Below, one piece after another: positions 1 through 57,842 of a DNA stretch of 57,842 bases. The translations under genes and the position numbers were made by a program. The DNA comes from Planctomycetota bacterium (GTDB lineage: Bacteria; Planctomycetota; Planctomycetia; Pirellulales; Pirellulaceae), in contig JAPLNM010000020.1 of assembly GCA_026692845.1 (NCBI GenBank), forward strand, positions 1-57,842, in the 5' to 3' direction. The notes beneath the pieces are model-generated. The model was not told where the DNA came from, made no database searches, and saw only the letters and a program-made list of their open reading frames with translations. The first letter of the stretch is position 1. Each line of letters begins with the position of its first letter.

Positions 1-270
1 GCTTTGTCGGTGCCAGCTTTGTCGGAGCCTGCTTTGTCGGAGCCTGCTTTGTCGGTGCCAGCCTTGTCGGTGCCAGCCTTGTCGGTGCCTGCTTTGTCGG
101 AGCCTGCTTTGTCGGAGCCTGCTTTGTCGGAGCCTGCTTTGTCGGAGCCTGCTTTGTCGGTGCCAGCCTTGTCGGTGCCAGCCTTGTCGGTGCCTGCCTT
201 GTCGGTGCCTGCCTTGTCGGTGCCTGCCTTGTCGGTGCCTGCCTTGTCGGTGCCTGCCTTGTCGGAGCCT
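1..270. repeat. 15-bp tandem repeat, 18 units, coding
   Basis: Eighteen consecutive 15-bp units (gctttgtcggtgcca and close variants) run from the left edge to 270. They encode GTDKA/GSDKA on the minus strand. Variants differ mainly at positions 3, 11 and 15 of the unit, and blocks of identical variants sit next to each other (four GSDKA in a row, then seven GTDKA), as expected from recent slippage or unequal crossover. The array may continue left of the window. Confidence 0.95.
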
Positions 271-2426
271 GGTGGGGGAGTGGAGGAATCAGTGGATCCG
301 CCGTTGTTGCTATCGCTCGATCCGCTCTGCTCCTTTTCTTTCATGAATTGCTGGATTTTCTCGAATGCATTTTGATCTTGCTTGGAGGAACCTTTGGGGG
401 CTTGGTCTAGACTCTCGTTGCGATTCTGATTTGGATCGGATTCGGCATTAGGAGTGGCGTTGGACGCAGAGGGTTGCGAATTGGAAGGGTTGTTAGAGGG
501 TTGAGACTTTTGATTGCTATCGGAAGATGCTCCGATTCCTGGGGGAGGGCTGGCATTGTCGTTGGGCTTCGATGGGTTTTCGTTTTCAGGTGAATTCGCA
601 TTGGGTTGTGAGGAGGATTTCGAGGGGTTCTGCTGGGGTTTGCTTCGAAATCTATCCCAATCGATACGGTTTATTGGATTGGGGGTTGGCGCATTGGCAA
701 TCGTTGGATCCTTCGTTGGGGCTTCTGGGTCGTTGGGTGTTTTGGGGGTATCCGATTTCGATTCGGGTTCAACGATACGAAATCGCATTGGCTGGGAAGA
801 TGCGCGTTGTGGTTCGAGTTTTTGGTTGGTCGGGTTGTGATAATTATCGTAGGCCGTTGCTATCAGATCGATTTCATCACCAGGTTTGAGTTGGTGTTCG
901 AGGGGCACGAAGGTGTATTGCGTATTTTTGGTGCGAGGGTATTCCTCGTTGGATTGATAGAGGGAGGTTTGGAACCGAATTTTCGGTTCTTTGGGATTGA
1001 GTTTGTTTTCGGTTGCGCCCTGGATTTCGACAGCGGTCAGGCCGTAGTCCGGATCTCGGGCTGTCATTTCCAGTAGGATACCTTGGTCTACAGGAACATC
1101 GACTGCGACCGTGGAGTTGGCTGCGAATTCGATTTCTGGCGGGATGTCTGGGATGATTTTGATTTGGTAGAGGATCGGGTGGTGGTTGGATTCTTTGAGA
1201 GAGTTGACTGCATGGATCCGGTAGTTGGTGATTTTTCTATCGATGGTGTTTTTTCGATCGAGAGTGGCAGTCCAAGTTGCATCGAGTTGGGTTTTGTCGA
1301 CCTTCATGTCCAGGGTTTCTCTGGCGCTGATGAAGAGTTTGTTTTGGAGTACGGGATCGAATTCGATTTTCGCGGATTGCATTTCCTGGTTTGCGATGGC
1401 GTGGATATGTGCGATGGTTCCTTCAGGGGCTTCGAAGTGTCCTTGTTGTTGGATCGAGCGAGGTTTGAGGTTGGTGTAGGGTGGGAAGACAAGCTCGACA
1501 CGATCGATGGCTACTAGGGGAACGATTTGGATCTGCACATCGAAAGGTCCTGCGATGGCATCACCGGCATGGATCCAATAGGTTAGGGGCTGGTGCAATC
1601 CGCCGGAATCTTTACCGAAGTCTAGTTTGTAATTGATGCCTTGGATTTCTTCTTTCATCGGGACGGTCTGACCACGGAGTTGTCCGTCGGAAAGATCGTA
1701 GCGCAGATAGACTTTCTCGTTTTTGTGAAGTCCTTTGATGGTCACATCGATCGGGATGGAGCTTCCCTGCATGATGGTCGTCGAGGCGGGTGTGACCTGC
1801 GAGAATTGCACGCGAGTGGCTGGAGCGATGTTGGCCCAGGGAAAGAGCATTCGGGCGGTGCTGGTCAAACCGCTTTTGGGACTTGCGAAAAAGTAGATCA
1901 GGGTGCATAGCAAGCAACCGAAGAACGCGGCGCTGAGTCTTACCAAATTCGCTGTGTCAGCGACTTGGGTTGCATCGGAGTTTCTTAGAAATCCGAACGC
2001 GTAGCGACCGACAAAATTTAGTACGCTTTTTGGGGCAGGGTGGGAATGGTCGTTGAGTTGGATCCAACTGATGAGGCTATCTTTGGAACGCGGGTCCTGG
2101 AGTTCAAATTGGCGAGCGGCGTACTCGGGGCGTATTTGGAAACGCATCGGTGGCAGGATACGACGGATGAACCACCAAATGGACCACAGTAGCAATGCGA
2201 TCCAGAGTGCGAGCCGAACCGGTTGGTTGAACTCCCAGATCCAATGATCGGTCAGTACGAAGAGGAAGGTTGAAAAAAGCAGGGTGCTCAGGAGGATCAT
2301 CCAACCGTAAAAGAGTTCGGTTTTGCGGATGTGGATTGCTGCGGTTCGTATGAATTCTTGGATTGGATCTGCGTTGGCGGTTTTGTCGCTACGATTGGAT
2401 CCCGACCCGGCAACTGCTTGGCTCAT
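1..2426 (-). CDS. Membrane protein with DUF4175-like layout and repetitive tail (C-terminus beyond left edge)
   Basis: Reading the minus strand from the ATG at 2426 gives an open frame of about 808 codons to the window edge. Hydrophobic segments lie near residues 42-59, 71-89 and 164-182; between the second and third is a motif of the form PEYAARQFELQDPRSKDSL. A long presumably periplasmic part follows, containing a DPDYGL motif of the kind seen in large planctomycete membrane proteins. The last 250 or so residues are Pro/Ser/Asn/Gln-rich and end in at least 18 pentapeptides GTDKA or GSDKA. The start is three bases after the stop of the 163-aa gene upstream, so the two are probably co-transcribed. 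The two-TM front followed by an AA..E...R...L.. motif resembles the gene at 17198-19156, which suggests a shared family plan. DUF4175-like is a guess from layout; the function is unknown. Confidence 0.75.
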   Translation of the reverse strand, partial: MSQAVAGSGSNRSDKTANADPIQEFIRTAAIHIRKTELFYGWMILLSTLLFSTFLFVLTDHWIWEFNQPVRLALWIALLLWSIWWFIRRILPPMRFQIRPEYAARQFELQDPRSKDSLISWIQLNDHSHPAPKSVLNFVGRYAFGFLRNSDATQVADTANLVRLSAAFFGCLLCTLIYFFASPKSGLTSTARMLFPWANIAPATRVQFSQVTPASTTIMQGSSIPIDVTIKGLHKNEKVYLRYDLSDGQLRGQTVPMKEEIQGINYKLDFGKDSGGLHQPLTYWIHAGDAIAGPFDVQIQIVPLVAIDRVELVFPPYTNLKPRSIQQQGHFEAPEGTIAHIHAIANQEMQSAKIEFDPVLQNKLFISARETLDMKVDKTQLDATWTATLDRKNTIDRKITNYRIHAVNSLKESNHHPILYQIKIIPDIPPEIEFAANSTVAVDVPVDQGILLEMTARDPDYGLTAVEIQGATENKLNPKEPKIRFQTSLYQSNEEYPRTKNTQYTFVPLEHQLKPGDEIDLIATAYDNYHNPTNQKLEPQRASSQPMRFRIVEPESKSDTPKTPNDPEAPTKDPTIANAPTPNPINRIDWDRFRSKPQQNPSKSSSQPNANSPENENPSKPNDNASPPPGIGASSDSNQKSQPSNNPSNSQPSASNATPNAESDPNQNRNESLDQAPKGSSKQDQNAFEKIQQFMKEKEQSGSSDSNNGGSTDSSTPPPGSDKAGTDKAGTDKAGTDKAGTDKAGTDKAGTDKAGTDKAGSDKAGSDKAGSDKAGSDKAGTDKAGTDKAGTDKAGSDKAGSDKAGTDK

Positions 2427-2429
2427 GTT

Positions 2430-2921
2430 TTAGAGTCCCATCCCGAGGAATCCGCCGGATTCGGCGAGTGTTTTTTCGAGTTGTTCGATCCGCTGTTGGG
2501 TTTTCTGAGGATCGCCGGCTTGGATGAACCGATTGAACTCTTCGATCACGGCATTGGAAACCGTTTCTGCGAACCAGTCGACCACGTGCTGTTCTAGCCA
2601 GGGCACATTTTCTTGGTCAAGGTTCACCGATAGGCAGCAGCGGATCGCTTTGGTATCGGCCGAATCGGTGAATAAGACGCCTTCGAACTTGAAGGCAATC
2701 ATGCCAGCGTTTGGGTTATTGGTGACAAAGAATCGGCAAGTCGCATTGTGGAGATAATACGAATTGTGGGTGCCATGGGTTTGGATGGCGCTTTTTAGTC
2801 TTTTCCATTTACCGATCAGGGCAGGGGATGCGTCCAGGGGTGGATCAAGCCTAGTGACACTTCGCAATGGGAGGCAGTCGAACTGAACATCCACCGGCCG
2901 ATGGTTGGAACTGGTCGACAT
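2430..2921 (-). CDS. Conserved-looking hypothetical protein, 163 aa
   Basis: The ATG at 2921 is preceded by a G-rich AGGGGGG seven bases upstream, a plausible ribosome binding site. The product is soluble, with no signal peptide or membrane segment. It has a mixed alpha/beta middle (RFFVTNNPNAGMIAFKFEG, then RCCLSVNLDQENVPW) and a C-terminal helix ending in LEKTLAESGGFLGMGL. I do not recognise a family. It sits between sucA and the membrane protein, 3 bases from the latter's ATG, so it is probably translated with it. Its stop is TAA at 2432-2430. Confidence 0.7.
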   Translation of the reverse strand: MSTSSNHRPVDVQFDCLPLRSVTRLDPPLDASPALIGKWKRLKSAIQTHGTHNSYYLHNATCRFFVTNNPNAGMIAFKFEGVLFTDSADTKAIRCCLSVNLDQENVPWLEQHVVDWFAETVSNAVIEEFNRFIQAGDPQKTQQRIEQLEKTLAESGGFLGMGL

Positions 2922-2960
2922 TTCGGACCCCCCTGAATAGGTATTGGTTGGGATGGAAAA

Positions 2961-5717
2961 CTAAAGTCTTGCGAAGGCTTGTGTGAGCAAATCTCTTTCT
3001 TCTAGTTTATGCGAGCGTAGGGAGCCTGTCGCTGGGCTGGCTGATTCTGGCCGAGAAATCAGTGAGAGTGGGTGGGATTTTATGATGTCATCGCCCCATC
3101 GCATTTTGATGAATTGCCAAGCTCCCATGTTGCTCGGTTCGTCTTGGTACCAGGATACGGGAGTCCCGGCCGGGTACTTCGATATCGCTTCGACGACTTG
3201 GGCCGCTTCCATAGGGTAGAACTGTTCGACCCTTAGGAGGGCTACATCGTTCGCATTGAGTTTCTTTCGTTCCTCGAAAAGATCGTAGTAGGCTTTTCCA
3301 GAGCTGATCAAAACTCGGCGGGTGGGTGGATTGGATGGTCGGTCATCGGGTAGGATTTTCTGGAAAGATCCGTTTTGGATTTCGTCGAGGACCGAGGTGC
3401 AACCTGGATGTCGCAGTAGGCTCTTGGGGGTTAGGACAATGAGCGGCTTGCTCCACTTGGACTTGACCTGTCTTCGGAGCAGATGGAAGTACTGGGCTGG
3501 GGTTGAGGGCTGAGCGACGATGATGTTATGTTCGGCCGTCAAGAGCAGCAGGCGTTCGAGTCTGGCGCTGCAGTGCTCTGGGCCTTGGCCTTCGAACCCG
3601 TGAGGCAGGAGCATCACGAGTCGGCTTAGTCGTTTCCATTTGTCTTCGGCGCTGACGATGAATTGGTCGACGATGCACTGGGCGACGTTCCAGAAATCCC
3701 CGAATTGGGCTTCCCACATCACGAGCCCTTCTGGGCAATCGAGGCTATAACCGTATTCGAATCCAAGGACTGCGGCTTCAGACAACGGGCTATTGACGAT
3801 TTCGACTCGGGATTGGCCTGTTCGCAGGTGTCCGAGCCCCATGTACTTGGCGTTGCTATCGACATCATGGAGCACTGCGTGTCGGTGGGAGAAAGTCCCC
3901 CGTTCGACGTCCTGGCCCGAGAGACGTATCGGATGGCCTTCGATGGTCAGTGAGCCGAATGCGAGGGCTTCGCCGGCGGCCCAATCGAGTCTTGTTTTTC
4001 CGACTGCCATTTCGCGTCGGTCTTCGAGAACTCGTGCGATTTTTTTGTTGACATGAAATCCCGTTGGGACTTGGCTGATTTTCTCAAGGACTTCGGTAGC
4101 CAAATCCAGGGGGATGTTGGTTTTGGCATCCAAGTCGGTCGGTTCGGGTCCGCCGAAGTAGCCTTTCCAGATCCCGGTCATGGATTGCAGGTCATGGACG
4201 AACGGTTGGCTTTTGGCCAACTCGAATTCGCGGGTGAGTTGTTGATGCCGATCTTCGGAGATCGCATCGGCTTCCAGACGGCTCATCCCGTTCATGCTCA
4301 GAAGGTGATCGAGATAGGATTCTCGGACCCCTTTTTTCGTATCGATGGCAGAGTACATCAAAGGCTGGGTGAATCGAGGTTCGTCGGACTCGTTGTGGCC
4401 GAGTTTGCGGTAGGCGTACATGTCGATGACGACATCTTTCTCGAACTGCTTTCGAAAATCCATCGCGATCGCGACGACTTGCGCGACGGCTTCGGGGTCC
4501 TCGCCGTTGACATGAAAGATCGGGATTTCGAGCATCTTTGCGATATCGGTGGCGTAGGTGCACGATCGCCCCTGGTCGGGTTCGGTGGTAAATCCAACCT
4601 GGTTGTTGATCACCACGTGCAGGGTACCGCCGGTTCGGTAGCCTTGGAGTTCGCTGAGGTTGAGCGTTTCCTGAACGACCCCTTCGCCGATGAATGCCGC
4701 ATCGCCGTGGATCAGGATTGTCATGTTATCGGTACGGTGCACATCTCCGTCGCGATCTTGTTTGGATCGGCATCGTCCCAGAGCGACTGGATTGACGAAC
4801 TCGAGGTGGCTGGGGTTGAAGCACAAAGAGATGTGCAGTTTTTGACCCGTTCGAGTCGTCCAGTCGCTGCTGTAGCCCATGTGGTACTTGACGTCCCCAC
4901 CGCCTCGGAACATCTCGGGGTTCGGGTCATCGAAGGACCAGAAGATGCTTTGGGCTCGCTTGCCCATAATATTCGCTAAGACGTTCAACCGCCCTCGGTG
5001 GGCCATGGCCATTACGACGCTCCGAACGCCGTGCTCTCCAGCTTTTTCCAAGGCTAGATCCAGAAGGGGGATTAAGCTCTCGGAGCCTTCCAGAGAAAAC
5101 GTCTTGGATCCGGTGTACTTTTTGCGTACAAATTCCTCGAAGAGAGTCGCGTCGGTAAGTCGGGTGTAGATTCGGTTTTGCACATCGCGTGACAACTGCA
5201 AGCGGTTTTCCGTCGTTTCCATGCGACGTTGAAGCCATTCTCGGATGGTTCGATTGTCGATGTGCATGAACTGTGCGCCGATGCTGCGGCAGTAAGTCTT
5301 CCGCAATTTATCGATGATATCGTTGAGCGTACGACCGGTGGTGTACTGGATATCCGGGGCGGCGAAGGGTCTTTGCAGATCCTCGGCGGTCAGTCCGTAG
5401 GCGGAAGGATCGAGTTCAGGAAGTGTTTTTCGGGCGAAACCCAGCGGATCGATTTTGGCTGCCAGGTGGCCTCGGACCCGGTACTCCCGGACCAACTGGT
5501 CGACGCGTTCTTGCATCCGGGCCAACCATAGCGCGTCGGGAGCCGCAGTCGCGTCGCTATAACCGAGCGATGGGACCGGTTCGGCCACCAAGCTTTCTGA
5601 TTGGGTGCTTAAGGAAAAGTCCTCAAAGTACCTTCGCCAAGTCTCCGAGACGCTAGTGGGGTCATTGATGAATCGCAGGTACAAGTCGTCGATGTAATCG
5701 AGACTGGTGGTATTCAT
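2961..5717 (-). CDS. sucA: 2-oxoglutarate dehydrogenase E1 component
   Basis: This is the thiamine-diphosphate decarboxylase of the TCA-cycle 2-oxoglutarate dehydrogenase complex. The product of about 918 residues matches the usual E1o length. The N-terminus (SLDYIDDLYLRFINDPTSVSETWRRYF) is the typical E1o front that docks the E2 partner. MAHRGRLNVLANIMGK and the GDAAFIGEG...VINNQVGFTT segment are the ThDP-binding hallmarks, and MWEAQFGDFWNVAQCIVDQF plus LMLLPHGFEGQGPEHCSARLERLL mark the transketolase C-terminal half. I chose the ATG at 5717 because the frame beyond it depends on a TTG at 5855 and shows no E1-like sequence. No E2 (sucB) or lipoamide dehydrogenase gene is adjacent, so the complex genes are dispersed. 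A TATAAT hexamer lies about 180 bases upstream. Confidence 0.96.
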   Translation of the reverse strand: MNTTSLDYIDDLYLRFINDPTSVSETWRRYFEDFSLSTQSESLVAEPVPSLGYSDATAAPDALWLARMQERVDQLVREYRVRGHLAAKIDPLGFARKTLPELDPSAYGLTAEDLQRPFAAPDIQYTTGRTLNDIIDKLRKTYCRSIGAQFMHIDNRTIREWLQRRMETTENRLQLSRDVQNRIYTRLTDATLFEEFVRKKYTGSKTFSLEGSESLIPLLDLALEKAGEHGVRSVVMAMAHRGRLNVLANIMGKRAQSIFWSFDDPNPEMFRGGGDVKYHMGYSSDWTTRTGQKLHISLCFNPSHLEFVNPVALGRCRSKQDRDGDVHRTDNMTILIHGDAAFIGEGVVQETLNLSELQGYRTGGTLHVVINNQVGFTTEPDQGRSCTYATDIAKMLEIPIFHVNGEDPEAVAQVVAIAMDFRKQFEKDVVIDMYAYRKLGHNESDEPRFTQPLMYSAIDTKKGVRESYLDHLLSMNGMSRLEADAISEDRHQQLTREFELAKSQPFVHDLQSMTGIWKGYFGGPEPTDLDAKTNIPLDLATEVLEKISQVPTGFHVNKKIARVLEDRREMAVGKTRLDWAAGEALAFGSLTIEGHPIRLSGQDVERGTFSHRHAVLHDVDSNAKYMGLGHLRTGQSRVEIVNSPLSEAAVLGFEYGYSLDCPEGLVMWEAQFGDFWNVAQCIVDQFIVSAEDKWKRLSRLVMLLPHGFEGQGPEHCSARLERLLLLTAEHNIIVAQPSTPAQYFHLLRRQVKSKWSKPLIVLTPKSLLRHPGCTSVLDEIQNGSFQKILPDDRPSNPPTRRVLISSGKAYYDLFEERKKLNANDVALLRVEQFYPMEAAQVVEAISKYPAGTPVSWYQDEPSNMGAWQFIKMRWGDDIIKSHPLSLISRPESASPATGSLRSHKLEERDLLTQAFARL

Positions 5718-6222
5718 GGCTGTCTTTTGAATTCGAGTTGTGTTTTTAGGGGAAACTTTGCTTTGGAGGTCAGGTTCAGTCGTTGGCCCTAGTGTGACGA
5801 AGGTCGCCCTTGTTGGACGCCCAAAGGAGTTAGAGCCGCCGTTAATGGATAGCAAGAGGGGGAGATTGCCATCCTTGTTGAAAGACCTCAGGCAATTATA
5901 ACTGCGCCATTCGGTCGCGGTAATGGAGGTTTATCAGTTCCGTTGATGAATTTTCAGAAGATCGCCAAGGAATTTCCTCCCGGGTAGCAATAGCCTCTAC
6001 GAGGTTTTTTTCAGGTTTTTGCCGGGCTAACGGGCCGGGGATCGTCGCGGTGGTGCGATTGGGAGGTCTGGGTAGTTTCTGCCGGTTACGAAAAATTTGA
6101 CGAAAAGATCAACTTTAACGGGTGTGCGGTTCGATACATCGCAAGGCGTGGATGGGTCCGCCCCCCCCTTTGGACCCCGACGCTGATTTCCCCTCGATGC
6201 CTTTCGCACGGAAGTAACTCAC
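5718..6222. other. Intergenic region between divergent sucA and BBP7 genes
   Basis: This 505-bp stretch separates two divergent genes and should hold both promoters. The visible elements are a minus-strand TATAAT (5895-5900) and a short CCTC-TAC-GAGG hairpin followed by seven T near 5996-6013, too weak to call a terminator. No gene, tRNA or repeat was recognised. Confidence 0.5.
5895..5923 (-). promoter_or_regulatory. Candidate promoter for sucA
   Basis: On the minus strand a perfect TATAAT occupies 5900-5895. The matching -35 area is poor (TTACCG, 3 of 6 bases, at 17-bp spacing). It points towards the sucA ATG, about 180 bases downstream. The -10 match is clear; promoter function is inference. 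Confidence 0.3.
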
Positions 6223-7791
6223 GTGAACCGATTAGCAACCCAATGCTGCGTGTTGATCTTTGCCCTTGCCGGTAGCCTGCAAGCACAAGACTTGCGCAAG
6301 TACCGGGTCCAAAGTTCCGGCACCCGACCTAAACCCAGCGCACTTTCAAGCGTTCCAGCACGCGTCACGGGCACTCCTCGCCCGGCGAAGGTCCGAGCTA
6401 GGCCGGCTTCGAGCCGGATGGCACAAGACCCTATCGACGAATCCGAGATGATCGTCGACCAAGGAGAGATGATCTATGACGAAGAGTCGATGGTCCAAGA
6501 TCAAGATCAGGGTCAGGTCTACTACGAAGAGGACTCGATGATCGTCGAGGACGAGGGTTTCGAGGAATCCTATGGGGGCTACGGCGAATGCGCAAGCTGC
6601 GGCGATCAGGGTTGTGGATCCTGCGGATCAGGGAGTCCTTTCGGATTTGATCTTTGCAATCCATCCGGAGATCTTCCTGGGCGTCAACTATGCATTTGCC
6701 TTCCCTCGCACGGTTGGGTTAGCGTCGATTATCTCGGCCTTTTTGCAAGCGGAATGAACATGCCGGCCTTGGTGACCTCCTCGCCTGCAGGAACGTCGCA
6801 ATCCCTAGCAGGGATCTTGCCCGCTGCGAGTGTCTTGTACGGTGGAAACGACGACGCCTTCAGCAACCAAATCAATGGGATTCGGGTTCGTGTTGGGATC
6901 TGGTCGGCGGTCCGTCCTAATTTCGGCATCGAAGGAGAGTACTTTGGATTCAGCGAACAAGACGAGAGTTTTACGGCCAGCTCCACAGGTTCACCGATTT
7001 TGGCGAGACCTTTTTACAACAACATCACCGGTCTGCAAGACGCGGAACTGGTCGCTTTTCCGAACCTTCTCAGCGGTAGTGTCCAAGTCGAGGCGACTTC
7101 GAGGCTCGATGCGGCTGGCGTCCGATTCCGTCACATCCTATGCTGCGGGGAAAAAGGTAGCTGCTCACCTTGGGACTGTGGACCTGTAGTAGCTCAATCC
7201 CGAATCGACGCGACGTTGGGATGGCGATTCATACAACTCGACGAAAGCTTGACTGTCACCGAAGATCTCAGTTCGCTGAACCTGAACAATCCAGGAAGCT
7301 TTAGGATCCGAGATGATTTCCAAACCTTCAATCAGTTCAACGGGTTGGAATTTGGATTCCAATGGTTGTATCGTAGAGGCTGTTGGTCTCTCGATGCGAT
7401 GACGCGCACGAGCGTTGGTGTTTCGCGTCAATGGCTGCAGATCGAAGGCTCGACCCGCAGCCCTCGCGACGCTGCTCCGCAAATCGGTGGCCTGCTAGCT
7501 CAGCCGGGCAGAAACATTGGTATCTACGATCGCAATGAATTCGGTGTCGTACCGGAATTCGGCACGACCCTCGGCTACCAAATGACCGAGCGGCTCAAAC
7601 TCAACGTCGGATACACCTCGATCTATTGGAGCAACGTACTGCGACCCGGGGATCAAATCGACAACACGGTCAACACGAACCTTTTGCCCCCAGCCATTCC
7701 AGGCAATACCTACATGGGCCAACCGTTTGCAGTTCGAGAAGTCGATTATTGGGTCAGCGGTTTTACCGCCGGGATCGAGTACCGCTGGTAG
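6223..7791 (+). CDS. BBP7 family outer-membrane beta-barrel protein
   Basis: A GTG start at 6223, with GGAAG about ten bases upstream, opens a 522-residue protein with a signal peptide (RLATQCCVLIFALAGSLQAQ). Residues 65-118 are strongly acidic with repeated DxxEMI/YDEESM elements, followed by a Cys/Gly cluster (CASCGDQGCGSCGSG). From about residue 165 it carries the BBP7 (DUF1551) signature: a VDYLGLFASGMNMPALVTSSPAGT segment, GILPAASVLYGG, then INGIRVRVGIW and GIEGEYFGF beta-strands. It closes with a long C-terminal barrel ending in aromatic YRW, as outer-membrane proteins often do. BBP7 proteins are a planctomycete-expanded family of unknown role. Two hairpins just downstream probably end its transcript. 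Confidence 0.88.
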   Translation: MNRLATQCCVLIFALAGSLQAQDLRKYRVQSSGTRPKPSALSSVPARVTGTPRPAKVRARPASSRMAQDPIDESEMIVDQGEMIYDEESMVQDQDQGQVYYEEDSMIVEDEGFEESYGGYGECASCGDQGCGSCGSGSPFGFDLCNPSGDLPGRQLCICLPSHGWVSVDYLGLFASGMNMPALVTSSPAGTSQSLAGILPAASVLYGGNDDAFSNQINGIRVRVGIWSAVRPNFGIEGEYFGFSEQDESFTASSTGSPILARPFYNNITGLQDAELVAFPNLLSGSVQVEATSRLDAAGVRFRHILCCGEKGSCSPWDCGPVVAQSRIDATLGWRFIQLDESLTVTEDLSSLNLNNPGSFRIRDDFQTFNQFNGLEFGFQWLYRRGCWSLDAMTRTSVGVSRQWLQIEGSTRSPRDAAPQIGGLLAQPGRNIGIYDRNEFGVVPEFGTTLGYQMTERLKLNVGYTSIYWSNVLRPGDQIDNTVNTNLLPPAIPGNTYMGQPFAVREVDYWVSGFTAGIEYRW

Positions 7792-7798
7792 CAAAAAC

Positions 7799-7822
7799 TC
7801 TACGGTCGATACGACCGGTAGA
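7799..7822 (+). terminator. Hairpin immediately after the BBP7 stop
   Basis: TCTACGGTCG (7799-7808) pairs with CGACCGGTAGA (7812-7822) around an ATA loop, with one bulged base. It starts 8 bases after the TAG. There is no T-tract, so it may act as a 3' stabilising stem rather than a terminator. Confidence 0.45.
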
Positions 7823-7845
7823 ATCCTTCAGGTCTCGGAAATAGA

Positions 7846-7880
7846 AAAGGCTTGCGTCGGCTACTGCCGATGCAAGCTTT
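7846..7880 (+). terminator. Strong hairpin between BBP7 and SdrD_B-like genes
   Basis: AAAGGCTTGCGTCGGC (7846-7861) pairs with GCCGATGCAAGCTTT (7866-7880) around a TACT loop: about 15 pairs with one bulge and one G-T wobble. It is followed by GTACGTTTTAAG, a short T-run. Together with the hairpin at 7799 it is a credible end for the upstream transcript. It also argues against any start for the next gene before about 7885. Confidence 0.6.
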
Positions 7881-7926
7881 GTACGTTTTAAGGCATTGGT
7901 TTCCATCACGAGTTGGGTTTACTACG

Positions 7927-10248
7927 ATGGCTGGCATGTGGGATCGACTGAAAAACGCTTTACTAAGCACGGTGTCCAAGAGAGATCGGAACTCTTCGCA
8001 GCGAAGGCAAGTTCGACGTAGGATCCGTATGGAACTCCTGGAAGGTCGCCAACTCATGGCCGCCGATATCCAGGGAATCGTCTTTCACGATGTGAACAAC
8101 GACGGAACAGTCGAGGTAGGTGAAACCCGATTGAATGGGGTTCCTGTCCAACTGTTCTTGGACAACGGCGATGGTGTTTTCGGTAGCTCTGACACCCTGA
8201 AATCCTCGTCGATTTCGGCAGCCAATGGGGCGTATTCCCTGAACGCAGAAGCCGCCGGCACTTATTTTGTCGTCCAGAACTCCGAACCTGCCGGTTTTGT
8301 ACAGCGTCAGAACCAACGCGTTCAAAAGATCACACTCGCGTCGGGTGACCTTGCGATTTCCGACAAGCTCTTGCTCGACACATTCAATACCACCCAGCAG
8401 GTGGTCAATGCGAGTTTCCCAGGAGCCACGCCCAACTCCTCATCCCTCGCCGCACCTGAAGCGATCGGCGGCGAACGCGATGTTTTTGTCGATGCAACCT
8501 CTGGTTCCGTCAGCGTTTCTGCCAACGGGATCCCAAAACCAGGTGAACTGGTTTTCGACGTCGGCGGTGGTGCGAACGGAAAACGGATCGTGAGCTATGA
8601 CGGTACCGACGGAAACTCTAATCTAAGCCCCAATGGTCTGGGCAACTTGGACCTGACGGCCGCTGGTGCAGCCAATGCATTCCGCTTCCAGATCGGTGGA
8701 GAAGCCGGGACGCGATTGATTATCCGAGTCCACAGCGGTTCGAATGTTTCGACACGCGAGGTAGCGATCCCGACGACCGCCGGTGCAAATCCCACGTCGG
8801 ATCTGATTGTGCCGTTCAGCGATTTTTCGAGCACGGCTGGATCCGGTGCGAATTTCTCAGCCATCGGTGCGATTGAACTCGAAGTGACTGGACCGGATGC
8901 GGCGGATGCAATCATCAACGCATTTAGCACCATCGGACCGACGACGCGAATTGTCAACATTGCGAACTTGACTGCCATGGCCATCGGCAATCAAGTCTTC
9001 GCGGACAAAAACAACAACGGAATCTTCGATAACACCGGTGCTCAACCCGAGCTCGGCGTTCCGAACGTCCAACTGCAAGTTTTCGAAGACACCAACGGTG
9101 ACGGGATCTATAGCCCAGGTATCGATCAACAAGCGGTCAATTCACTCGGTGTCCTTCGCACCGCTACGACCAACACCGCTGGGGTTTATGGTTTTAGTCC
9201 AATCCCTCAAGGGAATTACTTTGTTGTGATTCCAGGCTCGCAATTTTCTGCAGGATCTCCGGCCGCAGGCTACGTCGTGAGTTCTGTGCTCCCCTCAGGC
9301 GTCTTGAATAACGCCAACACCGCAGTTCAATTTGTCGGCGGAGGGGTGGTCACCAAACGGGTTGTTCTTGTACCTCAGAATGGACCGCTCACCGATGGGG
9401 ACAACGATCCGAACACCGACAACTCGATCGATATCGGTCTGAATCCGAACTTTGATCTTGCCATCGAGAAATTCGGGCCCGCCACGTCCACCGAGGGCAG
9501 CACGATCACCTACACGCTCAAGGCGATCAACAACAGCCCGATCGATGCGAACGAAGTGGTCCTCAGCGATAACCTTCCCGATGGTTTGCGTGTGATCAGC
9601 GCCTCGCTGAACAACGCTTTTGTCAGCGTGCCGGCTTCGGCCGTCGACAACAACCCATCGAACCCAGACAACATCAGTTTCAACATCGGAAGCCTCGCAG
9701 CTCGGACGAGCCAAAGCAACATTCAAATCGTCGCTGCGATCCTACCGGGAACCGCGGTTTCCTCGCTGATCAATTCGGCGGTAATCAGCACGAGTGACTC
9801 ATCGGTCGCCGAATCGAACTTGAACAATAACACTGCCCAGGTCGAGACGATCCTGGCCGCTCCGCTTGTTTCTTTTACCGGACGGATCTACGAGGATCGC
9901 AACCAAAATGGAGTCAGCGACCTCTCAGATCCAGGAATTGTCGGGGCGAGCGTCATGCTTACGGGCACTCCCTTTGCAGGACTTCCACCGGTCTCCTTGT
10001 CGACCTTCAGCGGTCAGAATGGTATCTACGCATTCAACAATATCCAGCAGGGGAACTACAAGGTCGAAGTCGCCCAACCGGCAGACTTTAGCTTCCGTGC
10101 CTCGAACCCTGGAACGACTCAAGGAACCCCAGGTTTCAATCAGATTTCCAACATCAACGTCAATGCGAACTCGTCGCTGAACAACATCGGCTTTACCAAA
10201 GCATTCAGCAAACGGCTGTTCCTGGCTTCGTCCTCACCGCTGTCCTAG
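7927..10248 (+). CDS. Surface protein with SdrD_B-like and DUF11 domains
   Basis: The ATG at 7927 starts a 773-residue extracellular protein. Residues 30-46 (RRRIRMELLEGRQLMAA) match the LEPR-like motif found near the start of many planctomycete exported proteins. SdrD_B-like (Cna-B type) domains begin near residues 47, 352 and 648, each with an Asp/Asn-rich loop (DVNNDGTVE, DKNNNGIFD, DRNQNGVSD) of the calcium-binding kind. Residues 506-645 form a DUF11 beta-sandwich (DLAIEKFGPATSTEGSTITY ... LPDGL). The middle (130-340) is an all-beta region I cannot name. The C-terminus ends FSKRLFLASSSPLS, with no LPXTG, PEP-CTERM or dockerin. Longer starts at TTG 7852 or ATG 7870 would begin inside a strong hairpin, so I rejected them. 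A structural or adhesive surface role is inferred. Confidence 0.85.
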   Translation: MAGMWDRLKNALLSTVSKRDRNSSQRRQVRRRIRMELLEGRQLMAADIQGIVFHDVNNDGTVEVGETRLNGVPVQLFLDNGDGVFGSSDTLKSSSISAANGAYSLNAEAAGTYFVVQNSEPAGFVQRQNQRVQKITLASGDLAISDKLLLDTFNTTQQVVNASFPGATPNSSSLAAPEAIGGERDVFVDATSGSVSVSANGIPKPGELVFDVGGGANGKRIVSYDGTDGNSNLSPNGLGNLDLTAAGAANAFRFQIGGEAGTRLIIRVHSGSNVSTREVAIPTTAGANPTSDLIVPFSDFSSTAGSGANFSAIGAIELEVTGPDAADAIINAFSTIGPTTRIVNIANLTAMAIGNQVFADKNNNGIFDNTGAQPELGVPNVQLQVFEDTNGDGIYSPGIDQQAVNSLGVLRTATTNTAGVYGFSPIPQGNYFVVIPGSQFSAGSPAAGYVVSSVLPSGVLNNANTAVQFVGGGVVTKRVVLVPQNGPLTDGDNDPNTDNSIDIGLNPNFDLAIEKFGPATSTEGSTITYTLKAINNSPIDANEVVLSDNLPDGLRVISASLNNAFVSVPASAVDNNPSNPDNISFNIGSLAARTSQSNIQIVAAILPGTAVSSLINSAVISTSDSSVAESNLNNNTAQVETILAAPLVSFTGRIYEDRNQNGVSDLSDPGIVGASVMLTGTPFAGLPPVSLSTFSGQNGIYAFNNIQQGNYKVEVAQPADFSFRASNPGTTQGTPGFNQISNINVNANSSLNNIGFTKAFSKRLFLASSSPLS

Positions 10249-10294
10249 TATCCATTCAACTCGGGCTGTGAGATGCTCCTGATGCGAAAGGCAC

Positions 10295-11671
10295 TTATGG
10301 GTGGTCCCCTTCGCGGAGGGTTAAAAGACATTTTTGGGCGGCCAGAAGGCCGCTTTGAATGGCTCCCTCAATGCTCGATGTGTGCATGTAATCGCCACAG
10401 GCTACGATCCGCTGATCGCATTGGAGCACGCCGCGAGTCTGCGCTGGCCACATCGATTCGCTGGGGTTGATAAAAGCGCAAGGAACCCCATAGGTTCTCA
10501 AATGCCTCCAGCTCGAGACGGTCCATCCAAACCAATGCTCTAACTCGATTAGCACTTTGGAAACCAACGCTTCGGAATCCATCTGGATCCATCCGTTGAT
10601 GTTCACGCTTGCTAAGACCTGGCCGTCGGGTGCATAGGTCGATTGAACGAGACTCGGAAATGCGACATGATTGATCGAAAATCCGTCGGATCCAGAACGC
10701 TCTTGAGCGGTCTGGTCTCCGAGGTTGCCATTGAGCCACAGGATCGGCTCGCGGCTCGGGGCGGTGCTTTGATCGATCGCAAAATACAAACAGGTCGTGG
10801 CGTTCCAGGAAAGCTTCTCAGAAATCGGCAATCGATCCCCAAGCAATCGCTTCGCACCGCTGGCCTCGGTCGATACAACCACTTGATTACCGAGTATCTG
10901 AGTTCCATCCGAGAGCTTGACACCCTCATCGGTGATCTGTCCGACGGTAGCATTCAATCGCAATACCCCTGGTTTCCATGAACTACAGAGCATTTCCGGG
11001 ATCGCTTGGATCCCGCCGGCGGGTAACGCGGCGGTCGAAAGCCCCATCTCGCGAAAGACATATTCCATCCTGGCCGAGTCGATATCGAGGCTCGAATCCA
11101 AAAAGATTCCCCCTAGGAATGGGCGGAAAAACCGATCGATGATCCGCTCGGAGAAACCCACTTGGCGCAAGCGTTCCAGCGTGCAGGTACCTCGAGGCCG
11201 CAAGATTTCTTCGACGGACAATCGCATCAGGCTCTGGCGGTAGCGGTAAAGAGTCCACAGATCCTGCCAGCTCGCCACTGGAGCTTGCAAGGTTCTGATT
11301 GCATCGGGAAGCATGCGGCTCCAGGGCGAACGCAAAGGGTCCTTGACCGTATGCCAAGCGTTCCGGACGCGAACCATCGCTCCGGGTTGGAACGACTTAA
11401 GCTTCAGACTGCCTAGATCTAAGACTTCTGCGGCTATCTGGTAACCGGTAAGGTAAACCTGGAATCCATGATCGAGCAGAAATCCATCGACTCGGTCGGT
11501 TTTGAGTCGTCCTCCAGGCCTCTGATCGGCCTCGAAGACCACGACATCGAGCCCCGCGTCGATCAAGCACTTTGCGGCAGTCAATCCTGCAAGCCCCGCT
11601 CCGACGACGATCACATCATGAACGTTCCCACCACGGAAGCTCGTCTGAAGTCCAGGCTTCGGGCCGGTCAC
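10295..11671 (-). CDS. FAD-dependent amine oxidase/phytoene-desaturase-like oxidoreductase
   Basis: The 458-residue product has an N-terminal dinucleotide fold ([22 protein letters not shown], then [17 protein letters not shown]), which binds FAD. It ends with the matching C-terminal FAD motif ([23 protein letters not shown]). This layout belongs to the amine oxidase, protoporphyrinogen oxidase and carotenoid desaturase superfamily; the substrate cannot be told. Its GTG start overlaps the TGA of mnmG in a GTGA, which implies translational coupling. The functional link to tRNA modification is unclear and may be only positional. It is convergent with the SdrD_B-like gene 46 bp away. Confidence 0.9.
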
Positions 11672-13542
11672 TCGGTCTCTCCGTCGGTAGGTCCAGCCAC
11701 TGGGGTCTTCTTGTTACTGAGTTTTGGGTTCTCCAGGTAGGCAAGCACCAGCGAGATGTCCGCCGGGGTGATTCCGCTGATACGTGAAGCTTGGTCCAAA
11801 TTCACAGGCCCGATTCGAGAGAACTTTTCCTTGGCTTCGTTTCGCAGGCTGATGATGGCTAAGTAGTCGAAGTCGCTTGGGATTTTCTTGTCCATCATGC
11901 GCTCTTGTCGCTGGACTTGAACCTGCTGGCGAGCGACATAACCTTCGTACTTGATGTCGTATTCGACTTGCAAGCCGATTTCCTCGGGGAACGCTGCGAG
12001 GGACTCAGGGAATTGCTCCAGGAGATTACCCCAAGTGACCTCGTTGCGTTTTAGGTACTTGTCCCCAGGAATATCCCCGACCCGTAAAGCGGCCAAGGCC
12101 CGTTGAGCAAGCTCGATTTGCTCAAGCTTGTAGGTGAAACGAAGGTACCTAGCTTGGTCGACCAATCCGAGCTTATATCCCAACGCGGTCAGTCTTCGAT
12201 CCGCGTTGTCTTGACGCAGCATCATTCGATATTCGGCCCGGCTGGTGAACATACGGTAGGGCTCATCGACGCCACAGGTGACCAGATCGTCGACCAGAAC
12301 ACCGATGTAAGCTTCATCGCGATTGAGGACCAACTCGGATTTGCCCTGGAGCCGAAGCGCTGCATTGGCCCCGGCCACTAAACCCTGCGCTGCGGCTTCT
12401 TCATAGCCGGTCGTTCCGTTGAGTTGTCCTGCGAAATAAAGTCCTCCGATGCGCTTGGTCTCCAACCATGGGTAGAGCTGATCCGGGGGGCAAAAATCGT
12501 ACTCGACCGCATAGCCATACCGCATGATTTGCGCATTCTCGAGTCCTGGGATCAACCGGAACATCTGGTCCTGTACATCCCGTGGAAGCGACGTCGAGAT
12601 CCCGTTGACATAGATTTCCTTGGTGTTGCGACCCTCGGGCTCCAAAAATAATTGATGGCGGTCCCTGTCGGCAAAGCGAACCACCTTGTCCTCGATCGAA
12701 GGGCAATACCTTGGCCCCGAAGATCGGATTTGTCCGGTGTACATCGGAGCACGGTGAAGGTTCGCTCGAATCAACTCATGGACGCTTTGGTTTGTGTAAG
12801 TAATCCAGCAAGGAAGCTGAGACTCTGTGAGCGCATCGGTCAGAAACGAGAAAGCTTGCGGCCGTTCGTCGCCCGGCTGCATTTCGGTCTTGGTGTAGTC
12901 GATCGTCCGCCCGTTGAGCCTTGCTGGTGTTCCGGTTTTGAATCGCTCCACGCGAAAATTCAATCTGGCGAACGCTTGGCTGATCCCCGAGGTTGTCCCC
13001 TCGCCGGCTCGCCCACCGGCCGTTTTGGCCTCGCCCGTATGCATGATCGCTTGGAGAAATGTCCCGGTTGTAAGGACGATCGCATCGGCAAGGTACTCTG
13101 CGTTCCCGCGGACCCGAACCCCGCGAATTTGAGTGCTCGAAGCGAGCGTTTCGGTAATCAGATCCTCGACAAGCTCTTGCCGAAGCTCGATGTTCGGGGT
13201 CTCTTCGATTTGGCGTTTGATATCGAATTGATAAGCCTTCTTGTCGGCTTGGGCTCGCGGCGAATGCATCGCGGCCCCTTTTCGGCAGTTGAGCAACCGG
13301 AATTGGATTCCGGTTCGATCGATGGTCTGGCCCATCAAGCCACCGAGCGCATCGATTTCTCGGACGATTTGCCCTTTGGCAACCCCTCCGATGGCCGGAT
13401 TGCAACTCATCTGTCCGACGGTGTCTAAGTTCCCTGTAAGTAGCGCCACGCGAGCCCCAAGCCGAGCAGCCGCTGCCGCAGCCTCGGTCCCGGCGTGCCC
13501 GGCACCGACGACAATCACGTCATATCTGTATTGATTTCCCAT
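11668..13542 (-). CDS. mnmG: tRNA uridine 5-carboxymethylaminomethyl modification enzyme MnmG (GidA)
   Basis: MnmG works with MnmE (not in this window) to place the carboxymethylaminomethyl group on U34 of several tRNAs, using FAD and methylene-tetrahydrofolate. The 624 residues match the normal length. Residues 8-30 hold the FAD Rossmann motif [14 protein letters not shown]. The family signature [24 protein letters not shown] follows near residue 45, and [13 protein letters not shown] and [22 protein letters not shown] are also diagnostic. The C-terminal helical part ([18 protein letters not shown]) is complete. The ATG at 13542 is the family-typical start. It lies 80 bases after pfkB and shares a GTGA overlap with the oxidoreductase. 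Confidence 0.97.
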
Positions 13543-13622
13543 GTTGCTCTGCGGTTAGGAAAGATTTGGAACTCAGCGAGTCATTTTAGAGGCAAGGCCA
13601 GGACTGTATAGGTCAGAAGGTT

Positions 13623-14507
13623 TCATGGCGAGGTTAAGCTTGCAGGCAGCGGCACGACTGCCCCGCGCTGGGTGCACACGTAGGCCGCAATGCGTGCGGC
13701 TTGGGAATGGATTTGGGGTAACGGTTTTTGGTCCAAAATCCCCATCGTCAACGCAGCGGTAAAGGAATCGCCGGCTCCGACCGTGTCGATCGCGGTGACT
13801 TTCAAGGCTGGTTGCTCGTCCCACTGGCCATCGAGAAACACTGCCGAGCCTTCCGAGCCCCGGGTCAAGGCGATGCCACGAAGCGAGTGCTGCTCGACGA
13901 GCGCCTCGCACGTCGATCTGTGGCAATCGGATGCTAGACCCAAGAGCCTTGCGACTATCGGAAGCTCTTCATGGTTGAGCTTGACGATGTTGGCCCTTTC
14001 GATGCAGGCCGATAGAACCTCTGCGGAGTAAAAGTCCTGACGCAGATTCACATCGAAGACTCGAATCGCGTCGCGTTGGGTATGCTCCAGAAAACCCAAA
14101 ATTGCTCTCTCGCTGATTTCAGATCGCTGGGCTAACGTGCCGTAACAGACCGCATCGCATTGGCCTGCGAGTTCGATCCAATGGGCTTGGAGGTTGAGGA
14201 AATCCCAAGCCACATCCGATGCAAAGCGGTATTGGGGCGAGCCGTGCGCATCGAGCACAACGAGGACGCTGCCGGTGGGATGCTCCGGATCGACCGATAC
14301 CCAGTGGCATGAAAGCTTGTGCGCTTGCATCCACAAAAGCGCCTCGGTACCGAGCCGGTCTTTTCCGACAGCACTTGCAATCCTAGCCTCGGCACCCAGA
14401 CTGGCCGCATGGCAAGCGAAGTTGGCCGGCGCCCCACCGAAAAGGGCCCGGTCTTCGTACACATCCCAAAGGACTTCTCCGAGCCCCACGACGATCTTAC
14501 GGTTCAT
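13623..14507 (-). CDS. PfkB family carbohydrate kinase (fructokinase-like)
   Basis: This 294-residue kinase transfers phosphate from ATP to a sugar. The front VGLGEVLWDVYEDRALFGGAPANFA is the PfkB substrate-binding signature 1. DTVGAGDSFTAAL (residues 241-253) is signature 2, with Asp247 as the catalytic base, and LTRGSEGSAVF precedes it as usual. The GGAPANFACHAASLG pattern is most like fructokinases or other small ketose kinases, but the exact sugar is uncertain. The ATG at 14507 overlaps the TGA of the aminotransferase upstream in an ATGA, so the two are translationally coupled. Confidence 0.92.
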   Translation of the reverse strand: MNRKIVVGLGEVLWDVYEDRALFGGAPANFACHAASLGAEARIASAVGKDRLGTEALLWMQAHKLSCHWVSVDPEHPTGSVLVVLDAHGSPQYRFASDVAWDFLNLQAHWIELAGQCDAVCYGTLAQRSEISERAILGFLEHTQRDAIRVFDVNLRQDFYSAEVLSACIERANIVKLNHEELPIVARLLGLASDCHRSTCEALVEQHSLRGIALTRGSEGSAVFLDGQWDEQPALKVTAIDTVGAGDSFTAALTMGILDQKPLPQIHSQAARIAAYVCTQRGAVVPLPASLTSP

Positions 14508-15670
14508 TGCAATTCCCTGAGTGCTTGAGTTAGTCGATCGATGTCGCTGGCGTCATTGTACGCATGAACGGCGATGCGCAACGCTCCATGCCTTACACTC
14601 AGAATGATGCCCGAACGCATCAATCGACGGCGAACCTCTTGAGGATCGTTTCCCGGAAGATGAAACGAAACAATACCGCTTGCATGTCCTGCGAGCATGG
14701 TAGGATTCGGGGGGATCGGCCAAGCCATCTGTGCGCCAAGGGAAAGCAGTTCCTCACGCGCCAATTGGGTTGTTTCTAAAACGCGGTTCGCAAAGCCACT
14801 TTTCGGATCATGACAACCGTACTGCAGTAGAAGTTCGAGGCTAGAGGCAAGCCCGAGAATCCCCACATGATTTGCAGATCCACCTTCGTACCGCGCTGCA
14901 GAATTCTTGAATCGCTTACCCTCACAGACAAACTCATGGCTCGCATCGAGCGAGTTCCAACCCGATAGCACATTTTGAAGTTGTTCGAATCGCGAGCGTC
15001 GAATGTAGAGAAAACCGGCACCTTCAGGACCCATCATCCACTTGTGTCCATCCGCGGCCGCATAATCGATAGGAATTTGACCGACATCGAGCGGAAAGAC
15101 GCCTAAGCCCTGAATTGCGTCGACGAATACCTGGGCCCCTTGGCGGTGCGCCATGTCGCAAACATCCTGAAGATCGACCCGATGGCCTGTGGCATACCCA
15201 ACCCAACTGATGCTCACCAAACGGGTCGTCGCATCGATCGCCTGGGAAAGTCGCTCCAAATCGATCGATCCGTCAGGTTTGGGGTCGACCATCCGGACTT
15301 CGACCCCACGGTTCCGCAGGGCCAGCCAGGGAAGTTGGTTGCTCGGAAACTCATTGCTCGGCAAGACCACGCTATCGCCGACTTGCCAGGGGAAGGCCAG
15401 AGCGATGGTTTGGATGCCAAGGGTGGTGTTTGCAATCAAGGCAATTTCGTCGCACTGCGCGCCGAGCAATCGGGCTGCTTGGTTCCGTAGATTCGCAGCC
15501 CTGGACGACCAAGCCGGCCAGTGAAAATCCCCATCGAGCGATGCCTCAAGGGCAAAGTCCCCTATCGCCCGAGCAGACCTTCGGGGCAAGGGTCCGATGG
15601 CCGCATGGTCAAAATAAGCCCATTTCTCAACGACGGGCATTTCTTCTCTGAGTTGATTCCAAGGATCCAT
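14504..15670 (-). CDS. Class V aminotransferase (cysteine desulfurase / isopenicillin-N-epimerase-like)
   Basis: A PLP-dependent enzyme of about 388 residues. AYFDHAAIGPLPRRSARAI is the typical first strand and loop. ANTTLGIQTIALAFPW is the cofactor phosphate-binding segment, FVDAIQGLGVFPLD holds the aspartate that contacts the PLP ring nitrogen, and AADGHKWMMGPEGAGFLYI contains the Schiff-base lysine. The C-terminal domain ends in IRSVRHGALRIAVHAYND-like sequence, common in class V. The substrate is unknown; no Fe-S or NAD genes are nearby. I used the ATG at 15670 rather than the TTG six codons earlier. The 3' end overlaps pfkB by 4 bases. Confidence 0.88.
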   Translation of the reverse strand: MDPWNQLREEMPVVEKWAYFDHAAIGPLPRRSARAIGDFALEASLDGDFHWPAWSSRAANLRNQAARLLGAQCDEIALIANTTLGIQTIALAFPWQVGDSVVLPSNEFPSNQLPWLALRNRGVEVRMVDPKPDGSIDLERLSQAIDATTRLVSISWVGYATGHRVDLQDVCDMAHRQGAQVFVDAIQGLGVFPLDVGQIPIDYAAADGHKWMMGPEGAGFLYIRRSRFEQLQNVLSGWNSLDASHEFVCEGKRFKNSAARYEGGSANHVGILGLASSLELLLQYGCHDPKSGFANRVLETTQLAREELLSLGAQMAWPIPPNPTMLAGHASGIVSFHLPGNDPQEVRRRLMRSGIILSVRHGALRIAVHAYNDASDIDRLTQALRELQ

Positions 15671-15756
15671 AAGTTCCGGTTTTATCAAAGTTTCCCTCGA
15701 ATCAGCCTGTCGCGGGAATGTTTTTTAAGAAAAATCGATGTACCCATTAGGGATAG

Positions 15757-15784
15757 CTGACAGTCAGAAAAGTTCAACTATACT
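15757..15784 (+). promoter_or_regulatory. Candidate sigma70-type promoter
   Basis: CTGACA (15757-15762, 5 of 6 to TTGACA) and TATACT (15779-15784, 5 of 6 to TATAAT) are 16 bp apart. It points towards the small membrane protein and the carboxylesterase; the first ATG is 164 bp downstream. Confidence 0.45.
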
Positions 15785-15788
15785 AAGC

Positions 15789-15801
15789 TTCCAACTTGGA
15801 A
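15789..15801. promoter_or_regulatory. Operator-like inverted repeat at the expected transcription start
   Basis: TTCCAA-C-TTGGAA is a perfect 13-bp inverted repeat that begins 5 bases after the candidate -10 box, where a repressor site would overlap the start point. A second inverted repeat (GATCGAAC 15803-15810, GTTCGATC 15842-15849) follows. Regulator unknown. Confidence 0.35.
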
Positions 15802-15947
15802 CGATCGAACTTAGGGTAACAAGGGTGTCTTTTTTCCCGGCGTTCGATCCATGGCTCTTCTCCACGCTATCGTCCGAACCCGTTGATAATGATGCATTTT
15901 TCGAACTTAATGCGTGCGAGCCTCCTAGCTGAGCGACGAGGTTATTG

Positions 15948-16145
15948 ATGCCCAGACTTTTATGTTTACTCGGTCTTGTGGTCGCAGGACTCGTGCTTCT
16001 GCTGTTCCTTGCCGACCTTGCTCTGTCCTTGACCGGCTCGGGGGGTATCTTCTCCTACCCGAGCATGTTGATGGATATCGCTTTCATCGTTGCCTCGGCA
16101 ATCCTCGGCTACTTGGCTTGGTCGGCCCTCAAAGAACTCAAATAG
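15948..16145 (+). CDS. Small two-helix membrane protein, 65 aa
   Basis: The ATG at 15948 is preceded by GAGG with an 8-base gap; a TTG directly before it is less likely. The peptide has two hydrophobic helices (LLCLLGLVVAGLVLLLFLADLAL, then MDIAFIVASAILGYLAWSAL) joined by a Gly/Ser-rich turn, and ends in KELK. No family was recognised. It lies 80 bp before the carboxylesterase and probably shares its promoter. The length and composition suit a real small membrane protein, though it could be a chance hydrophobic frame. Confidence 0.65.
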   Translation: MPRLLCLLGLVVAGLVLLLFLADLALSLTGSGGIFSYPSMLMDIAFIVASAILGYLAWSALKELK

Positions 16146-16225
16146 CTCATGGGCGATAGCTCAAAAATTCGTTGGGGCGAGGGCTGCTTCGGCGGCTCTC
16201 ATCGTACGGAAGGGATTTTGGTTAT

Positions 16226-16987
16226 ATGAAGTTCGATACCGACCGATGGTACCTAGAACGCAAAGTATGGGGCGGCTTGGATTCGATTCTGATCGCTCCA
16301 CGGGGCAAGACCCCGTCGGTTTTGGTCATTCTGTGCCACGGATTTGGAGCCCCAGGAACCGACTTGGTTCCGCTGGCCGAAGAAATCGTTCCTCTGCTTC
16401 CAGAGGGCGATTCGATCCCAGCTTTTCTCTTTCCGTCGGCTCCAATGGATTTGGGAGACTCCCACGGAATGCCCGGCGCAAGGGCGTGGTGGTTGATCAA
16501 TATGGCCAAACTCGCCGAGCTCTCGGCCGTCGATAATCTCGATGCGCTCAGAGATGAAATCCCTCCTGGGATCGATGAAGCTCGAGAATCGCTCGAGGAC
16601 TGCATCGAAGCGTGCCTAAACGACAAGCAATGGTTTGCAACTCCGTTGGTCCTCGGTGGGTTCTCCCAAGGAGCGATGTTGTCGGTCGATATGTCGCTAC
16701 GCTCCAAACGCATTTCACCGGTGGCTCTGATCGTCTGGTCTGGAGCTTTGATTTGCGAATCGAGTTGGCAGCAAGCCTTTGGGAAACGCCCACGGAGTTT
16801 CCAAGTCTTTCAAAGCCATGGACGCCAGGACATGATCTTGCCACTCTCGACAGGTCGATCGCTCCACGGATTCCTTCGCGAATTGGCCCTACCCATCGAT
16901 TACTCGGAGTTTCAGGGCCCCCATACCATCGCGATCGAATCGCTCGAAGGTGCTGCAAAGCTTCTTGCCAAGACCCTTGAAAACTAG
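16226..16987 (+). CDS. Phospholipase/carboxylesterase family alpha/beta hydrolase
   Basis: A 253-residue serine hydrolase. The oxyanion region is LVILCHGFGAPGTDLVPLA. The nucleophile elbow GGFSQGAML puts Ser147 in GxSxG, and Asp202 (HGRQDMILP) and His233 (QGPHTIAIE) complete the triad. Order and spacing match the abhydrolase_2 (YpfH/carboxylesterase) family, which hydrolyses short acyl esters. There is no signal peptide, so it is cytoplasmic. The ATG at 16226 has AAGGGA upstream; the frame extends further but lacks a convincing start. An 88-bp palindromic element follows the gene. Confidence 0.88.
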   Translation: MKFDTDRWYLERKVWGGLDSILIAPRGKTPSVLVILCHGFGAPGTDLVPLAEEIVPLLPEGDSIPAFLFPSAPMDLGDSHGMPGARAWWLINMAKLAELSAVDNLDALRDEIPPGIDEARESLEDCIEACLNDKQWFATPLVLGGFSQGAMLSVDMSLRSKRISPVALIVWSGALICESSWQQAFGKRPRSFQVFQSHGRQDMILPLSTGRSLHGFLRELALPIDYSEFQGPHTIAIESLEGAAKLLAKTLEN

Positions 16988-17049
16988 CTCTAAACAGCTG
17001 GCCTCCTCAGTTGGAGTCCTCGGCATTAGGCTGAATGAAGTTAAATTGA

Positions 17050-17137
17050 AAGCGGAACGGCGCAAGCCGTCCGGTGAAAAACGTTGCGATATCTAGGACA
17101 TTCCATCACTCACCGGAGTGTTTCCGCACTTCCGCTT
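17050..17137. repeat. 88-bp palindromic intergenic element, copy 1
   Basis: The left arm (17050-17077, starting AAGCGGAACGGCGCAAGC) is the near-perfect reverse complement of the right arm (17110-17137, ending TTCCGCTT). Each arm is 28 bases, joined by a 32-base spacer. A second copy of identical length is at 24148-24235. Arm differences between copies are partly compensated on the opposite arm, which points to selection for the folded form, as in REP/BIME elements. No transposase is nearby. Confidence 0.85.
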
Positions 17138-17197
17138 ACACTGATTCAACGCCATCGGCTTTCGGCTTGCGAGGGCAAAGCTGGAGCTAGGCGTGGA

Positions 17198-19156
17198 CTA
17201 TTTTCCGCCGCGTAGCGAGTCGAAGTACTCTCGGAGTTGATCGCGTTGGGCTTTGGGCAATTCGATGTTTTCGATCGCGTCGGGAGCGTCGGGTTTGGCG
17301 GATTTGACCGCTTCTCGGACTTCTTCACGCGTCAATCCTTTGCGGTTCTTGCCACCGACTTTTTGGCCGGGCAACATCTCCCCCTTTCGCATCTTGTCGC
17401 GAACCTGAGCGTCGTACTCTTTGAACCCTGCTTGTTTCTCGTCTCGATCGCCTGTTCCTCTCCCTTCGCCCTCACCTTGGCCCGATTGCTCGTCTTGGTT
17501 TTCCCCTTTTCCATTTCCTTTGGATTGGGTTTTTCCAGTGGCTTTTGATTGCCGTTTGTCGGCCGGGTCTTTACCCTCCGGGCTGGATTCTTGGCCTTCG
17601 GACATTTCGCCATCGCCCTCCTGAGCATCGCCCTCTTGACTGTCACCCTCTTGGTTGGAGGATTCTCCCTGACCGTCTTGTTGTTGTTCTCCCTTTTGGC
17701 CTGCTTGTTTGCCTGCTTGGTTGCCAGATTGTTGGCCTTGTTTGGAAGATTTGTTTGAGGATTTGATCGACTTGTTTCCTTCTTTGCTCCCTGGCTTTTT
17801 GCCCCCTGGCTTTTGGCATTCTTTGCAACCTTGGCCGTCGCACTCCTCGCACTTGCTTGACTGCTTGGCGTCTTCAATTTCCTCGATCAATTTCTCGAGC
17901 TCTTCGGCGGCTTGCTGATCCTCAGAGAGTTCTTCGAGTTGTTTTTGAATGTCCTGTATGGCCTCTTGGCTTGCGTTTTTATCGCCGGACTTCATGGACT
18001 TTTGAGCTTTTTCCAGTTGGTCTTGAAGCTTCTCCATCGCACGGTTCATGCGATCACCGTCTTGAAGCTTTTCTAGCTTCTTGCGTAGCGAGGCGGTCTT
18101 TTCTACATCGCCTTTGCTCTGGGCTGTGTTGAGTTCATTTTTGGCTTCTTGGATGAGCCCTTCTCGTTTTTGACGCGCTTCTTCGAGCGAATCTTTCATC
18201 TGCTCGATTTGCTTTTGTAGTTGCTCGGTTTCCTGGGGTTCCATCTTGCCGGATTGCAGGGCCTGGGCGATTTTCTCCATTTCGTTTTTGGCTTCTTCGA
18301 AATCGCCGTCTTGGAGCGCCTTGGACATGTTTTCGGCGGGTCCTTGATCGAGGTCCTTAAGGTTCGAAAACGCCTCTTTCATCTGTTTGGAATCTCCGAG
18401 GGCTTCCTTCTTTTGTGCCAGCTCCTTTTTGATTTCGTTCAGATCGGCTATCGCTTCTTTGGCTCCAAGTTCCGGTTTGTTTTGGAGTTTCTTGAGCTGT
18501 TCCTCGACCCGTTTATACTCTTCAATCGCTTCGAGATCTCCTTGGTCTTCGGCATCTTGAAGCTTCTTTTGAACCGCCTTGAGAATCGGCTCAGTCGCGT
18601 TTTTGACGTTGGTGGATTTCTTGGCCGCAGAGTTGGCTAAGACCTGGCTGGTACTGGGCTGTGCATCGGGAACCCAGAACAGGGCCATGCACGCTGCAAA
18701 AGGCAGGACGATCCAAGCCCATTGCCCATCCGGACGCACCGGAAAGTGATCTCGCAGGTCGATGCGGTCTACTTGCTTTTGAGCGTCTTGGATCAAAGCT
18801 TGGCCGGCCGGAGATTGGCGCTCTTCACTTGCGATGGCCATCGCGCTAGAGCATCGCTCGTGCAGGTGGTATCTTTGGTCGATCTCCAGTGCTGCTTGGA
18901 GTGCCGTGGGCTTGCGCATCCAAGTGATCCATGTCGCAGCGAGGATTGCCGCCGCGAACGAACCGATCCACCAACCCCAGTTCCACCGTTCTGGGCCGAT
19001 CGCAGGGTTCCAATCGATGTGCCAAAGCTTGGGGATCAGAAGTCCGACGAAGCATAGGGAGAAACAGGCAAGAAGGGCCCAATTGAGCCAGTAAAGCCAG
19101 GAGTGGAAGAACAAACGGCGCAGTGCCCGAAGGACTTGTTTTTGTAGAACTTCCAT
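17198..19156 (-). CDS. Membrane-anchored coiled-coil protein with low-complexity tail
   Basis: A 652-residue protein with N-terminal membrane helices near residues 18-43 and 65-85 and a third near 150. Next comes the motif AALEIDQRYHLHERCSSAMAIA. Residues 190-440 are highly charged Lys/Glu/Gln/Leu heptads, a long coiled coil. A CEECDGQGCKEC cluster (near 440-455) looks like a DnaJ-type zinc knuckle. The Gly/Ser/Gln/Glu-rich tail ends with a conserved-looking NRKGLTREEVREAVKSAKPDAPDAIENI segment and RDQLREYFDSLRGGK. The stop of the vWA gene upstream is 10 bases before its ATG, so they form an operon. The layout parallels the protein at 1-2426. A scaffold role at the membrane is inferred only. 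Confidence 0.85.
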   Translation of the reverse strand: MEVLQKQVLRALRRLFFHSWLYWLNWALLACFSLCFVGLLIPKLWHIDWNPAIGPERWNWGWWIGSFAAAILAATWITWMRKPTALQAALEIDQRYHLHERCSSAMAIASEERQSPAGQALIQDAQKQVDRIDLRDHFPVRPDGQWAWIVLPFAACMALFWVPDAQPSTSQVLANSAAKKSTNVKNATEPILKAVQKKLQDAEDQGDLEAIEEYKRVEEQLKKLQNKPELGAKEAIADLNEIKKELAQKKEALGDSKQMKEAFSNLKDLDQGPAENMSKALQDGDFEEAKNEMEKIAQALQSGKMEPQETEQLQKQIEQMKDSLEEARQKREGLIQEAKNELNTAQSKGDVEKTASLRKKLEKLQDGDRMNRAMEKLQDQLEKAQKSMKSGDKNASQEAIQDIQKQLEELSEDQQAAEELEKLIEEIEDAKQSSKCEECDGQGCKECQKPGGKKPGSKEGNKSIKSSNKSSKQGQQSGNQAGKQAGQKGEQQQDGQGESSNQEGDSQEGDAQEGDGEMSEGQESSPEGKDPADKRQSKATGKTQSKGNGKGENQDEQSGQGEGEGRGTGDRDEKQAGFKEYDAQVRDKMRKGEMLPGQKVGGKNRKGLTREEVREAVKSAKPDAPDAIENIELPKAQRDQLREYFDSLRGGK

Positions 19157-19165
19157 TCTGAGCGA

Positions 19166-21274
19166 TCAAACCTTTTTAATGGGGCGCTTCGGAGCAGGTG
19201 GCTTGAGCATTTTCGCTTTCTCGTCTTCGGGCATCGGGGGTGTCGGTGGGGGCGGTGGCGGGTTGCGGTTGTTGTTGCGTGCCGGCGGATTCAAGTCGGT
19301 GGCCGACTCGACCCATTCCCAACTGATGGGGTTATCGAGCTCTCGTCCAGCGAGGATGCCCCAAGGGGTTCCAGTATGTTTTTCGACGACGCTTTGAAGG
19401 AGTTCCCTGGCCAGCTTGGCCTCTTTTTCCAATTTGCTATCGACGGTGACTTTGTCGCTTGGCTGAAGGTTCCATGTATTGCTCTCGGGCTTGGTAAAAA
19501 CCATACCCCGTTTGGCCTTAGCGAGCATGGCGTTGTAGGACTCGGTCCGAATTTTCGCAGCCAAGCTAGTTCCGTAGGAGAGTTCAAAGCTTGCGAGCCA
19601 ACGAGGGGAGTTCTCTTTGCCTCGAGACTTTTCTCCTTCGGCGAGGATCGAGCTCATTTCGGCCAACTCGGGATAAAGACGAGCCGATTCGAGCTGCGCG
19701 TCGGTAAGCTCCTTGGTAAAGGTGGCCTCGTCGCGCTTGATGAAGACCATCTTGGGCTTCGAGAGCGTTCCGACCCGAGCCAATTGGGCTGCGTTCAAAA
19801 GGGCGTACCGAAGCGGACTTTTCTTGACGCGAGCCATGTACTCGGCTTCGGACAAATAGTCGGGTCGATAGCGATCCATGATTTCGGGATCGAAGAAATA
19901 CGACATCTGCGAGGCAAAGGCCTCGGTGTCCTTACGCTCAACCTTGGCGTTTAGCTTGCGATTCGGATGGATCGAAAAGTAGATTCCTCCGGTCTCGTAA
20001 CAGAGTTTCGACAGCGCATAGGGACCAAAGCCTGAATCCAAAACGGGCTCTTCCATGAAGCTATCCTGATAGCCGAGTTTGACGCGCTCCGGATAAAGAG
20101 TCTCCGGGCCTTGGTCCACCTCGGCCCAATCTTCGACCTGCGCATAGGCTGGGTCGAATTCTACGAATTTGATGAAAGTTTTGTCGCGCCCAAACGGGGC
20201 AGGAACCCCGAGTACATAACATGGAATGGTCTGGAAACGACATGCTTTGATTGTCTCTTCGGCCAACGAGAGGTCGTCTCCGCGCTCGTCGGTGACGACC
20301 AAAAGCATCACGTTTCGAGCGGGGTTATTGCCCTTGGCCACACGGTAGGATTTGAATTTATCGACGGCCGTTTTGATGGCTTGGAAGACCATCTCGTCGC
20401 CCCCTTCGTTGCCGATTTTGCCTATGGCTTCACGGATTTCCGACAATTCCGCCGTCGGTTGCTTGGTCAAAATCTCCAGTTCGCTTCCAAAGGAAAGAAT
20501 CGATGTCAACAACGGTGGGACTTCGGCCGGACCTTCCTGCTTGTCCTTTTGTTCTTGCACGATGCCTAACTGTTGGTAGATCCGATCGAACCGATCGCTG
20601 ATTTCCTGCCGACGCTTGACCATCGAAATGCTGCTGTCAAAAACCCAGACGACCAAGGTGGGGCGTTCTTCTAACGATTGAAGGATTTCGTAAGTCACCC
20701 GGTCGACGGCTCCATCGATGCCGGTGGTTCCCACACCGGTCATCCCCCGAACCGACTTGGGGGATTCGGTCAGTCCGACAGCCTTCTCGACGGTAAATAT
20801 CACATTCACATCGCCATCGGGGATCGTTACATCGAGGTCGACAGCCTCAACGGCGGAGACGTCGGCAACGATCGCAGCGCTCGAAAGGGCCATATCGACC
20901 GAACCGATCGAATCGGCACCGAATTCATCCGAAGGGGTGTCGGAATAAGCGATATCGGTAACGACATCCAGCGGTGCGAGTTCTTCGGTCAGCGGTTCGG
21001 AATTGATCAGTACCGAAAGGAGTTGAGGTTGGGTGGCAATGGTGATCGAAGCCAGCCCCACAACAGCCAGAACGTGAACCGCCACACTTGCCAGGAAAGC
21101 TTTCGAATCGCCATCGAACCAAGAGCTCGCCCCGTCGTGATCCTCGCCGTCGTCCTGGTCTTGCTGATCGTCGTCGGCCTCGGTGGGATCGAACTCATTG
21201 AGCACTAGCGAGTCGTGTTCATCCTCGGATGCCAAGACCTGTTCTTGGTGGCGTTGGCGAAGTCGTTTGAGCAT
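19166..21274 (-). CDS. von Willebrand factor A domain membrane protein
   Basis: A 702-residue protein with an acidic cytoplasmic front, one membrane helix (residues 60-81, AFLASVAVHVLAVVGLASITI) and a large extracytoplasmic part. The vWA domain starts near residue 205 with LVVWVFDSSISM, an intact metal-ion-dependent adhesion site (DxSxS, Asp213). VMLLVVTDERGDD carries the later MIDAS residue. Residues 650-680 are proline-rich and the tail is basic (KRPIKKV). The ATG at 21274 has AGGTGAGC directly upstream, better than the GTG two codons earlier. It is followed by the coiled-coil membrane protein, suggesting a two-protein envelope unit. Confidence 0.9.
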   Translation of the reverse strand: MLKRLRQRHQEQVLASEDEHDSLVLNEFDPTEADDDQQDQDDGEDHDGASSWFDGDSKAFLASVAVHVLAVVGLASITIATQPQLLSVLINSEPLTEELAPLDVVTDIAYSDTPSDEFGADSIGSVDMALSSAAIVADVSAVEAVDLDVTIPDGDVNVIFTVEKAVGLTESPKSVRGMTGVGTTGIDGAVDRVTYEILQSLEERPTLVVWVFDSSISMVKRRQEISDRFDRIYQQLGIVQEQKDKQEGPAEVPPLLTSILSFGSELEILTKQPTAELSEIREAIGKIGNEGGDEMVFQAIKTAVDKFKSYRVAKGNNPARNVMLLVVTDERGDDLSLAEETIKACRFQTIPCYVLGVPAPFGRDKTFIKFVEFDPAYAQVEDWAEVDQGPETLYPERVKLGYQDSFMEEPVLDSGFGPYALSKLCYETGGIYFSIHPNRKLNAKVERKDTEAFASQMSYFFDPEIMDRYRPDYLSEAEYMARVKKSPLRYALLNAAQLARVGTLSKPKMVFIKRDEATFTKELTDAQLESARLYPELAEMSSILAEGEKSRGKENSPRWLASFELSYGTSLAAKIRTESYNAMLAKAKRGMVFTKPESNTWNLQPSDKVTVDSKLEKEAKLARELLQSVVEKHTGTPWGILAGRELDNPISWEWVESATDLNPPARNNNRNPPPPPPTPPMPEDEKAKMLKPPAPKRPIKKV

Positions 21275-21706
21275 GCTCACCTCACTGTGCGGTGTTATCC
21301 CGCAGTTGGTTTACCGCAGTGGTCCTGAATCGTAGATCAATCCTGTTTATTCTCGGAGCAATCCACTCCGATTTCAACAGCAAGAGCAGTCAAAAGGCGT
21401 GCCAGAGACACAAGAATCCGGAAAAAACCCAACTATTTGCAGCGTTCGTAGTGTTCCGTCCAAGGGGCGATGCCGATGGGCCAGAACGAAGCGTTTAAAA
21501 CAGTTTCTAAAGCCTGCGCCCGAAGAGATTCCAGGCCCGCTGGTTCGAAGAAACGATAAAATAGCCCCTGTTCAAATGGTTAAGATTCAGAGAAATTAGA
21601 ATTTTTAAGGATAGCACGGGCACCGAAACCGGTTCCAGTCCATCCAAGAAGTGCCTGGGATTCAGGATTCCTTATTTTTACTTTCCTGATTTGAAGAGGT
21701 CCAATC
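21275..21706. other. Intergenic region between divergent vWA and DUF1559 genes
   Basis: This 432-bp region contains no convincing gene or repeat. It holds a small CGGAG/CTCCG hairpin near 21355-21371 and an AT-rich stretch (21555-21610) containing TAAAAT, without a matching -35 box. Confidence 0.4.
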
Positions 21707-22846
21707 ATGCCGTTACGAAGCAGGCGTTCAAGATTCCGGGGATTTACGCTCGTGGAGTTGCTCGTGGTCATCGCCATCATCGGTGTGTTGGTCGGCTTGT
21801 TGCTGCCGGCGGTCCAAGCCGCCCGCGAAGCGGCCCGTCGGATGAGTTGCAGCAACAACATGCGGCAGGTTTGCTTGGCAATCGCCAACTTCGAATCAGC
21901 CCGAAAGAAGCTTCCCCCTTCGAGCATCAATCTCAGTGGAACCGGCACGGCCAGCGGGGTGGTTCAATCGCAACTGATCGAGTTCCGCAAAGACGGATTC
22001 AACGGCACCCAGAATGGCCATTATGCCAACCAGTGCTTTCTGACGATCATCCTCCCGTTCATGGAAGCGACCAACGTCATCAATGCTCAGACGACTGGAT
22101 CCCCCGGTGGTTACAGTGTCAAGCTCGATTGGTGGCACCCTCAAAACCGAGCCGCTGCATCCTCTCCAATCGCCACGTACTTGTGCCCATCCTCACCAGG
22201 GGAAAAATACCTCGATACGACGCGACTCGGTTCGAGCGATCGGACCCGCTTTGCCGGCTCGGCCGGAGATTGGCGTCCGGCGGTTACCGACTACATGGCG
22301 GTCAACCGCGGAAACTGGAACGGTTCTGGAAGCGTTTGGAACATTCTGACCCAGAATAACCCACCCTATCCGGGCGATTATGGAGTGCGTGGCGGGATGG
22401 CGACCAATGAGTTTACCAAGCTAGCGGCGATCACCGATGGGCTGAGCAATACGCTTACGATTTCTGAGGCCGCTGCGCGTCCAGCTCGATGGAGCAGCAA
22501 TACACGGATCGAAGAGTATGCCGGTGGCACGGGTGCTTACATGAATGGACCTTGGGCCCACCAGGGCAACGACATCGCCGTCGATGGCTCGTGGTTTAAC
22601 GCTGGGGCCACGCCGCCTCAGTTTGGCAACATCACCTCCAACACATCGGCAGCCGCTTCGAACCGATGCAGCCTCAACTGCACCAATCAAGGCGAAATCT
22701 ATTCGTTCCACTCTGGAGGTGCCCACGGTGGACTCGGGGATGCCTCGATTCAATTCCTAAGCAGCTCGATCGATCTGCGAGTGCTCATGCTCATCTCGGC
22801 TCGAGGAGATGGCGCTGTGGTCAGCGCCGAGGCGTTCAACCAGTAG
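21707..22846 (+). CDS. DUF1559 prepilin-like protein
   Basis: The first 45 residues ([20 protein letters not shown], then [12 protein letters not shown]) are the type IV prepilin-like signal of the planctomycete DUF1559 family: a short basic leader, the cleavage site G|FTLVE and one membrane helix. The remainder (379 aa in all) has the family features [17 protein letters not shown] and [20 protein letters not shown]. The role is unknown; planctomycete genomes carry dozens of copies. The ATG at 21707 has AAGAGGT seven bases upstream. The gene ends 10 bases inside the convergent fliO, and a terminator follows at 22890. Confidence 0.93.
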
Positions 22847-23483
22847 TCTTTCGCTGGGGATTCCGAATCGATTGAAGTGAAAGCGAAGAAAAAGCCGTAT
22901 CGTTCTGATGCGGCTTTTCGCATAATGCGATTAGGCGATCGATCTCCATCGGGTCGGTTTCCTCGGCAACCACTCGGGTTTCACCAGCCTGTTGACTGAC
23001 GAGCAACAACTTCCGCCCAAATCGCATCAGCATCCATTGCTGCTTGGGGCTCCACTCGACGGTGCCGATGACCTCGAGAACCTCAGGCGGTAGTTTTTTC
23101 TTCGACGATTGAGGCACGATACGGCGGAGAAGAAATACGAATCCAACAAAAAGGCACAACACAACCCCCAGCGAGCTGAGCGTTTGAAAGACCCCTTGAG
23201 TGGAGCTTCGTTGGACCTGTGTGTCCCGGGATCCTTGCGTCGCGGCGATTGCGTTCGAAGCCGTCGTCGGTTTGGGAAGGGGTATCCTTGCCACGCCAGG
23301 AAACACCCCTGGAGAGGCCGAGGACCGGGCCTGAATAGCCGACGCATTCTCCTGAGCTTGGGCGCCCCGGAGCATCGGGCTCCCAAGTCCCATCCCAAGG
23401 CAGATGGCTATCAGGAGCACTGCGAGACGAATAGGACTCGATTGCCGCGGCCGTGTTTTTCGGAGTGAAATTTCGAGGTTCAT
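22836..23483 (-). CDS. fliO: Flagellar biosynthesis protein FliO-like
   Basis: A 215-residue protein with an N-terminal hydrophobic segment ([19 protein letters not shown]) and a second membrane helix ([19 protein letters not shown], near 108-126). A compact cytoplasmic domain follows ([44 protein letters not shown]), with the FliO pattern of a basic stretch and GRKLLLV. FliO helps assemble the flagellar export gate. It follows fliN on the same strand, 24 bases after its stop, which supports the identification. The last 11 bases overlap the convergent DUF1559 gene. FliO is a poorly conserved family, so confidence rests on domain plus context. Confidence 0.78.
22890..22918 (+). terminator. Intrinsic terminator of the DUF1559 gene, inside fliO
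   Basis: AAAAGCCGTATC (22890-22901) pairs with GATGCGGCTTTT (22907-22918) around GTTCT, with one T-G wobble, and ends in TTTT. It begins 43 bases after the DUF1559 stop. The same bases encode the C-terminal part of FliO on the other strand. Confidence 0.75.
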
Positions 23484-23525
23484 TGCGTTGAACTCATTGC
23501 GTTGAACTCATTGGGTTGAACTCAT
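23484..23525. repeat. 14-bp tandem repeat at the fliN/fliO junction
   Basis: Three 14-bp units (minus strand ATGAGTTCAACGCA, one with a C variant) cover the fliN stop and the gap to the fliO ATG. Each unit carries ATGA, so the fliN TGA lies inside one copy. Since 14 is not a multiple of 3, a unit gained or lost changes the stop-start spacing. Confidence 0.85.
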
Positions 23526-24035
23526 TGGGCCCACCAGTTCGACGACGCGGAAACAGATCTGTCCGTCCAAGCATAGTATTTCACCTTTGGCCAATCGACG
23601 ATCGCCCGCATACAGATCGACCAGTTGCTCCTCATGGGCATCGAGCACGATCAAGGCGTTTTCTGGGAGTTCGTAAAGGGCTTTGAATGCAAGCACAGTT
23701 CGACCGAGTTCGATGCGAAGTTCCTCGGTTTGAGCATCGGCCGGGTCGATCCGAACCGGGTCCTGGGGATTCACCGGGTCCTGGGGATTCACTGGGTCCA
23801 TAGTAGCAGCTAGGGCCGTATCCGTTGTTTGGTTCGAAGCCAAAGCCAACGACCGAGCGCCTAGCAGGGAGCTTGCAGGGGTGTTTGGACCCTCGGAGCA
23901 TTCCGACCAGTCCACAAGCCTATAGGGTTCGAGCCCCGCGCCCAGGAGGCTTGAATCTGCTTGGTCTAAGGCCGCAACGGCATCGCGAAGCATCTGCTCG
24001 GATTGAGCCATTGGCTCATGGGTCATTTCGGACAT
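23508..24035 (-). CDS. fliN: FliN-like flagellar motor switch protein (SpoA domain)
   Basis: The 175-residue product has a variable N-terminal half and a C-terminal SpoA domain (about residues 105-172): LRIELGRTVLAFKALYELPENALIVLDAHEEQLVDLYAGDRRLA followed by GEILCLDGQICFRVVELV. The hydrophobic patch and GEIL step are typical of FliN, which forms the C-ring base of the rotor. The ATG at 24035 has AGGAG seven bases upstream. Longer frames would run through a tandem repeat and the 88-bp palindrome. An NPQDPV duplication (18-bp repeat) sits near residue 92. It is followed by fliO; no other flagellar gene is in the window. Confidence 0.82.
   Translation of the reverse strand: MSEMTHEPMAQSEQMLRDAVAALDQADSSLLGAGLEPYRLVDWSECSEGPNTPASSLLGARSLALASNQTTDTALAATMDPVNPQDPVNPQDPVRIDPADAQTEELRIELGRTVLAFKALYELPENALIVLDAHEEQLVDLYAGDRRLAKGEILCLDGQICFRVVELVGPMSSTQ
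23755..23799. repeat. 18-bp repeat inside fliN
   Basis: Two full units of accgggtcctggggattc and a half unit, in frame, encode NPQDPV twice in the linker before the SpoA domain. Confidence 0.8.
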
Positions 24036-24060
24036 CCCGGACTCCTGCCTGCTATTTGGA

Positions 24061-24110
24061 TTTCTGGGTTGGAATTTCTGGGTTGGAATTTCTGGGTTGG
24101 AATTTCTGGC
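24061..24110. repeat. 14-bp tandem repeat upstream of fliN
   Basis: Three and a half head-to-tail copies of tttctgggttggaa lie 25-75 bases before the fliN ATG, inside its probable leader. Confidence 0.85.
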
Positions 24111-24147
24111 CCATGGGGCTCCAGCCCGAAGGGCATGGAATCCGTGT

Positions 24148-24235
24148 AAGCGGAAGTGCGCAAGCACTCCGGTGAATTGTCCAACGCCTGCGATTTCCCA
24201 ATGTGTCATCACCGGACGCCTTGCGCCATTCCGCT
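24148..24235. repeat. 88-bp palindromic intergenic element, copy 2
   Basis: The left arm (24148-24175, starting AAGCGGAAGTGCGCAAGC) and right arm (24209-24235) are reverse complements apart from a few positions. It has the same total length as the copy at 17050-17137 and the same outer sequences (GCGGAA ... TCCGGTGA ... TCACCGGA ... TTCCGC), with the variable bases in the stem middle. It lies between the divergent fliN and DUF4261-like genes. Confidence 0.85.
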
Positions 24236-24306
24236 AACTCAACGCTATGTGGGATGTTGACCGATGAGGGACATTTGGGTTTCTCAAAAAACGAAGATGG
24301 AATCAA

Positions 24307-24327
24307 GTCGAATTCTTCAAATTCGAC
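24307..24327. promoter_or_regulatory. Operator-like hairpin upstream of the 24427 gene
   Basis: GTCGAATT (24307-24314) and AATTCGAC (24320-24327) form a perfect 8-bp inverted repeat around CTTCA, 100 bases before the GTG at 24427. It could be a protein-binding site or a leader stem. Confidence 0.35.
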
Positions 24328-24426
24328 CTCTGAATGGGTGCTTTTTGGTAAGATATCCAAGGAGCTTGGTTTGCAAGAAGCTACGTTAGCAATTGGACCG
24401 GCGATTCAGCAATAGGACGGTTTGCC

Positions 24427-25380
24427 GTGGATGATCAGGACGTTCAGGAAGGTCGGGTTTTCGTCGAGACGATGGTGGTGCTGTTGCGATCGGCACCGAC
24501 GATCGAGGAGATTCGGACGGTGTTTGGGGAGTTCACGATCAATCGGGTCCGAAAAGAGGGGATCGATACTTGGGAGCATTGCGGTCCAGCCCTGTTTTTG
24601 GAATACCGAGAGGAGTATTTCGGTCAATTCGTCGTCGATGTTGTCGATCGTCCTTGGCCTGACGAATTGGATTATGACAAGCCCGATACGGCCTTGCACA
24701 AGGCCTGGAGTGAGGGCTGCTTTGGCATCGATACCTGTCCTGGTGCTTTGGAAAGAGCCATCGAGCACGCGTGGGTCTGGCCCGAGGGGCGCGAAGCGGT
24801 CAAGGAGGCCAAAGCCTTCCTGCGTGTACGTACGACGTTCGTGCTCGATCGCGACGAAGAGTTCGAGGAAGAGGACTGGATTCCTTGCGATTACTTTGCT
24901 CCCGAAGAATTGATGGAAATGCATTCGGTGGTCTTGGCCTTGCTCAAACTGCCGCAGGCGATCTGCTACTTCAACCCCCAAGGCGAAGTGTTGCGGGACG
25001 AAGCATCCTTCGATGAGGCCGACGAGTTGTATTTCGAAAACGAGGTCCCCGCGCTGGAACTTTGGAGCAACGTCCGATTGTTCCGATTCAATGACGAGTG
25101 GACCATGATGGACACCGTCGGCAATTCGCAAATCCAAGTCCCGGATTTTGAAGCGGTTTTCTTCTCGGAAGCCTACTCGCCCGCGGACGTTGAACAATTC
25201 CTGCGAATTGCCACGATGTATTTCTTGGAAGATGCTCAATTCGAGAGCCGCGAGGGCCTCAAGGACGAAAACGGGGTAAATTGGAAATTGTCGATCCAAC
25301 TCGACAGCCTCTGCGACCCACCGCGGCAAATCATCCGATTGACCCCCGAAGATCAACGGACCTTGCCCGAAGGTTTGTAG
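24427..25380 (+). CDS. DUF4261-like hypothetical protein
   Basis: A 317-residue acidic, soluble protein starting at GTG 24427, with AGGA about ten bases upstream. It has a front domain (VFVETMVVLLRSAPTIEEIRTVFGEFTI) and a repeated pattern of hydrophobic strands (GPALFLEYREEYFGQFVVDVVD, AKAFLRVRTTFVLDR). The middle (ELMEMHSVVLALLKLPQAICYFNPQGEVL) resembles DUF4261, where a similar helix-strand unit occurs. It has no signal peptide, membrane helix or catalytic motif that I can see. A long antisense frame on the minus strand over the same DNA is a mirror effect of codon bias. Function unknown. Confidence 0.7.
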   Translation: MDDQDVQEGRVFVETMVVLLRSAPTIEEIRTVFGEFTINRVRKEGIDTWEHCGPALFLEYREEYFGQFVVDVVDRPWPDELDYDKPDTALHKAWSEGCFGIDTCPGALERAIEHAWVWPEGREAVKEAKAFLRVRTTFVLDRDEEFEEEDWIPCDYFAPEELMEMHSVVLALLKLPQAICYFNPQGEVLRDEASFDEADELYFENEVPALELWSNVRLFRFNDEWTMMDTVGNSQIQVPDFEAVFFSEAYSPADVEQFLRIATMYFLEDAQFESREGLKDENGVNWKLSIQLDSLCDPPRQIIRLTPEDQRTLPEGL

Positions 25381-25441
25381 GCCCGAGTCCCTTTCAGCCA
25401 GATTACTTTTACCGGCCCCTTAACTCCCCCTAGGTGCATCG

Positions 25442-26869
25442 ATGTCGATGAAAGTTCGATTTTTCAAGTTCTTGCTCGTCTTTTCCTTGGTCCATCCGTG
25501 CCTCGCACAGGATTCGAACAAGCAGTTCACCACTTCGCTACAAACAGCGATCAGCGCCAAGGAATACGACAAGGCGATCGAACTGATCGATCAAACTGCC
25601 GATGCTCCGACTCTGGCGCGGATCACCGGGCGTGGCCAAGTCGCCTCGATGTTGATGCAGGCCATGAGGCAAGACGAGGCGATCGAGCAGTTCGACAAAG
25701 CCTGCAACGCTGCGATCGAAGCGGCTCAGGCCGGTCAAATCACGAACCAAAACCTCGTCAGCACCGTCATGCTCGCTTCGGCGATGTCCCAACGGTTCGA
25801 TGACCAGAAAGCCTCCAATTGGGTTTCTCGCAGTCTCCAATCGATCCAAAAGAAGCTTTCCAAAGACGAGCTTACCCCAGACCACCGATCCATTCTGGAC
25901 CTCATGCGGATCAAAACCCAATCGGCAACAGCCGCCCAGGCCGATGCACAAAAGACGTCTCTCTTGGAGTTCATCGCCCAATGCGAGGAACTCTTCTCCA
26001 AGGATTCTTCTAATCCCACCAAAGTCGCCCTGATGCTCAGCATCTGGGGTAACCAATTGCAAATTGCAGATGCAGACCTTAGCGAAAAAACCTTCGCCAA
26101 AGCCAATGCACTAGCCCAAGAGGCGTTCAAGCAAGCTCCAAGCCCGGGCATCGTCTCGGCATATTCAGGTCTGGTCTCTACGTACGTCGGCAAAAACGCT
26201 CGAAACGACCCAGATGCAGCATCCAAAGTCCTCGAGCAAGCCAAAGCGCTTTTCACCGGCATCGAATCGCAGGACAAGTCCGTCACGCAGATCGTCGAGA
26301 ACTTCTTCAAAAACGTCAAGAACATCGAACGCACCATCGAGAGCTCGAAAAGACTCCTTTCGATGGTCGGAAACCCAGCCCCGAAAATCGATCCTATGGA
26401 ATGGGTCAACGGGGAACCCTTGAGCAATCTCTCAGACCTTCAAGGCAAAGTCGTGCTGATCGATTTCTGGGCCGTCTGGTGCGGGCCTTGCATCGCCACA
26501 TTCCCCCATCTAAAGCACTTGGATGCCGAGTACTCAAAGCAAGGTCTTACTATCCTCGGCGTTACACGGCAATACAACTACGCCTGGGACGATGAGAAAG
26601 AAATCCATGTGCGAAAAGAGCAGCCCGATTCGGTTTCACTCGAAGACGAAATGAAAATGCTCGATAAATTCATCGCCAAACATGGACTGACCCACCGCAC
26701 CATGATCACTCCCCAAAACAGTGACATGCAATCCCAGTTCGCCGTCACGGGAATCCCCCACGCAGTGCTGATCGATAAACAAGGCATCGTTCGGCTTGTG
26801 AAAGTCGGCTCGGGTAGCCAAAACGCAGAAGAAATCGAAAGCACCATCAAGAAACTACTCGCTGAATAA
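25442..26869 (+). CDS. Secreted TlpA-like thioredoxin-fold protein with helical repeat front
   Basis: The ATG at 25442 opens a 475-residue protein with a signal peptide (FFKFLLVFSLVHPCLAQ). Residues 30-320 are alpha-helical and TPR-like. From about 315 comes a TlpA/ResA-type domain: NPAPKIDPMEWVNGEPLSNLSDLQGKVVLIDFWAVW followed by the redox motif CGPC at 347-350, and the cis-proline strand TGIPHAVLID. It should act in the periplasm as a thiol-disulfide reductase; the helical front is common in planctomycete relatives. The partner is unknown. Confidence 0.9.
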   Translation: MSMKVRFFKFLLVFSLVHPCLAQDSNKQFTTSLQTAISAKEYDKAIELIDQTADAPTLARITGRGQVASMLMQAMRQDEAIEQFDKACNAAIEAAQAGQITNQNLVSTVMLASAMSQRFDDQKASNWVSRSLQSIQKKLSKDELTPDHRSILDLMRIKTQSATAAQADAQKTSLLEFIAQCEELFSKDSSNPTKVALMLSIWGNQLQIADADLSEKTFAKANALAQEAFKQAPSPGIVSAYSGLVSTYVGKNARNDPDAASKVLEQAKALFTGIESQDKSVTQIVENFFKNVKNIERTIESSKRLLSMVGNPAPKIDPMEWVNGEPLSNLSDLQGKVVLIDFWAVWCGPCIATFPHLKHLDAEYSKQGLTILGVTRQYNYAWDDEKEIHVRKEQPDSVSLEDEMKMLDKFIAKHGLTHRTMITPQNSDMQSQFAVTGIPHAVLIDKQGIVRLVKVGSGSQNAEEIESTIKKLLAE

Positions 26870-26887
26870 TCCTCCCCGGATTGAGCA

Positions 26888-26921
26888 AATCGATGAAAAC
26901 CAATTAATCGATGAAAACCAA
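26888..26921. repeat. 16-bp direct repeat duplicating a start region
   Basis: aatcgatgaaaaccaa occurs at 26888-26903 and 26906-26921. The first copy gives ATG AAA ACC AAT TAA, a four-residue peptide ending 5 bases before the real ATG (26911). Confidence 0.7.
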
Positions 26922-27978
26922 ATGGAGAGCGAGACTCAGACTCTGGGGTAAAAAACGCGGCGGACGAATGACCGGCTGGTGGTTCATCGGCTCGTTGGGC
27001 GAAGCCCTCTTTTTCGCAGCCGTCTTTTTGATCGGAGTCTTCCTCTCGGCAATACTCATCAGTTGGCAGCTGATGTCTCAAAGCACCCAGCCATTGAAAA
27101 TCGGTTACGGCTTCTGGCTGTTCTTGGGCGTATGCTTGTCGTTTGTCGTCATGGGGATCGTTGGGTTTTGGTACCGCGTTTTAAAAGTCGTCACCAGCGA
27201 CGAGCACCGCGAGGTTTTGGATCTCAAGAGCATCCTTCCGCAACCCTTGCGAGAAGCGCAGCAAACCAAACGGATCTTAACACCACCGACGATCCCTGAC
27301 GTCAAGCGATTGACCGATAGCCCCGGGGCGCGTCTGGCTTATCGACTCCCGAGCCAAATCCCAGAAAACGGTGCTCTTGTTGCCCTGGGGATCTTTGCGA
27401 TGGCTTGGAATGCAATGATCGCCGTGTTTCTTGTCATCGCTGCCGAGAACTTTCTGCGTTCCCAAGTCCCATGGCAGTTGCTGCTGCTCTTGGTTCCAGG
27501 TATATACGTCGCGATCCGCTCGGCACGGTTGTTCTTTCGCTCCTTTATCCGAACTCTCGGAATCGGCTCGACAACCGTGGAAATCGAAGAACTACCCCTG
27601 CTCCCAGGACGAGAATATGGTCTGGAAATCGTCCAATACGGACGTTTGGTCATCAAGAAAATCGCAGTACGCCTAGAATGCGAGGAAGAGAGCACTTATC
27701 ACTTCGGTACCGACCTGCGAACCGAACGACAAACCGTGTTTAGCGAGGAAATCGCCTCGCACGGTAGGGATCGTATCGATTGGGGATACCCCTTGCGCAT
27801 CGAATGCCGTTTTTCAGTTCCCCATGATGCCATGCATTCGTTTCAGAGCAAGCATAATGCTGTCCAGTGGAAAATAGTTGTCAGCGGAGAGGCAAATCGA
27901 TGGCCATCGTATTCCAGAAGTTTTCCCGTCGTAGTCTACCCACAACCCAACCCGAGCCGAGCAATAGCTGCGTCATGA
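26911..27978 (+). CDS. Four-helix membrane protein, unknown
   Basis: A 355-residue protein with a basic N-terminus and four membrane segments: near 27-50, 68-92, 155-180 and 187-205. The layout (two helices, a polar loop of about 60 residues, two helices, a soluble beta-rich C-terminal domain of about 140 residues) is reminiscent of DUF3592-type proteins, but I do not see a decisive signature. The soluble domain (VEIEELPLLPGREYGLEIVQYGR) looks like a beta-sandwich. It is the first gene of a run of four whose boundaries overlap or nearly touch, ending with the HerA-like ATPase. The final 79 bases are shared with the next gene in another frame. Confidence 0.8.
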   Translation: MKTKWRARLRLWGKKRGGRMTGWWFIGSLGEALFFAAVFLIGVFLSAILISWQLMSQSTQPLKIGYGFWLFLGVCLSFVVMGIVGFWYRVLKVVTSDEHREVLDLKSILPQPLREAQQTKRILTPPTIPDVKRLTDSPGARLAYRLPSQIPENGALVALGIFAMAWNAMIAVFLVIAAENFLRSQVPWQLLLLLVPGIYVAIRSARLFFRSFIRTLGIGSTTVEIEELPLLPGREYGLEIVQYGRLVIKKIAVRLECEEESTYHFGTDLRTERQTVFSEEIASHGRDRIDWGYPLRIECRFSVPHDAMHSFQSKHNAVQWKIVVSGEANRWPSYSRSFPVVVYPQPNPSRAIAAS

Positions 27979-28346
27979 TCCGTCTGATCGGCTTGCAGCC
28001 GACCTACATGCCCGGGGATTCTTTAGAGTTCGAATACCGCGTCGCCAACGTCGACCGCGGGTCAATCGTTGCTGTCGAATGCTCGGTTTGCTGGATCACC
28101 GAGGGAAAAGGAACCGAGGACCTAGGGGTCCACTTCTTTCAACGTCTCGCAGGAGACTCCTTGGCCGCTATCGATTGGAGCATCGCTCAAAAAATCTCGT
28201 GCCCGCTGCCGGTCTCTCCCCTGTCGTACGAGGGCAAGCTCCTGAAGATCTCCTGGTGCGTTCGCGCTCGGTTCTTCCTGGGCGATGGCACCGAACTGAT
28301 GGCCCAACAACCCTTCTACCTAGGCACAATCACCCGCGAGATATGA
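27900..28346 (+). CDS. Small beta-sandwich-like protein, 148 aa
   Basis: The ATG at 27900 has GAGAGG eight bases upstream, inside the 3' end of the previous gene (79-base overlap, different frame). The soluble 148-residue protein reads as a single all-beta domain (MIRLIGLQPTYMPGDSLEFEYRVANVD...VECSVCWITEGKGTEDLG... QQPFYLGTI), reminiscent of an arrestin-like or immunoglobulin fold. Its own TGA overlaps the next gene's ATG (ATGA), so translation is coupled. No known family was named with certainty. Confidence 0.72.
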   Translation: MAIVFQKFSRRSLPTTQPEPSNSCVMIRLIGLQPTYMPGDSLEFEYRVANVDRGSIVAVECSVCWITEGKGTEDLGVHFFQRLAGDSLAAIDWSIAQKISCPLPVSPLSYEGKLLKISWCVRARFFLGDGTELMAQQPFYLGTITREI

Positions 28347-29086
28347 ACGAGTCCATGACGAGAGATTCGGGCCTATCTTCCTGGTCCAATCCGTTCTGCT
28401 CACGCTTTTTGAAACCAGGCCACATCCCGTTTTGTTTCCCTGGCACCGAGTCGATCAAGCAACTGGCCGACCGGATCCGAGCCCCCCACGGCCAGACCCT
28501 CAAGACCCTCGGCCAAGACCTGAGGCTCGCGATCGTCGGCCCGCACGGGACGGGCAAATCGACCCTCTTGCATCACTTAAGCCAGGAACTCCGAAGCAAT
28601 TGCCCAAGCAATCGTCATGCCAAAGGTCCCGAGCCGAGCGATGCTGAGCCGACCGGACTGGTCCTATTGCACTCCTCTTCGAACAAGCTCGGAGCCCTTA
28701 GGTCGATCCTCAGGCAACTGCATCGAAGCGATTGGTGCTTGATCGATGGCTACGAGCAGATCCCCCGTTGGGGGCAATTGATGGTCATGGCAAGCGCAAG
28801 GCGATCGGGCGTCCCGTTATGCGTCACGGCCCATCGATTGCCATGGAAATTCCAACTGCTCTGGCACACCAGGGTCGATCCACAGGTCGAATCGCATGTG
28901 ATCGATTGCCTGCTTGCCAGTGCTGCTGGCCAAACCCCTGGTTCGGCCAAAGTCAAGTCGGCTTTGCTCGAATCGCCTCATTGGGCCATTTCTCGCCAAA
29001 AGCATCGAGACAATCTACGAGAGTCCCTGTTTGATATGTACGACTGGTGGCAAGCCACTGTCGACGATTTTTCCGGTTCCCGTTAG
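28343..29086 (+). CDS. P-loop ATPase of unknown family
   Basis: A 247-residue protein starting at the ATGA overlap. Walker A is LAIVGPHGTGKST (residues 62-74). The Walker B-like segment is WCLIDGYEQI near residue 125, with Asp and Glu positioned for catalysis. The front (FCFPGTESIKQLADRI) and the back (HRDNLRESLFDMYDWWQ) are helical. It lacks the ABC signature LSGGQ and HerA-type motifs. It sits between the beta-sandwich protein and the HerA-like ATPase and is likely part of the same machine; its substrate is unknown. Confidence 0.78.
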   Translation: MNESMTRDSGLSSWSNPFCSRFLKPGHIPFCFPGTESIKQLADRIRAPHGQTLKTLGQDLRLAIVGPHGTGKSTLLHHLSQELRSNCPSNRHAKGPEPSDAEPTGLVLLHSSSNKLGALRSILRQLHRSDWCLIDGYEQIPRWGQLMVMASARRSGVPLCVTAHRLPWKFQLLWHTRVDPQVESHVIDCLLASAAGQTPGSAKVKSALLESPHWAISRQKHRDNLRESLFDMYDWWQATVDDFSGSR

Positions 29087-29145
29087 ACTAGTTGACAGTT
29101 ATTCGCAACCGGTTTTCGCCAATGGCAACCACTCGGAGTGTACTT

Positions 29146-31665
29146 ATGTCCGTCGTGATGAATCTTCCCGGCTCCTTCTACCTAGGGCGACGTTTCGATC
29201 TTGCCGAACGAAAGAGAACCGACTCCCAAGTCCATTACGAGTCGAAGCATTTAACGACCCATGCGCTTTGCGTCGGGATGACCGGCAGCGGAAAAACCGG
29301 GCTTTGCGTCAGTCTGCTTGAAGAAGCCGCACTCGATGGCATCCCCATCATCTGCATCGATCCCAAAGGGGACCTGGGCAACCTGCTCCTGACCTTCCCG
29401 GAACTCAAGCCCGAGGACTTTCGACCCTGGCTCGACAAATCCGAAGTCATGGCCAAACGCAGCGATCAGGACCAAGAACTTTCCGACGAGGAACTCCTGA
29501 CCAAGACGGCCGAAGGCACTGCGGAAGCTTGGACCAACGGACTCAAAGATTGGGACATGAATCTCGAGTACCTCAAGTCACTTCAGCAGATCGAGAAAGT
29601 GATCTACACCCCGGGCAGCAATGTCGGTGTTCCGCTGACGGTACTCAATAGCCTCGATGCGCCGTCGAAAGAAGTCCGCGAGGACGAAGAATCCTTCCGC
29701 GATCAAATCTCCAGCGCCGTATCTGGCTTGCTCTCTTTGCTGAGCATCAACGCCGATCCGCTCACGAGCCGCGAACACATTCTCCTTTCGAACATACTCA
29801 AGGACGCTTGGTCCAAAGGCCAAGACCTCTCGATGGAGAATTTGATCCGGTGCATCCAAACCCCGCCGATCAAAAAGGTTGGGGTGATGGACATCGATTC
29901 ATTTTTCCCAGTCAATGAACGAGCCAAGCTCGCGATGTCTCTGAATAATCTCATGGCCTCCCCGGCCTTTGCCGGCTGGATGCAAGGACAAGCCTTGGAC
30001 ATCGAGTCGCTGCTGTACACAACAAACGGTGCACCCAAAATCTCGATCATCTCGATAGCCCACCTCAACGACACTGAGAGGATGTTCTTCGTGACGATCC
30101 TGCTCAATGAGCTCGTCTCGTGGATGCGTAGCCAAAACGGCACGAGCGCACTTCGCGCCATTTTCTACATGGATGAAATCTACGGATACTTCCCCCCAGC
30201 GGCCAAGCCACCGAGCAAAGGTCCGATGATGACCTTGCTCAAACAAGCCCGTGCGTTCGGGCTGGGAATCGTGCTGGCTACCCAAAATCCAGTGGATCTG
30301 GATTACAAAGGGCTCTCGAACATGGGGACCTGGTTTCTCGGTCGCTTGCAAACCCAAAGGGATAAAGATCGTGTCCTCGATGGTCTCGAAGGTGCATCGC
30401 TTCAGCAAGGATCTTCGTTCGATCGCAATGCGATGGATAAAAATCTCTCGGCCTTGGGCAAGCGTGTCTTTTTGATGAACAACGTCAACGACAATGCTCC
30501 GACGATCTTCCAGACCCGTTGGGCTTTTTCCTTCCTTCGAGGTCCTCTCTCAAGGCCGGAAGTCAGCAGTTTAATGCAGAGCAAAAAATCCGAGATTCTC
30601 CAAACCCGCTCGACCGAAGCGTCTGAGAGTCCAACCGGCTCGACGGTTTTACCCCATGCAAAGGGCTCGACCGAAAGTGCTTCGACGGGTCCTGCCGGAC
30701 CACCGATCCTACCGGCGGCCATCGAAGTGCGGTACCTTGTTCCCAAGAAAGCCTATCGATCAAGCAATCGCTTGGAGTACCGACCAGGACTGCTTGCCAA
30801 CGCCAGTCTCCACTTCGTCCGAGCCGCAAGCGATGTCGACTCCTGGAGCGATATTCAAGCCTTAGTCCACATCTCGAGCAGCGTCCAAGAGCACTTGTGG
30901 GAGAACTCCCAACGGCTCGAGCCCAAGAGCTACGAACTAGGAGATCCAGAGAGTGGTTTTTCATTCGTAGATCCTCCTGCCGAATTGCTTCAGATCAAGA
31001 ACTATAAATCTTGGGAAAAAGAACTCACGGAGTATCTGTTCCGCCACGAAAAATGCGTCGTCTATAGCAGCAAAGTGCTCAAACAAAACGCAGCACCGGG
31101 ACTCTCGGAGCTCGACGCTCGCATGGAGTTTTCTCAGATCGCCCGAGAGGCTCGCGACAAGGAGATGGAGAAGATCCGCACGAAGTACGAGGACAAACTC
31201 CGGACTCTGCATGCCAAAGTCACGACCGCCCAGCTGCGAGTCGACAAGCTCGTCGACGAGGCCAAAGCAAAGCGGATGGATGGACTGGTCAATATTGGAA
31301 CCTCGATTCTCGGAGCTTTGCTCGGCAATAAATCGCGCAGTGGGTCTCGGACCTCCTCGGCTGTTCGGGATCTTACGAGTTCAGCCAGCAAAGGGAGCGA
31401 TATTTCCAGGGCGCAAGAAACGCTCGATGAGCTCGTGCTTCAGAAGGATGCCATGGAGCGTGAATGCATCGCCGATGTTGAGAGAATCAAGCGGGACTAC
31501 TCGGTCGAAAACTTGGTACTCGACGCGACCGAGATTCCACTTCGCAAAGCCGACACCAAAGTCAAGATGCTCGCGTTGGCTTGGGTGCCATGGCAAATCG
31601 ACGCGCAGGGCAATGCGACATGCTTGATCGAAACAATGGATGCATCTTCTCTGTCGCCATGGTAG
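29146..31665 (+). CDS. HerA-like ATP-binding protein (DUF87/DUF853 type)
   Basis: I chose the ATG at 29146 because GGAG lies seven bases upstream; the frame also has an ATG at 29122. The 839-residue protein has Walker A GMTGSGKT at 44-51 (after HALCV), the HerA/FtsK-like PIICIDPKGDLGNL loop, and Walker B AIFYMDEIYGYFPP. The arginine-finger region LGIVLATQNPVDLDYKGL matches the HerA clade. The C-terminal 250 residues form a long coiled coil and a short globular end (DTKVKMLALAWVPWQID). HerA-clade ATPases drive hexameric DNA translocation or defence complexes. No NurA nuclease is adjacent, so the role is open. Confidence 0.85.
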   Translation: MSVVMNLPGSFYLGRRFDLAERKRTDSQVHYESKHLTTHALCVGMTGSGKTGLCVSLLEEAALDGIPIICIDPKGDLGNLLLTFPELKPEDFRPWLDKSEVMAKRSDQDQELSDEELLTKTAEGTAEAWTNGLKDWDMNLEYLKSLQQIEKVIYTPGSNVGVPLTVLNSLDAPSKEVREDEESFRDQISSAVSGLLSLLSINADPLTSREHILLSNILKDAWSKGQDLSMENLIRCIQTPPIKKVGVMDIDSFFPVNERAKLAMSLNNLMASPAFAGWMQGQALDIESLLYTTNGAPKISIISIAHLNDTERMFFVTILLNELVSWMRSQNGTSALRAIFYMDEIYGYFPPAAKPPSKGPMMTLLKQARAFGLGIVLATQNPVDLDYKGLSNMGTWFLGRLQTQRDKDRVLDGLEGASLQQGSSFDRNAMDKNLSALGKRVFLMNNVNDNAPTIFQTRWAFSFLRGPLSRPEVSSLMQSKKSEILQTRSTEASESPTGSTVLPHAKGSTESASTGPAGPPILPAAIEVRYLVPKKAYRSSNRLEYRPGLLANASLHFVRAASDVDSWSDIQALVHISSSVQEHLWENSQRLEPKSYELGDPESGFSFVDPPAELLQIKNYKSWEKELTEYLFRHEKCVVYSSKVLKQNAAPGLSELDARMEFSQIAREARDKEMEKIRTKYEDKLRTLHAKVTTAQLRVDKLVDEAKAKRMDGLVNIGTSILGALLGNKSRSGSRTSSAVRDLTSSASKGSDISRAQETLDELVLQKDAMERECIADVERIKRDYSVENLVLDATEIPLRKADTKVKMLALAWVPWQIDAQGNATCLIETMDASSLSPW

Positions 31666-31757
31666 ATCGATTGTCCCCAATCGATCGGAGCCATAAGCCA
31701 CCGCTGCCAGTAAGACAAACAGCCGAAAACCATAAGACCCCTCCGCTGCGCGTCGTA

Positions 31758-31784
31758 GTAGAGCTATTGAGACAATAGCTCTAC
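31758..31784. terminator. Perfect bidirectional terminator-like hairpin
   Basis: GTAGAGCTATTG (31758-31769) and CAATAGCTCTAC (31773-31784) are exact reverse complements around a three-base AGA loop. It lies between the convergent HerA-like and purN genes. No T-run follows, so mechanism and strand are open. Confidence 0.65.
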
Positions 31785-31804
31785 CATATCGGAGCTAGGA
31801 CGTG

Positions 31805-32410
31805 CTAATTAGATGTTTTCTGTGCCATAGCGATCCGAGAGATCGCCTCGGGAAGAGCTTCGCATTCAAGTTCGAATACCCGTTTTTGCAACGTTTCAGC
31901 CGTGTCCCCTTCACGTACCTCGCAGGCTCGCTGCAGGAGGATCGGTCCATGGTCGTACTGGTTGTCGACAAAATGGACCGTGCAACCAGAAATCTTGACC
32001 CCAAAATCGATCGCCGCTTGATGCACACGCAAACCATACATCCCCTTGCCACAAAAGGCAGGGATCAACGATGGATGGATATTCAAAACTCGGTTTTCAA
32101 AGTCCTCCGGGATCAGCAGATGCTCCAAATAGCCTCCCATGATCACCCATCGGGCCCCCGATCTGCGGATCGCATCAAACATCATTGCGGAATGCGATTC
32201 TCCATCAACGAAATTTCGCCGACGTAGAACTTCTGTCGGGATCGATTCTGCCTGGGCCAACGCAAGCCCCTTAGAGGCCGGATTCGAAGAGACGACCAAT
32301 CGGAAATCGACCGGCAAGTCAGACCGGCTCTTGCGTTCGATCAAATTCTTGAGCGTAGTTCCACCACCAGATATCAAAACGGCAATCGGTAATAACGGGC
32401 TATTGACCAC
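31805..32410 (-). CDS. purN: Phosphoribosylglycinamide formyltransferase PurN
   Basis: PurN transfers a formyl group from 10-formyl-tetrahydrofolate to GAR, the third step of purine synthesis. The 201-residue protein has the substrate loop VLISGGGTTLKNLIE and the catalytic set Asn110 and His112 in VLNIHPSLIPAF plus Asp153 in DNQYDHGPI. It starts with GTG at 32410, with GGAG six bases upstream. It follows purM by 24 bases and is probably co-transcribed with it. Confidence 0.95.
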   Translation of the reverse strand: MVNSPLLPIAVLISGGGTTLKNLIERKSRSDLPVDFRLVVSSNPASKGLALAQAESIPTEVLRRRNFVDGESHSAMMFDAIRRSGARWVIMGGYLEHLLIPEDFENRVLNIHPSLIPAFCGKGMYGLRVHQAAIDFGVKISGCTVHFVDNQYDHGPILLQRACEVREGDTAETLQKRVFELECEALPEAISRIAMAQKTSN

Positions 32411-32434
32411 GTAAGCTCCAAAAGCGACAGAGGT

Positions 32435-33496
32435 TTATTTCGCAAACCGACTCTTTCCAGTCCCCGCGACGGCTTGGCCAATCGGCCAGCACTCAAAACC
32501 GAGCGACTTGATCATGTTCTGAATGCTGGTGGCAAAATAAGGCCGAACGATCACCACGAATCCAACCCCCATGTTGAACACATGATCCATCTCGGAATCG
32601 GCGATTCGGCCAAGTTGCTGGATCCATTGGAACACGGGTAGAATCGGCCATGATCCTCGTTCGAAGATCAAGTCAACGTCTTGGGGCAAAATACGCTCGG
32701 TATTTTCAAGCAACCCACCTCCAGTGATGTGCGCCAGTCCATGCACGACCATCTTGGTCTTGTAATGGCTAAGGATCGTCCTCGTCAATCGGCTGTAGAT
32801 CAAGGTCGGTTCCAGCAAAGCTTGTGCAACCGTCGTCTGCAATTCCGGTATGTAGCTATCCAACTGGTGCTTACCCACATCGAAAATCGCTTTGCGGGCC
32901 AAACTGTATCCATTGCTGTGGATCCCCGAGGAGTTGATCCCTAGAAGGATATCCCCGGCTTGGATCGCTTTACCGGAAATAATATTCGCCTTGTCGACGA
33001 CTCCCACACAAAAGCCAGCTAGCTCGTAATCCCCGAGCTGGTAATGGTCAGGCATGATCGCCGTTTCACCACCGATCAGACTGCATTCGCCGTCGATGCA
33101 TCCATCGGAGATGCCTTGGACGAGTTGCTCAAGCAAACTTGGATCGTCTTTGGCCATCGCCACGTAATCGAGAAAGAAAAGCGGTTCGGCTCCCGTGCAA
33201 AGAACATCGTTGACGCACATGGCAACCAAATCGATGCCGATCGTCGAATGCTCTTTGGCAAGGATCGCGACCTTAAGCTTCGTTCCAACCCCATCGGTCC
33301 CGGAAACCAAAATCGGCTGCTTGTAGTTGCGGGCGAAAAGCTTCTGGGAAAAATCCAATGCGAACAGGCCGGCAAAGCCCCCGTCGTTTCGCATCACCCG
33401 TGGGGTAAAGGTTCTGTGCATGAGCTTCGGTAGCCGACGCATGGACTCTTCGTAGACTTCCAGGTCGACTCCGCTGTCTTTGTAGGTGATTGCCAT
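32435..33496 (-). CDS. purM: Phosphoribosylformylglycinamidine cyclo-ligase PurM
   Basis: PurM closes the imidazole ring of AIR with ATP. Of its 353 residues (normal length about 345), the ATP/Mg-binding front contains [14 protein letters not shown]. The family motifs [44 protein letters not shown] and [16 protein letters not shown] are all present, and [17 protein letters not shown] and [10 protein letters not shown] mark the C-terminal domain. The start ATG at 33496 is the family norm. It is paired with purN downstream. Confidence 0.97.
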
Positions 33497-33657
33497 TCGT
33501 ATGCCAAACTTTAAGGAACCGCCATCGATGCCAGCTCGTGCGAGCCCATGAAAATCTTGCCGGGAATTATCTACAATCCCAACGAATTCGACGAGGGGAA
33601 AACGGCCTTATTGCAACGAAAAACCCCATTGCAACGAAAAACTAGTGTACCGAAAAA

Positions 33658-34815
33658 CTAACCCGAAAGAATCTCCTGGTACAACGCTCGGATTCGCTTG
33701 GTCATGAGCCGATGACCAAACCGTTCCCGACATAACTCACGCCCCGCGAGCCCGAGCGATCGTCGCAAGGCCGGAGCATTGGCCAGTCGCAAAATCGCCT
33801 CGGCCAGCGGTCCAACGGATTCAGGTTCCAAGAGAATCCCCGTTTTGCCATCGATGACCACCTCCTTGGCTCCATCGATGTCGTAACTGATCACGGGTTT
33901 CGAGGCGATCATGGCTTGGGGCAAGGCCCTAGCAAGCCCCTCTCGGAGCGATACGTGCACAAGCATATCCATCGCCCCAATGCACTCGGGGATTTGATCC
34001 GGCGGAACTAGCCCAGTGAACAAGAAATGCTTTTGAAGACCCTTGGATTCTATCCATTGAGCCAAAGAATCCCGGAGAATCCCGTCTCCGACGAGCAGAA
34101 AACGAACTTTGGGATTTTCTCGAACGACCCGCTCGGCGGCCGCCAACAGGTACTCGTGCCCCTTCAAATGGAATAATCTCGCGATCTTTCCGACGACAAT
34201 TTCGTCGTCTTGGATTCCCAATCGACTTCGCACCGAATCACGCTTCGTATCGGCCAGCAGAAACGGCTCGACATCCATTCCGCTATAGATCGTCTCGAAT
34301 TGGGCTCGGTCGGCAATCTTCGCATCGACCATCAAATCGGTCATCGCATCGGCCACGGATATCAATCGGTGGCATCGACGCGCTGCCCATCGCTCGCACC
34401 CCTGATAGAACTTGTACGTCGCCCAGGATTGATAAGGGTGAAAAGGTGCTCCGTGGACGGTATGCACGACGCATGGGACACGCAGCGACCAAGCTGCCGC
34501 GCGGCCCACGATCCCTGCTTTGGCGCTATGGGTGTGCACCACGTCAGGCCGCAATTGTGCGATCTGTTGTTTGAGGCTCCTGTAAGCCTTCCGATCGGTC
34601 CAAGGCCTTATGGAGCGAATCAACTCAGGGATCTCGATAACCCTCAGATCCAAATCGCGATGCTTCTCGAGCAAGGAGCCTTCGGCACCTAAGCTAGGTC
34701 CTGTCATGAGCGTGACTTCGTCGCCGAAATCGCGAGCTAGGTCCAAACAATTCCAACGCGTGTTCTCTTGGGCACCGCCGACGATCATTCGGGTAATGAT
34801 ATGGACGACTCGCAT
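33658..34815 (-). CDS. Glycosyltransferase family 4 (GT-B fold)
   Basis: A 385-residue cytoplasmic glycosyltransferase. The N-terminal Rossmann domain starts MRVVHIITRMIVGGAQENT, the standard GT4 loop that sits over the acceptor. The C-terminal domain begins at KIARLFHLKGHEYLLAAAERV and contains LLVGDGILRDSL and the donor-binding HVSLREGLARALPQAMIASKPVI motif. The acceptor and sugar are unknown. The preferred start, ATG at 34815, lies one base past the tyrS stop; a further ATG at 34839 would overlap tyrS by 23 bases. It could contribute to the exopolysaccharide of the 45-57 kb locus, but that is speculation. Confidence 0.9.
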   Translation of the reverse strand: MRVVHIITRMIVGGAQENTRWNCLDLARDFGDEVTLMTGPSLGAEGSLLEKHRDLDLRVIEIPELIRSIRPWTDRKAYRSLKQQIAQLRPDVVHTHSAKAGIVGRAAAWSLRVPCVVHTVHGAPFHPYQSWATYKFYQGCERWAARRCHRLISVADAMTDLMVDAKIADRAQFETIYSGMDVEPFLLADTKRDSVRSRLGIQDDEIVVGKIARLFHLKGHEYLLAAAERVVRENPKVRFLLVGDGILRDSLAQWIESKGLQKHFLFTGLVPPDQIPECIGAMDMLVHVSLREGLARALPQAMIASKPVISYDIDGAKEVVIDGKTGILLEPESVGPLAEAILRLANAPALRRSLGLAGRELCRERFGHRLMTKRIRALYQEILSG

Positions 34816-34816
34816 A

Positions 34817-36088
34817 CTAGACGAATCGCAGTAGCCCATAGCGTTTTTTGCCAGCTCGCAAAATCAGGTACTTGCCAGCTAGATCCGATTCGCTTAGGAC
34901 CCGATCGAATGCCGTGACTTTCTGGTTGTTCAGGTAAGCTGCACCTTCAGTCACCGTGCGTCGCGCTTCGCTCTTGCTGTTGGCTAGTCCTGCAGTGCAA
35001 AGCGCATCGATGATCCCGAGACCTTGGACAAGCCGATCGCGAGGAACCTCTTGGCTCGGAACATCCTCGAAAATCGTATTGAGCTGGTCTTGGGTCAATT
35101 CGGTAATGTCGGCACCAAAGAGCAGACGCGTCGCATGCTGCGCCGATTGCACCTTGTCCTGGCCATGCACAAGCCGAGTCAATGATTCGGCAAGCCGAGT
35201 CTGAGCCGCTCGCTCTTGTGGCTTGTCTTGCACCTGATTCTCTAGCTCTCGATATTCATCCTGAGAAACATCGGATAGGAAACGCAGAGTCATCATCACA
35301 TCGGCATCGGCTACATTGATAAAGTATTGATAGAACTCGAAGGGACTGGTCCTCTGGGCCGATAACCATACGGCCCCCTTCTCGGTCTTGCCCATCTTCT
35401 TGCCATCGCTGGTCGTCAGCAGCGGACAGGTCAACCCAAAGAGCGGGCGACTGAGCATGCGCCTTCCAAGATCGATCCCGGCGGTGATGTTACCCCACTG
35501 ATCGCTACCCCCAATCTGCAACAAGCAGTCGTGATGCTTGGCAAGATACACAAAGTCATACGCTTGGAGCAGCATGTAGCTGAACTCGGTGTAACTGAGT
35601 CCGCTGTCGGTTCGCTCCAAGCGACTTCTCACCGAATCCTTCGTCAGCATGACGTTGATTGGGAAGTTTTTGCCGACATCCCTGAGGAAGTCCAAGAATG
35701 AAAAGCCCTGCATCCAGTCGAGATTATTGACCAGGATCGCTGCATTCGGACCTGTGAAATCCAAGAAATGGCCAAGCTGCTGGCGGATTCCAGCGACATT
35801 CCTTGCCAACGATTCCTTCGAAAGCAACTGCCGTTCGTCGGTCTTGCCACTCGGATCCCCGATCATCCCGGTCGCTCCGCCGACAAGCGCTACGGGACGA
35901 TGACCAGCTTGCTGAAACCGCCTGAGCATCATCAGCGGCAAGAGCGATCCGACATGCAAGGAGTCCGCCGTCGGATCGAATCCCGCATAGACGATCGTCG
36001 GCTTGCTAAGCTGCTCACCGAGTTCCTTTGGATCGGTGGACTGATGGATCAAGCCTCGCCATTGGAGTTCATCAAGAATCGACTTCAT
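34817..36088 (-). CDS. tyrS: Tyrosyl-tRNA synthetase
   Basis: Class I synthetase of 423 residues. The HIGH-like motif is ADSLHVGSLLPLM and the KMSKS-like loop is KMGKTEKGAVWL. The tyrosine-binding stretch FSYMLLQAYDFVYLAKHHDCLLQIGGSDQWGNI is fully conserved. The last 70 residues form an S4 RNA-binding domain (LCTAGLANSKSEARRTVTEGAAYLNNQKV). Its ATG at 36088 follows the exported-protein gene by 20 bases. Confidence 0.97.
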   Translation of the reverse strand: MKSILDELQWRGLIHQSTDPKELGEQLSKPTIVYAGFDPTADSLHVGSLLPLMMLRRFQQAGHRPVALVGGATGMIGDPSGKTDERQLLSKESLARNVAGIRQQLGHFLDFTGPNAAILVNNLDWMQGFSFLDFLRDVGKNFPINVMLTKDSVRSRLERTDSGLSYTEFSYMLLQAYDFVYLAKHHDCLLQIGGSDQWGNITAGIDLGRRMLSRPLFGLTCPLLTTSDGKKMGKTEKGAVWLSAQRTSPFEFYQYFINVADADVMMTLRFLSDVSQDEYRELENQVQDKPQERAAQTRLAESLTRLVHGQDKVQSAQHATRLLFGADITELTQDQLNTIFEDVPSQEVPRDRLVQGLGIIDALCTAGLANSKSEARRTVTEGAAYLNNQKVTAFDRVLSESDLAGKYLILRAGKKRYGLLRFV

Positions 36089-36108
36089 ATGCTAAAACCG
36101 TATTTAGG

Positions 36109-37596
36109 CTAAAACTGGATTTTGTATTTTTCGGTCATGGTCCGTCGCATGTCGGCGATCGACTGTTCTAACCGCGCCATCAACTCCTTAAAAGACGTGT
36201 TTCCTTGGGCCTGCCCCAAGCTATAGTATTTCATGGGCGAATTCGGATCGACGAAGTTCCCTCCGTAGCTGCCATAACCCCCGTAGCCATAACCCATACC
36301 GGCCATCGTCCCTGCTCCAGTGGCCGTCGAGAAGCCGCTTGTTCCGGCATCGGCTGCGACCGCTGCAGCACCTTGGGAAATATTGGTCAACTGCATCGAC
36401 ATCGAATTGTTTCGCAACGATTTGGCCACCTCGGCACCGTACATGACCATCTGCGGGTCGACATCAAGCGTCGGCATTTCATCGATCCGATTGGCCATGT
36501 TCCCATTCCACTGGGCTCGCTCCCCGGTGTTGTTGGCCGAGTAATCTCGTACGCGATGGGCGATGTTGATGATCTTCTTAAAGTACTCGCGGGTATTCTC
36601 CGCAATGACGCTCGGGCTCGTTTGCCCAGCGGTCTGTCCGGCGGTCTGTCCGGCGGTCTGTCCGGCGGGACTGTCCGACTTGGTCACTCCACTGCTGGCC
36701 CGGTGCACGGTGAACATACCGAGCAGATCGTCCAAGGTTTCTGAGGCGATCGGGCCGGTAAACTCAAGCGTCTTACCCTCGGAGACCGCACGCATGCTCC
36801 ATTGAGCATACTCGTCGAGTTGCATCCCGCGGGCTGTCAGGACCTCTGCGAAAAATGCTTTGGCTACCGGGGTGAGCTCGGTCGGAGCGCTCTGGAAATC
36901 GATCAGGACCGTTGCCTGCAACGCATCCTTGGCAACCGAAATGGTAATTCCCTGGACAGCTGCCAGCGACTTGGCGATCGCCTCGATGTTTTTTCCCTGC
37001 AGCGACTTGGACTGCAAAAGCCTCTCCCCCATCACACCGACCGACACGATATCCTCAAGATCCACCGCGATGCTGACCGATTGCGGGTCGGTCAGCCGAC
37101 CGGCAACTTGCTGCAAATAGCTGCTGATGACGTTGCTCCGGTCTTTCTTGAGCCACTGTCCTACGAACTTGCGATCCGCAGGCCGAACGATCGAAACGAC
37201 GTTGTCAGCCAAGGGGATCAAATACATTTGATTGGGGGTCCAAACAATCGACCGCCCCTGCAAAGTATCGACATACCCTCCCTCTCGCTGGGCGATCGAT
37301 TCGGCGGTCGCGATCTTCTCAACGGCCGCATAACCGATCTCCCAGTCGGGCTGAAAGGACTTGAAATCCAATTCTGCAGCGATCCGAACCCGGAGCACAT
37401 TTCCTGGCAAGTCTTCGTGAAGGGGGGAGCCGAGGGTCAGTTTCCTCAACGCAACCATATCTCCTTGAACAATCGCATTGGCCGTTTTTGGGCAAGATCG
37501 AAGCACATCGAGCATCGTTGGCTCGCCACACCACCCTTGGACGACCGCCAACGAACTTGCCAAGCACATCGCACCAGTCAACCATGAAAATCGCAT
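36109..37596 (-). CDS. Exported protein with Gly/Tyr-rich tail and AGQT repeats
   Basis: A 495-residue protein with a signal peptide (WLTGAMCLASSLAVVQGWCG). A globular half (about 25-315) contains GYVDTLQGRSIVWTPNQMYLIP and RPADRKFVGQWL, with no catalytic signature that I can name. AGQT is repeated near residues 312-325 and is encoded by a 12-bp repeat. The C-terminal part has a glycine/tyrosine-rich stretch (GMGYGYGGYGSYGGNF) and ends with an amphipathic helix. It precedes tyrS and the glycosyltransferase, with gaps of 20 bases or less, so it may share their transcript. Unknown, probably planctomycete-specific. Confidence 0.78.
   Translation of the reverse strand: MRFSWLTGAMCLASSLAVVQGWCGEPTMLDVLRSCPKTANAIVQGDMVALRKLTLGSPLHEDLPGNVLRVRIAAELDFKSFQPDWEIGYAAVEKIATAESIAQREGGYVDTLQGRSIVWTPNQMYLIPLADNVVSIVRPADRKFVGQWLKKDRSNVISSYLQQVAGRLTDPQSVSIAVDLEDIVSVGVMGERLLQSKSLQGKNIEAIAKSLAAVQGITISVAKDALQATVLIDFQSAPTELTPVAKAFFAEVLTARGMQLDEYAQWSMRAVSEGKTLEFTGPIASETLDDLLGMFTVHRASSGVTKSDSPAGQTAGQTAGQTAGQTSPSVIAENTREYFKKIINIAHRVRDYSANNTGERAQWNGNMANRIDEMPTLDVDPQMVMYGAEVAKSLRNNSMSMQLTNISQGAAAVAADAGTSGFSTATGAGTMAGMGYGYGGYGSYGGNFVDPNSPMKYYSLGQAQGNTSFKELMARLEQSIADMRRTMTEKYKIQF
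36629..36668. repeat. 12-bp tandem repeat coding AGQT
   Basis: Three full units and a partial unit of gcggtctgtccg, in frame within the exported protein, giving four AGQT copies with perfect identity at DNA level. Confidence 0.85.
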
Positions 37597-37997
37597 CTTG
37601 AGCCCCTTCGATCTTGTCCTGAGTAAACGTTAAACCGTTCATTCTGATCTGTCGAAGCCTTTTTTGCTAGCGACCCAAGCAGCTTGATGCTAAGGATTTC
37701 GCCTAGGACTTGCCCCGGTCGAGGCGTTCCATATAAGCCTCCCGTCGGGCTCGTCCCGGCGGAGGCAGAACTAAGCAGCTACCAAGGGGGGGCGCTTTGG
37801 CGCCTGTAGCCGTCAGTCTTGGCCCCGCCGGCATTAAGCCGACGAAGGCCAAAGAATCTCCAAGTGTCTTTCCGTCTGGTTTACTCGCCTTGTGTAAGAT
37901 TTCCGACAACGTTCGGACACGCTCGGTCGATCCAAGGTTAGAATGTCCGTTCAGCATCCTACGGTCCGGCTTACCTGCTCGGCAACCCCCCATCGAT
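37597..37997. other. Intergenic region between divergent exported-protein and NAD-kinase genes
   Basis: About 400 bp. It contains the composite hairpin repeat (37732-37854) and no other gene-like element. The rest has no recognised promoter boxes. Confidence 0.5.
37732..37854. repeat. Composite hairpin repeat, single copy of units A and B
   Basis: Unit A (GCCTCCCGTCGGG ... CCCGGCGGAGGC, with tail AGAACTAAGCAGCTACC) begins at about 37732. Unit B follows, separated by a G-rich linker: a stem between CTTGGCC..CGCCGGC and GCCGACGAAGGCCAA at 37806-37854. Both are imperfect palindromes. The same two units occur, multiplied, at 42767-43028. Confidence 0.85.
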
Positions 37998-40337
37998 ATG
38001 CAAGCGATCCTCAAACGCATCCAGCATCTTTTTCATTCCGCCTTTGGATCCACCAGCCTCCTTGAACGCACCAAGGACATCCAGCAACAGGCCAACGCGG
38101 TCGCAAAACACCGGGAACTCGATCACCTGCGTCACGAAGTCGGTGACCTCCTAGCGAGCACTTTACAGCTTTGCAATGAGTGCGGGTGGGATCCAAACGA
38201 ACTGGTCTGCGAAACCCTCGATCGAATCGAACAACGTGTCGATGTCTACAAAAAACTCAACCGAAAACAACGCGTAGGCTTACTGCGCGCCGATTTTGAT
38301 CCCATCGATAACCATCACCTTGCGATGATCCAAACGGCGATCCAATCCGACGGCGTGGACGAAGTCTGGTTGATGCCCTCCTTTGAAACTCCCAACGCAC
38401 CACTCGGCGCTTCGACCCTAGACCGAGTGGCCATGTGTCGACTGGCCGTCGAGACAATCCAACAGGCCCATGTATTTACCTACGAACAGGAAAATGAATT
38501 TTGCGGTGATGCTTACCACCTGATCAAGCGAATCCTAGGGGAGACCTCCTTTCGCGATCGTATCGAGTTTTGCCTGATCCTCGAACGCTCGGTAGCGGAT
38601 CAAATGCACCGCTCCCATGCGAGCGAGTCCCACGCAATCGACCGAATCGAAGATGCCATTGCGATCTTGGTTGTCGAGTCTAAACAGCCCAAACCCGCTC
38701 CGGACAACGCTTGGTTTCGCACTCCACCCCACCGCTGGCTCTCACTGCCAAGCGATGGCACTGGTATCTCGACACCCTCCGAAATCCGAGGCCTTCTGGA
38801 AAAAGGGGACCAAGCGGCTTGGTCCTATCTGCCGCAATCGGTCGGTAACTACATCCGTGACAAACACCTCTATTTGCGATCCGAAAACCTAGCGTCGCGC
38901 GCACTTCCCAAGCAACGAATTGCCGTATTCTCCGAATCGTTCTCTCCGCCTACCCTTCTGCAATGCGAACAAATCCGGCGCTTGCTCGAGCATGGCTTCG
39001 ATCGGGTCATCATCCATCCACGCGGAGTGCGATCCGACCGCGGGGAGCACGAAGTCGCACTGCCTCGCCATCGCGCCGCACTGGTCTCTTTGGCCTTTCA
39101 AAATATCCCAAACGTCGACATCAACTACGATGACATCAGCAACGGTACGAACTCCCCATTGTTCGACCTGACCTACCGATACGAATCGATGGGAGAAGTC
39201 TGGCTCGTCGTCCCACAATCCGATGCGAAACGCGCGGCTTCAAATCAACCCTCTGCCATCGAAGCACTCGATCAGGGACAACGCCTATGGAAAGAAGCCC
39301 GATTCGCTCTTTTGGACGATTCCACTGGCCCCACCTCGGAAAACCTCACCTCGGAAAACAACGCTCAAAGCGCACCTGCGGTCCCCTCGGAACTGCTGCC
39401 TCCCTTCCATCGTCACATCCGAATCCCCCAAGGCCCCTCGCCCGCAGACCTCCGAAGCGAGATCTTTCACGGCAAAGCGATCGACGAATACCTCGATCGA
39501 GATGTCTGCAACTACGTCCAACGCCACCGACTCTTTGTCCCTGGAACCCCCGGACGCGACGCGATCTTCCAAGTCCCCCGCCCCGAACTGTTTATCATTC
39601 ATGACGAACGCAATCCACGTGCGGTCGAACTGGCGCAAGCCTACGCAAAGTACCAATCGAGCCAACCGAACCTGATCCTCGTCATCGGGGGGGATGGGAC
39701 CATGCTCAAAGCCATTCGAGAACATTGGCGCAGACGACTACCTTTCATTGGCCTAAACGCCGGTCACCTGGGCTTCCTTATGAACGCCTCATTGCCAGCG
39801 AATCTCGAAAGCATCGATCTGATCTCGCAATCCCTGCCGCTGCTGCGAGTCGATGTCCGCTACCCGGACGGGAAAACCGCCATGCACCTAGCCTACGGAG
39901 ATGCCTGGATCGAAAGAGCCGAAGGCCAAGCGGCGTGGTTGCAAGTCCGCGTCAACGGCGAAATCCAACTCCAAAAAGTCGTCGGCGATGGGATGCTCAT
40001 CGCCACTGCTGCAGGCTCGTCGGCCTACGCCCGTGCCATGGGGGCCGTTCCTGTCCCGCTCGATTCGCAGTCTCTGATCCTCGCCGGTTCGAACATCTTT
40101 CAACCCCGATTCTGGAAACCGATGAATCTGCCCGGCACTAGCCAAATCACCCTGACCAGCCTCGATACTCGCGGCAAACGTCCTCTGAGAGCCTTCGTCG
40201 ATGGACAAACACTCGGAATTGTTCAGGAAATCTCCGCCAAGCAGAGCCTAACGGCCGCCGTCGAATTGGCCTTCACCAAAGAATACGACCCCTCGACAAA
40301 ACTCCTCAAATCGATGTTCCCAAGCGACCTGAGCTGA
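37998..40337 (+). CDS. Multi-domain NAD kinase with MazG-like and NadD-like modules
   Basis: From the ATG at 37998 a 779-residue protein is read. Residues 10-88 look MazG-like (HRELDHLRHEVGDLLASTL, an ExxD-containing helix pair). Residues 92-293 resemble NadD: RVGLLRADFDPIDNHHLAM, with the HxGH histidines degenerate, and ISTPSEIRGLLEKGDQAAW...VGNYIRDKHLY at its end. Residues 307-513 repeat the pattern more degenerately (RIAVFSESFSPPTLL...; SPADLRSEIFHGK...CNYVQRHRLF). Residues 530-775 are an NAD kinase: LVIGGDGTML (564-570), then VGDGMLIATAAGSSAYARA (662-680, the TxxGSxAY motif). NAD kinase makes NADP from NAD; the fused modules suggest a link to NAD supply or nucleotide clean-up. The earlier frame starts at a TTG inside a repeat. 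Whether the NadD-like modules are active is unknown. Confidence 0.88.
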   Translation: MQAILKRIQHLFHSAFGSTSLLERTKDIQQQANAVAKHRELDHLRHEVGDLLASTLQLCNECGWDPNELVCETLDRIEQRVDVYKKLNRKQRVGLLRADFDPIDNHHLAMIQTAIQSDGVDEVWLMPSFETPNAPLGASTLDRVAMCRLAVETIQQAHVFTYEQENEFCGDAYHLIKRILGETSFRDRIEFCLILERSVADQMHRSHASESHAIDRIEDAIAILVVESKQPKPAPDNAWFRTPPHRWLSLPSDGTGISTPSEIRGLLEKGDQAAWSYLPQSVGNYIRDKHLYLRSENLASRALPKQRIAVFSESFSPPTLLQCEQIRRLLEHGFDRVIIHPRGVRSDRGEHEVALPRHRAALVSLAFQNIPNVDINYDDISNGTNSPLFDLTYRYESMGEVWLVVPQSDAKRAASNQPSAIEALDQGQRLWKEARFALLDDSTGPTSENLTSENNAQSAPAVPSELLPPFHRHIRIPQGPSPADLRSEIFHGKAIDEYLDRDVCNYVQRHRLFVPGTPGRDAIFQVPRPELFIIHDERNPRAVELAQAYAKYQSSQPNLILVIGGDGTMLKAIREHWRRRLPFIGLNAGHLGFLMNASLPANLESIDLISQSLPLLRVDVRYPDGKTAMHLAYGDAWIERAEGQAAWLQVRVNGEIQLQKVVGDGMLIATAAGSSAYARAMGAVPVPLDSQSLILAGSNIFQPRFWKPMNLPGTSQITLTSLDTRGKRPLRAFVDGQTLGIVQEISAKQSLTAAVELAFTKEYDPSTKLLKSMFPSDLS

Positions 40338-40437
40338 CCGGATCGTGTCCACGCAAACCGCCGAATATCCATCGAACAATCCCTGTGCCGTCAATCGCGA
40401 GGGACCAAGATCCCTTGCAAGCTCAAACGCAAGCGTC

Positions 40438-41883
40438 CTACTTACCCGTTTGGGTCTTTTGACCGGCCACCTCTGGCTCGTACTTGACCTCGGTCAGCTC
40501 AATTCCTTTGAAAGGAAGTACATCGGGTGTAATCTGCACCCCGGTGGATACTTTCAATGGGAAAGGCCCCCCGACATCGTAGGTCAGCTCGACAAAACTA
40601 GCCGTCCAGCCCGCTTGTTCCGGTGCCGGTCCAGCGACGTAGTTCCCCTCGGCGTCGGCCTTGAGCGCGGTGCTCTCGAACGCGGGACCGATCGTCTGGA
40701 GCCTAAAGTCGCGAGCCGTCGGGTTGTTGGCCCGCCAAAGTACCACCTCGGTGGGCTTGGTCTTAGGCACCACGCGAATCGATCCGTCCTTCTGGAAGGT
40801 CCATGAATACTGAGGGGATTTTTTGCCCGAAGAGATCATGCTGTAATAGGCTGCAATCGATTGGACCGCATCGGTATTCTTCAATCCGTGATCCCCGTTG
40901 GGGACATACCTCAGGAGCTTGTCCCCCTGAAGTTCGTCGTAGTAGAACTTCGAGGAATCCGGGAGGAAAAACTGATCACCACTGGCGTTGACGATGTACT
41001 TGGGCAACGTCAATCGTTCTTTGTAGTAATAAGGATCAACAATTCGGTAGAGTTCGTCCATGCGGGGGTGATCGAACCGTTGGAGGATCTTGTGCTGGTA
41101 GTAATTCCCGATCGCTTCGGACCAGAACCCATAAGCTTCGGCGTGGTTTTGTAGCGACGATCGAGCGTTGGCCACATCGATGACGATCGGAACGATCGCT
41201 TCGATGCGATTGTCGGCAGCCCCGGCCATCCAAGTCGTCCAACCTCGCTTGGAACCTCCACCTACGATGAATTTGTTTACCTTGCGTTTGCCCCCGGCCT
41301 CGCTGGCCGAAAACTCGGTGATGCAATCCATCGCGCGCACGACGCTCTTGACCATCGGCAGTCGGGGTAGCCAAGTCGCATCGCCGGTCTCGAGGAACTG
41401 AGCCCAGGAGTAGCCGATCAAATCGTCTTCAACCCGAGGAACGCCATCGTTGTGGAAGACCAAGGGTTGGTTCGGGATGTTCTTTAGCTCTGCGACTGCC
41501 CCACCGGTGCTCGCTGCAATCGCTCCGGTGATCGAATCTGGACCTTTGGGCTGTGGGCTGGTGTGGCTTCCGCCACCGATCATCAAGAATACCTTATCGG
41601 TCGTGAGCTTGGCCGGCACGCTCAGCACGAGCCAGTGCTCCCACAAGGGCCGATCGACTTCCTGCTCGGTTCGCCAACGCTGCGAAGTCAAGCGAATCGC
41701 GTAGGTCGTCAGGTTTCCAGTCTTGATCGTCTCGACGAGCGACCACTGATAAGCGTCATCGGGCTTGGCGACATAGGCATCCAAGGGGGTGAGTTTACTG
41801 CCCGCCGGCGGTTCTGCCTGCGCGATCGAAAACACCGAACCAAAAACTATCGCCATAAGCGTTACATCAAACAATCGTTTCAT
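40438..41883 (-). CDS. PhoPQ-activated pathogenicity-related (PqaA-like) protein
   Basis: A 481-residue secreted protein with an N-terminal signal (RLFDVTLMAIVFGSVFSIAQA). The family markers are VFLMIGGGSHTSP, GVPRVEDDLIGYSWAQFLET, NKFIVGGGSKRGWTTWMAGAADNRI (GxSKRG, with the serine of an alpha/beta hydrolase elbow) and YIVNASGDQFFLPDSS. These define the PhoPQ-activated pathogenicity-related family of alpha/beta hydrolases, whose substrate is not established. The ATG at 41883 removes a six-residue N-extension. Its 3' end faces the NAD kinase gene 100 bp away. It is a common family in Planctomycetota. Confidence 0.92.
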   Translation of the reverse strand: MKRLFDVTLMAIVFGSVFSIAQAEPPAGSKLTPLDAYVAKPDDAYQWSLVETIKTGNLTTYAIRLTSQRWRTEQEVDRPLWEHWLVLSVPAKLTTDKVFLMIGGGSHTSPQPKGPDSITGAIAASTGGAVAELKNIPNQPLVFHNDGVPRVEDDLIGYSWAQFLETGDATWLPRLPMVKSVVRAMDCITEFSASEAGGKRKVNKFIVGGGSKRGWTTWMAGAADNRIEAIVPIVIDVANARSSLQNHAEAYGFWSEAIGNYYQHKILQRFDHPRMDELYRIVDPYYYKERLTLPKYIVNASGDQFFLPDSSKFYYDELQGDKLLRYVPNGDHGLKNTDAVQSIAAYYSMISSGKKSPQYSWTFQKDGSIRVVPKTKPTEVVLWRANNPTARDFRLQTIGPAFESTALKADAEGNYVAGPAPEQAGWTASFVELTYDVGGPFPLKVSTGVQITPDVLPFKGIELTEVKYEPEVAGQKTQTGK

Positions 41884-42221
<338 letters not shown>

Positions 42222-42671
42222 CTACTTGGTCAGGGCAAACGCAGGCAACTCCTTGGTCGACGAAGTGATCTCGGACTTCAAGCCCGAAGCCCCTTTCTTG
42301 GCGTACTTGCCATTGAGAAGATCTGGGCCTGGGTCTCCGAGCCCTTGCATTTTCTGAGCAGCGGTCGGTTGGACCGAGGGATCAGGCCACACCACCGTGA
42401 CATCATAAGCCCCTACGGGGACCCCTACTTTGGCACTGGTGGCCAATTGGAATTTCCCGTTCTCATCGCTCGTCGCTGCAGGGATGAGTTTCATCTCTTT
42501 GCCCGTCGGATGAAAAATCAAGGTAGCGCCGTTGGCCGGTTTGCCATCGACCGTTACGCTGCCAGTGACTTGCACCAATGAGGGACCTCCACTACCGCAA
42601 CCGGTCAATGCGATTCCGATGGAGGTAAGCAGTACGAAGAAACGATTGAACGAAGAGATACGTGCCAACAT
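42222..42671 (-). CDS. Lipoprotein with transthyretin/carboxypeptidase-regulatory-like domain
   Basis: A 149-residue lipoprotein: the signal peptide FFVLLTSIGIALTGC ends in a lipobox cysteine (LTGC|GSGG). A compact beta-sandwich (residues 33-95: VQVTGSVTVDGKPANGATLIFHP ... SDENGKFQLATS ... GAYDVTVVW) is typical of carboxypeptidase-regulatory-like domains common in planctomycetes. The ATG at 42671 has AGGAG seven bases upstream; a TTG two codons earlier is possible but weaker. Function unknown. The repeat array 42767-43028 lies upstream of it. Confidence 0.85.
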   Translation of the reverse strand: MLARISSFNRFFVLLTSIGIALTGCGSGGPSLVQVTGSVTVDGKPANGATLIFHPTGKEMKLIPAATSDENGKFQLATSAKVGVPVGAYDVTVVWPDPSVQPTAAQKMQGLGDPGPDLLNGKYAKKGASGLKSEITSSTKELPAFALTK

Positions 42672-42766
42672 GGACAACTCCTGTAGGGAAGGGGATGACG
42701 ATCCAGCTCTGTATTAAGATAACAAAATCTCCGAGCGTAGTAGTGTCTAGGGCATTTTGTTCGAGG

Positions 42767-43028
42767 GCATAAGCCTCCCGTCGGGCTCGTCCCGGCGGAG
42801 GCAGATCTAAGCAGCTACCGGCATAAGCCTCCCGTCGGGCTCGTCCCGGCGGAGGCAGAACTAAGCAGCTACCGGCATAAGCCTCCCGTCGGGCTCGTCC
42901 CGGCGGAGGCAGAACTAAGCAGCTACCAAGTAGCCGTCAGTCTTGGCCCTCGCCGGCATAAAGCCGACGGAGGCCAAGAGCCTCCCGTCGGGCTCGTCCC
43001 GGCGGAGGCAGAACTAGCAGCTACCAAG
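42767..43028. repeat. Composite hairpin repeat array (three 54-bp A units, B unit, one A unit)
   Basis: Unit A (gcataagcctcccgtcgggc and onwards, ending gcagctaccg) is tandemly repeated at 42767, 42821 and 42875 with a 54-bp period. A unit B (about 42931-42977) and a fourth, truncated A unit (42979-43028) follow. Each A unit is an imperfect palindrome of about 30 bases, and each B unit has a stem of about 15 bp. The sequence matches the single copy at 37732-37854. It lies just beyond the 3' end of the DUF1559 gene (stop at 43046). Confidence 0.9.
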
Positions 43029-43045
43029 GTGCTTGAACCGACGAG

Positions 43046-44113
43046 CTACTCTTCGATGTTGACCGTCTCGCCACCGTCACGGGTGACCAAAGCGGCAAAC
43101 ACATTCGTCGAGATCGTCGCAGGCAAGAAGACGACCGAGCCGTCTCCGCGGAGAGCTTGGACACCACTGCCGTGGAACGAGTAAGGGTTGTCTTGATTGA
43201 AGACATTCATCACAGCACAACCGGCTGCCGAGGGGTTATTGCGATCGATGCCCGAGAGGCCGCGCGGGTGGCGCGCAGTGTTCCAGTCGACGTACGAGGA
43301 GTTCAGCGTAAAAGCGGGTACCGGAGTGGTGGTCCATGTCCCTTGATAAGCTATCCCGTTGAAGTACAAACGTTGCCGACCAGCGATTTCGATGAAGCAC
43401 AAGGTGTTCGAAAGCCCGTCGGTAACCGATGCAAACTTACGCTTCGGATTGACTACGATTTCGGCGTTCTCCCCGTTGGCATCATTGGCCCCGAGCATCG
43501 AATTATGCGTCGTGGTCGCCGGCAGGCCTACGCAAGAAGCCAGGGAACTGTGGAGTCCTCGCAGCGCGGCGTAATCGGTACGCGGCAGAAAAAAGACGAC
43601 TCCCGATGGAAGGATCCCCGCTTGGTTAAAATACGGACCATAGTCGGATTGGGACTCCGGGGTCGATGGGCACAAGAAACTAGGCACAGGAGTCGTCGCA
43701 GATGCTGGGACTTGACCGATCGGCGCCGGTAGGTTCCGAGGGTCGATCAAAGGCTTCTTCATATCGAAGACCTGATAGGTCGTATTGCCTTCCATATATG
43801 GCATCATCAGTCCCAGCGGAGCCATGCTTCTGCGAGCATCCACCGTTGCGGCAAAGAACGGATTGCCTTGGGCTGCATAAGCGTCGGTCAAACGGAATTG
43901 GGTCGCCCAGGTAGGCACCCACTTGTTTGCAGATTCCTGGTTTTGCATAGCCAACCCGATCTGCTTCATGTTGTTACCGCAACTCATCCGCCGTGCCGCT
44001 TCGCGGGCGGCTTGGACTGCAGGCAAAAGCAGCCCTACCAAAATGCCGATGATCGCGATGACTACCAACAATTCCACCAGCGTGAAACCTGAACGTTCTG
44101 CTGTTCGTTTCAT
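43046..44113 (-). CDS. DUF1559 prepilin-like protein
   Basis: The 355-residue protein starts at ATG 44113, with GGAGGTGG five bases upstream, and carries the type IV prepilin-like front [19 protein letters not shown], then [23 protein letters not shown]. Other family marks are [20 protein letters not shown] and [24 protein letters not shown]. It is the second member in the window, and its internal sequence differs strongly from the first (21707). The frame also runs 15 codons further upstream without a better start. The palindrome GGAGCATGCTCC lies 50 bp upstream. Confidence 0.93.
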
Positions 44114-44162
44114 CACCCACCTCCGAAAGAGAAAAATAGATCCATAAGAACCGGACAAAGGG

Positions 44163-44174
44163 GGAGCATGCTCC
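44163..44174. promoter_or_regulatory. 12-bp perfect palindrome in a divergent promoter region
   Basis: GGAGCATGCTCC lies 50 bases upstream of the DUF1559 start, in the 240-bp gap before the divergent C45 gene. An 11-bp palindrome (GTCTACTAGAC, 44208-44218) is nearby. The regulator is unknown. Confidence 0.3.
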
Positions 44175-44354
44175 TTAACAATTACTGTAAGATAGAAAAA
44201 CCTGGGAGTCTACTAGACACTATCCGATTTACTGATATCAACTTCGATATTTTTTGTTTTTTTAAGAATTCTCGATCCCTAGCACCAAGCCTACGCCGCT
44301 TTGGGCGTCGGAACGATCCGTCTGCAGAAAACCGCTTTTCCAAGGTCCTACGCG

Positions 44355-45439
44355 ATGAAACGAAACTGGTCGAAAACACTTTGTTGCTTGAGCGTTGCTG
44401 GGAGTTTTGTTGGGATCGGGCTGCTGATCGGCCCGGTCGCAATAGCCCAGGAAAAAGCCGCCCCCAACGCGGCAAAACCTTATAAAACCCCAGAAAAGAT
44501 CGCCGGCAGCGGCTACCGAACCGAGGTCGGAAATGGCGACTCGCAGTTCCCCTTGGCCGTCGTTCGCGGCACCCCCTACGAAATGGGACACCACTTGGGT
44601 CGCCTATTTTCCAAGGAAATCCAAACGTTCGTTCCAGCGGCTCTCGATGGAATCGGCCAAGAACTCAAGCTTGCTCCAGGGGTGCTCAACGAGGTCTGGT
44701 CGCGGACCAGCAGCTACGGCGACGATCGGCTCGAACAAGAGCTTGCGGGGCTAGCCGATGGATCCGGGGTCCCTTTGAACACTCTCCAAGCCCTTCATGC
44801 CGTCCCTTTGCTGATGCCCTACTCGTGCAGCAGTATTGCCGCCTGGGGTGATGCGACCGTCGATGGACATTTGTACCAAACTCGCAACCTCGATTGGAGC
44901 ATGGACGTAGGTGCGCATGAGTTCCCGATGATCGTGCTGTACATTCCCGACCAAGGCATCCCGCACGTGGTCCCTTCCTTTGCAGGGATGATCGGTGCGC
45001 ACACCGGGATGAACATCAAGGGGCTTGCGCTGAGCGAAATGGGGGATGCATCTGCCAAAGAAGCACCTTATCAGATCCACGCGCCGCATTTTACGGTCTA
45101 CTTTCGCACCATGCTCTACGATGGAGATTCGTTGACCAAGGCCTTGTCGATCTTCAAGTCCCAAGCGGCCACGAAGCGGTATCACTTTGTTTTTGGCGAT
45201 GGGCAGACCGATAAGCGGGCCAAAGAGGCAAGCTCGATGGAGAAAAGCTCGTCGAGCTTGCCAACAAGATCCCGATCAAGGGCGGGAATGTCGAGAATGT
45301 CGTTTACGACGCGACGGCCCTGCGGATGTGGGTCTCGTATGCGAAGTCTGGTAAGGAGGCCTACACAAGGCCCTATACTTACATTGATCTGAAAACAATA
45401 GATGCCGACGGCAACGGCATAGCAGACCTAGGGGAGTAA
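44355..45439 (+). pseudogene. C45 family autoproteolytic acyltransferase/hydrolase, frameshifted
   Basis: The ATG at 44355 opens a signal-peptide protein of the C45 (acyl-CoA:6-APA acyltransferase-like, NTN hydrolase) type. LLMPYSCSSIAAWGDATVDG holds the putative autocatalytic nucleophile Cys158, and YQTRNLDWSMD follows. The frame is intact to about 45225 and then reads non-family sequence to a stop at 45392. In another frame, from about 45242, DGEKLVELANKIPIKGG...VENVVYDATALRMWVSYA continues to TAA 45437-45439. So an indel, probably with a larger deletion (the part before KLVELANK is shorter than in relatives I know), breaks the gene. It could also be a sequencing error in a real gene. Confidence 0.75.
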
Positions 45440-45465
45440 CTCAACTTAGGCGATGTCCCTGAGAT

Positions 45466-46221
45466 CTAGCCTTCGGTTTTACGAAGTACCTTTCGGACCT
45501 CAGGAAGAAAGACTCGGAAGAATTCATCGGTTGAGTCTTCTTTCTTTCCAACAGCTTGGCATGAGGTTTGGATCTTATACAGATAGTCGGTTCGCCAAAA
45601 ACGTGGGCTATTTGCAGCTTGCCAAGCCCCACCCGCTGTCCATCCGTAGTAGACACTCATTTTTCGTTTATCGATTGAGTTGGTTTCGAACCCAAGTTTC
45701 CAGAGTTGTCCGTCCTTGCCGTCGTAATCTGCAGGAACGGCTTGTCTCTCAGAGGTTTGTGTAACGGCTCTAGCACTGTAGCAAATTTCGGGCGTATGGA
45801 CTGCAATGGGACCTTTGGGACCAAAAACTAGAAAAACAGTGATGGCCTCGGAGGTCGACTGGTGGACATAGACACGCGAGATGTACCCTGTCGCCTCAAG
45901 AATTCCGTAAATGGTGCGATCGTCCAGTTTGCCCTCCTCGGAACATTTCCAAGGACCAATCTCCATCGGGATCGAATTGAGTTGGCTGCCTAGAGCTTGG
46001 ATGTTCTCAGAGACCCCCCAACGATTCGAAAGGACCCCGTGGGCGACGCCACCTAGTAGAATAAGTGCCAAAGCGCAACCGATTCCCAAGAACCACTTCT
46101 TTAATTCTGCGGTCGCTGCGGGGAGTCCTGGATTGTCGGAAGATAGCCCTGAATCCTTCGTTGGGATTAACTCAGATAGGGGCTCCTCAGGTACTTCAGG
46201 AATCAAGGAATTGTCGCTCAT
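45466..46221 (-). CDS. EpsI-like exosortase-associated protein (DUF3485)
   Basis: A 251-residue protein with one N-terminal membrane helix (FLGIGCALALILLGGVAHGVL, near 44-64) and an extracytoplasmic domain carrying FGPKGPIAVHTPEICYSARA. The HTPEIC motif (142-147) is the mark of the EpsI/DUF3485 family, which accompanies exosortases and extracellular polysaccharide genes. It is the last gene of the 57-45 kb minus-strand cluster. Role in the locus: probably assisting export or processing. Confidence 0.87.
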   Translation of the reverse strand: MSDNSLIPEVPEEPLSELIPTKDSGLSSDNPGLPAATAELKKWFLGIGCALALILLGGVAHGVLSNRWGVSENIQALGSQLNSIPMEIGPWKCSEEGKLDDRTIYGILEATGYISRVYVHQSTSEAITVFLVFGPKGPIAVHTPEICYSARAVTQTSERQAVPADYDGKDGQLWKLGFETNSIDKRKMSVYYGWTAGGAWQAANSPRFWRTDYLYKIQTSCQAVGKKEDSTDEFFRVFLPEVRKVLRKTEG

Positions 46222-46278
46222 TTAAACAGGTCTCTTGTGTGGGAGAATTTTTCAAGACACGGGCTAGCCAATCGGAAT

Positions 46279-49200
46279 CTACTGTTGGATTTCTTTTTCG
46301 AAAATCTCCAAGGCCGCTTGATCATCGGGGGTTAAAACCGACTTGCGAAGTTCAGTGGGACTGATTTTTGATTTGATTCGAAGAGATTCTTCCTCGCGGC
46401 CGGATTTGACGAGGGCTTGGTAAAGGTGAAAAATCACCCGAGGATCTTTGGTTGCAGAAGCGGCGATCTCAAGTATTGGGACGGCTTCTTCTGTACGATT
46501 TGCAAGCATCAAGATAGCTGCCTTAGAATCGAGCAACAAAGGTTGCTTGCCCGCGATTCGTATCGCTTGGTCGATCAGCGATAGGGCCTCTTGCGTACCA
46601 TCGGGTTGCTCCCCAAGTAAAATCGCCAAGTTGTTTAGCGCAACGATGTCGTTGGGTCTTAACTTTATGACTTTCCTGTAGGAATCAATGGACTTACCCG
46701 ATTTTTTCTGGGACAGCCACATGTCGGCTATTGAAAGCAACAATTCTACGTTGTTGTCGTTTGCAGCTCCAGTCTCTGAAAGTACTTCATCTGCTTGGTC
46801 TGCAAATTCATTCGAGACGGTCCCAACAGACAAAAGCCCAGCTAGAAGCCTAGCGATCTCTGGCGATTTCTCCGCCTTAAGTTTTGCGAGCAAGTAACGG
46901 ATGGCCGACTCTCTTGACGCGGTATCATCTGATCTTGCAAGACTTCTGACGTAATTGGTACCCTTTGTTCCATCGAGTTCGAACGCTTGCCTCAGCGTTT
47001 CCTCAGCTTCCTTGGTCGCCCCGAGCTCATTGAGTGCATCTCCGACACTAGCAAGAATCGTCGCTTTGGCTGGGGAATCCAATTCGACACCGGTTTTCTG
47101 CAGTTGGCTGTCCTTCCAACTGATCAGTATTGATTTTGCTCGTTCGAGGCTACCCGAAATCTTTTGTAGCCTTGCGCGGAGCACCGCCGAGGCGAAGTGT
47201 TCTGGATCTTGTGCGTTTAGCCGATCTGAGATTTCGTTGGCTTCGACAATCCGTTCCTGTCGGATCAAAAAATCGCCGTAACTATACAGATACTCTGCCG
47301 GTGGTTGGGAACCTCTGCACAACGTTGCAAGTTGTTTCCCTGCCAATGAGATGAGCTGTTTGACCTGCGAATTTTCGGAATCTTGGATTTCAGCAAGATT
47401 GGCGTTCCGCAAGTAAATTGAAGCCAATCGAAACCGATCTTGATCGGATCTGTTTTTCGGATCTTCTACCAGAGATTCAAGCAGATATTGCGCCAGCGTA
47501 AGGTCCTTTTGGCCCCCTTTCCTAGCAAGGAGTTCTGCTCGCAATCGGCGATCATCGGGACTGTCTGCAACTTTTTCATTCTGATAAATTTTGTCAATCG
47601 CACGCCAGTCTTCCTCCGAACCCCGAGAAGCGAGCAACGTAACATAAAACCGCCGAATTGATCCGTCTTGTGGCACATTGATGTACAGTGTCTTGTACAT
47701 TTCGATGGCTTGATCCTGCTTACCTTGGGCAATCATCAGTTTCGCCATCCGATCATCGATTGAATTGAAGTCCTTACTGGTCTTTCTTGCCTCCACCAAA
47801 GCGCTTTGTGCCAAATCCATTTGATCGAGAACTTGATAAAAATCTGCCAATGCTAAAAACTTGCTGGTGGGCTCAATCTTAGATGCAATTAGCTCTGCGA
47901 GCAGGGCTTCGGTTTTGTCCGTCTGTTTCGTGAGTAGAAAAAATCCAAAGGCAGCGTTGAAAACAGGTAGACTCATGTCCTCGGACAAATCCCTAGCCTG
48001 GATTAGGGCCTGCTCGGCCCTTTCGAGTTCCAACTGTCGAACGTCGTTGGGCTGGCCCCTCGATGCTATCTCTGTTGCTTGACCCAACCAAACCCAGGCC
48101 ATGGGATCGCGCGGCCGCGACTCGGTACCTGCCCTGGCCAAGTTGAGCATCGCTGATTGGTTCTTGCCTGAGAGTCCTATCGCTATCGAAGAGAGCCGCT
48201 GAGAACGGTTGACTCTATCTCCGAGTCGCTCAAGCACCGCCGCTAACGCTGCGGTTTGGCCTTGGCTGAGCATCAGATCTGCTAGTTGCTCGTAGATCCG
48301 AATATTTTGTTCTCCGAGACGGATCGCTCGGCTGAAATCCTTGATGCAATTGACAAAGTTAGCCTTTGCTAGCTCGACCAGACCTGACAAGACGTAGGTG
48401 CAATTCCAATTAGGTCGTTTTTGTATTAGATAGTTCGTGAGAACCGCGACCTCGGAGATGTCTGGATCGGGCTGCGATTGGATTTCCACAAGCAATCTTC
48501 TGCCTCGTAAGTATCGCCACTCGGTTCCATCGGGGCCTTCGAGTTCTCTTAGCTTTTGCTCGAACATTTCGATCTCCGCACCCCAATTTTTGATTCCATC
48601 TATCCTCTTCGATTCGTCAGCCAAATCGTCAGTAAGGATTGGGCTTTCAATCAGGTTCCGTCCAGCTTCGCTCAGCGCAAGAATATTGTTTGAAAACGAC
48701 TCCTCGAGCTCGAGTTTTTGACCCATTTTTCGAGTTCCGATCGTAAGCCGCATGGAGGCCGATTGCAGTGCTGTGTTGTTCGGATCTTCCGATAACCTCT
48801 CATCCAAAAGCCGCTTGGCTTCGTCCCTCATCCCATCCTTCAATAAATAATCGATCTTCGAAAGAATGATGTCAGAATCCATCGGCCTAGCCGCTTGGAG
48901 CTTGGCGAAAATTTTCCTGGACTGCTCGGTGAAACCAAGTTGTTCAAGTTTCTGGATAATCAAGCGCTGCAGGTCGTACGATTCAGCATATTGGTCTGAA
49001 AGCTTCAAAAGCTGGTCTAGGTTAACCTTGAGCAACTCATCTCGCGACCGTAAATCGCTTCGATCCAACGCTGCATCGACCCTTAAAAAATCGATTAGCC
49101 AAGGTCGTTCAATCAAGAAAGGATCCGTTGGGCTCAACGATATGGCTTGTTGTAAAGCAGTATCAAACCGCACCCAAAAACCGGGTTCCGGCTGATTGCG

Positions 49201-50862
49201 TCTCTGAAAATCCAATATCAACTCGCAAGTCCGAGTAAGGTCCTTCCCGGTTTTTTCATTGATCAAATCCGTTCGCTCGATTGCATCACGCACTCGATTT
49301 GACGCTGCAAGCGAATCGACAAGTCCACGCTTGTGTTCGTCGATTGACGGCGAAAGGCCCGCAGCATCCTGGTAGGCCTCAACAGCGCGATCGTATTGAC
49401 CGGATCTCAGATAACACTGACCCAGCGAACTAATGACTTCCGAACGATTCTGAGGATCCATTTCCCGATCGTTCGCCGCGACATCTTCGAGGTACCTCGC
49501 GGCGCGAACATAGTCCCCTTGAATCGCATAATACGTTGCCCATTGCTGGCTCGCAACGCGGTTAAGCGACGTTTGGCCCCGTTTTGATAAAAGCGATGAC
49601 TCATTACGGATCGACTCATCCATCGACACCAAGACTTTCTTAAGCTCATTCAGGTCGCGTTTTCCAGCCCAGGCCTGAGAGAGCCTAAACCAAAGTATCG
49701 CCGTCGGTGCTGCACTGACCCTTGCCCCGTCTTCCCAAATCTTGACGGCTTTGTCGAAATCCCCCTTCGAAAATGCGATTTCCCCCATTCCGAGGTAAAG
49801 ACTGCCCTCGCGTTTAACCCCTTTTTCAACTGCCTGACTAAAGTATTTTTCAGCCAAATCCATCCATTCGGATTTCTTTGATTGATCCGAGCCAGAGCTC
49901 AATGCTCTTGCCATGAAGTGTTTGCCGCCCTCAAGAAGAACATTCGGATTCTCCGGGTCCATACTGAGCGCTTGACGTATATCCGATTCGGCACGAACCA
50001 CATCCAATCTAGAAAGAATCGAATAGTGTGCAAGCCAAGCCGCAAGATTCTCTCGATTTGAAGCAAGCATCTTGTCCATCACGGAGATCGCCCGATCACG
50101 CAGTTCCGTGGGCGAATTGTTTTCTAATTGAGATTTCAGAAGAAAATCAGGGTTTCCAAGACAGACTTCTGCGATAGCCATGGAGATCTCAATATCCCCA
50201 GGATTTTCTATGATCGCCTTGAGCAACAGATCCACGACTTGAAGTGTCGAAGCAGAGTATAGCCACTCCGGTATGGAAATCTTGGTCGAATCATTGAAAG
50301 AATGGGTGCGTTGTTCCAGAGCCATGGAATAACGACAAAGAGCAAGCGATTTCAACAAGGAAGGGTCGATCGCGGCGTTGGCGAGCTTGGAGATCTGATC
50401 CATGGCATCTTCAAGCCTCCCAGATTGAAGCAATCTCTGGATCATCCGACGACGAAGGGTAACTTCCCGATCCTTCAAAGACGGATCCACTTCGCAGACA
50501 CCTAATGCTCGTGCTTGTGCCGCTATAATTCGATTAAGCATGTTAAAGGAACTCGCAGCCGACTTGTCATCGGGTAACGCGCTGTCGAGGACCTCAGCGA
50601 GTTCAACCTTTTGCTCGCGATTTTCCGGTTCTAATAAAAGCAATAATTCGATCGATCTGGCCGAAGCAAACCACTCCTGCTTTTCTTTGAGTAACGCCGA
50701 TCTCTCAACCAGAGCCTTCGAAACACGCCCCATTTGGGCTCGATGTACGAAATATCCCGCGGGAATAATCGTTGCCAAAAATAGAAGGGAACCAAAAAAC
50801 AACCTCCAGTTGATTTTCAGACGTTTGCGTGTTTCGGGCAGAGAACGCGAATGTATTTTCAT
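46279..50862 (-). CDS. Giant membrane-anchored TPR protein, 1527 aa
   Basis: One N-terminal membrane helix (residues 19-40) and then a superhelical repeat region running almost to the end. Typical units include AQYLLESLVEDPKNRSDQDRFRLASIYL, EAVAAYQDAAGLSPSID-like and the conserved LLEPENREQKVELAEVLDSAL. A C-terminal TPR cluster reads YRKVIKLRPNDIVALNNLAILLGEQPDGTQEALSLIDQAIRI. TPR proteins of this type accompany exosortase/EPS loci and probably scaffold the secretion complex. It has no catalytic domain and no CTERM motif. It lies 57 bases before epsI and 112 bases after the Wzc-like gene. Confidence 0.9.
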   Translation of the reverse strand: MKIHSRSLPETRKRLKINWRLFFGSLLFLATIIPAGYFVHRAQMGRVSKALVERSALLKEKQEWFASARSIELLLLLEPENREQKVELAEVLDSALPDDKSAASSFNMLNRIIAAQARALGVCEVDPSLKDREVTLRRRMIQRLLQSGRLEDAMDQISKLANAAIDPSLLKSLALCRYSMALEQRTHSFNDSTKISIPEWLYSASTLQVVDLLLKAIIENPGDIEISMAIAEVCLGNPDFLLKSQLENNSPTELRDRAISVMDKMLASNRENLAAWLAHYSILSRLDVVRAESDIRQALSMDPENPNVLLEGGKHFMARALSSGSDQSKKSEWMDLAEKYFSQAVEKGVKREGSLYLGMGEIAFSKGDFDKAVKIWEDGARVSAAPTAILWFRLSQAWAGKRDLNELKKVLVSMDESIRNESSLLSKRGQTSLNRVASQQWATYYAIQGDYVRAARYLEDVAANDREMDPQNRSEVISSLGQCYLRSGQYDRAVEAYQDAAGLSPSIDEHKRGLVDSLAASNRVRDAIERTDLINEKTGKDLTRTCELILDFQRRNQPEPGFWVRFDTALQQAISLSPTDPFLIERPWLIDFLRVDAALDRSDLRSRDELLKVNLDQLLKLSDQYAESYDLQRLIIQKLEQLGFTEQSRKIFAKLQAARPMDSDIILSKIDYLLKDGMRDEAKRLLDERLSEDPNNTALQSASMRLTIGTRKMGQKLELEESFSNNILALSEAGRNLIESPILTDDLADESKRIDGIKNWGAEIEMFEQKLRELEGPDGTEWRYLRGRRLLVEIQSQPDPDISEVAVLTNYLIQKRPNWNCTYVLSGLVELAKANFVNCIKDFSRAIRLGEQNIRIYEQLADLMLSQGQTAALAAVLERLGDRVNRSQRLSSIAIGLSGKNQSAMLNLARAGTESRPRDPMAWVWLGQATEIASRGQPNDVRQLELERAEQALIQARDLSEDMSLPVFNAAFGFFLLTKQTDKTEALLAELIASKIEPTSKFLALADFYQVLDQMDLAQSALVEARKTSKDFNSIDDRMAKLMIAQGKQDQAIEMYKTLYINVPQDGSIRRFYVTLLASRGSEEDWRAIDKIYQNEKVADSPDDRRLRAELLARKGGQKDLTLAQYLLESLVEDPKNRSDQDRFRLASIYLRNANLAEIQDSENSQVKQLISLAGKQLATLCRGSQPPAEYLYSYGDFLIRQERIVEANEISDRLNAQDPEHFASAVLRARLQKISGSLERAKSILISWKDSQLQKTGVELDSPAKATILASVGDALNELGATKEAEETLRQAFELDGTKGTNYVRSLARSDDTASRESAIRYLLAKLKAEKSPEIARLLAGLLSVGTVSNEFADQADEVLSETGAANDNNVELLLSIADMWLSQKKSGKSIDSYRKVIKLRPNDIVALNNLAILLGEQPDGTQEALSLIDQAIRIAGKQPLLLDSKAAILMLANRTEEAVPILEIAASATKDPRVIFHLYQALVKSGREEESLRIKSKISPTELRKSVLTPDDQAALEIFEKEIQQ

Positions 50863-50974
50863 GGGATCACTAATTGGTTAATTCATGTTTAATGCACCCG
50901 AGACCCATTGGTACCGGCAGCGGATTATTCGGTCAACCATCAATCGAAACAATGTTGTCTTGGTCCAGCCTCGA

Positions 50975-53251
50975 TCAAACCTTCGAAGCGTAATAGTCCC
51001 CGTAGTAACTCGCATATTCTTTGACCGGTACGCCAGATAAAACCGAGCCAACTACCTTCGACCCAGAGGACTCAAGACGCTGGTATGCTTGCATGAGTTG
51101 CTCAATGCGACTCTTGTCCCGCAACGCACAGATTAAAACAGCGTCAGCGCATTTTGCAAAAAGCAATGCTTCGCTCGCAGGCAGAACCGGCGGTGTGTCA
51201 ATTACAATATAATCATACTCGTTCCTTGCCTCCTGGATTAACTTCTCGAAACGTCCATTGCTCATTAATCGGTGTGGGCTGCCCTTGAGGTGCCCAGATG
51301 TCATGATATGAATCGATTCATTCCAGTCGCGGTCAACCAAATCGCGCCATTCGCTAGTGCCGTTGAGATAACCCACCAAACCGGCCGACATTTCGCGTCC
51401 AAAAACGTGATGAACGTCAGGCGCTCTTAAGTCACCGTCGATCAAAAGAACCTTGCTGGAAGTTGATCTCGCTAGACTGACCACCAATTGGCATGAAACG
51501 CTCGTTTTTCCCTCGCCTGACAGCGCGCTGGTAATCGTGAAAACCTTGCATCGCTTTAGGTCATCCCGAAGAGTTAGCGATGTCGATAATGAGTCAACAC
51601 TCTCTTCGAATAAACGCAACTCTCTTGAGTGGGATCGTCGCTTCTTGGATAAATTTCCAATTGTGGCTACCGGAATGGTTGATATTTCTCCCAAAACCGA
51701 TAGTTGGCTACGTGTTTCAAGTTGGTTCGCATCGCCTACCTTACGTGATCGCAACTCGGCGATCAATCCGATGAGGAAAGGAATTAAAAAACTAGCTGAG
51801 AATACACCAGCAAGTTGTTTGAAAGGCAATTCCTCGACTGGCAACTTCGGAACAATAGCACGTTCCAACTCACGTACATCGTCAATCGCATCGCGTTCGG
51901 TTTGTAATCGAACACGACGTTCGTGGACGGTTGATCGTATTGCGTTCCACTCCGTGAGATCGGCTTCCGCAAACTGCAAATCCACGGTTGTGGCACTCGA
52001 CTGTTTCAGAGAAACTAAATAGTCCTTAAGCTGCGCCTCGAGAACATCTCTCTTCGTTCGCAATTGGCTGATTTCATTGGTAAGCTGAGATATTCTGTCT
52101 CTTCGTTCGTCCGTCGAGGTCAGGTTGCTTCTGTCCAACAATTCCTTCTTTCTAGACTCGCGAATGCGTTTGAGCTCTTCCTGAAAAAAATCGACCTTTC
52201 GTTGAGCTTGGATATAAATCGGATTTTTCAGACCGATTGACGTGTTGACATCCAAATCCTTCAACAGCAACTTCGCATTCTCATATTGTTGCCTTGCAGT
52301 CAACACTACGACATCTTTTTCCAAAGATTCCTCGGAAACTGATGCTTCCTTCAACGGAATACTTGCGGTAGTTTGGTCTGATACATCACGCTCGTAAGCT
52401 GATTTCAACTCCGCCAAATTCAACTGGAGGATCGATAGTTGACTTGCCAACTCCATTCGCTGCATCCGTATGCTATCCAAGTAAGAAGTGTCGATCTTTC
52501 CTGATTCGGATTCACCCAAAAAAGTGTCCGATTTGACCGACTGCATGCTCAGGTCGCGCACTCGTTGTTTGGCTGCCTCTACCTCGGATTCAGCCTTGGA
52601 CAATGCTGTGAGCACATTTCGCTCCTGGTTGGACGTTCGTACCTGTTCGATCGAACGGCGAGATCTTAGGTACTCATCGACCAGCGTATTTACGACGTTT
52701 GCTGCGATCTTCGGGTCCTGGTCCTGATACTTTACATCCATCAGACGGTTTCCAGCCGTGGGTAACACCTTAACAACTTTCCTTAGAGTCATAACAGGAT
52801 CCTTGGATACGGCTAAAATCGGTACCGCTGCGATCGATTTGTCCGCCACAACCTTCTCAAGAACGCTGTTACTGAACATGATGGCTTTTTGCAATTCTAC
52901 AAACTCCGGGGAGGATTTAACGACGCTGTCATTAAAAACAATGAAATTCGACGGGTCGACCTCGAGGCGAAACTTCGCCTCGTAAACCGGCTTGCAGTAC
53001 ACCAAAACCCCCGCACCCCCAAGAAGCGAAAGCAAAAGACCCACCGGAATGAACCATTTCCAATGCTTCCGAAGAACCCCCATCAAAAACAACGCATCGA
53101 TACTCGGCAGATTAAGACTACCGGAATCCCGCGCTACGCTGGTACTGACCTTCGATTTACCCGAACCAGTAACCGATTTACCTTTAGTACTCACTTTCGC
53201 ATCCTCATTCATCGAATTGCCATTCTCCAAGCCCATTAGCGATTTTTCCAC
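50975..53251 (-). CDS. Wzc-like polysaccharide co-polymerase with tyrosine autokinase domain
   Basis: A 758-residue protein with Wzz-type flanking membrane helices (about 65-85 and 490-510). A large coiled-coil region lies between them, followed by a cytoplasmic BY-kinase domain: Walker A ITSALSGEGKTS (around 574-585), Walker A' SKVLLIDGDLRAPD and Walker B YDYIVIDTPPVLP. The Tyr-rich end (EYASYYGDYYASKV) is where such kinases autophosphorylate. It controls polymer length in EPS export. The start is uncertain: GTG 53251 (AGGGG upstream), ATG 53236 or ATG 53212. It is cotranscribed in the exosortase cluster. Confidence 0.92.
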   Translation of the reverse strand: MEKSLMGLENGNSMNEDAKVSTKGKSVTGSGKSKVSTSVARDSGSLNLPSIDALFLMGVLRKHWKWFIPVGLLLSLLGGAGVLVYCKPVYEAKFRLEVDPSNFIVFNDSVVKSSPEFVELQKAIMFSNSVLEKVVADKSIAAVPILAVSKDPVMTLRKVVKVLPTAGNRLMDVKYQDQDPKIAANVVNTLVDEYLRSRRSIEQVRTSNQERNVLTALSKAESEVEAAKQRVRDLSMQSVKSDTFLGESESGKIDTSYLDSIRMQRMELASQLSILQLNLAELKSAYERDVSDQTTASIPLKEASVSEESLEKDVVVLTARQQYENAKLLLKDLDVNTSIGLKNPIYIQAQRKVDFFQEELKRIRESRKKELLDRSNLTSTDERRDRISQLTNEISQLRTKRDVLEAQLKDYLVSLKQSSATTVDLQFAEADLTEWNAIRSTVHERRVRLQTERDAIDDVRELERAIVPKLPVEELPFKQLAGVFSASFLIPFLIGLIAELRSRKVGDANQLETRSQLSVLGEISTIPVATIGNLSKKRRSHSRELRLFEESVDSLSTSLTLRDDLKRCKVFTITSALSGEGKTSVSCQLVVSLARSTSSKVLLIDGDLRAPDVHHVFGREMSAGLVGYLNGTSEWRDLVDRDWNESIHIMTSGHLKGSPHRLMSNGRFEKLIQEARNEYDYIVIDTPPVLPASEALLFAKCADAVLICALRDKSRIEQLMQAYQRLESSGSKVVGSVLSGVPVKEYASYYGDYYASKV

Positions 53252-53315
53252 GAGCTAAACCCCTGTATTTCCAGAACCATTTGCTGAGCTTATTACTTAA
53301 AATCAGATTGCCAAC

Positions 53316-54374
53316 CTAAGCACGCCTCAAAGCAACTTGCTCAATTGTTTGCGCATCCTGAATAAGCCATCGCAAGTAAAATACCAGCATCGCGAACAAG
53401 CCAGCAGCAAGGCCGATCATGAAATACCCAGCCAAATCATGCGAGAACTTCTTAGCGGCATCTCCGTTGAGCCATTGATAACACAAACCCGTGATCACGA
53501 TTCTCGACATGTTGGCAATCAATGCAATGGGAATCGATGCCAAAACAATGATGACACCCTCCCACCAATTCCGCCTTGCTAACATCGCGTATACGTAGGA
53601 CAAAGCAAATATCCCTACGAAAATTCTCAATCCCGAACACGCTCGCTCTACTTCCAAGGTCTGTTCGCCAAGGAGAATCGTCGTGCCCTCAGAAATCGCC
53701 GGTTGTCCGAGCAACTGGAGAGTAAAAGTGCTAGCTCGGGTGGCTATCCACTGCAGAGGTCGACTCAACTCGCTTTCAACCCGATACGGTAATGGTACCA
53801 TAAAAAACAAGAACAACATTGCAGGCAAGGACCAAAGAAAGAATGCTCGACCACCGACGACCCAACTCAGTGAGATCAAGGCCAATGGAATTGTCCATCC
53901 GTCCATCGAATCGAAAAAGGCCCATCGGGAAATCACCCGCAAGAGAATCACCCCCAAGAGCATCAATAGACCACCAACGTGAAATCCTGCGCGGAGCGCA
54001 GGACGCGTCGAATTTAGGTTCCATAGCAGATAACCAACAATCGGAATCACAAACCATCCGTGAGAGTAGTCTGGTTCTTTAATCCAGGCTGCAATCAAGC
54101 TACCCCAAGTTGGCCAGTATGCCCACGCGATGAGTAAGGAAGCAACACCGACAAATATCCCCGCTTGCTTAAGGGGCACTTTTGGGTAGTCCCATTTGGA
54201 CTTATCCAAAGACTTGCCCGTCGATCGCAAATTGACTTCCGAATCATTGGGATCTGCAATCCCTTTCTTCGTTCGGTCGTCCTGCCGAACAATGTCTCCG
54301 GTGCCACTTTGGTAAAGGGGTTCCAAAGAAACAGCGGGTCTTGAGGTCGAGGAGCGTTTTCGTCTTTGGTTCAT
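53316..54374 (-). CDS. Exosortase
   Basis: A 352-residue polytopic protein. Its eight or so hydrophobic segments begin after residue 70. The catalytic triad of the exosortase/archaeosortase family is visible: Cys246 in VERACSGLRIFVGIF, Arg291 in ANMSRIVITG and His312 in SHDLAGYFM. It is a transpeptidase-like membrane protease that recognises C-terminal sorting signals in the neighbouring secretion system. It is planctomycete-like, and an exosortase U identity is possible but not proven from motifs. Its unusually long basic, Ser-rich N-terminus (about 68 residues) precedes the first helix. It ends 64 bases before the start of the Wzc-like gene. Confidence 0.88.
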   Translation of the reverse strand: MNQRRKRSSTSRPAVSLEPLYQSGTGDIVRQDDRTKKGIADPNDSEVNLRSTGKSLDKSKWDYPKVPLKQAGIFVGVASLLIAWAYWPTWGSLIAAWIKEPDYSHGWFVIPIVGYLLWNLNSTRPALRAGFHVGGLLMLLGVILLRVISRWAFFDSMDGWTIPLALISLSWVVGGRAFFLWSLPAMLFLFFMVPLPYRVESELSRPLQWIATRASTFTLQLLGQPAISEGTTILLGEQTLEVERACSGLRIFVGIFALSYVYAMLARRNWWEGVIIVLASIPIALIANMSRIVITGLCYQWLNGDAAKKFSHDLAGYFMIGLAAGLFAMLVFYLRWLIQDAQTIEQVALRRA

Positions 54375-54484
54375 CGGGAATCGGCAAGTAAGGGGTCAGT
54401 CGAAACAACGACAGCATAAACGAATCCTCAGCTAGGTCAACCGTTTGATGGCTCTTTTCCAAAATACCAATCGATTTGTCTCAT

Positions 54485-55546
54485 TCAGGGGATCCCTCGG
54501 ACGATCGGTGGCCCGAGGATTTTTGATAACCAAACCGGTAGTATTTGCCAAGCTTGAATCAGTTTTTGTTTTCTTGGGGAGTCCGGCCTCATATCGGCCG
54601 GATCCCCCTTACGCACATAGTACTGCCAGACGGCCGGATAGGGCTTGGCTCCCCATTGCTCTTTGAACTTGAAAGTCCCGCTACCGACCGTGCTACGGCC
54701 GAAATCAAACCTTTGAGACTCTTTCTCGATGGCTCGATCCAAGAGCTTCGAATACATCCACAGGTTGGCTCCGGTGCTGTTGAAAGCCCGCAGTGAACTG
54801 GCGCTTGGAACTTCGCTAGTCCCGTGCTGATGGATCAAAAGAGCGCCGGCAACGGCCTTGCCATGGAGTCTGACGATAGCAAGCTCAGCAGCTTCGGGGC
54901 CGAAATTCCGCAAGATCGACAGAAAGAGCGTTTTCGAATACACCGGTGTCCCGAGATCACGCATGTTGGTCGCAAAAACACTGTAAAACTCGGGTAGAAG
55001 ATCCTCGGCCCCAAAGTGGATTTCGAACGGGTTTTCTGAATTCTTTTTGATCTGGCTCCTGAGTTTGCTTTTGTAAGATTTCATCTGGGCCTCGGGCGAC
55101 TCGTTCAAAGCCAATCGCATATGGACCTTATCGCTCCTCCTAAGAGTCAGTTTTGGATGGTCAATCGGGACTTCATGACGAAGCTCCAGATGTTTGACAT
55201 CCAGCTCGTCGGCTAACGCCACAGCTTGATCGACTAAGGCCCGGGCGACCTCAGGACAGTCCGTAGAGACTCCACCAGAGTTCAGGTAAGGCAAAGATAC
55301 AAGGAACCTTCCGAACAGACCGCTTTGGACCAGGGCCAAGGGCAATACTCCCACAATGTCATCTGAGGGGCAATGGGCGATGAGGCACCGGGGTTCGTAC
55401 TGTAAACCGTGCTGCAATGCAGATAACCAACGGCTGTCGTGACTTGAAAGCCAAGGCCAGGTAGTCTGCGGTTGATGCTTGAGATTCCATTTCTCAATTG
55501 CAACGGAAAACTCACTGAGGGTAACTTCATGAATTTCAAATGACAT
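54485..55546 (-). CDS. FemAB/GNAT-type acyltransferase, exosortase-associated
   Basis: A 353-residue cytoplasmic protein with the FemAB-like double GNAT fold: LPLALVQSGLFGRFLVSLPYLNSGGVSTD in the first half, HLELRHEVPIDHPKLTLRRSDKVHMRLAL, and VYSKTLFLSILRNFGPEAAELAIVRLHGKAVAGALLIHQHGT plus FDFGRSTVGSGTFKFKEQWGAKPYP in the second. This matches the FemAB family protein that belongs to XrtA/PEP-CTERM loci. A transfer role (aminoacyl or sugar modification) is known for relatives, but the substrate here is unknown. It begins 8 bases before the stop of the cytochrome-like gene upstream. Confidence 0.85.
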   Translation of the reverse strand: MSFEIHEVTLSEFSVAIEKWNLKHQPQTTWPWLSSHDSRWLSALQHGLQYEPRCLIAHCPSDDIVGVLPLALVQSGLFGRFLVSLPYLNSGGVSTDCPEVARALVDQAVALADELDVKHLELRHEVPIDHPKLTLRRSDKVHMRLALNESPEAQMKSYKSKLRSQIKKNSENPFEIHFGAEDLLPEFYSVFATNMRDLGTPVYSKTLFLSILRNFGPEAAELAIVRLHGKAVAGALLIHQHGTSEVPSASSLRAFNSTGANLWMYSKLLDRAIEKESQRFDFGRSTVGSGTFKFKEQWGAKPYPAVWQYYVRKGDPADMRPDSPRKQKLIQAWQILPVWLSKILGPPIVRGIP

Positions 55547-55554
55547 TGGTAAAC

Positions 55555-57519
55555 TCAGTTATTGGAATCGCTAACAGAATCCGTCTGAACATGGATCTTC
55601 CCCTGTTGCTTTAATCGTTCAACCAAAGAGACATTAGGAGCTTCGGCGGGATGCTCCCGTCGTACTTGAGCCCCCGCAGTTCCCAGCCCTGCGATTGCCT
55701 GAGGACCTTGATGGCATCGCAAACAATCGTTTTCTGAAACTCGCATGCGAGTGTGGATGAATTCAATTTCGTTTTGGTTGGACGGAAAAGTTGGTTCCAC
55801 ATCCTTTGTATCCGACAGATTTGCATCGGACTGATCAAATTTCCAATCGTATACAAAGGGAATCCACTCGAGCTCGGTTTTTATCAAACCAAGAGTCTTT
55901 AGGATGCGCGTTTCCGAACCCTCTTGGCTTTGGATATAATTCTGCAAAAGCAACGAACCGGGTGGAAAACTCTTCAATGAACCCGACTGAGAAACCGTGA
56001 CCTGCTTGTGATTCGGCACTGACACAAATCGATCAATCCTTACCCCGTGTGGAACCTCTTTGGTTCTGCCCCCGGGCACAAAACCAATGAACGAGTCGGT
56101 GAACTCAGCTTTGCTGACATCGGTAAACCACCCCGTTTGACTGATTCGACCCGGCAGTGCCGAAGTCACCTCTTGTTTTTCGGTGTTTTTCTTGACATGC
56201 CCTTGAGCGATCTTTGGTTCAATCATCAATAACACACCAAAACCGTCCAGTACTAAGGGCTCGAAGGTGGTATCCAAAAAACAACCCAGAATCCCTCGAC
56301 TCGTTTTTGCAACTAATTGATTTGCAACTAATTGAAACGTCTGCTTTGAGGAAGCACCTAGCTGAATGGCTTGCGAAATCGATCCAGCCTCAGGATTTAG
56401 GATTAATCGAGACTTATCCGTATGAGATAAAATCGAACCGTGATAACTCGACTGAAAAATCGGTTCCGTCAGCTTGGAACTTTCACGGTTTGATTGTGCG
56501 ATTCCCGGAAGAAATCCTCCTCCAACGGCCATATCGATTTGAGTTACATCCACATCTTTTCTCGAAAACGACCAAACGGAATCCAAAGAGGTCTGTCTTA
56601 GCTGCCAATCTTCGTGAATCTTGGTTTCGAGGAAATCACCGTTGTATCCCAACAGAACTCCCGGTGTTTCCCCCGACATCATGTGCATTCGTGGAGATCT
56701 CCGGGCTGTGGCATCCAAGAGCTTTTTAGCCATGGTAGGCTCAATAATCGAAAAAGGGGGGAGGGCTTGCACTGGGATTTCCACGATTGCAATCCTGGAT
56801 GTATCCTTGCTGAGCTGATTGCTGACCAATAGATAAACGAACGCCTGCTCCTGAAACTCTTTTAAAAAAACTAAGGCTTCGATCTTGCCTTCCGCTTGGT
56901 AATAAAGTGACTTCGTCTCCGCGTCGGGCAAATCGCTCCATTGCCAAATGCGGCTGGTGTTTGCAACTGCGTCGTATTCCCCCCCCCAGATGAGTCCAAG
57001 CGCGGGAAAGCAACCCACTGCCGTTAGCCTTGGGAGCGTAAGCGATCGGTATGCCGGAACGAGCCGAGCACCCGTTGCGAAGTCGATATTCGAAAACCCA
57101 TCTCCCGAATCGAGACCTTGTGCACTGGTTTTCGGTCTGGCAGATCGTTCGCCAGGATGGTCCAGCGGATCTGCCGAGGGCATTTTCACGCGAGCGTCAT
57201 CCGTTCTTTGGGGTTCTTCTAAGTAACTTCTGAGTTTTTCTTCCACCTCGGCGATCTGTTTTTCCGTCGAGCCATACGCAGGATGCTTCTTGCCATACCT
57301 CGCTGCATTCTTCCTTAAGGCTCTCAGGCGTTCGACTTCCACGGCAATTGCCGGCTGGGACAGCAATTCGCGTGGTATTCGATTCTCAATTCGCGATGCA
57401 GAATCTTGGCGATCGGATTGGGCGTAAACTAGATTGAGTGAACCCTCCAAGACGCACAAAAAAAGCAAGAGCGTCTTTAGCGAACAGACTCTCTGTATTA
57501 GATGTCGGAACGATTGCAT
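55555..57519 (-). CDS. Secreted protein with a single c-type haem motif
   Basis: The ATG at 57519 gives a 654-residue protein with a signal peptide (IQRVCSLKTLLLFLCVLEGSLNLVYAQ). The long middle is beta-rich (propeller-like, e.g. ALGLIWGGEYDAVANTSRIWQW) without a clear family. Near residue 614 the C-terminal part has NDCLRCHQGPQAIAG: one CxxCH site that would bind a covalent haem. I see no second haem motif. It sits directly upstream of the FemAB-like gene, and a longer start at 57576 would overlap the previous gene. Function unknown; redox role in the envelope inferred from CxxCH only. Confidence 0.75.
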   Translation of the reverse strand: MQSFRHLIQRVCSLKTLLLFLCVLEGSLNLVYAQSDRQDSASRIENRIPRELLSQPAIAVEVERLRALRKNAARYGKKHPAYGSTEKQIAEVEEKLRSYLEEPQRTDDARVKMPSADPLDHPGERSARPKTSAQGLDSGDGFSNIDFATGARLVPAYRSLTLPRLTAVGCFPALGLIWGGEYDAVANTSRIWQWSDLPDAETKSLYYQAEGKIEALVFLKEFQEQAFVYLLVSNQLSKDTSRIAIVEIPVQALPPFSIIEPTMAKKLLDATARRSPRMHMMSGETPGVLLGYNGDFLETKIHEDWQLRQTSLDSVWSFSRKDVDVTQIDMAVGGGFLPGIAQSNRESSKLTEPIFQSSYHGSILSHTDKSRLILNPEAGSISQAIQLGASSKQTFQLVANQLVAKTSRGILGCFLDTTFEPLVLDGFGVLLMIEPKIAQGHVKKNTEKQEVTSALPGRISQTGWFTDVSKAEFTDSFIGFVPGGRTKEVPHGVRIDRFVSVPNHKQVTVSQSGSLKSFPPGSLLLQNYIQSQEGSETRILKTLGLIKTELEWIPFVYDWKFDQSDANLSDTKDVEPTFPSNQNEIEFIHTRMRVSENDCLRCHQGPQAIAGLGTAGAQVRREHPAEAPNVSLVERLKQQGKIHVQTDSVSDSNN

Positions 57520-57535
57520 GATGGCTATTGGAAAC

Positions 57536-57842
57536 CTATTCCCATGAAAACTGCAGCACATGGGGCGCTTTACCATCGTTAACTTGACGCCATCCGACTA
57601 CATAAGCTCTAGAAGCATGATCGATGGTTTCTGAACCATAGGCTAGCAGGTTTGGACGCTGCAAAAGTTTCTGGCTGTCGGCGTCGAGCTTAAGCGAGAA
57701 GGACTGCCGTTTTTCGATATCAAAAACATTCCATCGGTAGATCCCTTCCCCCTTTTTAATCGTCAGCCCACTTACGAATCGTTCCCCATAGGGTGAAAAC
57801 AATCCCCCACAAAAACAGGGCCCATCGGTTCCAATCCACCCC
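57536..57842 (-). CDS. C-terminal part of an unidentified protein (starts beyond right edge)
   Basis: The frame is open to the right edge and ends in TAG at 57538-57536. It reads GWIGTDGPCFCGGLFSPYGERFVSG at the edge and ends DHASRAYVVGWRQVNDGKAPHVLQFSWE. The last 90 residues alternate short beta-strands, and CFCGG could be part of a disulfide or metal site. No start is visible in the window. It lies 16 bases before the cytochrome-like gene and probably belongs to the same operon. Confidence 0.6.
   Translation of the reverse strand, partial: GWIGTDGPCFCGGLFSPYGERFVSGLTIKKGEGIYRWNVFDIEKRQSFSLKLDADSQKLLQRPNLLAYGSETIDHASRAYVVGWRQVNDGKAPHVLQFSWE

Follow-up and report, generated by a model that had tools for sequence, protein, structure and literature searches.

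A planctomycete NAD kinase with a MazG-like and two NadD-like modules in front of the kinase domain

A gene from a planctomycete joins a NAD kinase domain, within a single chain, to three preceding modules: a MazG-like helical domain and two consecutive NadD-like domains (Table 1). Our analyses favor, with a modest degree of confidence, a housekeeping NAD kinase whose front serves regulation or scaffolding and was recycled mostly from NaMN-handling enzymes. The gene lies in the window, i.e., the whole stretch of 57,842 nucleotides that was analysed, which belongs to a draft genome of 182 contigs with 96.2% completeness (G000; other G numbers and the L numbers denote the genomes and loci compared).

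Table 1. Coordinates of the gene and of its four modules in the window.
Feature	Residues	Positions	Strand	Basis
Whole gene, MazG-like + NadD-like 1 + NadD-like 2 + NAD kinase	779 aa and stop	37998..40337	+	
MazG-like helical front	1-87	37998..38258	+	PF03819, family profile
NadD-like copy 1	91-293	38268..38876	+	TIGR00482, family profile
NadD-like copy 2	305-513	38910..39536	+	family profile, predicted fold
NAD kinase domain	530-779	39585..40334	+	PF01513, PRK04761, fold

The reading frame runs through 779 codons between ATG and TGA, and the assigned start is supported by a 76%-identical relative (G397, L047), in which the open frame begins only one codon ahead of the matching methionine. The gene stands alone between genes of the opposite strand, namely tyrS (34817-36088) and an open reading frame without a Pfam match (36109-37596) on one side and a PhoPQ-related gene (40438-41901) on the other, and the two upstream neighbors hold their position in four compared loci (L033-L036). 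Importantly, the four-module frame is common to nine distinct genomes at 39-88% identity. The first-pass annotation, made from the letters of the DNA, had proposed exactly this order of modules and had considered it uncommon, and both statements held in the profile searches and the genome comparison. It had also named two genes joined by an assembly error as a case that would speak against it, which the recurrence of the same module order rules out. The profile searches that it had suggested for residues 10-88, residues 92-293, and the kinase part returned a borderline similarity to MazG and clearer ones to NadD and NAD kinase, respectively.

The C-terminal NAD kinase, which had been called a clear one, was supported by profile and fold. 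It scored 40.5 bits against PF01513 (cut-off 25.5), and residues 517-779 matched PRK04761 with an E-value of 1.6e-43; the 148.8 bits reached with that model are below its equivalog cut-off of 211, and NCBIfam equivalog cut-offs were not reached. The match to PF20143 (11.8 bits) was below the cut-off of 23.7. The GGDGT motif is found at residues 564-568, with GGDG invariant in all 14 aligned rows and the threonine present in at least 90% of them, and a GSSAY motif follows at residues 673-677. An NE motif is expected in NAD kinases; its position reads GD (residues 634-635), and in the alignment the aspartate is invariant and the asparagine is not. In the fold comparison, Foldseek retrieved Listeria NADK1 (3v7u) as the best match (1.3e-17, TMt 0.75). 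The model of the full-length protein had a pLDDT of 81 and a pTM of 0.58, and the 50 best matches listed for it were all NAD/NADH kinase structures or an integrative NADK2 model.

NAD kinase is essential in bacteria. A PF01513 search of the 96.2% complete draft found no second NAD kinase; a match below the cut-off on contig C99 was considered and turned out to be a YegS-type lipid kinase (DAGK_cat, 2.8e-23). Since the window gene is thus the sole candidate found in the genome, we assume that the cell relies on its product as the NAD kinase, which would phosphorylate NAD to NADP. The same genome encodes a free NadD on contig C18, with an intact HxGH motif and 182.3 bits (above the cut-off of 112.45), as well as a CoaD-like gene on contig C143 (CTP_transf_like, 92.5 bits; CoaD by reading).

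The MazG-like front is a borderline match to Pfam MazG (PF03819, cut-off 22), with 22.4 bits for residues 10-88 alone and 17.1 bits within the whole protein; a family profile of the front found E. coli MazG (3cra) at 5.4e-6. The metal site of MazG is formed by an EExxE...ExxD motif. In the front alignment, D50 and E61 are invariant in all 10 planctomycete rows, and by reading, an ExxE pair occurs in none of these 10 rows.

NadD-like copy 1 (residues 92-293) matched TIGR00482 over the full profile with an E-value of 1.7e-15 (57.6 bits, below the equivalog cut-off of 112.45), and its family profile found NadD 8aih at 1.9e-30. Its second motif reads ISTPSEIR. Motif 1 is RADFDPIDNHH (residues 97-107), in which the GG pair and the first histidine are gone and the second histidine is kept. 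When tested for the T/HxGH signature, the sequence reads DNHH, with an aspartate at the first position, a histidine in place of the glycine, and the second histidine present. In comparison to relatives, the GxD and the tryptophan are also gone, as the respective regions read ERS and HRS; Asp-109 has been assigned to the active site of E. coli NadD (PMC1249556). These losses are shared within the window's clade (G000, G397, G398, G399, and G407), in which copy 1 is decayed: GG, GxD, and the tryptophan were lost in the clade and the first histidine in four of its five members, with both histidines still found in G397. Copy 1 looks intact in four relatives outside this clade, judged by its motifs. 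Motif 1 reads GGAFDPIHxGH in a Schlesneria MAG and in G536 and GGAFDPIHVSH in G396 and G417a, and SS[TS]xxR is present in all four. Against TIGR00482, copy 1 of G396 exceeded the cut-off of 112.45 with 117.6 bits, and the scores for the Schlesneria MAG (110.4 bits), G417 (100.3 bits), and G536 (98.6 bits) were below it.

The assignment of copy 2 to the NadD family had to be made by family comparison. Residues 298-516 alone gave a weak match to TIGR00482 (2.4e-4) and none in Pfam, so that the initial NadD assignment was poorly backed by the single sequence and became clear with a 29-row family profile and the predicted fold. The family profile aligned with B. subtilis NadD (1kam) from end to end at 2.3e-14, and a profile-profile alignment related copy 1 to copy 2 with 99.4% probability. 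The model of copy 2 (pLDDT 89.5, pTM 0.86) retrieved NadD structures first in Foldseek, with 8aih at 3.5e-12 and a TMt of 0.79; the titles of two further matches, 4ybr and 5das, describe NadD with NADP bound. Profile, profile-profile alignment, and fold together rule out a chance match. Motif 1 of copy 2 reads SESFSPPTLLQ (residues 312-322), in which both histidines of HxGH are gone (TLLQ), and R486 of motif 2 is kept. The first reading that the HxGH histidines are altered in both copies was therefore right for copy 2 and half right for copy 1, where only the first one is missing and the second (residue 107) is retained. Among the 29 copy-2 rows, 23 keep the second histidine; the remaining six are all from four-module genes and represent six of the eight such genes in the alignment. 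The tryptophan of ordinary NadD aligns with the "tkWE" of copy 2 and is lost in the window's clade. An initial assumption that copy 2 keeps this tryptophan was dropped, as the invariant W431 aligns elsewhere. Copy 2 of the window's clade may consequently bind nothing, since the tryptophan position is lost and W431 is not its equivalent. In other lineages, the second histidine in 23 of 29 rows and the 41.4 bits of copy 2 of G456, which are above the Pfam cut-off, suggest that copy 2 may still be catalytic.

The two NadD-like copies did not arise by tandem duplication. In a tree of 65 NadD-type domains, copy 1 grouped with free MazG-NadD proteins (support 97/91), apart from a copy 2 group (100/100) and from the free NadD proteins (96/96). 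In the kinase tree, all fused kinases and the g380 kinases formed one group (100/99), and 27 ordinary kinases fell outside it; for this tree, the program warned of long branches meeting, and row L145, a fragment that spans 16% of the columns, is misplaced. The four-module genes formed one group (96/91), and the nesting of two-module genes from G405 and G417 inside this group suggests that these two lost their front. The motif losses look like a stepwise decay that would have affected copy 2 first and, in the window's clade, copy 1 later. The rows are related and do not count as independent events.

Four-module genes were found in 7 of the 27 genomes of the genus sample and in 5 of the 199 genomes that make up the family sample, where G536 represents another genus, and also in the Schlesneria MAG (L039), which appears to be the same genome as G597 and G725. 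Copy 2 together with the kinase was more widespread in the class sample, where 38 of 397 genomes, including that of the window, contained this core (near-whole profile, E < 1e-150), 32 of them in family f115. In the phylum sample (n = 392), it was found, besides the window's genome, only in G081 and G171 (E < 1e-80). The MazG front was strong in three and weak in one of the 397 class genomes; it was matched in 15 of the 392 phylum genomes (E up to 0.001), strongly only in G000, G302, and G118. A second PF01513 match above the cut-off was absent from seven of the nine four-module genomes, the exceptions being the Schlesneria MAG, which also has an ordinary kinase, and G417 with a second fused gene. 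Likewise, the fused gene was the only NAD kinase above the cut-off in 31 of the 33 fused class genomes checked (not in G680 and G599). Matches near or below the PF01513 cut-off also occurred in G397, G399, G405, G417, G585, G561, and others. Fused and ordinary kinases occur together also in G171 and G546, and in three genomes of the same genus (G392, G410, and G416), an ordinary NAD kinase takes the place of the fused one. A free NadD above the cut-off was present in all 24 genome entries searched, which represent 22 distinct genomes.

Other lineages carry other fronts. A CobT-like domain is in frame ahead of copy 2 in 9 of 20 f115 loci (L139-L158), and three further loci of these 20 have CobT-like sequence that is partial or in other frames. 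As the nine frames found with the CobT profile had also served to make it, the independent checks are those with Pfam, NCBIfam, and phmmer: all six candidates given to Pfam DBI_PRT (PF02277) were above the cut-off (77-136 bits versus 22.6), two tested against TIGR03160 reached 64.6 and 91.6 bits (cut-off 319.3), and one matched CobT 1wx1 in phmmer at 5.8e-17. A MazG-like piece directly precedes copy 2 in three g385 loci (L157, L158, and L161), of which only L161 was significant with the MazG profile alone. The kinase domain stands alone in three g380 genomes. Kinase-only genes (G608, G654, and G773) are nested in the fused-kinase clade, which indicates that the front is dispensable. Among plasmids, 59 records matched the G456 two-module protein without any of them reaching more than 80% of its length, and the ten listed matches covered the kinase part only.

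Selection on the front bears on the question of whether it still has a task. The dN/dS ratios were estimated by the Nei-Gojobori method from close pairs; wider pairs were saturated at silent sites. Three close pairs gave 0.05-0.11 for the MazG front, 0.14-0.18 for copy 1, 0.11-0.16 for copy 2, and 0.02-0.04 for the kinase, and the free NadD genes of the same genomes gave 0.09-0.18 in four pairs. In the two pairs that include G000, the fused copies evolved faster than free NadD (0.13-0.18 versus 0.09-0.10), and in the third pair (G399 and G398), they evolved more slowly (0.11-0.14 versus 0.18). Purifying selection thus clearly acts on the decayed modules, either somewhat less strongly than on working NadD or about equally. 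Identity levels differ with the state of copy 1: where it looks intact (G417a versus G396), copy 1 is 70% and the kinase 77% identical, and in the decayed clade (G000 versus G407), the values are 49% and 86%.

One can argue from such data that the front modules are passive remnants, i.e., that fused NadD and MazG domains decayed beside an intact free NadD and now only help the kinase to fold or pack, with no ligand being bound. The loss of motifs in all three front modules, the faster evolution of both NadD-like copies relative to the kinase, and the nesting of kinase-only and front-less forms in the same clade agree with that explanation. However, the decayed copies (0.11-0.18) and free NadD have overlapping dN/dS ranges, all three pairs show stronger constraint on the MazG front than on copy 1 or copy 2 (narrowly in one pair), and other lineages placed different fronts at the same point. 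We therefore consider passive remnants unlikely, though deserving of serious attention.

The free relatives of the MazG-NadD part extend the picture to viruses. Free MazG-NadD genes were found in G302 (L006) and G118 (L007), and viral contigs contained 18 loci; in 12 of them MazG and NadD share a frame, and these 12 represent nine different sequences. Two records of a 735-kb phage encode a MazG-NadD protein with 52.8% identity over the G302 protein. By reading ten different viral or phage sequences, we found ExxEL in nine, EExGD in nine, (T/H)xGH in eight, and SS(T/S)xxR in all ten. Copy 1 and the viral NadD domains formed a joint group with moderate support (88/83), in which eight fused copy-1 rows were one group (91/99); G302 was placed with the viral rows, and G118 lay outside. 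Cellular genomes outside the phylum were searched with the whole window protein. With the profile of copy 2 and kinase, viral contigs gave 12 loci, all matching in the kinase part only, and no PHROGs family covered MazG-NadD as a whole for the four proteins tested.

Some of the viral genes lie near PncB or NadE genes. At locus L192, the neighbors are an isochorismatase-family gene, which we read as a nicotinamidase, and a nicotinate phosphoribosyltransferase gene (PF04095, 2.6e-63); L193 has a neighboring NAD synthase gene (PF02540, 2.6e-45) and L171 an isochorismatase-family gene. No NAD genes were seen near MazG-NadD in L179, L172, and L194 among the six loci looked at by reading. The phage NAD systems named in the consulted parts of PMC9503650 are NadV, NadM, and NadR, and the same kinds of enzyme are described in those of PMC7824862; NadD does not occur in these parts of either survey. 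The viral neighborhoods point to deamidating NAD salvage besides the nicotinamide routes covered there.

A further reading is a working multifunctional enzyme, in which copy 1 and/or copy 2 would produce NaAD and the kinase NADP. The intact-looking motifs of copy 1 in the Schlesneria MAG, G536, G396, and G417a, the score of G396 above the TIGR00482 cut-off, the NadE gene directly upstream of the four-module gene in the Schlesneria MAG (L039 1774-3834), and the PncB and NadE genes near viral MazG-NadD are all compatible with such an enzyme, and in the four relatives, the chain may indeed be bifunctional, combining NaMN adenylyltransferase and NAD kinase. For the window's species, we regard it as improbable, as copy 1 of the clade lacks GG, GxD, and the tryptophan, mostly also the first histidine, copy 2 lacks both histidines, and every distinct genome searched has a free NadD. 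The earlier idea of one chain uniting working NAD synthesis, nucleotide clean-up, and phosphorylation could thus not be upheld, given that the ExxE pair and the NadD catalytic residues are lost and an intact free NadD is encoded elsewhere; its alternative suggestion, regulatory rather than catalytic front modules, appears to be the better reading for this species with its decayed NadD active sites. An artefact, be it genes joined in the assembly or chance motif matches, has practically no probability left, since the draft state of the genome is outweighed by nine distinct genomes with the same frame and by what profiles, fold, and trees show for the modules.

For the housekeeping kinase with a regulatory or scaffolding front, we envisage the following course. 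A single fusion event in planctomycetes would have joined copy 2 to a NAD kinase of the PRK04761 type, and individual lineages would then have added modules ahead of copy 2, mostly from NaMN-using enzymes, with MazG-NadD in the window's lineage and a CobT-like domain in others. The front modules of the window's clade would no longer make NaAD; they may instead keep the kinase in an assembly, provide a binding site for a pyridine nucleotide (NaMN, NaAD, NAD, or NADP), or do both. As NadD and CobT, the main sources of the recruited modules, both use NaMN, this compound or its products are suggested as the ligand. The NADP output could thereby follow the supply of NAD precursors or the level of NADP. 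More tentatively, planctomycetes might control NADP production via modular pseudoenzyme fronts on their only NAD kinase, in which NadD- and CobT-derived sensors of NaMN, NaAD, or NADP were interchanged, with MazG-NadD being exchanged with large phages and used there in NAD salvage cassettes, possibly against NAD-depleting defence; this wider scenario is speculative and rather unlikely. In any case, the natural variants, which include the kinase alone, two-module forms, forms fronted by CobT, MazG, or MazG-NadD, and forms with an intact-looking or decayed copy 1, make the effects of the modules on NADP production measurable by comparison, and they offer a readable case of enzyme domains becoming pseudoenzymes stepwise.

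When compared to known systems, each module has a recognizable counterpart. The C-terminal domain shares the profile match, GGDGT, and the fold with NadK of the PRK04761 type (NCBIfam NF003406), from which the window protein differs by its score below the equivalog cut-off, GD for NE, and about 520 additional residues at the front. Both middle modules resemble NadD (TIGR00482; 1kam, 8aih) by profile, copy 2 also by fold, and both keep the arginine of SSTxxR; unlike NadD, the copies of the window's clade have lost active-site residues, form two separate lineages, and are fused to a kinase. The front shares the helices of the second half, the GDLL region, and D50 with the all-alpha NTP pyrophosphohydrolase MazG (PF03819; 3cra), but it is a single small domain in which the ExxE pair is missing. 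The front of the g372 relatives (f115) is likened to the NaMN:DMB phosphoribosyltransferase CobT (PF02277; 1wx1), likewise an enzyme type that uses NaMN, although this front has diverged from CobT and a CobT-like domain is absent from the window protein. In open-licence literature, as covered by titles and the beginnings of abstracts, there was no fusion of NadD-like with NAD kinase, of CobT-like with NadD-like and NAD kinase, or of MazG with NadD, and the fusion terms do not occur in PMC6675116. NAD-metabolism modules are joined in one chain also in NadM-Nudix and NadR, as described in the consulted part of PMC9503650 and, for the same kinds without the names, in that of PMC7824862, and in the bifunctional NADP phosphatase/NAD kinase PRK14076 (NCBIfam name), but in none of them is a NadD-type domain linked to a NAD kinase, nor is either of the two linked to MazG or CobT. 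The component families are known, and we regard their combination as a new variation on the architecture of NAD kinase rather than as a new class of enzyme.

In genus g372 of family f115, a CobT-like domain is fused ahead of the NadD-like and NAD kinase modules. The CobT part of these fusions is diverged, and in the CobT-like fronts the equivalent of GEGTGA reads xEGxx or xDGxx. Elsewhere among the relatives, the gene for copy 2 (the second NadD-like module) plus NAD kinase is split in genome G436 into two open frames by a break inside copy 2. Upstream of the two-module gene of genome G171, an adenosine-deaminase-like stretch, which scores below the Pfam cut-off, is joined to a Nudix domain. 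On reading, the window ORF with the (ST)n run looks more like a short tandem repeat than a gene.

Features in the window, in cellular relatives and in viral contigs
Locus	Position	Feature
Window	42072-42581	ORF from mechanical ORF list, with (ST)n residue run
L139, L140, L141, L145, L147, L148, L152, L153, L155		Frames before copy 2 with CobT-like domain
L067 (G436)	906-2406	Interrupted two-module gene
L005	2877-4376	Gene upstream of G171 two-module gene
L192	4986-10029	MazG-NadD region of viral contig
L193	3999-5864	MazG-NadD region of viral contig
L171	2001-4149	MazG-NadD region of viral contig
L179	5992-6912	MazG-NadD region of viral contig
L194, L195, L196	5102-5872	NadD-type gene, same in three viral contigs
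L194	9172-9732	Second CTP_transf_like gene, downstream of NadD-type gene

With the copy 2 plus kinase profile, 12 viral contigs of up to 545 kb (L180-L191) matched in the NAD kinase part only. In three further viral contigs, the shared NadD-type open frame covers no part of the MazG-NadD model ahead of position 52, and the second CTP_transf_like gene of L194 reads as CoaD-like.

MazG-NadD genes themselves are present in viral contigs and in a 735-kb phage record. Isochorismatase-family (nicotinamidase-like), PncB or NadE genes lie near MazG-NadD in three of the six viral loci inspected by reading. The portions consulted of two phage NAD surveys (PMC9503650, PMC7824862) give no sign of such a combination; together with viral MazG-NadD, these neighbours would form a deamidating NAD salvage set.
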